Positions 1-39,334 of a DNA stretch of 39,334 nt are shown here, one piece after another (position 1 is the stretch's first letter; each line of letters opens with the position of its first letter). The stretch is from Alphaproteobacteria bacterium (GTDB taxonomy: Bacteria > Pseudomonadota > Alphaproteobacteria > Puniceispirillales > UBA1172). The notes under the pieces were generated by a model. That model was not told where the DNA came from. It did not search any database and was given only the letters and a program-made list of their open reading frames with translations. The translations under genes were made by a program, and so were the position numbers. The stretch is taken from NCBI GenBank assembly GCA_016778985.1, contig JADHOM010000017.1, positions 1 to 39,334 of the forward strand, in the 5' to 3' direction.

Positions 1-719
1 TGTGATGTTTTGGTAATGTGCGCTGGTAGGTATACGCAATCATCCTGTACTTGTGCTTCTTTGTTATTGCTATACAGGATACCAGAATTAACTTTACCTA
101 AGGACAAGATTTCCCCTAGCCTCATGCCTGTGTTAACCGCCACATAGCACATATCAGCCATCCAATCGTCACCTGAGTCCTTGAAAAAGCCTATAAGCCT
201 AGCAACCTCGATATTAGTCAAGTATCGCTTTCGAGCGAATTCTTTAACATACCGTAGCTTTACTGGGTCAGACCGAAGCTTTGCCTCAACAGCAAACCCC
301 AAAATAGAAGACATAGCAGCTCCATAACGATTGATGCTTGAGCCTGACAGTCCCCTCTGTCTTTCATCATCAAGCCAATCGTAGATATGAAGAACAGTGA
401 TTTCACTGACCCTGAGTTCACTATGGTTACTGAATTCATCAAAGCGTCTAATCCTTGCAGTCGTGTTTTGTCGTGTCTTGGGATTAGGCCAAAGACGCTC
501 CTCGTGTTTCTCCATGAACGTAATTAGCTCTGACTTATAGACTCGAAGAGAGTTATGGGGGGTCGTTGTATTTGGGTCAGCTGATGTATACGGTTTTTTA
601 GTCAGCTGACTTTTTCTAGGGTCAGCTGATGAATTTCTGACCGATTCCGAAAGGTCAGCTGATATGGTCAGCTGATGTTCTACGAAAAATGACCCTTGTG
701 TGTAAATTGGCTCTGACAT
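1..719 (-). CDS. Tyrosine recombinase (phage/island integrase), C-terminus cut by window edge
   Basis: Site-specific recombinase expected to integrate or excise a mobile element. I translated it by hand: an ATG at 719 opens an uninterrupted frame of 239 codons to the window edge, behind a good ribosome site (AGGAG about 9 nt upstream). Residues 1-55 are a low-complexity leader. About 57-145 look like the N-terminal SAM-like core-binding domain (KSELITFMEKHEERLW, then LSGSSINRYGAAMSSIL). The catalytic domain starts near RYLTNIEVARLIGF and contains NTGMRLGEILSL, which holds the first catalytic Arg. The later H-x-x-R, H/W and Tyr residues would lie outside the window. The gene points away from the 3' end of tRNA-Arg, the usual layout of a tRNA-integrated island. 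The leader is encoded by DNA carrying five copies of one motif (see repeat). The family call is strong; whether this is phage or another island cannot be decided here. Confidence 0.88.
   Translation of the reverse strand, partial: MSEPIYTQGSFFVEHQLTISADLSESVRNSSADPRKSQLTKKPYTSADPNTTTPHNSLRVYKSELITFMEKHEERLWPNPKTRQNTTARIRRFDEFSNHSELRVSEITVLHIYDWLDDERQRGLSGSSINRYGAAMSSILGFAVEAKLRSDPVKLRYVKEFARKRYLTNIEVARLIGFFKDSGDDWMADMCYVAVNTGMRLGEILSLGKVNSGILYSNNKEAQVQDDCVYLPAHITKTS
576..675. repeat. Five copies of GTCAGCTGA inside the 5' end of the integrase gene
   Basis: GTCAGCTGA occurs at 576-584, 601-609, 621-629, 654-662 and 667-675. Four copies extend to GGTCAGCTGAT; the copy at 601-610 is the perfect palindrome GTCAGCTGAC. 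Spacings are irregular (25, 20, 33 and 13 bp). Three copies are read in one codon phase (SAD) and two in another (QLT), so the DNA is conserved rather than a peptide repeat. These could be recombinase arm-type sites, excisionase sites or a repressor operator; this is inference. Confidence 0.75.
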
Positions 720-734
720 TGGAGTTCTCCTAAG

Positions 735-756
735 CTAGTTAAATCGTGTTAACTAG
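735..756. promoter_or_regulatory. Perfect dyad upstream of the integrase
   Basis: CTAGTTAA, a 6-nt spacer, then TTAACTAG form a perfect 8-bp inverted repeat between tRNA-Arg and the integrase start. It lies about 16 nt upstream of the integrase ATG, beside the ribosome site, so it could be an operator or part of the attachment region. Function is inferred from position only. Confidence 0.45.
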
Positions 757-781
757 AGTTAGAAAACTAAAGTGAGCTAAA

Positions 782-858
782 TGGCGACTCCGGCAGGATT
801 CGAACCTGCAACCTGCTGATTAGAAGTCAGCTGCTCTATCCAGTTGAGCTACGGAGCC
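782..858 (-). tRNA. tRNA-Arg(UCU)
   Basis: Complete cloverleaf of 77 nt with encoded CCA. Acceptor GGCTCCG pairs with CGGAGTC (one G-T). The anticodon stem GCTGA/TCAGC closes the loop CTTCTAA, giving anticodon TCT. The T arm contains GGTTCGAATCC. The integrase starts 62 bp beyond its 3' end, so this gene is the likely attachment site. The anticodon-stem stretch CAGCTGAC also matches the repeat inside the integrase gene. Confidence 0.96.
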
Positions 859-953
859 ATCATGTAATGATTACCTGATATTACAATTTACCGCTAAGAG
901 CAAGCACGCAAGAGGAAAGCCACCATAAAGCTCACATCAAGGCAGCAAGCCTA

Positions 954-1283
954 TTAGTCAATGCGCTCGCCTTTGGGAAAGATGACACCATGTTTATGAC
1001 AAAACATCATTTTCTGCTCATAGAAAATTTCCCAAACCTCATAATTTAATAACCAGATATGTTTTTCGGGCTGAATGAGGACACCATTTGTATAAACCGC
1101 CATACAAGCGGCAAGCGATGGATCAGGGTCTTCTGTATCTTCAATTAAGTAAAAAGCAACTTTTGCCTGTGCCGGCATAGATATGCAAAAACTCATGGCA
1201 AGACTCATGGCAACTAAGGCTCCCCAAAAAGGTATTCGAAGCGCCATACGGAGAGAAGAAAACGGTGATGTGAATAAGGGCAT
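954..1283 (-). CDS. Small secreted protein of unknown function
   Basis: 109 aa, not recognised. The N-terminus (about residues 1-40) is a plausible signal peptide: basic residues, a hydrophobic core (WGALVAMSLAMSFCISM) and a likely cleavage after AQA, leaving a mature protein of roughly 70 aa. The mature part has two Cys (AACMAVY and MMFCHKHG) that could form a disulfide in the periplasm, and several aromatic residues (IWLLNYEVWEIFYEQ). The start at 1283 has only a weak ribosome site; an internal ATG 12 codons later would still leave a signal peptide. It is transcribed leftward towards tRNA-Arg and stands alone. No enzymatic motif is visible. Confidence 0.6.
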   Translation of the reverse strand: MPLFTSPFSSLRMALRIPFWGALVAMSLAMSFCISMPAQAKVAFYLIEDTEDPDPSLAACMAVYTNGVLIQPEKHIWLLNYEVWEIFYEQKMMFCHKHGVIFPKGERID

Positions 1284-1362
1284 ATAACGGTCTCAACAAA
1301 ATTGTTTCAGGGTACGTGATAGACCTTACATGCAAGGATAGTACCGTTTTTACAAAAACCGG

Positions 1363-1677
1363 TTAATGCGTCCAAGGTTGCTTTCGATTATAATCAAAAT
1401 TATCTGCATAGGCTTTCAGTTTGCGCCGACGTTGCGGGGTCGGAACGACAACATGATCAATATGATGTTTTATGGCATATGCCACCGCATCATCAAGTGA
1501 ATCAAATGATAATTCTAAGGTTTTTAAAGTATCACCAGAAGACTGCCATCCCATCAGTGGATCAGGTACAGATTTATATTGGCGAACGGGTTCCATCACC
1601 CAATTAGCAGATTTGCCCCAACCAGTATTCCCTGATTGCATAGCCGACTTTGGTTTTTGATAAATGCGCGCTTTCAT
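1363..1677 (-). CDS. NDUFS4-like complex I accessory protein (ETC complex I subunit family)
   Basis: 104 aa, matching the length and pattern of the alphaproteobacterial homologue of the mitochondrial 18-kDa complex I subunit (PF04800 family). It has an N-terminal arm (MKARIYQKPKSAMQSG), a WVMEP segment, the GWQSSGDTLKTLELSF core and the DDAVAYAIKHHIDHVVVP helix-strand. In this family the protein sits at the matrix/cytoplasmic arm of NADH:quinone oxidoreductase near the NADPH-bearing subunit and aids assembly or stability. It is usually unlinked to the nuo operon, as here, and lies just downstream of tRNA-Pro on the same strand. The family call rests on pattern recognition of the conserved Trp-rich motifs. 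Confidence 0.82.
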   Translation of the reverse strand: MKARIYQKPKSAMQSGNTGWGKSANWVMEPVRQYKSVPDPLMGWQSSGDTLKTLELSFDSLDDAVAYAIKHHIDHVVVPTPQRRRKLKAYADNFDYNRKQPWTH

Positions 1678-1730
1678 AAACTACCCAAACATGAAGCTAT
1701 CAAACCATCAAGACGTGATATGATGGTAAA

Positions 1731-1807
<77 letters not shown>

Positions 1808-1841
1808 ACAATTATCTTAAAACGAAAAGACAAGAGTATAT

Positions 1842-2384
1842 TTATCTAGTGCATGGCACGAAATCAAGCCCTGATTTTAGCATATTGCAGTCTTTCACGA
1901 TAAACTGGCTTCCTGCGCCAATATTAAGGCGTTTAGCCTGCCCTGCTGGTAGCTCCAAAACAAATTGAGCCGGCGCTAAGGATGGATATGGAATGAGGCT
2001 TAACGGGGTCGTGTTATGAGCTGTGTTTATCCATATCCCATCAGAAGTAAAGTAAATAATATCAAGAGATATATAGGTATTCTTCATCCAAAATGATAAA
2101 GGCTTTTCCTTCTCATAAATGAATAACATACCATGATTATCGGCAAGATATTGGCGATGCATTAAACCTGTTTGGTGCTGGTCGGGTGTTACTGCTAATT
2201 CAGCTAGAATATCATGCCATTGATCATGATCAGCATCATATAAAGACAGTCTGATTAAATCATTTGCTATACCGTGACTTACTTTACCAAAAACTAATAT
2301 AATAAGCATAAGGCAGAAAGCGGCAATTCTAACTCTTTTGGATAGGTTAAAACCCCATCTAGGCCATTTAGCCAAGGTTTGCAT
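1842..2384 (-). CDS. DUF192 family exported protein
   Basis: 180 aa. An N-terminal hydrophobic segment (about residues 20-40, IAAFCLMLIILVFG) acts as signal peptide or anchor. The DUF192 domain follows, with the diagnostic pieces VTPDQHQTGLMHRQYL, GMLFIYEKEKPLSFWMKNT, LDIIYFTSDG and a C-terminal VLELPAGQAKRLNI. Family members are small periplasmic beta-rich proteins whose molecular role is unsettled. Its start overlaps the 3' end of the last Mrp antiporter gene by 17 bp and has no good ribosome site of its own, so translation may be coupled to that operon. Family call firm, function unknown. Confidence 0.85.
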   Translation of the reverse strand: MQTLAKWPRWGFNLSKRVRIAAFCLMLIILVFGKVSHGIANDLIRLSLYDADHDQWHDILAELAVTPDQHQTGLMHRQYLADNHGMLFIYEKEKPLSFWMKNTYISLDIIYFTSDGIWINTAHNTTPLSLIPYPSLAPAQFVLELPAGQAKRLNIGAGSQFIVKDCNMLKSGLDFVPCTR

Positions 2385-4068
2385 AAATAGCTGCTACGAT
2401 AACAACGAGGACAATGACCTGAACCAATGCCGCCGGCCCTGGGATTACAGGCCCCGAGACAGGATGTTCAGATACCCATTTCGCCCCTCGCATGATAGTT
2501 TTTGCAACGCTGATAATCAAATCATCCACGGCTTTAACGATTGGCATAATGATAGCCAGCACAGAGCTAATAATGGATGGCGCCAAACGCCTATAAAACC
2601 AGTCTGAATTGAGAACAGTTGATTTTATTTCGGGAGGATATAGACCTGTCCGCATTAACACAACAAAGGCTAGCCCTGCCAATAGAAGCAACTGCAGTTG
2701 ACCTGTCACATGGCTTAAATCATAGGGGTTTTTGACTTTGGCATAGGGTAGAATTTGATAAAGTAACTGCGGAAAAACACCGATACCAATGCACATCACC
2801 GCCGCAATACCCATAGCGATCAGCATGCCGTTCGGAGTTTTACCAATGATGCGATCCGATGGATGCGCGAAAAACGTAAAAAACGGTATCTTAATCCCTG
2901 AATGTTCTAGAACGCCAGCAGAAGCAAAGAGCAGAACAAAATAGGCCAAGATAAACTCTGTCCCACCAAGCGCAGACATGGTCAGCGATTTCGCAACAAA
3001 ACCGCTAAATAATGGGAATGCGGAAATAGACATAGCGCCAATAATGCAACATATCATCGTAAATGGCATCTGCTTATAAAGCCCACCAAGTTCTGACGCC
3101 TTAGCCGTACCGGTATGAAACATCACCGTCCCAACCGACATAAAGAGCAGAGATTTATAGATAATATGAACAAAGGCATGAGCGACCGCGCCATTTAACG
3201 CAAGCGGTGTTCCTATGCCAATAGCCACTACCATGAAGCCAAGCTGATTATTGAGGCTGAATGATAGAACGCGCCTAAGGTCATTTTCAATAACCGCAAA
3301 GAACACAGGAAAGGCTGTCATCACAGCGCCGATCCAGATCAGCAATTCGGTTCCCGGAAAGCCACGAGCCAAGGCATAAATCGCTAATTTAGTGGTAAAT
3401 GCAGATAAGGCTACGGTGCCAGTAACGCTCGCTTCGGGATAGGCATCTTGAAGCCAGCCGTTCAAAAAAGGGAAAGCCGCTTTGATCCCAAATGCGATAA
3501 AGATAAACCATGTTGCCACTGAGCCAAGGGTCATAGACTCAAAAGTAATACGTCCATATTCATGGAAATAAAGCGCCGCACCGCCGATTAACAATACGCC
3601 ACTTGATACTTGTATAATCAAATACCGCATGGCCGCATGACGCGCCGACACCGTATCCGCGGCAAGAATGATAAACACTGACGTGATGGCGGTGGCTTCC
3701 CACCAAATAAAGAGGCTAATCAAATCACCTGCATGAACCGCTGCAATGGCCGCCCCTGCATAGGATAAGACGGCCGTTTGTTCAGCCCATGACTTCACAT
3801 GCCAGCTGTATATGACGGTTAACACAGCGGCAATATGGAATATTAAAGAAAATGGAAAGGTCAGATTATCAACATGAAACAGCGACAATTCCATGCCCAT
3901 CACTGCCCAAATGACATGATCACCATAGGGCGCGGTTAGGGTGGTCGCTGAACATGCAATCGCCAAAAGCATCCAGATATGGCGGAGATTGGCAGGCAGA
4001 AATGGAATTAAACCCGCGCCTATGATCATTAACAACCCAGGAGGAAGACCAAAATCAGGTATCATCAT
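2368..4068 (-). CDS. Mrp/NADH dehydrogenase-type antiporter subunit D-like (third copy, long C-terminus)
   Basis: 566 aa from the ATGATG at 4068, which follows GAAGGAG at good spacing and overlaps the preceding gene by 14 bp; a longer frame to 4146 exists but would run deep into that gene. It is a polytopic membrane protein of the proton-translocating antiporter family (NuoL/M/N, MrpA/D). Key charged residues are present: Glu in the ISLFIWWEATA helix, and Lys in FGIKAAFPFL and in SAFTTKLAIYAL. After the core, about 130 residues continue with extra hydrophobic helices and an amphipathic stretch, ending in a membrane helix (VIVLVVIVAAIYANLG). The expected role is H+ or Na+ translocation in the Mrp-type complex. 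It is the most divergent of the three such subunits here, and its exact subunit letter is uncertain. Confidence 0.85.
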   Translation of the reverse strand: MMIPDFGLPPGLLMIIGAGLIPFLPANLRHIWMLLAIACSATTLTAPYGDHVIWAVMGMELSLFHVDNLTFPFSLIFHIAAVLTVIYSWHVKSWAEQTAVLSYAGAAIAAVHAGDLISLFIWWEATAITSVFIILAADTVSARHAAMRYLIIQVSSGVLLIGGAALYFHEYGRITFESMTLGSVATWFIFIAFGIKAAFPFLNGWLQDAYPEASVTGTVALSAFTTKLAIYALARGFPGTELLIWIGAVMTAFPVFFAVIENDLRRVLSFSLNNQLGFMVVAIGIGTPLALNGAVAHAFVHIIYKSLLFMSVGTVMFHTGTAKASELGGLYKQMPFTMICCIIGAMSISAFPLFSGFVAKSLTMSALGGTEFILAYFVLLFASAGVLEHSGIKIPFFTFFAHPSDRIIGKTPNGMLIAMGIAAVMCIGIGVFPQLLYQILPYAKVKNPYDLSHVTGQLQLLLLAGLAFVVLMRTGLYPPEIKSTVLNSDWFYRRLAPSIISSVLAIIMPIVKAVDDLIISVAKTIMRGAKWVSEHPVSGPVIPGPAALVQVIVLVVIVAAIYANLG

Positions 4069-4339
4069 TGGCTCCTTCTCTTTTGCTGTAATAATCTTCA
4101 TCACGCATAATAAAGCGCCTGAGCAAGGTGCCAGCCATGACAACAAAAATAAACGCTATAAATCCAAATATACCGGGAAAGAAGAACATGTCTTCTACGG
4201 CAAACTCACCATGACGATGCGCAAAGATTTCAATCACCAATAGAATAACGATGCCAATGACAACAACAAAGGTAAAGGCACGGCCAAACCGTTCTAATGT
4301 CATAATTTCTACTTTTTTATTGATGTCATTATTCTTCAT
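4055..4339 (-). CDS. Small two-helix membrane protein within the Mrp operon
   Basis: 94 aa (82 aa if translation starts at the internal Met before TLERFGRAF). It has two hydrophobic segments: about residues 22-40 (FTFVVVIGIVILLVIEIFA) and 52-71 (FFFPGIFGFIAFIFVVMAG), separated by a short acidic loop (HRHGEFAVEDM), with a charged C-tail. Its ATG overlaps the stop of the upstream antiporter gene (ATGA) and its end overlaps the next one, so it is translationally embedded between two antiporter subunits. I do not recognise it as a standard MrpA-G subunit. The position argues for an accessory or assembly subunit of this complex, which is inference. Confidence 0.75.
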   Translation of the reverse strand: MKNNDINKKVEIMTLERFGRAFTFVVVIGIVILLVIEIFAHRHGEFAVEDMFFFPGIFGFIAFIFVVMAGTLLRRFIMRDEDYYSKREGANDDT

Positions 4340-5787
4340 GGCATCACCATCATATTAATCAGCGGCAAAAATGGCCAAGGGGCAAAAAACAAAACAATGC
4401 ATAATATAGCCGTTAAAACAGGCGGAATTACCACCAAAGGCAATTTTGCAACATCCACAGGTGTTTTTTCTGAGAGATAAAACCCGCGAATTACAGGCTC
4501 TAGTAAATACCATACATTCATCAATGATGACACCGCCAGCACAATTATTACCATGATCATGGCATTATCCGCCGCCCCTGCCATTAGCAAAAACTTGCTC
4601 CATGATCCGCCAAGTGGCGGAATACCAATAATGGATAAGGAAGCAAGGAAAAAGGCAATGAAGATGAGCGGCATCCGATAGCCCAAGCCATTTAGCTGAG
4701 AGACTTTATTGAGATGGGCAGACACGTAAATAGCACCAGCACAAAAGAACAGTGTAATTTTAGCGCTAGCATGCATGACAATATGTAATGCCGCGCCCTT
4801 TGCCGCCAGTTCATTGGCGAGCGCCGCGCCGAGGACGATATATGATAATTGTGAAATGGTGGAATATGCGAGCCTTGCCTTGATATCATCTTTTTGGATA
4901 GCAATGACGCTAGAGGCTAGAATGGTAAATGATGCCAGCCAGATCAGCCAGACAGAGCCGCCAGTTAGTGACAAAAAGTCATATCCAAAAATATAAACCA
5001 CCACCATCAACATGGTGAACACACCAGCCTTAACAACAGCTACCGCATGTAATAACGCCGAGACAGGTGTTGGCGCAACCATTGCTGCCGGCAACCAGCG
5101 ATGAATAGGCATCAATGCTGATTTACCAACACCAAAGGCAAATAAAGCCAGCATCCAAGGTACATAGCTCGGATCAATCTTACCGGCCAGAATACCGCCG
5201 GGGACAAAATCAAGCGATCCAGTTGCTATCCAAACCCAAATCACAGCAGGCAGCAGCAACATTAAGGATGTCCCAACCAGAATACCCATATAAAGACGCC
5301 CTGCCCGCATAGCGTCTTTGGTTTGTTTATGAATAACCAGAGGATATGTTGAAAATGTCAGCACTTCATAGAAAATAAACAGCATGAGCAGGTTACCTGA
5401 CCATGCAATCGCTAAAGCGGCATGAACAGCAATCGCATAAAACGCATTGAATCGCGTTTGATTAGCTTCGTTATTGCCGCGCATATAGCCAACCGAATAT
5501 ATGGCAGCCATAATCCATAGCCCCGAAGCAACAAGCCCAAACACCGCCCCCAGAGGCGTTACCTTAAAGCTGAAATTGAGCCCTTCGGAAATGGAAAGAA
5601 TAAACCATTCAGGGGTTTCTCCATTTAGCACAGCTAAGGCAACGGTCATCGCTGCATAGAAGCTAACGATGCCGCCCAATGGCCCCAATATGTCGCGGAT
5701 ATCTGGCCGTGAGCCAAACACAGGCGTCAGCACAGCCACCGCAAGCGGGACAACTAAACCTAGGATAATGGCATTATCAGCAGTCAT
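4336..5787 (-). CDS. Antiporter subunit resembling the NuoL/MrpA N-terminal domain
   Basis: 483 aa polytopic membrane protein of the proton-antiporter family. Signature positions are clear: LFIFYEVLTFSTYPLV holds the conserved helix Glu, then GVGKSALMPIHRWLPAAM, then VAPTPVSALLHAVAVVKAG, which is closer to MrpA/NuoL wording (WLP-AM-APTPVSALLH, then a Lys) than to MrpD. This suggests it stands in for the antiporter half of MrpA, whose C-terminal part is encoded separately at 8158-8745. Its start overlaps the upstream stop by one base (TAATG) and its stop overlaps the next ATG, so it is co-translated with its neighbours. The role as ion-translocating subunit is family knowledge; the MrpA equivalence is inference. 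Confidence 0.88.
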   Translation of the reverse strand: MTADNAIILGLVVPLAVAVLTPVFGSRPDIRDILGPLGGIVSFYAAMTVALAVLNGETPEWFILSISEGLNFSFKVTPLGAVFGLVASGLWIMAAIYSVGYMRGNNEANQTRFNAFYAIAVHAALAIAWSGNLLMLFIFYEVLTFSTYPLVIHKQTKDAMRAGRLYMGILVGTSLMLLLPAVIWVWIATGSLDFVPGGILAGKIDPSYVPWMLALFAFGVGKSALMPIHRWLPAAMVAPTPVSALLHAVAVVKAGVFTMLMVVVYIFGYDFLSLTGGSVWLIWLASFTILASSVIAIQKDDIKARLAYSTISQLSYIVLGAALANELAAKGAALHIVMHASAKITLFFCAGAIYVSAHLNKVSQLNGLGYRMPLIFIAFFLASLSIIGIPPLGGSWSKFLLMAGAADNAMIMVIIVLAVSSLMNVWYLLEPVIRGFYLSEKTPVDVAKLPLVVIPPVLTAILCIVLFFAPWPFLPLINMMVMP

Positions 5788-7286
5788 TATGAAATGCCTC
5801 CGAATAAGGTGATCGATGCCATCTTGGCTAAGCCTGTGATAAGTCCTGCATCAATGCCAAGCCAGATATTAGCCCCTGCCAATAACCATAAAGGAATATA
5901 GATCATGGGCTGTTCAGGCAGACGGGTTTCCACATCAGTCACCGGAGAGAACCATAATGTTTCCACTAATCGCCATAGATAGATCACTGATAAGGCACTG
6001 GACAGTAAAACAATCGCCGCAATTTGCCAGTAGCCAGCGGATATAATGGCCGACACCAAATAGAACTTAGAGATAAATCCAGCGGTTAGCGGCACACCGA
6101 TTAAGCTTAACCCACAAATCAAGAAACCGCTTGAAGTCAGAGGCATTCTCCGCCCCAATCCGGCAAGATTGGAAAAATCTGTTTTGCCAGCAACTGCCAT
6201 CGCCAAGCCGCCAAGCCCGATAAACATACCGCCCTTTATCATCGCGTGATTGGCAATATGGATAAACCCAGACTGCACACCAGCCAATGTCGCCACCCCA
6301 AAGCCAAGAACAATATACCCTATTTGAGCCACCGACGAATGCGCCAGCATAAACTTAGCGTCTTTTTCATAAATGGCGAGGATCGTCCCCAGTAAAATTG
6401 CCATCAAAGCTAGCGGCATTAATACCCATTGCATGATTAATAACGGGATGTCTGCGATGCCGCCAAAAATCGTCATTAAGATGCGGATCAATACATAAAG
6501 CGAGGCTTTTGTTGCAATAGCGGCTAATAGACTTGTCACCGCCATTGGCGCAAATCCATAAGATGGCGGCAACCAGATATGTACCGGGAAGATGGCCGCT
6601 TTCACCATGACGCCAGAGACCATGAAAGCAAGCCCTATATAAACTGGAATAGGATTAGCAACATCAGGAAGTCGTGACGCCATATCGACCATATTTAATG
6701 TCCCAGTCATGGCATAGCAAAAGCCGACACCAATGACATAAAATGTGGCTCCAATAGCACCTATCACCAAATAATTAAATGCAGCCACCAAGGCGCGTTT
6801 ATCACGGCCACTTCCCATGGCGACTAAAGTGACCGAGGCAAGCGACGATATCTCAAAAAAGACAAACAGATTAAACGCATCTGCTGTCATAACTAAGCCC
6901 AATAATCCACCAAGCGTTAACAGCCAAGCGGCAAAGAAACGTCCCTTATCATCATCATGAATATCTTTAAATATCAGTGCATTGCCTGACATAGTTGATA
7001 AAAAACCTAAAGCAGTAATGGTCAAAATGACTAGTGCGGTGGCGTGATCAACAGCAAACTCAATCCCCCAAGGTGGCGGCCAACCGCCAAGAAAATAGGA
7101 AATGCGCGTCATGGCATTAGCTTCGAGCATGTGCAAAGCCAGAATAATCGCCGCCCAAAACGACAGGCCGGAGCCTATGACAGCACCAAGCCAGCCTAAG
7201 CGCGATGGAAGTAAAGCCACAATAATTGCCATCACCAATGGGATGACAACGATAATACCGGGCAAATGCAACATCCATTCAATCAT
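5787..7286 (-). CDS. mnhD: Na+/H+ antiporter subunit D (MnhD/MrpD)
   Basis: 499 aa, about the usual MrpD length. It is a multi-helix membrane protein with the conserved Glu in AFNLFVFFEISSLASVTL, the MVKAAIFPVHIWLPPSYG loop, and a Lys in AAIATKASLYVLIRIL. It follows mnhC with a 4-bp overlap, the canonical C-D order, so this is the best candidate for the true D subunit. It should carry out cation/proton exchange in the cytoplasmic membrane as part of the hetero-oligomeric Mrp complex. The coding frame is intact. Confidence 0.92.
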   Translation of the reverse strand: MIEWMLHLPGIIVVIPLVMAIIVALLPSRLGWLGAVIGSGLSFWAAIILALHMLEANAMTRISYFLGGWPPPWGIEFAVDHATALVILTITALGFLSTMSGNALIFKDIHDDDKGRFFAAWLLTLGGLLGLVMTADAFNLFVFFEISSLASVTLVAMGSGRDKRALVAAFNYLVIGAIGATFYVIGVGFCYAMTGTLNMVDMASRLPDVANPIPVYIGLAFMVSGVMVKAAIFPVHIWLPPSYGFAPMAVTSLLAAIATKASLYVLIRILMTIFGGIADIPLLIMQWVLMPLALMAILLGTILAIYEKDAKFMLAHSSVAQIGYIVLGFGVATLAGVQSGFIHIANHAMIKGGMFIGLGGLAMAVAGKTDFSNLAGLGRRMPLTSSGFLICGLSLIGVPLTAGFISKFYLVSAIISAGYWQIAAIVLLSSALSVIYLWRLVETLWFSPVTDVETRLPEQPMIYIPLWLLAGANIWLGIDAGLITGLAKMASITLFGGIS

Positions 7287-7687
7287 GATGATTTGCTCCG
7301 CTTCCTCAGCTCACGCTTGGCCTGTAAAATATCATCTTCCTCAATGCTATTAAAACTAGCTTTGATCCGAAGAACCAAGGCTAGGCCAAGTGCGGTAGTT
7401 GCAACACCTACAACAATGGCAGTCAAAATGAGAACATGCGGCAGAGGGTTTGAATAAAGTATGTCATGACTAGAATGACCATCATGGCCAGATTTCATGA
7501 TGATCGGCGCCGTCCCATCGTTAATCTTGCCAAGTGAGATATAGAATAAAAACACAGAGGTTTGAAATAAGCTGAGCCCTATCAGTTTCTTAACCAGATT
7601 CATACTCGATATTACAATAAACAACCCGATCATCATGAGCAGGACAACAATAAAATAATTCCAATGCGAAAGCAGAAAATCAGTCAT
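7283..7687 (-). CDS. mnhC: Na+/H+ antiporter subunit C (MnhC/MrpC)
   Basis: 134 aa from the ATG at 7687; the open frame extends 34 codons further upstream, but that part lies inside mnhB, and the chosen start overlaps the mnhB stop by 8 bp. It is a NuoK-like protein with three helices: FIVVLLMMIGLFIVISS, LIGLSLFQTSVFLFYISLG, and the C-terminal HVLILTAIVVGVATTALGLALVLRI, which is the best-conserved MrpC/NuoK helix. A His/Ser-rich loop (KSGHDGHSSHD) links helices two and three. It is a core membrane subunit adjacent to MrpD in the complex. Confidence 0.9.
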   Translation of the reverse strand: MTDFLLSHWNYFIVVLLMMIGLFIVISSMNLVKKLIGLSLFQTSVFLFYISLGKINDGTAPIIMKSGHDGHSSHDILYSNPLPHVLILTAIVVGVATTALGLALVLRIKASFNSIEEDDILQAKRELRKRSKSS

Positions 7688-8168
7688 CAGATGCCCTCTT
7701 GTTTTGACTTCTGCCAACTGCCTTGCGGTTTTTGTCGCGAGCTGTATTTTTAGGGATATCAAATCCGGCAAAGGCCATAAACAACCCAAGAATAGTGCTA
7801 GCCACCGTTAACCCGACCCCAAACTCAACCAAAATAATGCCATAATGCTGGCCTTTAGCTGGATAATCCGCCAGCACGTCATAATTCAAAAACTCCGCCC
7901 CAAGCAGAAATGTCGCTATGCCAACGCCTGCGTAAATTAATGCCCCTAATGCCATCAGAGCATGAACAATAGATGGCGGCGCCAACAGCTTTAATTCATC
8001 GAGGCTAAACACCATGCCATAGAGAATAAAGGCAGCGGCGATAATGACACCTGCCTGAAACCCGCCACCAGGCCCAAAGTCACCATGAAACTGAACATAG
8101 AGACCATATAAAATAATCGGCGCAAATAGTGTTTTGGAAATGACCCGAAGGATAGGATTATTTTTCAT
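7680..8168 (-). CDS. mnhB: Na+/H+ antiporter subunit B (MnhB/MrpB)
   Basis: 162 aa. The diagnostic MnhB pattern is present: a first helix (TLFAPIILYGLYVQFHG), then DFGPGGGFQAGVIIAAAFILYGM, and later helices around LMALGALIYAGVGIATFLLG and IILVEFGVGLTVASTILGLFMAFAG. The C-tail is basic and soluble. It overlaps the preceding DUF4040 gene by 11 bp and mnhC by 8 bp. Family members are required for a functional Mrp complex. The frame is complete with no oddity. Confidence 0.92.
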   Translation of the reverse strand: MKNNPILRVISKTLFAPIILYGLYVQFHGDFGPGGGFQAGVIIAAAFILYGMVFSLDELKLLAPPSIVHALMALGALIYAGVGIATFLLGAEFLNYDVLADYPAKGQHYGIILVEFGVGLTVASTILGLFMAFAGFDIPKNTARDKNRKAVGRSQNKRASDD

Positions 8169-8745
8169 TTACATCCTCATCCCTGGCAGTGTCATTCGAT
8201 GTTGTCGGGTTGTGAGTACGCCCTGTCTTACCCATAAGAATGAGTAAAACACCCAGCCCAGCAGTGAAAATAACAATCGTCTCGCCCAAGGTATCAAAGC
8301 CGCGATAGCTAGCCAGAACGGTAGTCACAACATTAGGAATATGAAGTTTATCATAGCTTTCGGCCAGATAGCGCGGGGCAACATGCTGATGCACTATTGA
8401 TGTCGGATCGCCAAATGCAGGCAGATAAGCTACCGCCCACATCAATAATGAGCCAGTGACAAGACAAATGATAAGCGGCAATATCAACAATGCTTTATGG
8501 CGTTTTTCCTCCGCTGGTAACCATGCCATCGCGGCGAGAAATAAAACTGTTGAAAAGCCTGCCCCTACCGCGGCTTCGGTAAAGGCCACATCGACCGCAT
8601 CAAGATTGACAAACATCGCCGCTGAGATGAGTGAATAGGCGCCCGACATAATAATTATGGCGAAAAGCCGATGACTAAACGTAATCATTAACGCGATCAC
8701 AACCATAAAACTAACAAGAGAGATATTGATGAATAACGTGCTCAT
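8158..8745 (-). CDS. Free-standing MrpA C-terminal module (DUF4040 plus MbhE-like)
   Basis: 195 aa. The N-terminal two thirds match the DUF4040/MbhD-type segment (FAIIIMSGAYSLISAAMF, DAVDVAFTEAAVGAGFST); the C-terminal part matches the MbhE-like end (NVVTTVLASYRGFDTLGETIVIFTAG, then a final hydrophobic helix). In typical bacterial Mrp these modules form the end of the large MrpA protein; here they are a separate gene, as in archaeal Mrp/Mbh systems. The conserved acidic residues in DVAFTEAA and FDTLGE are those implicated in the proton path of the family. It is coupled to mnhG (4-bp overlap) and mnhB (11-bp overlap). Automated annotation may label it subunit A or B. Confidence 0.88.
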   Translation of the reverse strand: MSTLFINISLVSFMVVIALMITFSHRLFAIIIMSGAYSLISAAMFVNLDAVDVAFTEAAVGAGFSTVLFLAAMAWLPAEEKRHKALLILPLIICLVTGSLLMWAVAYLPAFGDPTSIVHQHVAPRYLAESYDKLHIPNVVTTVLASYRGFDTLGETIVIFTAGLGVLLILMGKTGRTHNPTTSNDTARDEDVNEK

Positions 8746-9083
8746 GCGTCTCCCCCATTATCAGTTTTTGTTTTGGTTTCATCAGCGCCTTGAAAATCAA
8801 TTTTCTGGCTATGCGCGACCTGCGCAATCGCATGTCCGGAAATAGGACTGGTAAAGAATAAAAACACACCAATAACAATGAGCTTTACTGTGACCAGATT
8901 CCATCCTGAATAGAGACATAGTCCGAACAGGATCAAGGCCGCACCACCTGTATCAACCACACCAGAGGCATGGATACGCGAATACACATCAGGCAGGCGC
9001 ACCAACCCGATAACCCCGATAATGATAAGCAAAGCGCCCAATCCAACACAAGTCAGCGCTATATATGGAATAATATTTTCCAT
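8742..9083 (-). CDS. mnhG: Na+/H+ antiporter subunit G (MnhG/MrpG)
   Basis: 113 aa with three hydrophobic helices. The family signature is plain: GLVRLPDVYSRIHASGVVDT followed by GGAALILFGLCLYSG and the third helix LIVIGVFLFFTSPISGHAIAQ. The acidic and basic C-tail is variable in the family. It begins 2 bp after mnhF ends and overlaps the next gene by 4 bp. It is a small membrane subunit of the Mrp complex. Confidence 0.93.
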   Translation of the reverse strand: MENIIPYIALTCVGLGALLIIIGVIGLVRLPDVYSRIHASGVVDTGGAALILFGLCLYSGWNLVTVKLIVIGVFLFFTSPISGHAIAQVAHSQKIDFQGADETKTKTDNGGDA

Positions 9084-9085
9084 GA

Positions 9086-9346
9086 TTAGCTTAACCTTCC
9101 CGTGCTGAATAATTTAAGGACGGCAAATGTTCCAATAAAATTGAGAATGGCATAAAGGATAGCAATATCAACAAACTCAGGGCGTTCCATGACAAAGCCA
9201 TGTAATGCAATCCCAATAATAACAATCGTCCCAATGCTGTTCACCGCCAAGACACGATCAAATGCGGTTGGCCCCAACACCACCCGAAGCAAGGCGATTA
9301 AAACCGCAACCCCTAATGCTGCCATACTGACTAACAAAACAGTCAT
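9086..9346 (-). CDS. mnhF: Na+/H+ antiporter subunit F (MnhF/MrpF)
   Basis: 86 aa, three helices, at the usual MrpF length. The key motif is RVVLGPTAFDRVLAVNSIGT, followed by a helix and the DIAILYAILNFIGTFAVLK segment. It overlaps mnhE by 4 bp (ATGA) and is followed immediately by mnhG. Family members form the small-subunit part of the complex and have been linked to Na+ or solute binding in some systems; that is not shown here. Confidence 0.92.
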   Translation of the reverse strand: MTVLLVSMAALGVAVLIALLRVVLGPTAFDRVLAVNSIGTIVIIGIALHGFVMERPEFVDIAILYAILNFIGTFAVLKLFSTGRLS

Positions 9347-9822
9347 TTGACTTCTCTATCAATTTTGCGGATTTTCTTACCCATTTCATCGCTTTTTACA
9401 TCATCTGCCATAGCTGTTGTTAAGGCATGAACTAATAACCCGCCACGCATAATCTTAACCGTCACCGTGCCAGGGGTTAGCGTGATAGAATTGGCATAAA
9501 GCACTAGCCCTGCCTCACTCATTTTGCCAGCTTTGACACGGAACATAGAAGGCGAAACATCATTGGTGAAAATAGTCTTGATGGTTAATAAATTGGATAC
9601 AATGATTTGCCAGACCAGCCATAACACATAAACTGGCAGGCCTGCCAACAAGTGCAACGGTAACCCTTCATCATCATGTGACGAAATGCGTGATGACATC
9701 CAAACACAAAAGGCACAGGAAATGATGCCAAAACTAGTGATCAGAGGCGTATAATGGCCAGACAATAACAGCCATAAAGCAAACAAAACTAAAAATAGTA
9801 ATATCGAACGCACAATGACCAC
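9343..9822 (-). CDS. mnhE: Na+/H+ antiporter subunit E (MnhE/MrpE), first gene of the operon
   Basis: 159 aa. Two N-terminal helices (SILLFLVLFALWLLLSG and LITSFGIISCAFCVWMS), a further segment (GLPVYVLWLVWQIIVSNL), then the MnhE hallmark VLYANSITLTPGTVTVKI in a cytoplasmic beta domain. It reads from a GTG at 9822 with no strong ribosome site, so the exact start is not certain. As the leading gene it places the operon promoter in 9823-9970, where a small palindrome is seen. The E-first order agrees with other operons that have a split MrpA. Confidence 0.9.
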   Translation of the reverse strand: MVIVRSILLFLVLFALWLLLSGHYTPLITSFGIISCAFCVWMSSRISSHDDEGLPLHLLAGLPVYVLWLVWQIIVSNLLTIKTIFTNDVSPSMFRVKAGKMSEAGLVLYANSITLTPGTVTVKIMRGGLLVHALTTAMADDVKSDEMGKKIRKIDREVK

Positions 9823-9869
9823 TTCAATGATTTATATTTCTCATAGGATAAACATTAGACCAAACAAAT

Positions 9870-9887
9870 ATCAACAGAATTGTTGAT
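9870..9887. promoter_or_regulatory. Palindrome upstream of the Mrp operon
   Basis: ATCAACA, a 4-nt spacer, then TGTTGAT form a perfect 7-bp dyad 47 bp upstream of mnhE and 83 bp upstream of the divergent small gene. Its placement in the shared promoter region fits an operator. No regulator can be named. Confidence 0.35.
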
Positions 9888-9970
9888 GAAAATAATGATG
9901 TCAAAATTGCACATGTTTAAATTTTCTTCAATATGATATATGTAGATAATTAACGCTAAGGGGGTATTCC

Positions 9971-10105
9971 ATGACCGCAGACAACAAACCAAGACCTAGC
10001 CATGTGCCAGAAGAAAACGTCTACAACAAAACACACTGGACAATTTTAGTCGCCTTAATCAGTGTTGCAATTGCTGTTTATGTTTTTGTTAAAGCAAACG
10101 GTTAA
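9971..10105 (+). CDS. 44-aa single-helix membrane protein
   Basis: Translated by hand: ATG at 9971, stop TAA ending at 10105. A strong ribosome site (AAGGGGG) lies 6 nt before the ATG. The first 22 residues are hydrophilic (PRPSHVPEENVYNKTHW), followed by one membrane helix (TILVALISVAIAVYVFV) and a KANG tail, so an inner-membrane protein with one helix is expected. It is divergent from the Mrp operon and followed within 15 bp by a GC-rich hairpin, both features of a real short transcript. I do not recognise a family. Confidence 0.65.
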   Translation: MTADNKPRPSHVPEENVYNKTHWTILVALISVAIAVYVFVKANG

Positions 10106-10119
10106 ATGAGGTGTATAAA

Positions 10120-10137
10120 GGGGGCAACTCAGCCCCC
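10120..10137. terminator. GC-rich hairpin after the 44-aa gene
   Basis: GGGGGC, loop AACTCA, GCCCCC: a perfect 6-bp GC stem, 14 bp after the stop codon. There is no U-tract after it, so termination efficiency is uncertain. It pairs with a second hairpin at 10141-10164. Confidence 0.5.
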
Positions 10138-10140
10138 TAA

Positions 10141-10164
10141 TCAATCAAGCTTTGCCTTGATTGA
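10141..10164. terminator. Second hairpin between two convergent small genes
   Basis: TCAATCAAG, loop CTTTGC, CTTGATTGA: a perfect 9-bp stem. It lies between the rightward 44-aa gene and the leftward 32-aa gene and could terminate either. A U-tract is absent on both sides. Confidence 0.5.
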
Positions 10165-10183
10165 ACACGATTTATTTGGGCGA

Positions 10184-10282
10184 TTATTCGGGGTCAACCG
10201 AAAACCGGCCAAATAAACTGATAGCTATAACCAGACATAATGGGAAACCTATGACTAGAAAAAGACCAATTGTCGCGTCCAT
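10184..10282 (-). CDS. 32-aa single-helix membrane peptide
   Basis: An ATG at 10282 sits 6 nt behind GGAGGT, a very strong ribosome site, and the frame ends at a TAA at 10184. The product is one membrane helix (ATIGLFLVIGFPLCLVIAIS) with a short polar tail (FGRFSVDPE). It is convergent with the 44-aa gene across a double hairpin and divergent from the beta-keto acid cleavage gene. The ribosome site and hairpin argue that it is a real tiny gene, not a chance frame. The size and shape are reminiscent of small accessory subunits of membrane complexes, but no specific assignment is possible. The open frame continues upstream without a good start. Confidence 0.55.
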   Translation of the reverse strand: MDATIGLFLVIGFPLCLVIAISLFGRFSVDPE

Positions 10283-10343
10283 GCTGACCTCCAAAATATT
10301 GTTTATTTTTTGTATCGCATAATGTTTGGAAAGACCAGTGTAA

Positions 10344-11147
10344 ATGTCAAAACTGCCTATTATCATGGCTGCCCCAAATGGCGCCCGCAAAACCAAAGCT
10401 GACCACCCTAGCCTACCTATGACGATAGCAGAAACCGTTGCTGAGGCTAGCCAGTGCTTTGAGGCTGGGGCAAGTATCCTGCATGCGCATATTCGTGATG
10501 ATGATGGCAAGCATAGTTTAGACAGCAATACCTATGATAAATTGCTAAATGAAATGGCAGTATCGGTTCCTGAAATGCTGGTTCAGATCACGACCGAAGC
10601 CGCTGGCATATTTACCCCACAGCAGCAAGCCACATGCCTATTTGAGGTTCAGCCACAATTTGCCTCTATTGGCGTTCGTGAGATGACCGGCTCAGGTGAA
10701 GCGGCAGACCTGGCTTTTGCCGCCGATATCTATTCTCGCGTCAAGGCGCAAGGGACTTCTATTCAGCATATTGTTTATAGCCCTGATGATCTGGCTTATC
10801 TGATCACCTTAAAACAGCACAAGGTTATCCCTGATGGCAGGCTTCATGCGCTTTTTGTTCTTGGCAGGTATAATCCCGGCTTTGTCTCTGACCCGTCTGA
10901 ATTAGATGGATTTTTGACCGATAATATCAATAAACTGGATAGCTGGATGCTCTGCGCCTTTGGGGCAAGCGAATATGACAGCATAATAAAAGCCATTTCG
11001 CATGGCGGCCACGGGCGCATCGGTTTTGAAAATAATATTTATTTGAAAGATGGAAGCTTAGCACCAAATACGGCTAGTCTGATTGCCCAAATTGCTGATA
11101 CTCAATCCATAGCAAAAGGTGAGGATACGCGTAGTACCCTCACCTGA
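10344..11147 (+). CDS. Beta-keto acid cleavage enzyme family protein (BKACE, DUF849)
   Basis: 267 aa, a TIM-barrel family of Zn-dependent enzymes that react a beta-keto acid with acetyl-CoA, as 3-keto-5-aminohexanoate cleavage enzyme does in lysine fermentation. Visible signatures: IIMAAPNGARKTKADHPSLP near the N-terminus, the metal-binding LHAHIRDDDGKH (His47 and His49), a PQFASIGVREMTGSGE strand-loop, and GHGRIGFENNIYLKDG, with the expected catalytic Glu near residue 229. It is slightly short for the family. The substrate cannot be read from sequence. Its ribosome site is weak. It stands alone, convergent with the amtB gene. Confidence 0.85.
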   Translation: MSKLPIIMAAPNGARKTKADHPSLPMTIAETVAEASQCFEAGASILHAHIRDDDGKHSLDSNTYDKLLNEMAVSVPEMLVQITTEAAGIFTPQQQATCLFEVQPQFASIGVREMTGSGEAADLAFAADIYSRVKAQGTSIQHIVYSPDDLAYLITLKQHKVIPDGRLHALFVLGRYNPGFVSDPSELDGFLTDNINKLDSWMLCAFGASEYDSIIKAISHGGHGRIGFENNIYLKDGSLAPNTASLIAQIADTQSIAKGEDTRSTLT

Positions 11148-11149
11148 AG

Positions 11150-11193
11150 TTAATCATTACAATGTGATAAGTTATAATATGATTAATTTTTTT
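11150..11193 (+). terminator. AT-rich terminator after the BKACE gene
   Basis: TTAATCAT at 11150-11157 pairs perfectly with ATGATTAA at 11179-11186, and seven T follow directly. The loop is long (21 nt) and the stem is all A/T except one pair, so it is weak. A separate GC-richer stem (AGGTGAGG/CCTCACCT, 11117-11145) overlaps the stop codon and may help. Confidence 0.4.
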
Positions 11194-11196
11194 ATG

Positions 11197-12468
11197 TTAT
11201 CCGCGTGAAAACTCAGGATAGCCTTCAAGACCACATTCGCTGATATCAAGGCCATTCATTTCGTCTTCCTGGCTTGCTCTTACACCGATAGTTAAGGATA
11301 AGACGTACCAGACAATCGCTGATGTGATTGATACAAACGCACCAACCAGAACTATACCTGTCAATTGTGCCGATAAGGTTGCATCTGCGTTGGAAAATAC
11401 AACTGCGATTGTTCCCCAAATACCAGCAAATAAGTGAACCGGAATAGCACCAACAACATCATCAATCTTGAGCTTATCAAGGAGAGGTACGGTAAGCACC
11501 ACGATCAGACCACCAACACCGCCGATAAATGCCGCCATTGGTACAGAAGGCGCCAGCGGTTCAGCCGTAATAGCAACCAGACCAGCAAGCGCACCGTTCA
11601 GTGTCATGGTCAGCTCGACTTTACCATACATGAGGTAGGTAAGGATAAGCGCAACGATGACCCCTGCAGCAGCCGCAATATTTGTGTTGATATAGATATT
11701 GGCAATGGCATTGACGTCTTCAGCGCTACCCATAGCAAGCTGTGAGCCGCCATTAAAACCAAACCAGCCAAACCACAGGATAAATGTGCCTAATGTCGCA
11801 AGAGGTAAGTTGGAGCCCGGCATAGGGTTAACCTTGCCATCCGCCGAATATTTACCAAAACGTGGACCGATTATTAAGACACCCATTAAGGCTGCCCAAC
11901 CGCCAACAGAATGAACAATGGTTGATCCGGCAAAATCAAGAAAACCGATTTGACTCAAATAGCCAGAGCCCCAGCTCCAGCTGCCTTGGGTTGGATAGAT
12001 AAATCCAGTAAGCACAGCACTAAAGACCAAGAAGCTGATTAATTTTGCTCGTTCGGCAACAGCACCAGAGACGATAGACGCCGCCGCAGCAACAAATACC
12101 ATCTGGAAAAACCAATCAGAACCAGAAGAATAGCCGTCCTCAATATTAACCTCAGATGGTGACCACATGGCAAAACTGCCAATCCATGTCACAACATCCA
12201 TATAAAGGAGGTTATAACCAACAAGCCAGAACATCAGGCCGCTTACCGCATAAAGACCGATGTTTTTTGTACATTGAGCGGCGGTGTTTTTGGCACGAAC
12301 AAGCCCTGCTTCAAGCATACAGAACCCAGCCGCCATCAACATAACTATAAAGCCATGCATTAAAAATGATAAAGAGTTAAGAATATAAGCCGTTTCAGGA
12401 TCAATCTCAGCGAAAGCGACAGAAGGAAGCACGGCTAAAGAAAACAATGATAAAAGGAATTTAAACAT
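11197..12468 (-). CDS. amtB: Ammonium transporter (Amt family)
   Basis: 423 aa from the ATG at 12468, chosen because GGAG precedes it and it opens directly into a signal peptide (FLLSLFSLAVLPSVAFA); a frame starting at 12504 has no such context. The product is an 11-helix ammonium channel: a Trp- and Phe-rich vestibule, AGFCMLEAGLVRAKN after helix 1, the central DFAGSTIVHSVGGWAAL segment with the pore His, and FGWFGFNGGSQLA. The second pore His is in IPVHLFAGIWGT. The C-tail (LDISECGLEGYPEF) is the part that contacts PII-type proteins in the family. It is divergent from a LysR regulator. Ammonium uptake in the inner membrane fits the glnB-glnA pair elsewhere in the window. Confidence 0.95.
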   Translation of the reverse strand: MFKFLLSLFSLAVLPSVAFAEIDPETAYILNSLSFLMHGFIVMLMAAGFCMLEAGLVRAKNTAAQCTKNIGLYAVSGLMFWLVGYNLLYMDVVTWIGSFAMWSPSEVNIEDGYSSGSDWFFQMVFVAAAASIVSGAVAERAKLISFLVFSAVLTGFIYPTQGSWSWGSGYLSQIGFLDFAGSTIVHSVGGWAALMGVLIIGPRFGKYSADGKVNPMPGSNLPLATLGTFILWFGWFGFNGGSQLAMGSAEDVNAIANIYINTNIAAAAGVIVALILTYLMYGKVELTMTLNGALAGLVAITAEPLAPSVPMAAFIGGVGGLIVVLTVPLLDKLKIDDVVGAIPVHLFAGIWGTIAVVFSNADATLSAQLTGIVLVGAFVSITSAIVWYVLSLTIGVRASQEDEMNGLDISECGLEGYPEFSRG

Positions 12469-12547
12469 TACAGTCACTCCAAAACTATTAAGAAAATAAC
12501 GCATAGCATATTGAACCGTGTATTAATTGTGCTAGTTTTGCATGATA

Positions 12548-12568
12548 GTGTTGCATATTTAGCAACAC
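12548..12568. promoter_or_regulatory. Probable LysR-type operator
   Basis: GTGTTGC, 7-nt spacer, GCAACAC: a perfect 7-bp dyad containing the classic T-N11-A arrangement (TGCATATTTAGCA). It lies 40 bp before the LysR start and 79 bp before amtB, in the shared divergent promoter region. This supports autoregulation and possibly control of amtB. Confidence 0.6.
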
Positions 12569-12608
12569 CTGATCATCATCACCATGTCTTATCACTGAAG
12601 GTGCTATC

Positions 12609-13523
12609 ATGCAGTTCATGAAATCGTTGCAATTCATAACAGTCATTGCCGAAGAAAAATCCATTCGCAAAGCCGCCGATAAACTCGCCATAACGCCCTC
12701 GGCTCTCAATCGCCGTCTGTTAGCAATAGAGGATGAGCTTTCATGCAAGCTATTTGAACGGCTTGCCTCTGGCGTTCGGCTCAATACCGCGGGTGAGTTG
12801 TTCATTCATCACATCAAAAAGCAACAAACCGATTTGGATCGTGTCCGATCACAAATATCTGATTTGGAGGGTATCCGCCGAGGTCATGTCAATCTGGCCA
12901 GTAGTGAACATGTTCTAATCAGTTTTCTGGCTAATGAATTAGCAAATTATCAGCAAACTTACCCTGATGTTACCTTCGCCATAATGACGTGTGAGAGAGA
13001 GGCCGCACAAACTCATTTGAACGCGCTTAATGCTGATCTGGCATTAACACTTGGGCCAGTAATAAGCCCCGGTTTCAAAACTTTGGCAACGGCTAGCATT
13101 ACCCCCAAGGCTATCATGCGCAAGGCGCACCCACTAGCGACGCATCAAATGATTCGGTTTTATGAATGTGCCGATTATCCTATTATCTTACCGCGCCTGA
13201 CCGATGCGATATCAGAAATGATCTATCAGGCAGAAATCAGCACAGGGGTTACTCTAAGAGTTGTTACCAAAGCAGATACCAAAGAGTTTAGAGAAACGCT
13301 TTTGTTATATGAAGATGCCATCAGCTTTCATCTGCCGCTTAAAGCTAATAAAAATGTGGCCAATAACATGGTAGATGGATTGATAGACGTTGATTTACAT
13401 GCGGCGGACATGCCGCCCGTTTTGTTGCGCTTAATTCAGCTTGAGAACCGCGTGCTATCGGTAGCGGCATCAAAGTTCGCTGAACAACTGGTTACCTGCA
13501 TGGAAACACAATTTAATAGCTGA
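12609..13523 (+). CDS. LysR-type transcriptional regulator
   Basis: 304 aa. The N-terminal winged helix-turn-helix (about residues 1-62) reads FITVIAEEKSIRKAADKLAI then TPSALNRRLLAIEDELSCKL, FERLASGVRLNTAGELF: standard LysR. A linker helix and periplasmic-binding-like effector domain follow. AAGG precedes the ATG at 12609. It is divergent from amtB with a LysR-type palindrome between them, so it may sense a nitrogen-related signal or simply regulate itself; the ligand is unknown. The downstream genes (small protein, methyltransferase) are on the same strand with gaps of 62 and 44 bp, so a loose operon is possible. Confidence 0.92.
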   Translation: MQFMKSLQFITVIAEEKSIRKAADKLAITPSALNRRLLAIEDELSCKLFERLASGVRLNTAGELFIHHIKKQQTDLDRVRSQISDLEGIRRGHVNLASSEHVLISFLANELANYQQTYPDVTFAIMTCEREAAQTHLNALNADLALTLGPVISPGFKTLATASITPKAIMRKAHPLATHQMIRFYECADYPIILPRLTDAISEMIYQAEISTGVTLRVVTKADTKEFRETLLLYEDAISFHLPLKANKNVANNMVDGLIDVDLHAADMPPVLLRLIQLENRVLSVAASKFAEQLVTCMETQFNS

Positions 13524-13585
13524 GTTTTGTCAATTGGCATGTAATTTGTTAATATAAAGCATCAGTTGTTAGTATGAGGGTAGCG

Positions 13586-13831
13586 ATGTCTGATAAAACC
13601 GATAATCCAAAAGCTGAAAAATCACAGGAAGAACGCTTGCTGGAATTACTGCAAAACGTTTTGAAAGAGTTTCCTGATTATGACCCGCCGCGCATTCGGA
13701 TGGATGGTGATATTGTCATTCCTCTGGATGTCGTCTTAAAGCAAAATCGTGAAGCCAGCAGAAGCATGGCAGAGGCTATCAGCAATATGATGAGTGGGGA
13801 TCGCCCTAAACGATCCGCATGGATCAAATAA
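13586..13831 (+). CDS. Small acidic/basic soluble protein, unknown
   Basis: 81 aa from the ATG at 13586, preceded by GAGGGT at good spacing; another ATG four codons earlier lacks a site. No transmembrane segment. A helical charged N-terminal half (SQEERLLELLQNVLKEFPDY) is followed by a compact strand region (PPRIRMDGDIVIPLDVVLKQ), then a helix and a basic end (RPKRSAWIK). I do not recognise the family. It sits between the LysR regulator and a methyltransferase on the same strand. Confidence 0.7.
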   Translation: MSDKTDNPKAEKSQEERLLELLQNVLKEFPDYDPPRIRMDGDIVIPLDVVLKQNREASRSMAEAISNMMSGDRPKRSAWIK

Positions 13832-13875
13832 TTTCCCCATATAGGTGAGATGAAGTTAGGTAAAATGAGGATAGA

Positions 13876-14664
13876 ATGAGCATTACAGATGAAGGCGAAT
13901 ATGGCCAAAAGCAAATTGATTTCCTTGAGCTCATCTGGGGCAAAGGGTTTTTATCACCTGGCGGCACGACAGAGGTTGATTTAGTCATAGAAGGATTAGA
14001 CTTATCAGGCCTAAATATTCTAGACATTGGCTGTGGCTGTGGTGGCGCTGTCTTTCATCTGATCGAGCAACATGGAGCAGCAACTGCCATCGGTGTTGAC
14101 ATTGAACCCTTGGTCATTAGCCGCGCCAAAGCACTAGCCGATGAATACAATCTTAATGATAAAGCCAGTTTTGAGGTGGTAACGCCTGGGCCACTGCCGT
14201 TTTCTGACATGCAATTCGATATGGTATTTAGCAAAGATGCTTTCCTGCATATCCCCGATAAAGAAAGTTTAATGGCTGATATCGCCCGCGTCCTCAAGCC
14301 AGATGGAATCATTGCTGCTAGTGACTGGATGCGGCTAGATGACAACCCGCCATCACAAGTCATGGCGGATTATATTGCCGCTGAGGGGTTAGATATGCAT
14401 ATGTGCTCGCTAGACAGATATAGCAAAGCGTTAGCGGCAGCAGGGTTTAGTGATATCCACCGATGTGACCGCAATGCATGGTATCTTGATCTTGCTCAAC
14501 AAGAGTGGAAATCCATGGCAGCAGAGCCGTTGCGATCACAGATTATAGACTGTATTGGTAAAGCCGCCGCTGATGAAACCAGCAATATTTGGCGCAAGAT
14601 GATTGGCGTGCTTGAGATTGGTGAGCATCGCCCCGGGCATTTCCGCGCTCAAAAACTAAGATAA
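13876..14664 (+). CDS. SAM-dependent methyltransferase, phosphoethanolamine/glycine N-methyltransferase-like
   Basis: 262 aa with GAGGATAGA directly before the ATG. Class I Rossmann fold: motif I is LNILDIGCGCGGAVFHL (about residues 47-63), the acidic end of beta-2 is IGVDIEPLVISRAKA, the motif II-like part is PLPFSDMQFDMVFSKDAFLHI, and motif III is LKPDGIIAASDWM. The opening WGKGFLSPGGTTEVDLVI resembles the Gly-rich entry of phosphoethanolamine and sarcosine/dimethylglycine N-methyltransferases, so an N-methyl acceptor such as a small amine or phospholipid head group is plausible. The substrate is not proven. The gene ends 60 bp before the 3' end of the oppositely oriented tRNA-Asp. Confidence 0.85.
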   Translation: MSITDEGEYGQKQIDFLELIWGKGFLSPGGTTEVDLVIEGLDLSGLNILDIGCGCGGAVFHLIEQHGAATAIGVDIEPLVISRAKALADEYNLNDKASFEVVTPGPLPFSDMQFDMVFSKDAFLHIPDKESLMADIARVLKPDGIIAASDWMRLDDNPPSQVMADYIAAEGLDMHMCSLDRYSKALAAAGFSDIHRCDRNAWYLDLAQQEWKSMAAEPLRSQIIDCIGKAAADETSNIWRKMIGVLEIGEHRPGHFRAQKLR

Positions 14665-14724
14665 ACGCAATTAGGCTTAACAAAAACGTATCTAATCACA
14701 AATATGATGAAATATGAGGTGAGG

Positions 14725-14801
<77 letters not shown>

Positions 14802-14927
14802 TCACCGTATGCAGCCAGTGAATAAAAGTGGCTGTTGGAAACTTATAGCCAATTCAAAATGACTGGGCAACTGTTTTTTCTGCATCAGGTAAACACCTAT
14901 GATTGGCCACTAAAAGACACGCAAGGG

Positions 14928-14953
14928 CTTATCGGGTCTTATCGCGTCTTATC
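14928..14953. repeat. Three CTTATC units at 10-bp spacing
   Basis: CTTATC starts at 14928, 14938 and 14948, exactly 10 bp apart, within the imperfect unit GTCTTATCGC. A one-turn helical period suits protein contacts on one face, or it may be a short tandem duplication. It lies between tRNA-Asp and the small coiled-coil gene. Confidence 0.4.
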
Positions 14954-14986
14954 AAACCATGTCAGGCTCAGACAACATCAATACAC

Positions 14987-15178
14987 CTAGTTGAGGTATT
15001 GCAGAGCAGTGATGATCGTCGCAATCGAGGCAATTTGCAGAACAAGCATCTTGATCCAGAGACGTTGCTCACTATTTTCAATTTTGGCATCAATGCGCTG
15101 TTCAAGGTCCTCAAATCTGGCATCAAGTCGTTGTTCGAGGTCTTTCAGGTCATCCTTGGTAGCGAGGCGGTCGTTCAA
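14987..15178 (-). CDS. 63-aa coiled-coil protein with C-terminal membrane anchor
   Basis: It reads from TTG at 15178. The N-terminal 40 residues form a charged coiled coil with 11-residue repeats (LEQRLDARFED, LEQRIDAKIEN, SEQRLWIK), mirrored in the DNA as an imperfect 33-bp tandem repeat. The C-terminus is one membrane helix (MLVLQIASIATIITALQYL). Proteins of this shape are common as short hypothetical or phage-like coiled-coil anchors; no function is known. The start is unsure: an ATG with a better ribosome site (AGGA) lies just upstream but in another frame, closing after four codons. It occupies the sparse stretch between tRNA-Asp and tRNA-Val. Confidence 0.6.
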   Translation of the reverse strand: MNDRLATKDDLKDLEQRLDARFEDLEQRIDAKIENSEQRLWIKMLVLQIASIATIITALQYLN

Positions 15179-15558
15179 GAGATTGGCATAGTGTCTATTC
15201 CTTTCCTTAAAGAATTACGGCAACATGAATATTAAGGCCATGAAATCATTTAAAAAATTAAATGGCGCAACTAAACAAATTCGGTTGACTAATGATCGAG
15301 ACTATCTGGAAAAACGAACTAACGACAAAAAAAATCAGTGAACGCGCAAAAGCCTTCACTGACAAAATACTAGATAAAAGTTAAAAAAGACTTAACACAG
15401 GTAAATTTATTAGGGCTCAAGACGATTATATTTTTAATGTCCTTATCTTATATCCACATGCAATGGCTTTATACATGGTTTTAAGTGCAGGCAGATGACG
15501 CAATGTAAGGACATGCTAGTCATCAATCATGCATGTGATAGATACAGGAAATTGAGAA
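15179..15558. other. Gene-poor stretch upstream of the coiled-coil gene, next to tRNA-Val
   Basis: About 380 bp of A/T-rich sequence without a convincing gene. It must contain the promoter of the leftward coiled-coil gene. One short rightward frame is present (listed separately). The sequence downstream of it (15342-15558) shows no repeat, hairpin or ribosome site that I can support. Confidence 0.5.
15225..15341 (+). CDS. Possible 38-aa basic peptide
   Basis: ATG at 15225 to TGA at 15341. The product is very basic and hydrophilic (MKSFKKLNGATKQIRLTND, then RTNDKKNQ). The ribosome site is poor and no family is recognised. It may be chance or the remnant of a decayed gene between two tRNAs. 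Confidence 0.2.
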   Translation: MNIKAMKSFKKLNGATKQIRLTNDRDYLEKRTNDKKNQ

Positions 15559-15633
15559 TGGTGGGCGGTGAGGGGTTCGAACCCCCGACCTACTGGGTGT
15601 AAACCAGTCGCTCTCCCAGCTGAGCTAACCGCC
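15559..15633 (-). tRNA. tRNA-Val(UAC)
   Basis: 75 nt with encoded CCA. Acceptor GGGCGGT pairs with ACCGCCC. The anticodon stem ACTGG/CCAGT encloses TTTACAC, so the anticodon is TAC. It lies directly downstream of hupB, a common alphaproteobacterial arrangement. Confidence 0.96.
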
Positions 15634-15657
15634 CTTACCGTTGGAACCCTTAAAATA

Positions 15658-15687
15658 ATAAGGCCGTCTTTATATGAACGGCCTTAT
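15658..15687 (-). terminator. Hairpin between hupB and tRNA-Val
   Basis: ATAAGGCCGT and ACGGCCTTAT form a perfect 10-bp stem with a 10-nt loop, 18 bp after the hupB stop. On the leftward strand it is followed by an AT-rich run (ATTATTTTAAG), so it probably terminates hupB. Confidence 0.65.
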
Positions 15688-15705
15688 CATAAAAATCAAG
15701 AAAAA

Positions 15706-15993
15706 TTACTTGTTAACAGCATGTTTCAAAGGTGAACCAGCCTTAAACTTAGGCTGCTTGGATGCAGGTATGTTAATAACATCGCCAGTGCGTGGGTTAC
15801 GGCCAGTCGTAGCCGCACGATTGGATACTGAAAAAGTACCAAAACCAATAATACGTACTTCATCTCCGCTTGCAAGAGCTGAAGTAATAGTATCAAGAAC
15901 TGCTTCTAGTGCCTTACCAGCATCAGCTTTAGAAAGGCCACTATGGCTAGCAACTTGTGCAATAAGATCATTTTTTTTCAATTTTACCCCCAT
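15706..15993 (-). CDS. hupB: HU-family nucleoid protein
   Basis: 95 aa as read from ATG at 15993, or 91 aa from a TTG at 15981. The TTG gives the usual MKKNDLI start and lies 5 nt behind GGGGG, so it may be the true start. The HU fold is complete: KADAGKALEAVLDTITSAL helix, GDEVRIIGFGTFSV, the DNA-binding arm with TGRNPRTGDVINIPASK, and PKFKAGSPLKHAV at the end. It binds and bends DNA as a dimer in the nucleoid. It closes the tig-clpP-clpX-lon-hupB block, the standard order in alphaproteobacteria. Confidence 0.95.
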   Translation of the reverse strand: MGVKLKKNDLIAQVASHSGLSKADAGKALEAVLDTITSALASGDEVRIIGFGTFSVSNRAATTGRNPRTGDVINIPASKQPKFKAGSPLKHAVNK

Positions 15994-16075
15994 CAGAAGT
16001 TTCGGGTTTAGTAGGAAGATTAACCTTAAAACAAATACTTACCTTAAACAAGAAATACATGCAGATGGGCTCAAA

Positions 16076-18496
16076 TTAATGCGTTATAACAACATCGCCA
16101 TCATCATCTGGGCGCACAGATGCAGAGATTTTTTCCTTTGGAACATCTATTGCGATTGGCTTTTCAACAAGCGCCTGGACGAGAACTTCATCAATCATGT
16201 CAACGGGATATATCGTTAACGAGTTTTTAACATTATCAGGAACTTCAGCAAGGTCTTTAATGTTATCTTTTGGAATTATTGCAATTTTTATCCCTGCTCG
16301 GACAGCGGCAAGTAATTTTTCCTTAAGACCACCGATAGGCAAAACTCGACCACGCAGCGTCAACTCACCTGTCATCGCAACATCATGGCGAACCGGATTG
16401 CCGGTCAAAGCCGATACAATTGATGTCACCATAGCAATACCGGCAGATGGGCCGTCTTTTGGTGTTGCCCCTTCCGGAATATGAACATGAATGTCATTCT
16501 TAGCCAGAGAATCATTATTTATGCCAAGAATAGAGGCGCGGCTTTTGATAAAATATTCAGCCGCCTGAATGGATTCTTTCATGACATCACCCAGCTTACC
16601 TGTCGATGATACCTTGCCTTTACCGGGGAAAGTGACGGCCTCAATATTAAGCAGTTCACCGCCAACCTCAGTCCAGGCCAGACCAGTTGTCACACCGACT
16701 AAATTTTTGGCTTCAATCTCACCATGACGGAAGCGCGGAACACCAAGATAATCTTCGACCGATTTGACATCAATATCGGCTTTCGTAATCTCACCCTTAA
16801 CAATAGCCGTGACTACTTTGCGGGTTAGCTTTGATAGTTCACGTTCAATATTGCGGACACCACTTTCGCGGGTATAACGCTGAATAATAAAGCGAATAGC
16901 ATCATCGGTAATGGAAAACTCATGGCTAGCAAGACCATTTTCCTTAACCTGTTTCTGGATCAGATGGCGTTTTGCAATTTCCACCTTCTCATCCTCGGTA
17001 TAACCAGAAATGCGGATTATTTCCATGCGATCAAGCAAGGGTTGTGGCATGTTGAGCGTATTTGCTGTCGTGATGAACATAATATCGGACAGATCAAAAT
17101 CGACCTCGATATAATGATCTTGGAAAGTTGAGTTTTGTTCAGGGTCAAGCACTTCTAGCAAGGCTGATGAAGGGTCACCGCGCCAATCCGCGCCAATCTT
17201 ATCGACCTCATCAAGCAACATAAGCGGATTACATTTCCCAACTTTTTTAAGACTTTGGATAACTTTGCCGGGCATCGACCCAATATAGGTTCGTCTATGG
17301 CCGCGAATTTCACTCTCATCTCTGATGCCGCCAAGCGCAAAGCGAGTAAACTCACGCCCAGTGGCTTTCGCAATAGACTTACCAAGCGAGGTTTTACCAA
17401 CACCCGGAGGCCCAACAAGACAAAGAATAGGCCCTTTCAGCTTTTTCATGCGTTGCTGAACAGCAAGATATTCAATAATTCTATCTTTGACTTTATCGAG
17501 GCCATAATGATCCTGATCAAGAATCTCACGCGCCTTATTAATATCAGTCTTAACGCGTGATTTATTCTTCCAGGGCAGCGATAGTAGCGTATCTATATAG
17601 TTGCGCACCACCGTAGCCTCAGCACTAGCCGGGCTCATCGCTCTAAGCTTTTTAATCTCAGCTGTTACTTTTTCACGAGCTTCTTTGGATAGCTTTGTTT
17701 TAAGGGCACGTTCCTGAAGCTCTGCCACTTCATTGACACCATCTTCGCCATCACCCAATTCTTTCTGAATGGCTTTAATTTGCTCATTTAGGTAATAATC
17801 ACGCTGTGATTTTTCCATCTGGCGTTTGACGCGGTTGCGAATACGTTTTTCCACCTGCATGACATCAATTTCATCACGCATCATCTCACTTATGCGGTCA
17901 AGCCGTTTTGAGACATTTATAATCTCAAGCAATTCTTGCTTATTGGCAATATTGACAACAAGATGCGATGAGATGCTGTCCGCCAACTTGCTGGCATCTT
18001 CAATCTGCCCAAAAGAGACTAAAACCTCAGACGGGATTTTTTTATTAAGCTTAATGTATTGCTCAAATTGCTTGAGCGTTGTCCGGCTCATAGCCTCAAG
18101 CTCAACACTCTGTTCAGGTATTTCAGCCGAAATATCCGCATAATTGGCTTCGAGGAACTGCTCATTATCGGTCACTTGCGAGATTTTGACCCGATGATGC
18201 CCCTCAACCAGAACCTTGATTGAGCCATCAGGCAATTTCAGCAATTGCAGAACTGTGCCAAGGGTGCCGATCTCATACAGATCATTGGCACCTGGATTTT
18301 CTTCGTTCGCTTCACGTTGGGTCACTAGAATAATCTGCTTGTCTTTATTCATAACTTCTTCAAGCGCTCGAACAGATTTCTCCCGCCCAACAAATAATGG
18401 CACGATCATATAAGGAAAAACCACTATATCGCGCAAAGGCAATACAGGATAGCTAGTGATGTCTGAAGACAAAGGTGTATTTTCGGTATCAGTCAT
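16076..18496 (-). CDS. lon: ATP-dependent protease Lon (LonA)
   Basis: 806 aa, full length. The N-terminal substrate-recognition domain begins [20 protein letters not shown]. The AAA+ module has Walker [20 protein letters not shown] near residue 360 and Walker [12 protein letters not shown], and the linker has the [15 protein letters not shown] arm. The C-terminal serine protease carries the catalytic Ser in [11 protein letters not shown] and the Lys in the [15 protein letters not shown] region. It degrades misfolded and regulatory proteins in the cytoplasm. It lies 111 bp downstream of clpX, where a heat-shock-like promoter can be drawn, so separate induction is plausible. The gene ends at a short His tail (VVITH). 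Confidence 0.98.
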
Positions 18497-18531
18497 AGGA
18501 AGCCTTATCGTGAAAACATTTTCAAGTATTC

Positions 18532-18560
18532 ATATTGGATAACATGACATTAAAATCAAG
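18532..18560 (-). promoter_or_regulatory. Possible sigma-32-type promoter of lon
   Basis: On the leftward strand CTTGATT (18554-18560) and CCAATAT (18532-18538) are 15 nt apart, close to the alphaproteobacterial heat-shock pattern (CTTGAA then CCxATxT). It lies about 36 nt before the lon ATG. This is a pattern match only. Confidence 0.35.
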
Positions 18561-18607
18561 GGTGTGAAAATAAGACTTATGCTGACCATGACTTATTAAA
18601 GAGAATA

Positions 18608-19873
18608 TCAAGCCATGCCGTCTGCTTCATTTACCTTAATATCAGCGTGAACGAGGATAGGTTGTTTATTCTTTTCGATAACATCACGGCCAACGATTAC
18701 ATCTTTGATACCCTCTTTAGTTGGTATATCAAACATAGTATCCATAAGAACTTGCTCAACAATCGCACGCAGACCACGTGCCCCTGTTTTCCGCTCAATC
18801 GCCTTTTCAGCGATAGCGTCAAGAGCATCATCACGAAACTCAAGATTAACATTATCCATATTAAACAGCGATTGATATTGCTTAATCAGCGCATTACGCG
18901 GTTCGGTCAGGATACGAATCAACGCCGTTTTGTCCAGGTCTTCAAGCGTCGCCAATATCGGAAGCCTTCCAACAAACTCAGGAATCAGGCCAAACTTTAG
19001 CAAATCTTCAGGTTCAATTTCGGCAAGCCGCTCACCCGTTGACCTGTCATCAGATGATTCAACATTAGCACCAAATCCAATTCCCGTGCCTTTATCTCGA
19101 TTAGCAATAATCTTATCAAGACCGGCAAAAGCCCCACCACAAATAAACAGGATGTTCGTTGTATCAATTTGCAGAAACTCTTGCTGAGGATGCTTGCGTC
19201 CGCCTTGTGGCGGCACTGACGCAACCGTTCCTTCCATAATTTTCAGCAACGCCTGCTGAACGCCCTCACCCGACACATCACGGGTAATGGATGGATTATC
19301 TGATTTGCGGGAAATCTTATCAATCTCATCAATATAGACAATGCCGCGTTGCGCGCGTTCAACATTGTAATCGGCAGCCTGCAATAATTTTAAGATAATA
19401 TTTTCAACATCTTCACCGACATAACCAGCCTCAGTCAGTGTTGTCGCATCAGCCATCGTAAAGGGCACATCAAGAACCCGAGCGAGGGTTTGCGCTAGGA
19501 GCGTTTTGCCGCAACCGGTTGGACCAATCAGCATAATATTGGACTTTGATATCTCAACATCATCTGGGCTATCGTTATGGGCAAGGCGCTTATAATGATT
19601 ATGGACAGCAACAGAAAGCACTTTCTTAGCTTTTTTCTGGCCAATCACATATTCATCTAAAAACTCATAAATCTCACTAGGAGTTGGGACACCGTCATTT
19701 GATTTAGATGACGAGGTTTTATGCTCTTCTCGTATAATATCCATGCACAGCTCAACGCATTCATCACAAATGAAAACCGTCGGCCCAGCGATTAATTTTT
19801 TCACTTCATGTTGGCTTTTACCGCAGAATGAGCAAAACAACGTGCTCTTTTCAGAATTACCAGATGAGGACAT
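18608..19873 (-). CDS. clpX: ClpX, ATP-binding unfoldase of ClpXP
   Basis: 421 aa, the usual length. The N-terminal zinc-binding domain has two Cys pairs (FCSFCGK and [10 protein letters not shown]). The AAA+ module has Walker [16 protein letters not shown] (about residue 120), Walker [11 protein letters not shown], the sensor/Arg-finger area and the [21 protein letters not shown]-domain. The substrate pore loop GYVGEDVE is present. It unfolds tagged substrates and feeds them to ClpP; in alphaproteobacteria it also drives timed degradation of cell-cycle regulators such as CtrA, relevant to gcrA in this window. It is 149 bp downstream of clpP with its own promoter-like sequence. Confidence 0.98.
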
Positions 19874-19896
19874 AACAAAAACTCCCTATTACCTCT

Positions 19897-19926
19897 ATAT
19901 TAGACAGGATTATGCCATCCTATCAA
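19897..19926 (-). promoter_or_regulatory. Possible sigma-70 promoter of clpX
   Basis: On the leftward strand TTGATA (19921-19926) and TAATAT (19897-19902) are separated by 18 bp, about 23 nt before the clpX ATG. It is a good match to the housekeeping consensus and fits the 149-bp clpP-clpX gap. Confidence 0.45.
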
Positions 19927-20022
19927 CGGTTTTTTGTTATGCTGCAAAAAACATTCCATCAATTGATAATATAGTTGATCACATAAATGATCATAAAAAT
20001 GAACAGATATTGATATATTACC

Positions 20023-20643
20023 CTATTTCTTAGGAGTTGGACGCTTATCAACAACTTGATCAATAAGCCCGAAATTCATGGCTTCTTCTGCTGTCATAAA
20101 AGTATCCCTATCCATGATTTTCTGAACATCTTTCATGGATTTACCTGTATGCTTGACATAAATGCCATTTAACCGTTCGCGCAGGTTCAATATTTCCCTT
20201 GCATGGATTTCAATATCTGCGGCCTGCCCGGAAAACCCGCCAGATGGCTGATGCGTCATAATCCGAGAGTTTGGTAAACTATAGCGCTTACCCGCGGCTC
20301 CAGCCATTAGTAACAGTGAGCCCATAGAGGCCGCCTGACCAATGCAGACAGTGGATACATCAGGGCGAATATATTCCATCGTATCATACATGGCGAGGCC
20401 TGAGGTAACGATGCCACCTGGTGAATTGATATACATGGATATATCTTGCGATGGATTTTCACTTTCCAAAAACAGCAGTTGCGCGCAAACAACAGAGGAA
20501 ACAGCATCATCAATTGGACCATTTACAAAAATAATACGCTCTTTTAAAAGACGTGAGTAAATATCATACGATCTTTCCCCACGGCTTGACTGTTCGACAA
20601 CCATCGGAATTAAAGCTGACATTGTTTCCGTTACATGCGTCAT
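20023..20643 (-). CDS. clpP: ClpP, proteolytic subunit of Clp protease
   Basis: 206 aa, full length. The catalytic triad is in place: Ser in [14 protein letters not shown], His in [12 protein letters not shown], and Asp in the [13 protein letters not shown] segment. The handle-helix area and [20 protein letters not shown] are typical. It forms a 14-subunit peptidase chamber in the cytoplasm, docked by ClpX. It starts 64 bp downstream of the trigger factor gene and ends 149 bp before clpX. Confidence 0.98.
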
Positions 20644-20707
20644 ATGATTACCCTGCTAAAAAAGATTTCTTTATCTGACTTAAGCGTTCCACCTGTTGCT
20701 TGCAAGA

Positions 20708-22297
20708 CTAGCTATCAGACTTTTTTGATGCAGGTGCTTTTTTAGCCGCAGGCTTCTTGGCTGGTGCTTTTTTAGCCGCCGGTTTTGCAGGTGCTTTTGC
20801 GGCGGCGGTTTTTTTGGCATCAGCTTTCTTTGGATCAGCTTTAGCGGCAGGCTTTTTCGCAGGTGCTGTTTTCGATTTAGCTTTTGATTTACTAGAAGTA
20901 TTCTTGCTTTTCGCCTTCAGCTCCTCAAACTCATCATTCTTGTAAAGGTCTTCAACAGTGACGGTTTTGTCATTTACCGAGCACAGATCAAGAATAAAAT
21001 CGACGACTTTATTTTCAAAGATCGGGCCAGCCAGCTGCTGAGCCGCTTCTGGGTTTTTGCTAAAATACTCAAGCACTTCTTTTTGCTGGCCGAGATAACG
21101 TTGGGCTTCCGCAAAAATCGCTTGGTTTTTTTCTTCTTCAGATACTTGCAAGTTATTTTTTTGACCAATATTTGTCAAAACCATACCAAGTTTAACCCGC
21201 CGAATAGCAATCAGCTTGGCTTCATCTTTTTCATCATCCGACATGTTTTCATCAACTTTATGCTCATGCCCATGCTCATGCTCATGCTCATGATCGTGAT
21301 CATGGTCGTGATCATGGTCGTGATTTTGATCTTTCTGATAAAATTGCTGACAAATCTGATTATATTCTTGATTATACAGGGTTTCAGGAACATCAATTTC
21401 ATCATAAAGACCATCAAGCGCATCAAGCAGTGATGTCTTAGTCTGGTTTCTCAATGCCGCTTCATGTTGGCGTGCAAGCTGATCTGACAGCGCCGTTTTT
21501 AATGCCGCTAAGTCATCCATGCCAAAGGTCTTAGCAAACTCATCATCAAGCTTAATCTCATCATCCTCACGGATTTCAGTGACGGTGACCTCAAAGACGC
21601 TGGCTTTGCCGGCTAAATGTTCGGCCGGATATTCTGTTGGAAAGGTTACATTAACATCCAAAGTGCTATCTGCCTTTGCGCCAATTAGCCCCTCTTCAAA
21701 ACCGGGAATAAAGCTGTTAGAGCCGATTTTAAGCTGGTGGCCTTCGGCTGAACCGCCTTCAAATGCTTCGCCATTAACACGGCCAATAAAGTTAATAACA
21801 ACAGTATCACCTGATTTAACCCCGCGCGGCTTGGCAATCGGCTTCGTTGGGCGGTTTTCATTTGCCAGTTGTTCCAATGCCTGATCGACTTCTTGATCAG
21901 AGATATCAAGTTTCCATTTCTCGACACTGATCGAGGACAGGTCAGCCTCCGGAATTTCTGGCATAATTTCAAACGCCATGACTGCCTTCAGGTCTCCACC
22001 TTCGTCATATTCGGTAATATTTAATGATGGATTAGCGGCTAGCTGAAAATTATTGTCATTAATAATTGATTTGGTCGCCTCATCAATAGCGCCCTGAATA
22101 ACCTCACCCAAAACCTGCTTACCATATCGCGTTTTAACAATACTGGTAGGAACTTTACCAGGCCGGAAACCTGGCATTTTAACTTGTCCAGCTAGGGTTG
22201 CTATACGCTCATCAATACGTTTTTCAATATCCGCGGCATCTAGCGCAATTTCGAATTCCCGTTTTAGTCCATCTTCTAGTGTTTGCGTAATAGCCAT
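20708..22297 (-). CDS. tig: Trigger factor with His-rich insert and Lys/Ala-rich tail
   Basis: 529 aa from the ATG at 22297 (the internal start opening MAITQTLEDGLKREF fits the family; GAGG precedes it), against about 430-450 for a usual trigger factor. It is a ribosome-bound chaperone with prolyl isomerase activity. The ribosome-binding domain carries the signature GFRPGKVPTSIVKTRYG near residues 43-59. The FKBP domain is about 155-245 (GDTVVINFIGRVNGEAFEGG). The C-terminal chaperone arms follow. Two oddities: residues 326-346 alternate 11 His with Asp/Glu/Gly, and the final 69 residues (461-529) have 24 Lys, mostly in AKKPAAKK-type repeats like histone H1 or HU tails. The extras are in frame and the gene is intact. 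Confidence 0.95.
   Translation of the reverse strand: MAITQTLEDGLKREFEIALDAADIEKRIDERIATLAGQVKMPGFRPGKVPTSIVKTRYGKQVLGEVIQGAIDEATKSIINDNNFQLAANPSLNITEYDEGGDLKAVMAFEIMPEIPEADLSSISVEKWKLDISDQEVDQALEQLANENRPTKPIAKPRGVKSGDTVVINFIGRVNGEAFEGGSAEGHQLKIGSNSFIPGFEEGLIGAKADSTLDVNVTFPTEYPAEHLAGKASVFEVTVTEIREDDEIKLDDEFAKTFGMDDLAALKTALSDQLARQHEAALRNQTKTSLLDALDGLYDEIDVPETLYNQEYNQICQQFYQKDQNHDHDHDHDHDHEHEHEHGHEHKVDENMSDDEKDEAKLIAIRRVKLGMVLTNIGQKNNLQVSEEEKNQAIFAEAQRYLGQQKEVLEYFSKNPEAAQQLAGPIFENKVVDFILDLCSVNDKTVTVEDLYKNDEFEELKAKSKNTSSKSKAKSKTAPAKKPAAKADPKKADAKKTAAAKAPAKPAAKKAPAKKPAAKKAPASKKSDS
21260..21322 (-). repeat. Tandem-repeat DNA encoding the trigger factor His tract
   Basis: Two short tandem arrays, one built on GTGATCATGGTC-like units and one on GCTCAT units, encode alternating His-Asp then His-Glu. 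Such runs are prone to slippage in multiples of 6 bp, which would keep the frame. Confidence 0.7.
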
Positions 22298-22353
22298 GAT
22301 GTAAAAAGCCTCGTTGCTGATCAATTTTTGTTATGGGTAAATGCCATAAATGA

Positions 22354-22431
22354 TGGGGCGAGTGACCGGCTTCGAACCGGCGACCTCAGGTACCACAAAC
22401 CCGCGCTCTAACCAACTGAGCTACACCCGCC
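22354..22431 (-). tRNA. tRNA-His(GUG)
   Basis: 78 nt counting the extra 5' G. Acceptor GCGGGTG pairs with CACTCGC, preceded by an encoded G(-1) that faces discriminator C73, the identity pair of tRNA-His. The anticodon stem CGGGT/ACCTG encloses TTGTGGT, so the anticodon is GTG. CCA is encoded. It lies upstream of tig on the same strand. Confidence 0.94.
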
Positions 22432-22572
22432 ATAAAATGTTGTCATATAGGTTAGCCGTGCTTTCGTCAAGCATCAGCTTGAGACAGAACACGGATTTCA
22501 ACAATATTTCTGGACAATATAAGACCGTCTTGTTTATCTGGAAACATAGTAATGTTTAATTTGGGGAAAATA

Positions 22573-23742
22573 ATGATGCACAGTCGCGCCGCAAACTTAG
22601 GAACCGAAACCGCATTTTCTGTCCTTGCCCGCGCCGCAGAGCTGGCGGCGTCAGGTGCCGACATCATCAATCTAGGGATTGGTCAGCCTGATTTTCCAAC
22701 CCCACCACATATTGTCGAGGCAGGAATACAAGCGCTGCGAGATGGGCATCATGGCTATACCCCATCAAAAGGTATTGTTTCCTTGCGCGAAGGCGTGGCA
22801 AAGAGCCTTTATGATAGCTATCAGGCGGATATTGATCCTGATCTGGTGCAAATCTTGCCCGGCGGTAAGGTCGTTATGTTTTTCGCAACTCAGTTATTAG
22901 GTGAGGCCGGCGCAGAAATAATATATCCAGACCCAGGCTTCCCCATTTACGCATCATCTATCCGCTTTAGCGGCGCCACCCCTGTGCCTTATGCGCTATC
23001 CGAGGCGAAAGGCTTTGCCCTTGATGCTGATGATATCCTATCAAAAATTACCGAAAATACGCGTCTGGTCATTATAAACTCACCGGCTAATCCAACAGGC
23101 GGAGTAACGCCAAGGGCAGAAATTGAAAAATTGATTAAAGGATTGGTCAAGCATCCGCATGTTTATCTCATGTCAGATGAAATATACGATAAATTGGTAT
23201 TTGATGGCTCTGCGATGACCAGTTGCCTTAGTTTCCCAGAAATACGCGATCAATTGATCATCCTCAATGGCTGGTCAAAAACATATGCAATGACTGGCTG
23301 GCGCTTAGGTTATGGAATATGGCCAAAATCATTAGCCGAAGCCGCCGACCGCTTGGCTGTCAACAATCATTCATGTGTCAATGCCGCCGCCCAAATAGCG
23401 GCACTTGCCGCGCTAACAGGTGATCAGGCATGTGTCGAAGCGATGCGGCAAGCCTTTCAAAGACGCGCAAGCCTCATCCATAATGGTCTAAACGCCCTGC
23501 CCGGCGTTACTTGTGCCGTGCCAACCGGTGCCTTTTATGCCTTCTGTAACATTACAGGCACAAACATTGCGTCAGCAGAATTGCAGTCTCGCTTATTAGA
23601 GGACTATGGCGTTGCAGTCATCAGCGGAACCAGCTTTGGGGAAATGGGCGAAGGTTACTTGCGATTTTCTTGTGCAAACTCCGATGAATCGATCACAGCT
23701 GCCCTGTCCAGGTTTGCAGATTGCCTCAATCAGTTATCTTAA
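22573..23742 (+). CDS. Pyridoxal-phosphate aminotransferase, class I/II (aspartate aminotransferase-like)
   Basis: 389 aa from ATGATG at 22573 behind GGGG; a longer reading from 22552 lacks a site. Fold-type I aminotransferase: N-terminal INLGIGQPDFPTPPHIVEAG, HHGYTPSKGIVSLREGVAK, the cofactor-ring region PDPGFPIYASSIRFSGA, NSPANPTGGV with the conserved Asn, SDEIYDKLVFDG with the Asp/Tyr pair, and the Schiff-base Lys in LNGWSKTYAMTGWRLGYG. The C-terminal substrate Arg is in GYLRFSCANS. It transfers amino groups between an amino acid (probably Asp or aromatic) and 2-oxoglutarate. Exact substrate unassigned. It stands upstream of glnB, separated by about 200 bp of A/T-rich DNA. Confidence 0.93.
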   Translation: MMHSRAANLGTETAFSVLARAAELAASGADIINLGIGQPDFPTPPHIVEAGIQALRDGHHGYTPSKGIVSLREGVAKSLYDSYQADIDPDLVQILPGGKVVMFFATQLLGEAGAEIIYPDPGFPIYASSIRFSGATPVPYALSEAKGFALDADDILSKITENTRLVIINSPANPTGGVTPRAEIEKLIKGLVKHPHVYLMSDEIYDKLVFDGSAMTSCLSFPEIRDQLIILNGWSKTYAMTGWRLGYGIWPKSLAEAADRLAVNNHSCVNAAAQIAALAALTGDQACVEAMRQAFQRRASLIHNGLNALPGVTCAVPTGAFYAFCNITGTNIASAELQSRLLEDYGVAVISGTSFGEMGEGYLRFSCANSDESITAALSRFADCLNQLS

Positions 23743-23760
23743 ATCAGCCACCCTTGCTTA

Positions 23761-23779
23761 ATTTTTCATCATGAAAAAT
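23761..23779 (+). terminator. AT-rich hairpin after the aminotransferase
   Basis: ATTTTTCA, 3-nt loop, TGAAAAAT, 18 bp after the stop codon. It is all A/T except one pair and has no clear U-tract, so weak. The rest of 23743-23940 is very A/T-rich leader for glnB, with no sigma-54 (GG-N10-GC) site that I can support. Confidence 0.3.
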
Positions 23780-23880
23780 ACTTTGCCTATATTTTAAGCA
23801 TTAATGACGTTTCTATTCTTATTAAAATCTAATATAAAAACTCATTCGAAATTATTTATAATTTAATTTTAATAGGTTAA

Positions 23881-24279
<399 letters not shown>

Positions 24280-24318
24280 ATATTTACGTCACAACACAAA
24301 CTTGAGAGGAATACCAAT

Positions 24319-25728
24319 ATGACTAACGCTAAAACTGTTCTTGATTTTATCAAGGAAAATGACATCAACTATGTTGATCTGCGCTTCACCGATCCACGGG
24401 GAAAAATGCAGCATCTGACACAGCATATTGATACCATTGATGAAGAGTCTTTATCAGAAGGGTTCATGTTTGATGGGTCATCCATCGCAGGCTGGAAAGC
24501 GATTAATGAATCTGACATGACATTAATGCCTGATATGAGCAGGTTCTACATTGATCCGTTTTTTGCTCAACCAACGTTAGCTTTGTTCTGTGATGTTCTT
24601 GATCCGGTTACAATGCAGCCTTATGATCGTGATCCACGGTCAACTGCCAAAGCAGCGTTAGCACATATGGCATCTGCTGGCATTGCTGATACAGCATTTT
24701 TTGGCCCAGAAGCTGAGTTTTTCTTGTTTGATGACGTTAAATACGAGGTCGGCATGAACACCGGCATGTATAAACTAGATTCGGTTGAAGGCCCATATAA
24801 TACGTCGCGCGACTACGAAGAAGGTAACATGGGTCACCGTCCAGGGGTTAAAGGTGGTTACTTCCCTGTACCACCAGTTGATAGTGGTCAAGACATTCGT
24901 TCAGAAATGTTGTCAGTGATGAGCGAAATGGGTGTTCCTGTTGAAAAACATCACCACGAAGTTGCCCCATCACAGCATGAATTGGGAATGATGTTCGGCA
25001 CATTGATTGAAACTGCCGATAACCTTCAGCTTTATAAGTATAGCGTCCACCAGGTCGCCCATGCTTACGGTGTTTCCGCCACCTTTATGCCTAAGCCTAT
25101 TGTTGGCGATAACGGGTCAGGCATGCATGTTCACCAGTCATTGTGGAAAGATGGCGCGCCGCTTTTTGCTGGTAATGGTTATGCTGATCTATCTGAAATG
25201 GCACTCAATTATATTGGCGGCATTATCAAACATGCTAAATCACTTAATGCTTTCACAAACCCATCCACAAACTCCTACAAGCGTTTGATCCCGGGTTTTG
25301 AAGCGCCTGTTCTTTTGGCTTATTCATCGCGTAACCGGTCAGCATCGTGCCGTATTCCTTTTGTCAATAATCCAAAAGGCAAGCGTGTTGAGGTTCGTTT
25401 CCCTGATCCAATGGCAAATCCATATCTGGCCTTCTCTGCCATGTTAATGGCTGGACTTGACGGTATTCGTAACAAGATCAATCCGGGCGAAGCTATGGAT
25501 AAAGACCTTTATGATCTGCCGCCAGAAGAGCTAAGTGACATTCCAACTGTTTGCGCAAGCTTGCGTGAAGCGCTGGAAAGTTTAGATGCTGATAGAGAAT
25601 ATCTAACGAGTGGTGACGTCTTTACCAATGATCAGATTGATGCCTATATCGCGCTGAAAATGGAAGAAGTTTACGCCTTTGAACACACCCCGCATCCGGT
25701 TGAGTTCCAAATGTACTATTCAAGCTAA
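24319..25728 (+). CDS. glnA: Glutamine synthetase type I
   Basis: 469 aa, full-length GSI. Visible: the N-terminal beta-grasp ([19 protein letters not shown]), the metal/Glu sites in [14 protein letters not shown] and [15 protein letters not shown], the glycine-rich [13 protein letters not shown], the [18 protein letters not shown] loop, and the ATP/Arg region [11 protein letters not shown]. The Tyr of [11 protein letters not shown] is the conserved adenylylation site of the GSI-beta subgroup. It makes glutamine from glutamate, ammonia and ATP in the cytoplasm. Co-transcribed with glnB, which signals to the adenylyltransferase. A strong terminator follows 20 bp after the stop. Confidence 0.98.
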
Positions 25729-25748
25729 CCAAACTCCTCTTGAGTGGA

Positions 25749-25780
25749 AACCCCCATGGTTATGTCATGGGGGTTTTTTT
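25749..25780 (+). terminator. Rho-independent terminator of glnBA
   Basis: AACCCCCATG, 7-nt loop, CATGGGGGTT, then a run of T (25774-25780). A classic strong intrinsic terminator, 20 bp after the glnA stop. Confidence 0.93.
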
Positions 25781-25831
25781 GTGGGGTTTTTATGGGGGAT
25801 TTTTTATGCAGACCAATAAGACAGGCTTCAC

Positions 25832-25861
25832 AACACAAAATATTGTGTTAAGTTAACACAA
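25832..25861. promoter_or_regulatory. Nested palindrome upstream of parE
   Basis: AACACAA (25832-25838), AATA, TTGTGTTAA (25843-25851), G, TTAACACAA (25853-25861). The middle arm pairs perfectly with either flank: 7 bp with a 4-nt loop on the left, or 9 bp with a 1-nt centre on the right. It ends 24 bp before the parE ATG. It could be a three-half-site operator or alternate leader hairpins. Confidence 0.6.
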
Positions 25862-25885
25862 ATTTATCCATATGTGGTTGTTAAC

Positions 25886-27862
25886 ATGAACAGCTTATTT
25901 GATGCTGATCCCTCTGATTATTCTGCTTCTGAGATTGAAGTCTTAGAAGGCCTAGAGCCGGTTCGTAAGCGTCCTGGGATGTATATCGGCGGCACTGATG
26001 ACCGTGCGTTGCATCATCTTGCCTCCGAAGTCCTTGACAATGCTATGGATGAAACCGTTGCTGGTTATGCGTCACGCATTGATGTCAGGTTAGAGGATAC
26101 AGGCCACTTGATGATTAGTGATAATGGCCGAGGCATTCCTATTGATCCGCACCCTAAGTTTCCTGATAAATCGGCATTAGAAGTGATCATGACGACGCTT
26201 CATTCTGGCGGCAAGTTTGGCGGCAAAGCCTATTCAACCTCTGGCGGATTACATGGTGTTGGGGCATCTGTGGTCAATGCCTTAGCGGCGGAGATGACGG
26301 TCGAAGTTGCACGTAATAAAGCCCTCTATAGACAGAGCTTTTCGCGCGGCAAAGCCATAGGTAAATTAGAAGAATGTGGGGCAGTATCAAATCGCCGGGG
26401 AACACAAGTCCGCTTCCTGCCTGACCCTGACATATTTGGCGAAAACGCGCAGCTAAAACCAGCCGTGCTTTATCGGCTTGCCAAATCAAAAGCCTATTTA
26501 TTTGCTGGTGTAGAAATCCGCTGGTCTTGCGCGCCATCTTTGCTTACCAAAGATCAGGATATCCCAGTCGAAGAGACGCTATCCTACCCAGAGGGCTTGA
26601 AAGATTTTCTTGTTGATAGCACTAGCAATCATGATGTTTTGATCAGTCAGCCGTTCTTTGACAGTGTTATGATTGATGGGGAAAAAATTGAGTTTGCCAT
26701 GACGTGGTTTCACGATCACGAGGACGGCTTTGTTCGGTCATATTGTAACACTGTTCCGACACCTGATGGCGGCACTCATGAACAAGGGCTTCGGCAAGCC
26801 ATTGTTCGCGGTATGCGGAATTATGGCGAGATTGCGGGTCATAAAAAAGCCGCTGATCTGACCGTTGATGATGTCATGGCGCAAGTTGGCTGTGTCCTAT
26901 CTGTGTTCATTAAATCACCACATTTTCAAGGCCAAACAAAAGATAAATTGGTTAGCCAAGATGCCACGAAACTGGTTGAAACCGCAGTAAGAGACCGTTT
27001 TGAGACGTGGCTTGCAGCCGATAAAGACAGAGCAGGTTTTTTGTTAGAGGCGGCAATTCAGCGCATGGAAGACCGCAAGCGCAAACGGCGTGACCGCGAT
27101 GTTGCCAGAAAATCCGCCACAAAGCGCCTCCGCTTACCCGGCAAGCTAGCTGATTGCAGCGCTTCGGGAAGTGAGGAAACAGAGATATTTATTGTTGAGG
27201 GTGACTCCGCTGGTGGATCAGCGAAACAGGCGCGCAATCGCCGCACTCAGGCAGTTCTTCCATTGCGCGGAAAAATATTGAATGTGGCCTCTGCCAGCGA
27301 TGATAAAACTAATCAAAATCAGGAATTATCGGATCTCGCCCTAGCCCTTGGCGTGCAGCCGGGGAAATCCTTTTCATTAGATCAATTACGCTATGATCGT
27401 ATCATTATTATGACCGATGCGGATGTTGATGGTGCCCATATTGCGGCCTTGCTCATGACCTATTTCTATCAGCAGATGCCAGAGCTGATTGAGAAAGGTC
27501 ATCTCTATTTAGCGCAACCGCCCCTATATCGTCTGGCACAAGGCGATGATGTTCGCTATGCGCTGGATGATGCGCAGCGTCAGGAGATTATTGAACATGG
27601 GTTTAATAAACGCGGCAAGGTTGAGGTTAGCCGATTCAAAGGATTAGGGGAAATGCCGCCCAATCAGCTGAAACAGACTACTATGGCGCCTGAAACCCGA
27701 CGATTATTGCAAGTTAGCCTGCCAACGCGTCAGGGTGAGGATGCTGATGATCGGCGGCGTGTAGATGGGCTAGTCGATACATTAATGGGACGTAAAGCCG
27801 AAAAACGCTTTCATTATATTCGCGATAATGCCCCATCTGTTATGGTGACGCTTGATATTTAA
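25886..27862 (+). CDS. parE: DNA topoisomerase IV subunit B
   Basis: 658 aa from the ATG at 25886 (a GTG four codons earlier is also possible; neither has a good ribosome site). The ATPase half has the GHKL motifs: LASEVLDNAMDE, LMISDNGRGIPID, and SGGLHGVGASVVNAL. The toprim half has IFIVEGDSAGGSAKQARNR and IIMTDADVDGAHIAALL with the metal Asp/Glu residues, then the RFKGLGEMPP segment near the end. The length is that of ParE rather than the longer GyrB. With ParA/C (not in the window) it decatenates daughter chromosomes. Its 3' end overlaps the convergent hydrolase gene by 23 bp. Confidence 0.93.
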   Translation: MNSLFDADPSDYSASEIEVLEGLEPVRKRPGMYIGGTDDRALHHLASEVLDNAMDETVAGYASRIDVRLEDTGHLMISDNGRGIPIDPHPKFPDKSALEVIMTTLHSGGKFGGKAYSTSGGLHGVGASVVNALAAEMTVEVARNKALYRQSFSRGKAIGKLEECGAVSNRRGTQVRFLPDPDIFGENAQLKPAVLYRLAKSKAYLFAGVEIRWSCAPSLLTKDQDIPVEETLSYPEGLKDFLVDSTSNHDVLISQPFFDSVMIDGEKIEFAMTWFHDHEDGFVRSYCNTVPTPDGGTHEQGLRQAIVRGMRNYGEIAGHKKAADLTVDDVMAQVGCVLSVFIKSPHFQGQTKDKLVSQDATKLVETAVRDRFETWLAADKDRAGFLLEAAIQRMEDRKRKRRDRDVARKSATKRLRLPGKLADCSASGSEETEIFIVEGDSAGGSAKQARNRRTQAVLPLRGKILNVASASDDKTNQNQELSDLALALGVQPGKSFSLDQLRYDRIIIMTDADVDGAHIAALLMTYFYQQMPELIEKGHLYLAQPPLYRLAQGDDVRYALDDAQRQEIIEHGFNKRGKVEVSRFKGLGEMPPNQLKQTTMAPETRRLLQVSLPTRQGEDADDRRRVDGLVDTLMGRKAEKRFHYIRDNAPSVMVTLDI

Positions 27863-28556
27863 TACTGTCTAAAAACTGGTTCAGATGTGCCGTCACCTGA
27901 TCAGGGGCTTCCATAGTGATCAGATGGCCGGCATTTGGTATCTCAATCAGATTAGCTTGCGGGATGATAGATGCCATATCATGATGCCATTTTGGTGGTG
28001 TCACGCTATCCTCACTTCCATATAGAATAAGAGACGGACATAATAATTTTTCCAGCGTTGCCATGTAATCTTGGCGGCCGATAATGGCTTTCATCTGAGC
28101 CTCGTATATCGCTTGACCAGCTTGTTTAACCATAGCCATGATCTGCTCAACCAGGTTAGCATTTTTGAAATTATCCTCAGAAATCATTTGCTTGACCCCT
28201 GCCCGTGTTAATCCGGCATAGCGCCCACGATGAATTAAATCATGCTCAGCCAAGCGTTGCTGTCGCCTTTGCTCACTCTCTGCATAAGGATTGCTGTCCA
28301 TGATGACCAAGCCAGAAAGACGTTTAGGCGCCAAATGCGCCATTTCCATAGCAACATATCCCCCCATAGATAACCCAATGGGAATAATTTGGCCTGAGAC
28401 ACGGCTTAAAGCCGCTTCTGCCATGCCCTGAATAGTATTATGTGAAAATGTATCCGCGACATGGATAGGATAGTGCGTTTCAAAATGCGCTATCTGATCC
28501 TTAAATACAGTGGCTGATCCCATATGACAGGGAATAAATACTAGCGATAAATCCAT
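27840..28556 (-). CDS. Alpha/beta hydrolase
   Basis: 238 aa. The nucleophile elbow is IPIGLSMGGYVAMEMA (Ser near 83), the acidic residue lies in SLILYGSEDSVTPPKWHH, and the His in ANLIEIPNAGHLITMEAPDQV. The N-terminal strand VFIPCHMGSATVFKDQI is the oxyanion-side loop. The cap region around 110-165 is helical. Family members hydrolyse esters, lactones or related bonds; the substrate is unknown. It is convergent with parE (23-bp overlap) and divergent from the DEAD-box helicase gene. Confidence 0.88.
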   Translation of the reverse strand: MDLSLVFIPCHMGSATVFKDQIAHFETHYPIHVADTFSHNTIQGMAEAALSRVSGQIIPIGLSMGGYVAMEMAHLAPKRLSGLVIMDSNPYAESEQRRQQRLAEHDLIHRGRYAGLTRAGVKQMISEDNFKNANLVEQIMAMVKQAGQAIYEAQMKAIIGRQDYMATLEKLLCPSLILYGSEDSVTPPKWHHDMASIIPQANLIEIPNAGHLITMEAPDQVTAHLNQFLDSIKYQASP

Positions 28557-28693
28557 ACCAATTTATATCCATTATCATGAAAACTCGCAACAAACTTGAC
28601 CTTTTGGCGGGGTTTTGGTATATTGTAAACTGTACTGAAGACGTTAAGTTTATTCTTCATCACTATGATAATTGAAATCATTTCAGGCTTCTC

Positions 28694-30013
28694 ATGACAT
28701 CTTTTGCTGATCTTGGTCTTAGTCAGACTTTGCTTACATCCATACAGGCGTGTGGATATGAAACCCCCACCCCTATTCAAGAAAAATCTATTCCGATTAT
28801 TTTAATGGGTCGTGATGTTTTAGGCTCGGCGCAGACTGGTACTGGCAAAACCGCTTCTTTCACTTTACCCATGATTGATATTTTGGATGCAGGACGCGCC
28901 AAGGCCAGGCTTCCCCGATCATTGATCTTAACCCCAACGCGAGAGCTAGCGGCACAAGTATCAGAAAGCTTTGATCAATTTTCACAAAACCATAACCTGA
29001 ACAAAGCCTTGCTCATCGGCGGGGTTAGTTTTAGCGAACAAGACGCCTTGCTTGATCGCGGTGTTGATGTTCTTATTGCCACACCAGGCCGCCTGCTTGA
29101 TCATCTTGAACGCGGCAAAGTGTTGTTACGTGATGTCAAAATCCTTGTCATTGATGAGGCTGATCGCATGCTGGATATGGGCTTTATCCCGGATGTTGAA
29201 AAAATTACCAAATTATTGCCTAAGATCAGGCAAACGCTGTTCTTTTCTGCGACCTTGAATAAAACCATTTATAAGATTTCTGAAAACTTTGTTATCAATC
29301 CCAAGATTATTGAAATTTCGCCAGAATCATCGACCGCGGAAACAGTTGAGCAATTCATCTGTCAGACAACATCTCGCAAAAAGCATGACACCCTACGTCA
29401 GCTCATCACCGCCGAAAACGTCGCCAATGCTTTTATCTTCTGCAACCGTAAACGCGATATTGCCAGTGTTAAAACCTCTCTTGAAAAGAACGGTATGGAC
29501 GCCGAATCTATGCATGGTGATATGACACAGAGCGCCAGAAATGACGCGCTAAGACGCTTTAAGAATAACGAAGTGAGGTTACTTGTAGCAAGTGATGTCG
29601 CCGCCCGCGGGATTGATATCGCCGGCTTATCTCATGTCTTCAATTTTGATGTTCCATCAAATCCTGAGGATTATATTCATCGTATCGGCAGAACTGGACG
29701 CGCTGGCAAAAGCGGCAGAGCGTTTAGCCTAGTTGCTAATGAAGATGATAAAACAGCGATAAGTGCAATTGAAAAACTCATCGGCAAATCCATCCCACCC
29801 ATGGATATTGGGGAAGCCGAAATATCAACAGCAACGCCATCTGAGCCGGTGGCCGATAAAGACAGCAATGCGGTCAAGAAAAAATCTAAATCAAGTTCAC
29901 GGCGCAAGCCAAATCGTTATGAAGGTGAACGTGACGCGCCGCCAGATTGCAGCGGCAGCAGTTTCAAAGATACTGAACATACGCCTGCATTTTTGCTTCA
30001 GAAATCAGCTTAA
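28694..30013 (+). CDS. DEAD-box RNA helicase (RhlE-like)
   Basis: 439 aa. All core motifs are visible: Q motif GYETPTPIQEKSIP, motif I GSAQTGTGKTASF, Ia LTPTRELAAQ, Ib ATPGRLLDHLE, II VIDEADRMLDMGF, III FFSATL, V VASDVAARGIDIAGL, VI HRIGRTGRAGKSG. The C-terminal tail after residue 385 is basic and Ser-rich (KKKSKSSSRRKPNR), typical of RhlE-type enzymes that contact RNA non-specifically. Such helicases remodel rRNA or mRNA structure, often in ribosome assembly or cold adaptation. Its 3' end lies 9 bp from the convergent pepN. No unusual feature in the frame. Confidence 0.94.
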   Translation: MTSFADLGLSQTLLTSIQACGYETPTPIQEKSIPIILMGRDVLGSAQTGTGKTASFTLPMIDILDAGRAKARLPRSLILTPTRELAAQVSESFDQFSQNHNLNKALLIGGVSFSEQDALLDRGVDVLIATPGRLLDHLERGKVLLRDVKILVIDEADRMLDMGFIPDVEKITKLLPKIRQTLFFSATLNKTIYKISENFVINPKIIEISPESSTAETVEQFICQTTSRKKHDTLRQLITAENVANAFIFCNRKRDIASVKTSLEKNGMDAESMHGDMTQSARNDALRRFKNNEVRLLVASDVAARGIDIAGLSHVFNFDVPSNPEDYIHRIGRTGRAGKSGRAFSLVANEDDKTAISAIEKLIGKSIPPMDIGEAEISTATPSEPVADKDSNAVKKKSKSSSRRKPNRYEGERDAPPDCSGSSFKDTEHTPAFLLQKSA

Positions 30014-30022
30014 TATTAATTC

Positions 30023-32662
30023 TTAACTAATTGTTTTATCGATAACTTCTGATAAGTCAGGAGATAGATTTTTTGCTGTTTTCAAACGTGTTAACGCGCC
30101 TTTCATTAAGGCCTGACGGCTGTCATTATAGCGCCCAAAGCGAGTAAGTGGCAAAACCATTCTGGCCGCAATCTGTGGATTGCGTGTATCAATATCAGCA
30201 ATATGGCGAACAATAAACTTGTATCCTGATCCATCATCTGCATGGAACATTCTGGTATTCATATTGGCAAAAACAGATAGCACTGAGCGCAATTTGTTAG
30301 GATTATTTTTATCAAAGGCCTGATGTTTCATCAGCATTTCACAATATTCAGGGGTTGATATAAACGGGCAAGAGGACTGAAGCGCGAGCCATTTTTCCAT
30401 GACCAGAGGGTGATGTGACCATTTATTCTCAAACTCAGCTAATGCCATCATTCTTTCATCGACATCGGTTTGATTGAGCGCATGAAGCCCTGCCATAGAT
30501 AGTGTCATGTTTTCAGAACGTGACAGGGCTAACGCTTGACGGCAAGCTAGCGGATCATGCGTAAGCAATTTCATATTCATGAGAATATTGAGCAATCGCC
30601 TTTCCTGTGCCGATAAGACATCAGATCGGTTAGTATAATCATCAATAATCGGATCAATGCTATCAGCCAGCACAACACACAGATTTTTGACTAGCTTACG
30701 ACGCGCTTTCCAGACATTAACAGGATCAGCAACAGCAAGCATAGACTCTATAACTTGTTGCGACGGGGCTTTTAGTAATTCAGCCTTCACCGCCGGATCA
30801 CATGCCTGATCCAGAACGATCTGCCGAAAAGAGTCCGCTAGCGTATGAATTTTTTGTTCAACAAGTTTCGGATCAAAATCTGTTTTCACCATATCCAGAA
30901 TAACATTACTCATTAACTGCTGGCTAGCATCCCACCTGCCATAACTATCCTGATCATATTTTAATAACGTCAATAATTCGGCATCGCTATGATCCGTTTT
31001 TAGGGCAACAGGCGCAGAAAATCCCCGCAACAGCGATGGTACCGCGCCCTTTGGCACCTGATGCAGGGTTATTGACACGGTTTTTTCAGCAATAGTGATA
31101 ACTCGGTCTTTTTCGTCATCATTTTGGCGATCATATTTGTTGTCGCATATGACGGGTAAAGCCGTGCCATCATCAGTAATTAGGCCAAGCCGAACAGGTA
31201 TCATCAAATCATGATGAGTATTAAGGACTGGGTTATCCTCATAGGTCTGCTTAAAGTGAAGCGTTAATGTTTGCTTCTCCTCATCATAGGTTTTCTTCAC
31301 CTCTAGGACAGGCGTGCCAGCCTGCTCATACCAGCGTTTGAAATGGCTGAGATCAACCTGACTAGCCGTTTCCATCGCTAACACAAAATCCTCACAAGTG
31401 GCAGCTTTACCGTCATTATCTGTGATATAGCGGTCAATCCCACGCATGAAAGCCTCTTTGCCAAGCAAATGTTCCATCATGCGAATAACTTCCGCCCCTT
31501 TTTCATAAACGGTTGGGGTGTAAAAGTTATTGATTTCTCTATATGTTTCAGGACGAATTGGATGCGCGGTAGGGCCTGCATCTTCGGGAAATTGGACAGC
31601 TTTCATCAAGGCAACATCATTTATTCGTTTGACGCCTCTTGAATGCATATCAGCGGTAAACTCTTGATCACGATAGACCGTTAAACCTTCTTTCAAGGTC
31701 AGCTGAAACCAATCTCGGCAAGTGATCCGATTACCTGTCCAATTATGGAAATATTCATGCGCAATAATGCCTTCGACTAAGTTCAAATCATCATCGGTCG
31801 CGGTCTGTTTATCCGCCAGCACATATTTAGCATTAAATATGTTAAGCCCTTTATTTTCCATGGCTCCCATATTGAAATGGCTAACCGCCACAATCATAAA
31901 GATATCAAGATCATAATTCAGCCCAAAGACATCTTCATCCCATTTCATAGATGCTTTCAAGCTGGCCATCGCATGACTGCATAAATGGGCATTGCCATGC
32001 TCAACAAATATCCGCAATACAACGTCACGGCCATTACTTGTTGTATAGTGATCTTCGACCATATCGAGATTGCCAGCAACCATAGCAAAGAGATAACTTG
32101 GCTTTGGGTGAGGATCATGCCAAACCGCAAAATGGCGTCCGTTATCCAACATCCCTTGATAAATCAAGTTGCCATTTGATAACAGCACCGGAAGCGTCTT
32201 GGCATCTGCCTCAATTCGTGTTGTGAAAACGGACAGAATATCTGGGTGATCTGGATACCAGATAATGCGCCGAAAGCCCTCAGGCTCACATTGCGTGCAA
32301 TACATTCCATTTGATCGGTAAAGCCCTTCAAGGGCAGTGTTCTGATCAGGGAGAATACGGACGCTAATGGTGATGACGACTGACTTTTTTAAATTAAGAT
32401 GAATATGCCCTTTGGCAAGATCGTCTTTATTGGGAAGATACGTTTCCCCATCAATATCCATAGCTTCAAGTTGTAACGGCTCACCACCATAAAACGTAAT
32501 TTTTCCACCTTTTTTTGTTAGCGGCGAGACCGTGAATACACCAGTAACTTTGGTGTAGTCTTCAAAAATAGAAACCGTGAGATCGACATTATCGACCCGA
32601 CAATCTGGTGCCAGATAATCCGATCTATGGATCACCTCTTGAGAAGCATCTAGAGAGGACAT
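30023..32662 (-). CDS. pepN: Aminopeptidase N (M1 zinc metallopeptidase)
   Basis: 879 aa, full length. The exopeptidase motif is HFNMGAMENKGLNIFN, and the zinc site HEYFHNWTGNRITCRDWF (HEXXH) with the downstream Glu in LTLKEGLTVYRDQEF. The N-terminal beta domain begins at SDYLAPDCRVDNVDLTVSIF; the long alpha-helical C-terminal half is complete. It removes N-terminal residues from peptides in the cytoplasm, acting downstream of Lon and Clp proteases. It starts 2 bp after gcrA ends, so the two share a transcript. The ATG at 32662 has little ribosome site and may be coupled to gcrA. Confidence 0.97.
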   Translation of the reverse strand: MSSLDASQEVIHRSDYLAPDCRVDNVDLTVSIFEDYTKVTGVFTVSPLTKKGGKITFYGGEPLQLEAMDIDGETYLPNKDDLAKGHIHLNLKKSVVITISVRILPDQNTALEGLYRSNGMYCTQCEPEGFRRIIWYPDHPDILSVFTTRIEADAKTLPVLLSNGNLIYQGMLDNGRHFAVWHDPHPKPSYLFAMVAGNLDMVEDHYTTSNGRDVVLRIFVEHGNAHLCSHAMASLKASMKWDEDVFGLNYDLDIFMIVAVSHFNMGAMENKGLNIFNAKYVLADKQTATDDDLNLVEGIIAHEYFHNWTGNRITCRDWFQLTLKEGLTVYRDQEFTADMHSRGVKRINDVALMKAVQFPEDAGPTAHPIRPETYREINNFYTPTVYEKGAEVIRMMEHLLGKEAFMRGIDRYITDNDGKAATCEDFVLAMETASQVDLSHFKRWYEQAGTPVLEVKKTYDEEKQTLTLHFKQTYEDNPVLNTHHDLMIPVRLGLITDDGTALPVICDNKYDRQNDDEKDRVITIAEKTVSITLHQVPKGAVPSLLRGFSAPVALKTDHSDAELLTLLKYDQDSYGRWDASQQLMSNVILDMVKTDFDPKLVEQKIHTLADSFRQIVLDQACDPAVKAELLKAPSQQVIESMLAVADPVNVWKARRKLVKNLCVVLADSIDPIIDDYTNRSDVLSAQERRLLNILMNMKLLTHDPLACRQALALSRSENMTLSMAGLHALNQTDVDERMMALAEFENKWSHHPLVMEKWLALQSSCPFISTPEYCEMLMKHQAFDKNNPNKLRSVLSVFANMNTRMFHADDGSGYKFIVRHIADIDTRNPQIAARMVLPLTRFGRYNDSRQALMKGALTRLKTAKNLSPDLSEVIDKTIS

Positions 32663-32664
32663 GT

Positions 32665-33084
32665 TTAGGAGTTACCGCCTTCACGGTTAGTTGTATAAGC
32701 ATCAAAGCAATGCGAATTACAATACGGTTTTCCAGTCACCACATCATCTCCACAAAAATGAAAATCCGTGGATTGCGGGTCACCAATAGGCCAGCTGCAT
32801 TTGCTCCGTGACCAGGTAATGTTACGGAGCGCCAGTTTAAGTGGCAAATCCTCACGACTTAACATAGGTGTCGTTTTCGCTTTACGCGAAGATGCCCCAC
32901 CAGATTTTGCCCCACCAGCAATTGGAGATTGCCGTTTCGGCAACCCCATACGATAAACTTTACCAGCAATCGCATTACGAGATACGCCAAGCTTTTCCCC
33001 AATCTGAGAGATAGGCAGCCCCATTTCCCATAACTTTTTTAGCTTTTCGAGACGTTTTTCGTCCCATTGACTAGTATTGCTCAT
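32665..33084 (-). CDS. gcrA: GcrA cell-cycle regulator
   Basis: 139 aa. The N-terminal helix-turn-helix reads WDEKRLEKLKKLWEMGLP then ISQIGEKLGVSRNAIAGKVY, the GcrA signature; a flexible basic linker follows; the C-terminal sigma-70 contact domain ends CSWPIGDPQSTDFHFCGDD and TGKPYCNSHCFDAYT with conserved Cys. In alphaproteobacteria GcrA binds sigma-70 RNA polymerase and activates promoters with CcrM-methylated GANTC sites, tying transcription to replication. Here it heads an operon with pepN, an unusual partner. Full length and intact. Confidence 0.95.
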   Translation of the reverse strand: MSNTSQWDEKRLEKLKKLWEMGLPISQIGEKLGVSRNAIAGKVYRMGLPKRQSPIAGGAKSGGASSRKAKTTPMLSREDLPLKLALRNITWSRSKCSWPIGDPQSTDFHFCGDDVVTGKPYCNSHCFDAYTTNREGGNS

Positions 33085-33127
33085 CTATTTTTCCAAACAT
33101 CTACCAATGTTGTGATCATGTATTAAT

Positions 33128-33151
33128 ACCGTTTATTACGACCGTTTATTA
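33128..33151. repeat. Two tandem ACCGTTTATTA units upstream of gcrA
   Basis: ACCGTTTATTA occurs at 33128-33138 and 33141-33151, a 13-bp period, 44 bp upstream of the gcrA start. The second unit overlaps the stop codon of the AroE-like gene. The direct repeat in the promoter region could be a regulator site. Confidence 0.4.
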
Positions 33152-33958
33152 TAACCAAGCGCCAATAAATTGTGCAATCAGGTCTCTTTGATAATCTAGC
33201 ATATGTCGCCCTAAATGGATCGTCAAACCCTGCTCTTGAGCGGCATTAAGCCATTTCGTCATTTCCGGCACCATAATTATATCAGCAATGATGGCCGATT
33301 TTTCAACCCCTTCAACCGCAACCGGTAAAGCATCATCATCATGAAGCCCTAAACTTGTTGCGTTAATTAGCAGATCAGACGCTGTCTTGATAGCATCAAT
33401 TTCACTTATCGATGCAGATTGAACATTTTGATGAGGATAATGACGGCGAATGAGATCAGCCAAATCCTCAGCTTTATTGAGACTGCGGTTTACGATGATG
33501 AGTTTTTTCAGATTAGCATCAGCAAGCGCTATCGCAATAGCCCGCGCCGCCCCTCCTGCCCCAATGATGACGGCTGTTTTACCCGATGGCTCATGCCCCT
33601 CACCGCGCAACCCTGCGACAAACCCCTTACCGTCAAAATTATCACCAATCATGCGACCATTATCAAAACGGATGGCATTAACCGCGCTAGTGACCTGTGC
33701 CGCCATGCCTAGCTCATCACAAAGCGTCGCCGCTGTCATTTTATGCGGGATAGTGACAGCAACACCGCCCATATTAGGCATATGTTTCAGCGCATTGAGC
33801 GTTGTTGCCAAATGGTCAGGCTGAATATGAATAGGCAGCAGAACAGCATCAATATCACGCGCCGCAAATACTGGATTGAAAACCATAGGGGCACGGACAT
33901 GATCTATCGGATCAGCAATCACACCAAATAACTTGGTTTTTCCTGTTATCATCACCAT
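33149..33958 (-). CDS. Shikimate dehydrogenase-family oxidoreductase, atypical
   Basis: 269 aa, the length of AroE. The NAD(P)-binding domain has GKTAVIIGAGGAARAIAIAL and the NRSLNKAEDLAD loop. The catalytic Lys is in VAVTIPHK (Lys73) and the Asp region is GDNFDGKGFV. However, the usual shikimate-binding HSxSP near residue 20 is replaced by DHVRAP, and the DNTDxxGF motif has Phe for Thr. These are marks of AroE-like paralogues outside the main biosynthetic group, so the substrate may not be shikimate. AGGA precedes the ATG. It lies 13 bp downstream of pxpC and is probably co-transcribed with pxpBC. It could still be the sole AroE of the organism. Confidence 0.8.
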   Translation of the reverse strand: MVMITGKTKLFGVIADPIDHVRAPMVFNPVFAARDIDAVLLPIHIQPDHLATTLNALKHMPNMGGVAVTIPHKMTAATLCDELGMAAQVTSAVNAIRFDNGRMIGDNFDGKGFVAGLRGEGHEPSGKTAVIIGAGGAARAIAIALADANLKKLIIVNRSLNKAEDLADLIRRHYPHQNVQSASISEIDAIKTASDLLINATSLGLHDDDALPVAVEGVEKSAIIADIIMVPEMTKWLNAAQEQGLTIHLGRHMLDYQRDLIAQFIGAWL

Positions 33959-33971
33959 GCGTCTTTCCTGA

Positions 33972-35000
33972 TCACATATCGCCTGTTGTATCGCCTAACT
34001 GATAAAGCGAAGCTATATCAACTACTGGTGGTGGCGCAACCATCTGTTTTAGCATTTGTTGAAACTTATCTTCGTAATTATGCGCCAGTTGTTCAGCTTG
34101 CTCAACAGAAACTGCAGAAAAACTGATGGATTGTCCAGGTTTACAGCTAGCAAGACATGGTAAATCCGCCTGAATGACGGTCGCTATTTTGGTATAACCG
34201 CCCGTTGTCTGGTGATCAGCAAGCAAAATGATTGGCAACCCATCACCGGGAACTTGAATGGAACCTGTGACAATACCATCAGATGCGATATCAGCATTAT
34301 CTTTATGGGTAAGCATCTCGCCTTCAAGCCGCATCCCCATTCGGTTCAGGAGCGGCGAGATACGATATTCTGATGTCAGAAACGTATCAATCGCGGCATC
34401 GGTAAAGCGATCATCCTGCGGCCCCAGAACAACCCGATAGTCATGTTTTGCGGCATAATCATTGGCGTTAAATACCATCCGTTCTGACACGCCTGACAGA
34501 TTGATATCCTCTAACAGCGGTATCTGATCACCATCAGCAAGCAAACGGCCTTGCCAGCCGCCAATCATGGCATTGGGTGATGTTGACCGCGAACGATATA
34601 AGAGCGGCGTGCCTATGCCGCCCGAAATGCAGAGATAGGCGGTATTTGTGTCTCTTAATGTTGGTATCATAATGGTTAGACCTGCGCGGACAGTGATAGA
34701 CCGGTTTGCCGTGATTTCCACCTGATGACCATAGCGATCAGCAATAACCAGAGACGTCTCTTGAGTTCCGGTAAGGGCAACGCGCCGAGTTGCACTTATC
34801 TCAACACCAACGCCGCCCATACAAATCTCAATCCCGGCGGCATACTCGGGATTGCCAACTAATTGATTGCCCAAACGAAGCGCATATTTGTTCAAAGCCC
34901 CAGATTCAGGTACACCGACCGCCTGATGTCCAGCTCTGCCAAGGTCTTGTATGGAAGAATAAGACCCAGCGCGTCGGAATGTGATTAGACCGCTATTCAT
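33972..35000 (-). CDS. pxpC: 5-oxoprolinase subunit C (biotin-dependent carboxyltransferase family)
   Basis: 342 aa. The characteristic opening is FRRAGSYSSIQDLGRAGHQA, then GVPESGALNKYALRLGNQLV, and later the VVLGPQDDRFT, SPLLNRMGMRLEG and GDGLPIILLADHQTTGGY blocks. With PxpA and PxpB it forms the prokaryotic ATP-dependent 5-oxoprolinase, which opens 5-oxoproline (pyroglutamate) to glutamate; related names such as urea-amidolyase or KipA-type describe paralogues. It overlaps pxpB by 4 bp. The C-tail (PPPVVDIASLYQLGDTTG) is variable. Since pxpA lies next door, the Pxp assignment is strong. Confidence 0.9.
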   Translation of the reverse strand: MNSGLITFRRAGSYSSIQDLGRAGHQAVGVPESGALNKYALRLGNQLVGNPEYAAGIEICMGGVGVEISATRRVALTGTQETSLVIADRYGHQVEITANRSITVRAGLTIMIPTLRDTNTAYLCISGGIGTPLLYRSRSTSPNAMIGGWQGRLLADGDQIPLLEDINLSGVSERMVFNANDYAAKHDYRVVLGPQDDRFTDAAIDTFLTSEYRISPLLNRMGMRLEGEMLTHKDNADIASDGIVTGSIQVPGDGLPIILLADHQTTGGYTKIATVIQADLPCLASCKPGQSISFSAVSVEQAEQLAHNYEDKFQQMLKQMVAPPPVVDIASLYQLGDTTGDM

Positions 35001-35758
35001 GGGTTAATCTCAACCTTAAAATGGCCTGACCTATAGTCAGACGCTATTTTATTATATTCATTATTATCAATATGATAAAAGCTAACTCTATCTCCTGCTC
35101 TTAACAATATAGGGTCTGATTTTTGGGCATCAAATAAAGGAATGGGAACGCGCCCAATCAAGTTCCAGCCCCCTGGTGAAGGCAGGGGATAAACCACCGT
35201 CTGATCCATAGCAATGCCTAATGATAACGCCGGAACATGCGCGCGCGGGGTTTTGCGCCGTGGTAAATACAGCGCTTCATCAACACCTTTCATATAAGCA
35301 AGCCCCGGTAAAAACCCCATGATAGCAACATCCAAAATGTTGGATTGATGCCGCTTTACCACCTCATCTGTGGACATATTCAGCGTTGTTGCGACTTCAA
35401 GCAGATCAGGGCCAAACTCACCTCCATAACAACACGGAATATGAATAAGACGGCCTGCCCCTTCATCATTTGTCAGCGTCGCGAGCAGCGGCGTAATTTC
35501 CTCAATCAATGAGGCGGCAGATGTCACAAGCGGATTATACTGCACCAATAGATTAGTAAGCCCCGGGATCATATCCTCAATGCCTTTGATATTATCATCT
35601 GCGATAATCTTCCTAATGGCATGTGCCAAGGCGCGCGCGGCTTTGGTGGCGTGATCTGTTGGCAGGTCATCCATATTAATGACAATGCCATGATCACCAG
35701 CAGATAAAAACCGCCGATCATAAGGTTGTTTTAATGGCGCAAAAGATATCATAATCAT
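34997..35758 (-). CDS. pxpB: 5-oxoprolinase subunit B
   Basis: 253 aa. Family features: FAPLKQPYDRRFLSAGDHGI at the start, the HIPCCYGGEFGPDLLEVA motif, IMGFLPGLAYMKGVDEALYL, then PRRKTPRAHVPALSLGIA and SPGGWNLIGRVPIPLFDAQ near the end. It acts with PxpC as the partner subunit of the 5-oxoprolinase. It is the first gene of the leftward pxpB-pxpC-AroE-like unit and is divergent from pxpA across 80 bp that must hold both promoters. Confidence 0.9.
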   Translation of the reverse strand: MIMISFAPLKQPYDRRFLSAGDHGIVINMDDLPTDHATKAARALAHAIRKIIADDNIKGIEDMIPGLTNLLVQYNPLVTSAASLIEEITPLLATLTNDEGAGRLIHIPCCYGGEFGPDLLEVATTLNMSTDEVVKRHQSNILDVAIMGFLPGLAYMKGVDEALYLPRRKTPRAHVPALSLGIAMDQTVVYPLPSPGGWNLIGRVPIPLFDAQKSDPILLRAGDRVSFYHIDNNEYNKIASDYRSGHFKVEINP

Positions 35759-35838
35759 TCTGTCATAACGAATATGTTATCCATTGAAAAGCATGAAACA
35801 ATAACGCTAAACTAATAGCGCTAATAAAAGGATGGCAG

Positions 35839-36609
35839 ATGATGGATTTTAATCTTAATGCTGATATGGCAGAGAGCTATGGCACTTGGGTAATGGGAAA
35901 TGATGAGGCGCTATTGCCCATTATCAATTCGGCAAATATTGCCTGCGGGTTTCATGCCGGTGACTATAACATCATGGCGAATACCATGCGTAAAGCGATG
36001 GAAAATCATGTCAGTATTGGCGCGCATCCAGGGTTTTATGATCTGCATGGCTTTGGTCGCCGTCCGATCAATCTTTCAGTGAACGAGGTTGAACACCTGA
36101 TCGCCTATCAGTTAGGCGCCGCTATGGGTGCCGCGGCTTTAGCAGGTGCTAAAGTAACGCATGTAAAGCCGCATGGTGCGCTCAATAATATGGCGGCAAA
36201 TAATATTGATATGGCGATGGCTATTGCTCGTGCTGTCAAAGCCGTTGATGCTAGCCAGATTTTTCTAGCCCCTGTTCTCAGCCAGCTTGTTGTTGCAGGT
36301 GATAAATGCGGGCTAAGCGTTGCCCAAGAGATTTTTGCCGACCGTGCTTATATGCCAGATGGCCAATTAGCCCCGCGCAGCCGACCCGATGCCATGATAG
36401 ATGATCCTGACATGGCATTAACGCGGTCACTTGCCATGCTAGTCGAACATAAAATTACCGCCATTGACGGGACAACATTGCCAATCACGCCCCATTCCTT
36501 GTGTGTTCATGGTGATGGGCCGTCTGCGGTTGCAATGGCAGAACATCTTCAAACGGGACTTACTGAAGCCGGATTAGTCGCTAAAACCCTGCCCGAAATG
36601 ATGGTCTAA
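35839..36609 (+). CDS. pxpA: 5-oxoprolinase subunit A (LamB/YcsF family)
   Basis: 256 aa. Typical motifs: [20 protein letters not shown] at the start, [34 protein letters not shown] with metal-type His/Asp residues, [34 protein letters not shown], and a late [12 protein letters not shown]. It catalyses the first ATP-dependent step on 5-oxoproline with PxpBC. It is divergent from pxpBC, although many genomes keep the three genes in one operon. The stop overlaps that of the convergent msrB by 2-3 bases. Confidence 0.93.
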
Positions 36610-37019
36610 TCACTATCGGATGATGATTTACTGTCAGGCTGAAATTGCAGTGACGCCGAATTGATACAAAACCGTTCACCTGTTGGCTCTGGCCCATCAG
36701 GAAAAATATGCCCTAGATGCGCGTCACATTTGGCGCAATGGACTTCGGTTCGCGTCATGAAAAAGGATCGATCAGTTGTCGTTTCCACCTTTTCCATGCT
36801 GACAGGTTGCCAAAAACTTGGCCAGCCAGAACCCGAATCATATTTGGTGTCTGATGAAAACAGCTCTTCTCCGCAACAAATACAATTATAACGGCCAGCG
36901 GCTTTATTATCCCAATAGGCACCCGTAAAAGCTCTTTCAGTGCCGTGCTGGCGCGTCACATGATATTGCTCATCAGTCAGCTTAGATTTCCATTCTTCTT
37001 CGAATTTGATTATTTTTGT
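36606..37019 (-). CDS. msrB: Peptide-methionine (R)-S-oxide reductase
   Basis: 137 aa from the ATG at 37019, behind GGAG at good spacing; the longer frame to 37055 lacks this site. The MsrB fold is complete: [20 protein letters not shown], the zinc Cys pairs in [11 protein letters not shown] and [17 protein letters not shown], the [12 protein letters not shown] loop, and the catalytic Cys in [13 protein letters not shown]. It repairs oxidised methionine in cytoplasmic proteins. The tail is a short acidic Ser/Asp stretch. It is the last gene of the leftward LysM-phosphatidyltransferase-msrB run. Confidence 0.95.
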
Positions 37020-37055
37020 CATGCTAATCTCCATTATTGATATTGATATAAGCAC

Positions 37056-37667
37056 CTATTGGCGCGAAGAAAAGGTATCAACCGCCATAAAAATGCGTGT
37101 TGCTGTGGTGATCAGAGATAAACAGCCAAAGCCAAGGGAGAGCCAGAAAAACCAAGATGGAAAAACGCAGATCAAGATCAGAAAGCCAATCGTTTCCGCG
37201 CCTTCGGTCAACCCACCTAGATAATAAAATGATTTTTTCTGTTGCCTTTCCATTTGCAAATCATGTTTTGCCGCAATAATGGCAAAGGCCAAGAACGATG
37301 AGCCTGTGCCAATGAAACAAAACATTATAAATGCCGCGATCTGGGCATCTGCTGGATCAGCAAAGGCAAAGCCTAATGGAATTGATGCATAGAACATAAA
37401 ATCGAAAACAATATCCAGATATCCACCCAAGTCGGTTGCACCTGCTAATCGGGCGACAGCACCATCCAAGCCATCTGCCAGACGGTTCAAGCAAATACAA
37501 ACAATGGCCAGTTGATAAAATCCTAAACAGATCATGCAAAATGCTAGCAATCCGATGATAGCGCCAACCACAGTGATAACGTTGGCGCTAACCCCTAACC
37601 GATGCAATGCTCGTGCTGGGGTTAAAAGAGCAATTTCAACAGCAGGTCTTAGTCTTGTATCCAGCAT
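37056..37667 (-). CDS. CDP-alcohol phosphatidyltransferase family protein
   Basis: 203 aa membrane enzyme with about six helices. The active-site signature is LADGLDGAVARLAGATDLGG followed by YLDIVFDF, matching the D-G-x2-A-R-x7-G-x3-D-x3-D pattern with all four Asp. It uses a CDP-linked lipid and an alcohol head group to make a phospholipid, in the inner membrane; the alcohol is not identifiable. The start GVSANVITVVGAIIGLLAF resembles other family members. It lies 5 bp downstream of the LysM gene and 36 bp upstream of msrB. Confidence 0.9.
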   Translation of the reverse strand: MLDTRLRPAVEIALLTPARALHRLGVSANVITVVGAIIGLLAFCMICLGFYQLAIVCICLNRLADGLDGAVARLAGATDLGGYLDIVFDFMFYASIPLGFAFADPADAQIAAFIMFCFIGTGSSFLAFAIIAAKHDLQMERQQKKSFYYLGGLTEGAETIGFLILICVFPSWFFWLSLGFGCLSLITTATRIFMAVDTFSSRQ

Positions 37668-37672
37668 TTATA

Positions 37673-38818
37673 TCAATTTGGAATAATGAAAATTTGATCA
37701 GGGTAAATCAGGTCAGGATTATCAATCTCACCAGCATTTGAGCTATAAATATCAATATATTTTATGCCTTGGCCATAAGTTCGATATGCGATCCGCCACA
37801 AGGCATCACCTTTCTGGACAACTACAAGCGTATTACCGTCCAGCGTTTCATCCAATTTAGCCTTGCTAAGCGCAATACTGGCTGAGGCTAGTGTAGCGCC
37901 ATTATCATCTGTCATGACAACAGCAACAGTAAACCTGTTGCGGTCCGGTATATTTGCTTCGGCCAGATAACCCTCAGGATTAATTGTTACCGTGGCGAGG
38001 GCGCTGTCGACTGTGACCGCGATATTACCTGAGCCTTGCCGAAAACCCGATATTGCCATTCGATTATCGGATAAGGCTTCGATCATCCGAATAGTGACTT
38101 TCGGCGGAAGCGAGGGGTTGGCTATCATATCTGCTGGAACAGTAGGATCAACAGCAATAGCCGGGCTTTCAGTTATAGAAATAACGCTATCTTCGGGATC
38201 TTCAGTTAGTGGTGATTGCAATACTTTCGCTTCTAATTCAACTTGCAGTGCTCCTGCTTCTTCTGAAGGAACCAATGCCACCAATGGTGCCGTATCAGCA
38301 TCTTCGGGGATGACCACGACAACATCACGTTGGGCCGTAATGCTTTCCCCATCAGGGGTAATGGCGGTGACAGATAACAAATAGCTGCCAGCCGCAAGTG
38401 GGGTATCCGGAACGGCCGCCCAATCACCATTTTTATTTACTTTTGCTGAGGCAATTAGATCATCTTTATGATGAATTTTGATTTTGTTTTCAGGATTTGA
38501 CTGACCGCTTAAGACAATAACGCCATCCGGAGACACATTGACGAGTTCAACCGTGACAAATTGCTCAACATCAACCGCATCAGATGTGCTATCACTCTCA
38601 GCAGATGTATTATCTGCTATGGCGTCTTCTGATGTATTCTCATTAGACTCAATCGTCAAAGATAGCGAATTATCAGGCTCCACAACAGGTGGTTCTTGCA
38701 CCGTTTCGGACAAGTTAGGGGTGTTATTTTCTGGTGCTGTCTGATATAGATAGACACCAAGAATAATTAGGGAAAAGGCAGCTACAATGGCGGTCAAAAT
38801 CAAAGGTATGTTTTTCAT
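37673..38818 (-). CDS. LysM-domain membrane-anchored protein
   Basis: 381 aa. N-terminal membrane anchor (PLILTAIVAAFSLIILGVYLY), then an acidic, Ser/Thr-rich disordered stretch to about residue 85. Two Ig-like or bacterial-type domains follow: first NVSPDGVIVLSGQSNPENKI to about 170, then around 240-320 (VTIRMIEALSDNRMAISGFR). The C-terminal LysM (about 328-381) reads VVQKGDALWRIAYRTYGQG and ends DLIYPDQIFIIPN. LysM binds peptidoglycan, so the protein probably spans from the inner membrane to the cell wall. It is divergent from the LOG-family gene. Confidence 0.9.
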   Translation of the reverse strand: MKNIPLILTAIVAAFSLIILGVYLYQTAPENNTPNLSETVQEPPVVEPDNSLSLTIESNENTSEDAIADNTSAESDSTSDAVDVEQFVTVELVNVSPDGVIVLSGQSNPENKIKIHHKDDLIASAKVNKNGDWAAVPDTPLAAGSYLLSVTAITPDGESITAQRDVVVVIPEDADTAPLVALVPSEEAGALQVELEAKVLQSPLTEDPEDSVISITESPAIAVDPTVPADMIANPSLPPKVTIRMIEALSDNRMAISGFRQGSGNIAVTVDSALATVTINPEGYLAEANIPDRNRFTVAVVMTDDNGATLASASIALSKAKLDETLDGNTLVVVQKGDALWRIAYRTYGQGIKYIDIYSSNAGEIDNPDLIYPDQIFIIPN

Positions 38819-38890
38819 TTGTAACCTCCCCTTAGCTCAAGACTACTCTATCATATCCATAATGGCAACGTTACCAAAATTGGATATGTC

Positions 38891-39334
38891 ATGAATATTT
38901 GTGTGTTTTCCGGATCGTCTGCTGCCACTTCTCCCGAATTGCTTGCAATGGCTGAACGTATTGGCGCAATGATCGCCGCCCGCCATATGGGATTTATTTA
39001 TGGCGGTGGTAGCACTGGCATGATGGGAGCATCGGCATCTGGCGCCTTATCACATGGCGGCAATGTTCATGGCATTATTCCAAGATTTTTACAAAACCTA
39101 GAAGTCGCTAACGAAGATATCAGCAAATTAACGATTACGGAAAATATGCATCAGCGCAAACAAATGATGTATGAGGAAGCTGATGCGTTTATTGTTTTGC
39201 CTGGCGGCTTTGGAACAATGGAAGAAATGATTGAAGTGCTGACTTGGTGCCAATTAAAGGTTATCAGCAAACCGATTTTTATTTTTAATCCTGACGGCTA
39301 CTGGGATCATATGCTGGCTATGTTTGCTCATGCT
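38891..39334 (+). CDS. LOG family protein (cytokinin riboside phosphohydrolase-like), C-terminus beyond window
   Basis: 148 codons visible from the ATG at 38891; translated by hand, no stop before the edge. Lysine decarboxylase-like Rossmann fold: MNICVFSGSSAATSPELLAM, MGFIYGGGSTGMMGASASG, and the nucleotide-binding ADAFIVLPGGFGTMEEMIEV, the PGGxGTxxE signature of the family, then LTWCQLKVISKPIFIFN. Bacterial members hydrolyse nucleoside 5'-monophosphates; the true substrate varies. It is divergent from the LysM gene with 72 bp between. Roughly the last quarter is cut off. Confidence 0.9.
   Translation, partial: MNICVFSGSSAATSPELLAMAERIGAMIAARHMGFIYGGGSTGMMGASASGALSHGGNVHGIIPRFLQNLEVANEDISKLTITENMHQRKQMMYEEADAFIVLPGGFGTMEEMIEVLTWCQLKVISKPIFIFNPDGYWDHMLAMFAHA

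Follow-up and report, generated by a model that had tools for sequence, protein, structure and literature searches.

In the classical lambda scheme, two domains of a single integrase recognize two different DNA codes. The textbook lambda-type arrangement has a separate arm-type sequence that is bound by the N-terminal domain (PMC2951348), and it is established that the anticodon loop and stem of a tRNA gene can supply the 7 bp overlap and the inverted core sites (PMC8371274). A tested case of attL sites that repress int is IntS of KplE1, located in a tRNA-Arg gene; the int expression region there overlaps with integrase sites, and IntS and TorI repress intS (PMC2951348).

Herein, we analyzed a window of 39,334 nucleotides, which is contig C28 of a 2.1 Mb alphaproteobacterial genome in 43 contigs, together with contig C38 of the same genome. 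The locus resembles KplE1 intS/attL (argW, Escherichia coli) in that the insertion is in a tRNA-Arg gene, int adjoins attL and points away from the tRNA, and the att region overlaps the presumed control region of int (PMC2951348). KplE1 has two distinct classes of sites, arm-type (P′) and core-type (O), which overlap the promoter and attL (PMC2951348); in the C28 element, by contrast, the copies lie in int codons 15–48 and repeat the core half-site. The two systems were compared here by layout. Like a lambda-type attP, the element has inverted half-sites around a 7 bp overlap, flanked on each side by several accessory sites that are confined to element DNA. However, the candidate arms of C28 and C38 echo the core, whereas lambda arm sites differ from core sites.

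Haemophilus phage HP1 may be a partial precedent, since its attP (tRNA-Leu, U24159) has an anticodon-loop target, as in the C28/C38 element. It differs in having no array but only two imperfect core-like sites near int, computed as AAGGATTTT and AGGGATTAT, and an integrase of the P2-like family. Footprinting of HP1 reportedly identified core-like "type I" sites beyond the core itself.

The closest annotated relatives of int are the integrases of T7-like temperate phages (the G078 prophage, Pelagibacter phage HTVC105P, and Pseudomonas phage LUZ100), with approximately 30%–40% identity in a part of the region that spans the core-binding and catalytic domains. In these phages, int has a single-subunit RNA polymerase gene as its neighbor, and no array was found at int in HTVC105P, the S35-C6 phage, or LUZ100. 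A search of the C28/C38 genome for a T7-like RNA polymerase, which had no positive control in the same genome, found none; thus, the element is not shown to be a T7-like phage. The complete genome G078 has a candidate prophage of 39.9 kb (G078:C1 384647–424558, loci L122 and L140), in which int lies beside a T7-like RNA polymerase gene and which is bounded by tRNA-Lys 5′-half cores.

A repeat array in the coding start of the integrase gene

The features of the window are as follows.

3–719, minus strand: tyrosine recombinase (integrase, int), N-terminal 239 residues, running off the contig
575–585, minus strand: array copy 5, GGTCAGCTGAT (ATCAGCTGACC on the int strand), coding for SAD, with exact CAGCTGAC on the int strand
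600–611, no strand assigned: array copy 4, AGTCAGCTGACT, a perfect palindrome, coding for QLT
620–630, minus strand: array copy 3, GGTCAGCTGAT, coding for SAD
653–663, minus strand: array copy 2, GGTCAGCTGAT, coding for SAD
666–676, minus strand: array copy 1, GGTCAGCTGAT, coding for QLT
717–732, minus strand: int start codon (717–719) and Shine–Dalgarno sequence AGGAG (728–732)
782–858, minus strand: intact tRNA-Arg(TCT), the host target gene
782–850, minus strand: attL identity block, 69 bp in common with C38 (attR), from the tRNA-Arg D-arm to its 3′ end
812–834, minus strand: anticodon arm GCAGCTGACTTCTAATCAGCAGG, the putative core, with half-sites CAGCTGAC (826–833) and ATCAGCAG (813–820) around a 7-base loop

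Because the window begins at a contig edge, only the first 239 residues of the integrase are encoded. Its GGAG Shine–Dalgarno sequence lies 7 nt ahead of ATG719, which is the sole in-frame ATG, GTG, or TTG before the core-binding domain; the next is at codon 69, inside the domain. The SAM-like core-binding domain starts from residue 65 (SAM_1/SAM_5 above the cut-off) and the beginning of the catalytic domain from residue 166, with the first catalytic Arg present before the ORF stops at the contig edge. The full catalytic R...K...HxxR...H...Y set was recognized by reading in the relatives L081 and L041.

The preliminary description had reported a motif present five times within 100 bp at the start of a tyrosine recombinase, in two codon phases. 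Both points were reproduced. GTCAGCTGA occurs five times, exactly, within window positions 576–675 of the plus strand (576–584, 601–609, 621–629, 654–662, and 667–675), and all five copies fall in int codons 15–48 of the minus-strand ORF. Three copies are read as TCA GCT GAC (SAD) and two as CAG CTG AC (QLT), so protein selection cannot explain the repeats; the remaining two frames of the segment are interrupted by stops. The Poisson probability of a given 9-mer occurring five times in 100 bp is approximately 2e-18, for a motif that was picked post hoc. Genome-wide, the 9-mer had 15 + 9 strand matches in 2.1 Mb, and those outside the C28 and C38 clusters were scattered and of roughly chance number.

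The copies had also been called near-palindromic. Copy 4 is a perfect palindrome; the other four extend to GGTCAGCTGAT, which makes the palindrome only a partial one. As read on the int strand, these four are ATCAGCTGACC and copy 4 is AGTCAGCTGACT. No helical phasing was seen between the int-side copies, whose spacings are 13, 33, ~20, and ~25. Copies 2 and 1 form the pair spaced by 13 bp, and the 29 bp unit containing them (window 650–678) is 93% identical to C38 709–737. The presence of this two-copy unit at both element ends suggests a conserved paired site.

No sigma-70-like promoter was found between tRNA-Arg and int, and int may be transcribed by read-through from the tRNA gene. A perfect 8 bp inverted repeat, CTAGTTAA-N6-TTAACTAG, was observed at 735–756 between tRNA-Arg and the int Shine–Dalgarno sequence; it is a possible operator or RNA hairpin. 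An Rfam search returned only the tRNA and a sub-threshold Plastid-ycf2 match on the tRNA antisense strand.

Two ends of one element at a tRNA-Arg gene

A genome search revealed a 72 bp match to the tRNA-Arg region at C38:857–928, in which 69 bp are identical and chromosomal sequence follows. A single intact tRNA-Arg, that is, an empty site, connects the flanks of C28 and C38 in two congeners (G130 and G131). The tRNA 3′ duplicate at C38 and these empty sites indicate that C28 and C38 carry the two ends of one element, with the intact tRNA-Arg adjoining int and the 3′ tRNA fragment at the opposite end. The central part of the element is absent from the assembly or lies on unlinked contigs.

A second motif cluster was present at C38:636–760, on the element side and beside the duplicated tRNA. 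It contains ATCAGCTGACC (647–657), GGTCAGCTGAT (712–722), GGTCAACTGAT (725–735), ATCAGTTGACC (~749–759), and two weaker copies, and no ORF of at least 70 aa was found across it. The host-side flanks carry no array. The motif therefore clusters in noncoding DNA at one end of the element and is missing from the host flanks, which bears out the earlier claim that the conserved object is DNA. When a pattern of three TCARYTGA motifs with gaps of 3–33 was searched in 136 genomes of the order, it was found only at the C28 and C38 ends.

Inside the 69 bp identity block, the core has the canonical geometry of inverted 5 bp stems around a 7-base loop (GCTGA-CTTCTAA-TCAGC), and the accessory repeats, which are candidate arm sites, flank it left and right but stay within element DNA. 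As read from the sequence, the repeats in int are the int-side half of a two-ended attachment-site array, arranged like attP arms that have been divided between attL and attR. The preliminary description had not included the C38 cluster, the tRNA duplication, or the identity of the motif with a half-site of the tRNA anticodon arm.

In another congener, a stretch (L072 74–163, G132:C239) comprises the anticodon-arm portion of tRNA-Arg and approximately 45 bp with an 82% match to the C38 attR region. This attR-like relic is decayed, with no good array copies adjoining it, and a related element probably once sat at the tRNA-Arg locus of G132.

Array motifs and target tRNA half-sites in relatives

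The 5′ half-site octamer of the tRNA-Arg anticodon arm, CAGCTGAC, is exact in all five int-side copies. For comparison, we used relatives whose integrases are approximately 30% identical to the C28 int. A virus (L081) and a SAR116 contig (L078) have a tRNA-Asn core with the half-site CCAAGCGATT, and L081 carries nine exact CAAGCGAT around int, one of which is the core. The G076 element has tRNA-Lys cores (GCAAGTGACTTTTAATCACT) at both ends and exact copies of CAAGTGAC inside each end; the Lys group partly carries the variant CATGTGAC. The array octamer equals the core half-site in the C28/C38 element, L081, and G076. Homologues lacking the motif, which the preliminary description named as grounds for refutation, thus exist in the literal sense, but they carry a motif matched to their own tRNA.

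The half-sites of 27 tRNA types, taken from the loci analyzed, were then scored at 8/9 matches within element DNA, 350 bp to either side of the core. The C28/C38 element had 9 target tRNA-Arg sites versus an average of 0.42 across the 26 remaining tRNAs, L081 had 8 tRNA-Asn sites versus 0.12, and G076 had 6 tRNA-Lys sites versus 0.27; the target tRNA ranked first of 27 in all three. Among the counts listed, non-target tRNAs reached at most 5, and the host flanks had 0–1 target half-site matches. Weaker results were obtained for L082 (2 sites, rank 1), L079 (2, rank 2), L078 (2, rank 2), and G078 (1, rank 3). These counts suggest that the array repeats the target half-site, clearly in three elements with three targets and suggestively in four of seven. 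No description of arms or an array copying an anticodon half-site was found in the open-access literature.

Several candidates were set aside. The CACACCG repeats in the coding starts of L082 and L041 were left uncounted because they are mostly in one frame (Thr-Pro), and distant class-level integrases were too divergent. Peptide patterns detected no close int relatives in genome contigs, viral contigs, or plasmids. The motif triple in viral contigs (L089–L091) corresponded to two eukaryotic-virus-like coding tandem repeats and one phage, none with a C28-type integrase; the viral contig L091 (90–230, IMGVR_UViG_3300028887_000054) has approximately six ATGTCAGCTGACGA-like copies close to the 3′ end of a gene for an unrelated tyrosine integrase. 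L081 has a second repeated motif, CCACTCAGG, at 908–925, 1267–1284, and 1321–1338, with two copies in the int coding start in the same frame, and L078 has one similar copy just ahead of int. CCACTCAGG is possibly a site for another recombination protein.

The N-terminal segment of the integrase

No Pfam domain was found before residue 65 of int. Residues 1–63 are unconserved, as are the N-terminal 50–60 residues across the integrase group. An AlphaFold run on the L081 integrase with five relatives stood in for the truncated int of C28. In the model, residues 1–50 had a pLDDT of ~31 and no secondary structure, and a two-domain recombinase followed. The best Foldseek matches were Tn1549 Int (residues 82–397), XerA, XerH, and Cre, with whole-chain TM-scores of ~0.4, so the domain orientation is poorly captured. 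Unlike lambda Int, the modeled relative has no folded arm-binding domain at its N terminus.

DISCUSSION

We consider it probable that the motif copies are integrase-bound arm sites that repeat the core-type half-site and are read by the same core-binding and catalytic domains. On the excised circle, the copies would lie on both sides of the tRNA-Arg core, the C38 side contributing approximately four good and two weak ones and the int side five. The integrase's own core-binding and catalytic domains would occupy these extra core-type sites, so that one DNA-reading surface would serve core and arms; the same domains are proposed for both because the integrase group has a disordered N-terminal segment instead of an arm-binding domain. 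Integrase at the core and arms would then allow a recombination complex to be assembled and cooperatively loaded. Since a disordered segment would tolerate the sites, the copies can sit in coding DNA, and integrase bound in codons 15–48 would sit on its own gene and probably hinder its own transcription. It is plausible, with KplE1 IntS as a tested precedent, that int expression is coupled to integrase binding, as the preliminary description had proposed, although with no sigma-70-like promoter found upstream such autoregulation has no mapped target. Binding by the integrase, cooperative assembly, and autoregulation are what we infer from the arrangement of the sites.

The copies could instead be ordinary lambda-like arm sites bound by the N-terminal segment, their likeness to the tRNA half-site being coincidental or a loose evolutionary tuning. 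Two-sided arrays confined to the element side are typical of lambda-type attP arms. However, the N-terminal segment is unconserved and predicted to be disordered, and the match switches with the target in three elements, each with the target first of 27 tRNAs, which makes this explanation unlikely.

It is quite unlikely that the sites serve a second element protein, an excisionase/RDF or repressor controlling direction or int expression. The palindromic core TCAGCTGA would suit a dimer, a MarR gene precedes int in T7-like temperate phages, and RDF sites are often direct repeats (PMC7498355). But the motifs of the relatives, CAAGCGAT and CAAGTGAC, are non-palindromic and equal their own tRNA stem, which an RDF or repressor would have no reason to read, and the pelagiphages and LUZ100 have the MarR gene yet lack the array. 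These non-palindromic motifs, which track the tRNA, indicate that the palindrome in the C28 array comes from the tRNA-Arg stem, and a dimer operator is disfavored. Thus, of the earlier proposal, recombinase-associated sites fit the element-side arrays at both ends, whereas an excisionase site or operator does not fit well.

Decoy or secondary landing sites, by which the array would titrate integrase or offer pseudo-cores while being dispensable for recombination, are improbable. Visits by integrase would be expected, as the copies equal the core half-site, but no copy pair was seen with the tRNA geometry (GCTGA, 7 bases, TCAGC), and the recurrence of the clusters on the element side of both ends, in sequence contexts unrelated to each other, suggests selection for position. 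A protein-level or chance repeat in the integrase N terminus is extremely improbable: the copies are inside the ORF, which translates them as SAD or QLT, but a repeat protein is ruled out by the two phases and the noncoding second cluster, and the triple motif occurs nowhere else in 136 genomes.

Beyond our preferred reading of the copies as integrase-bound arm sites, we tentatively propose, at somewhat less than an even chance, that a group of tRNA-targeting integrases without an arm-binding domain writes its arms in the code of the core, so that the array alone would predict the target. If so, a change of target tRNA would mean that the whole array is rewritten, with half of it embedded in the integrase coding start in the C28/C38 element. 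With arms that repeat the core, a single domain would handle both tasks; this would be a simpler design and perhaps the ancestral one. The sequence rule that the array equals the target half-site would predict attB for orphan marine integrases, and it raises the question of how such elements change target. If the sites are bound, their position inside the gene would give the integrase a direct route to sense and limit its own synthesis.
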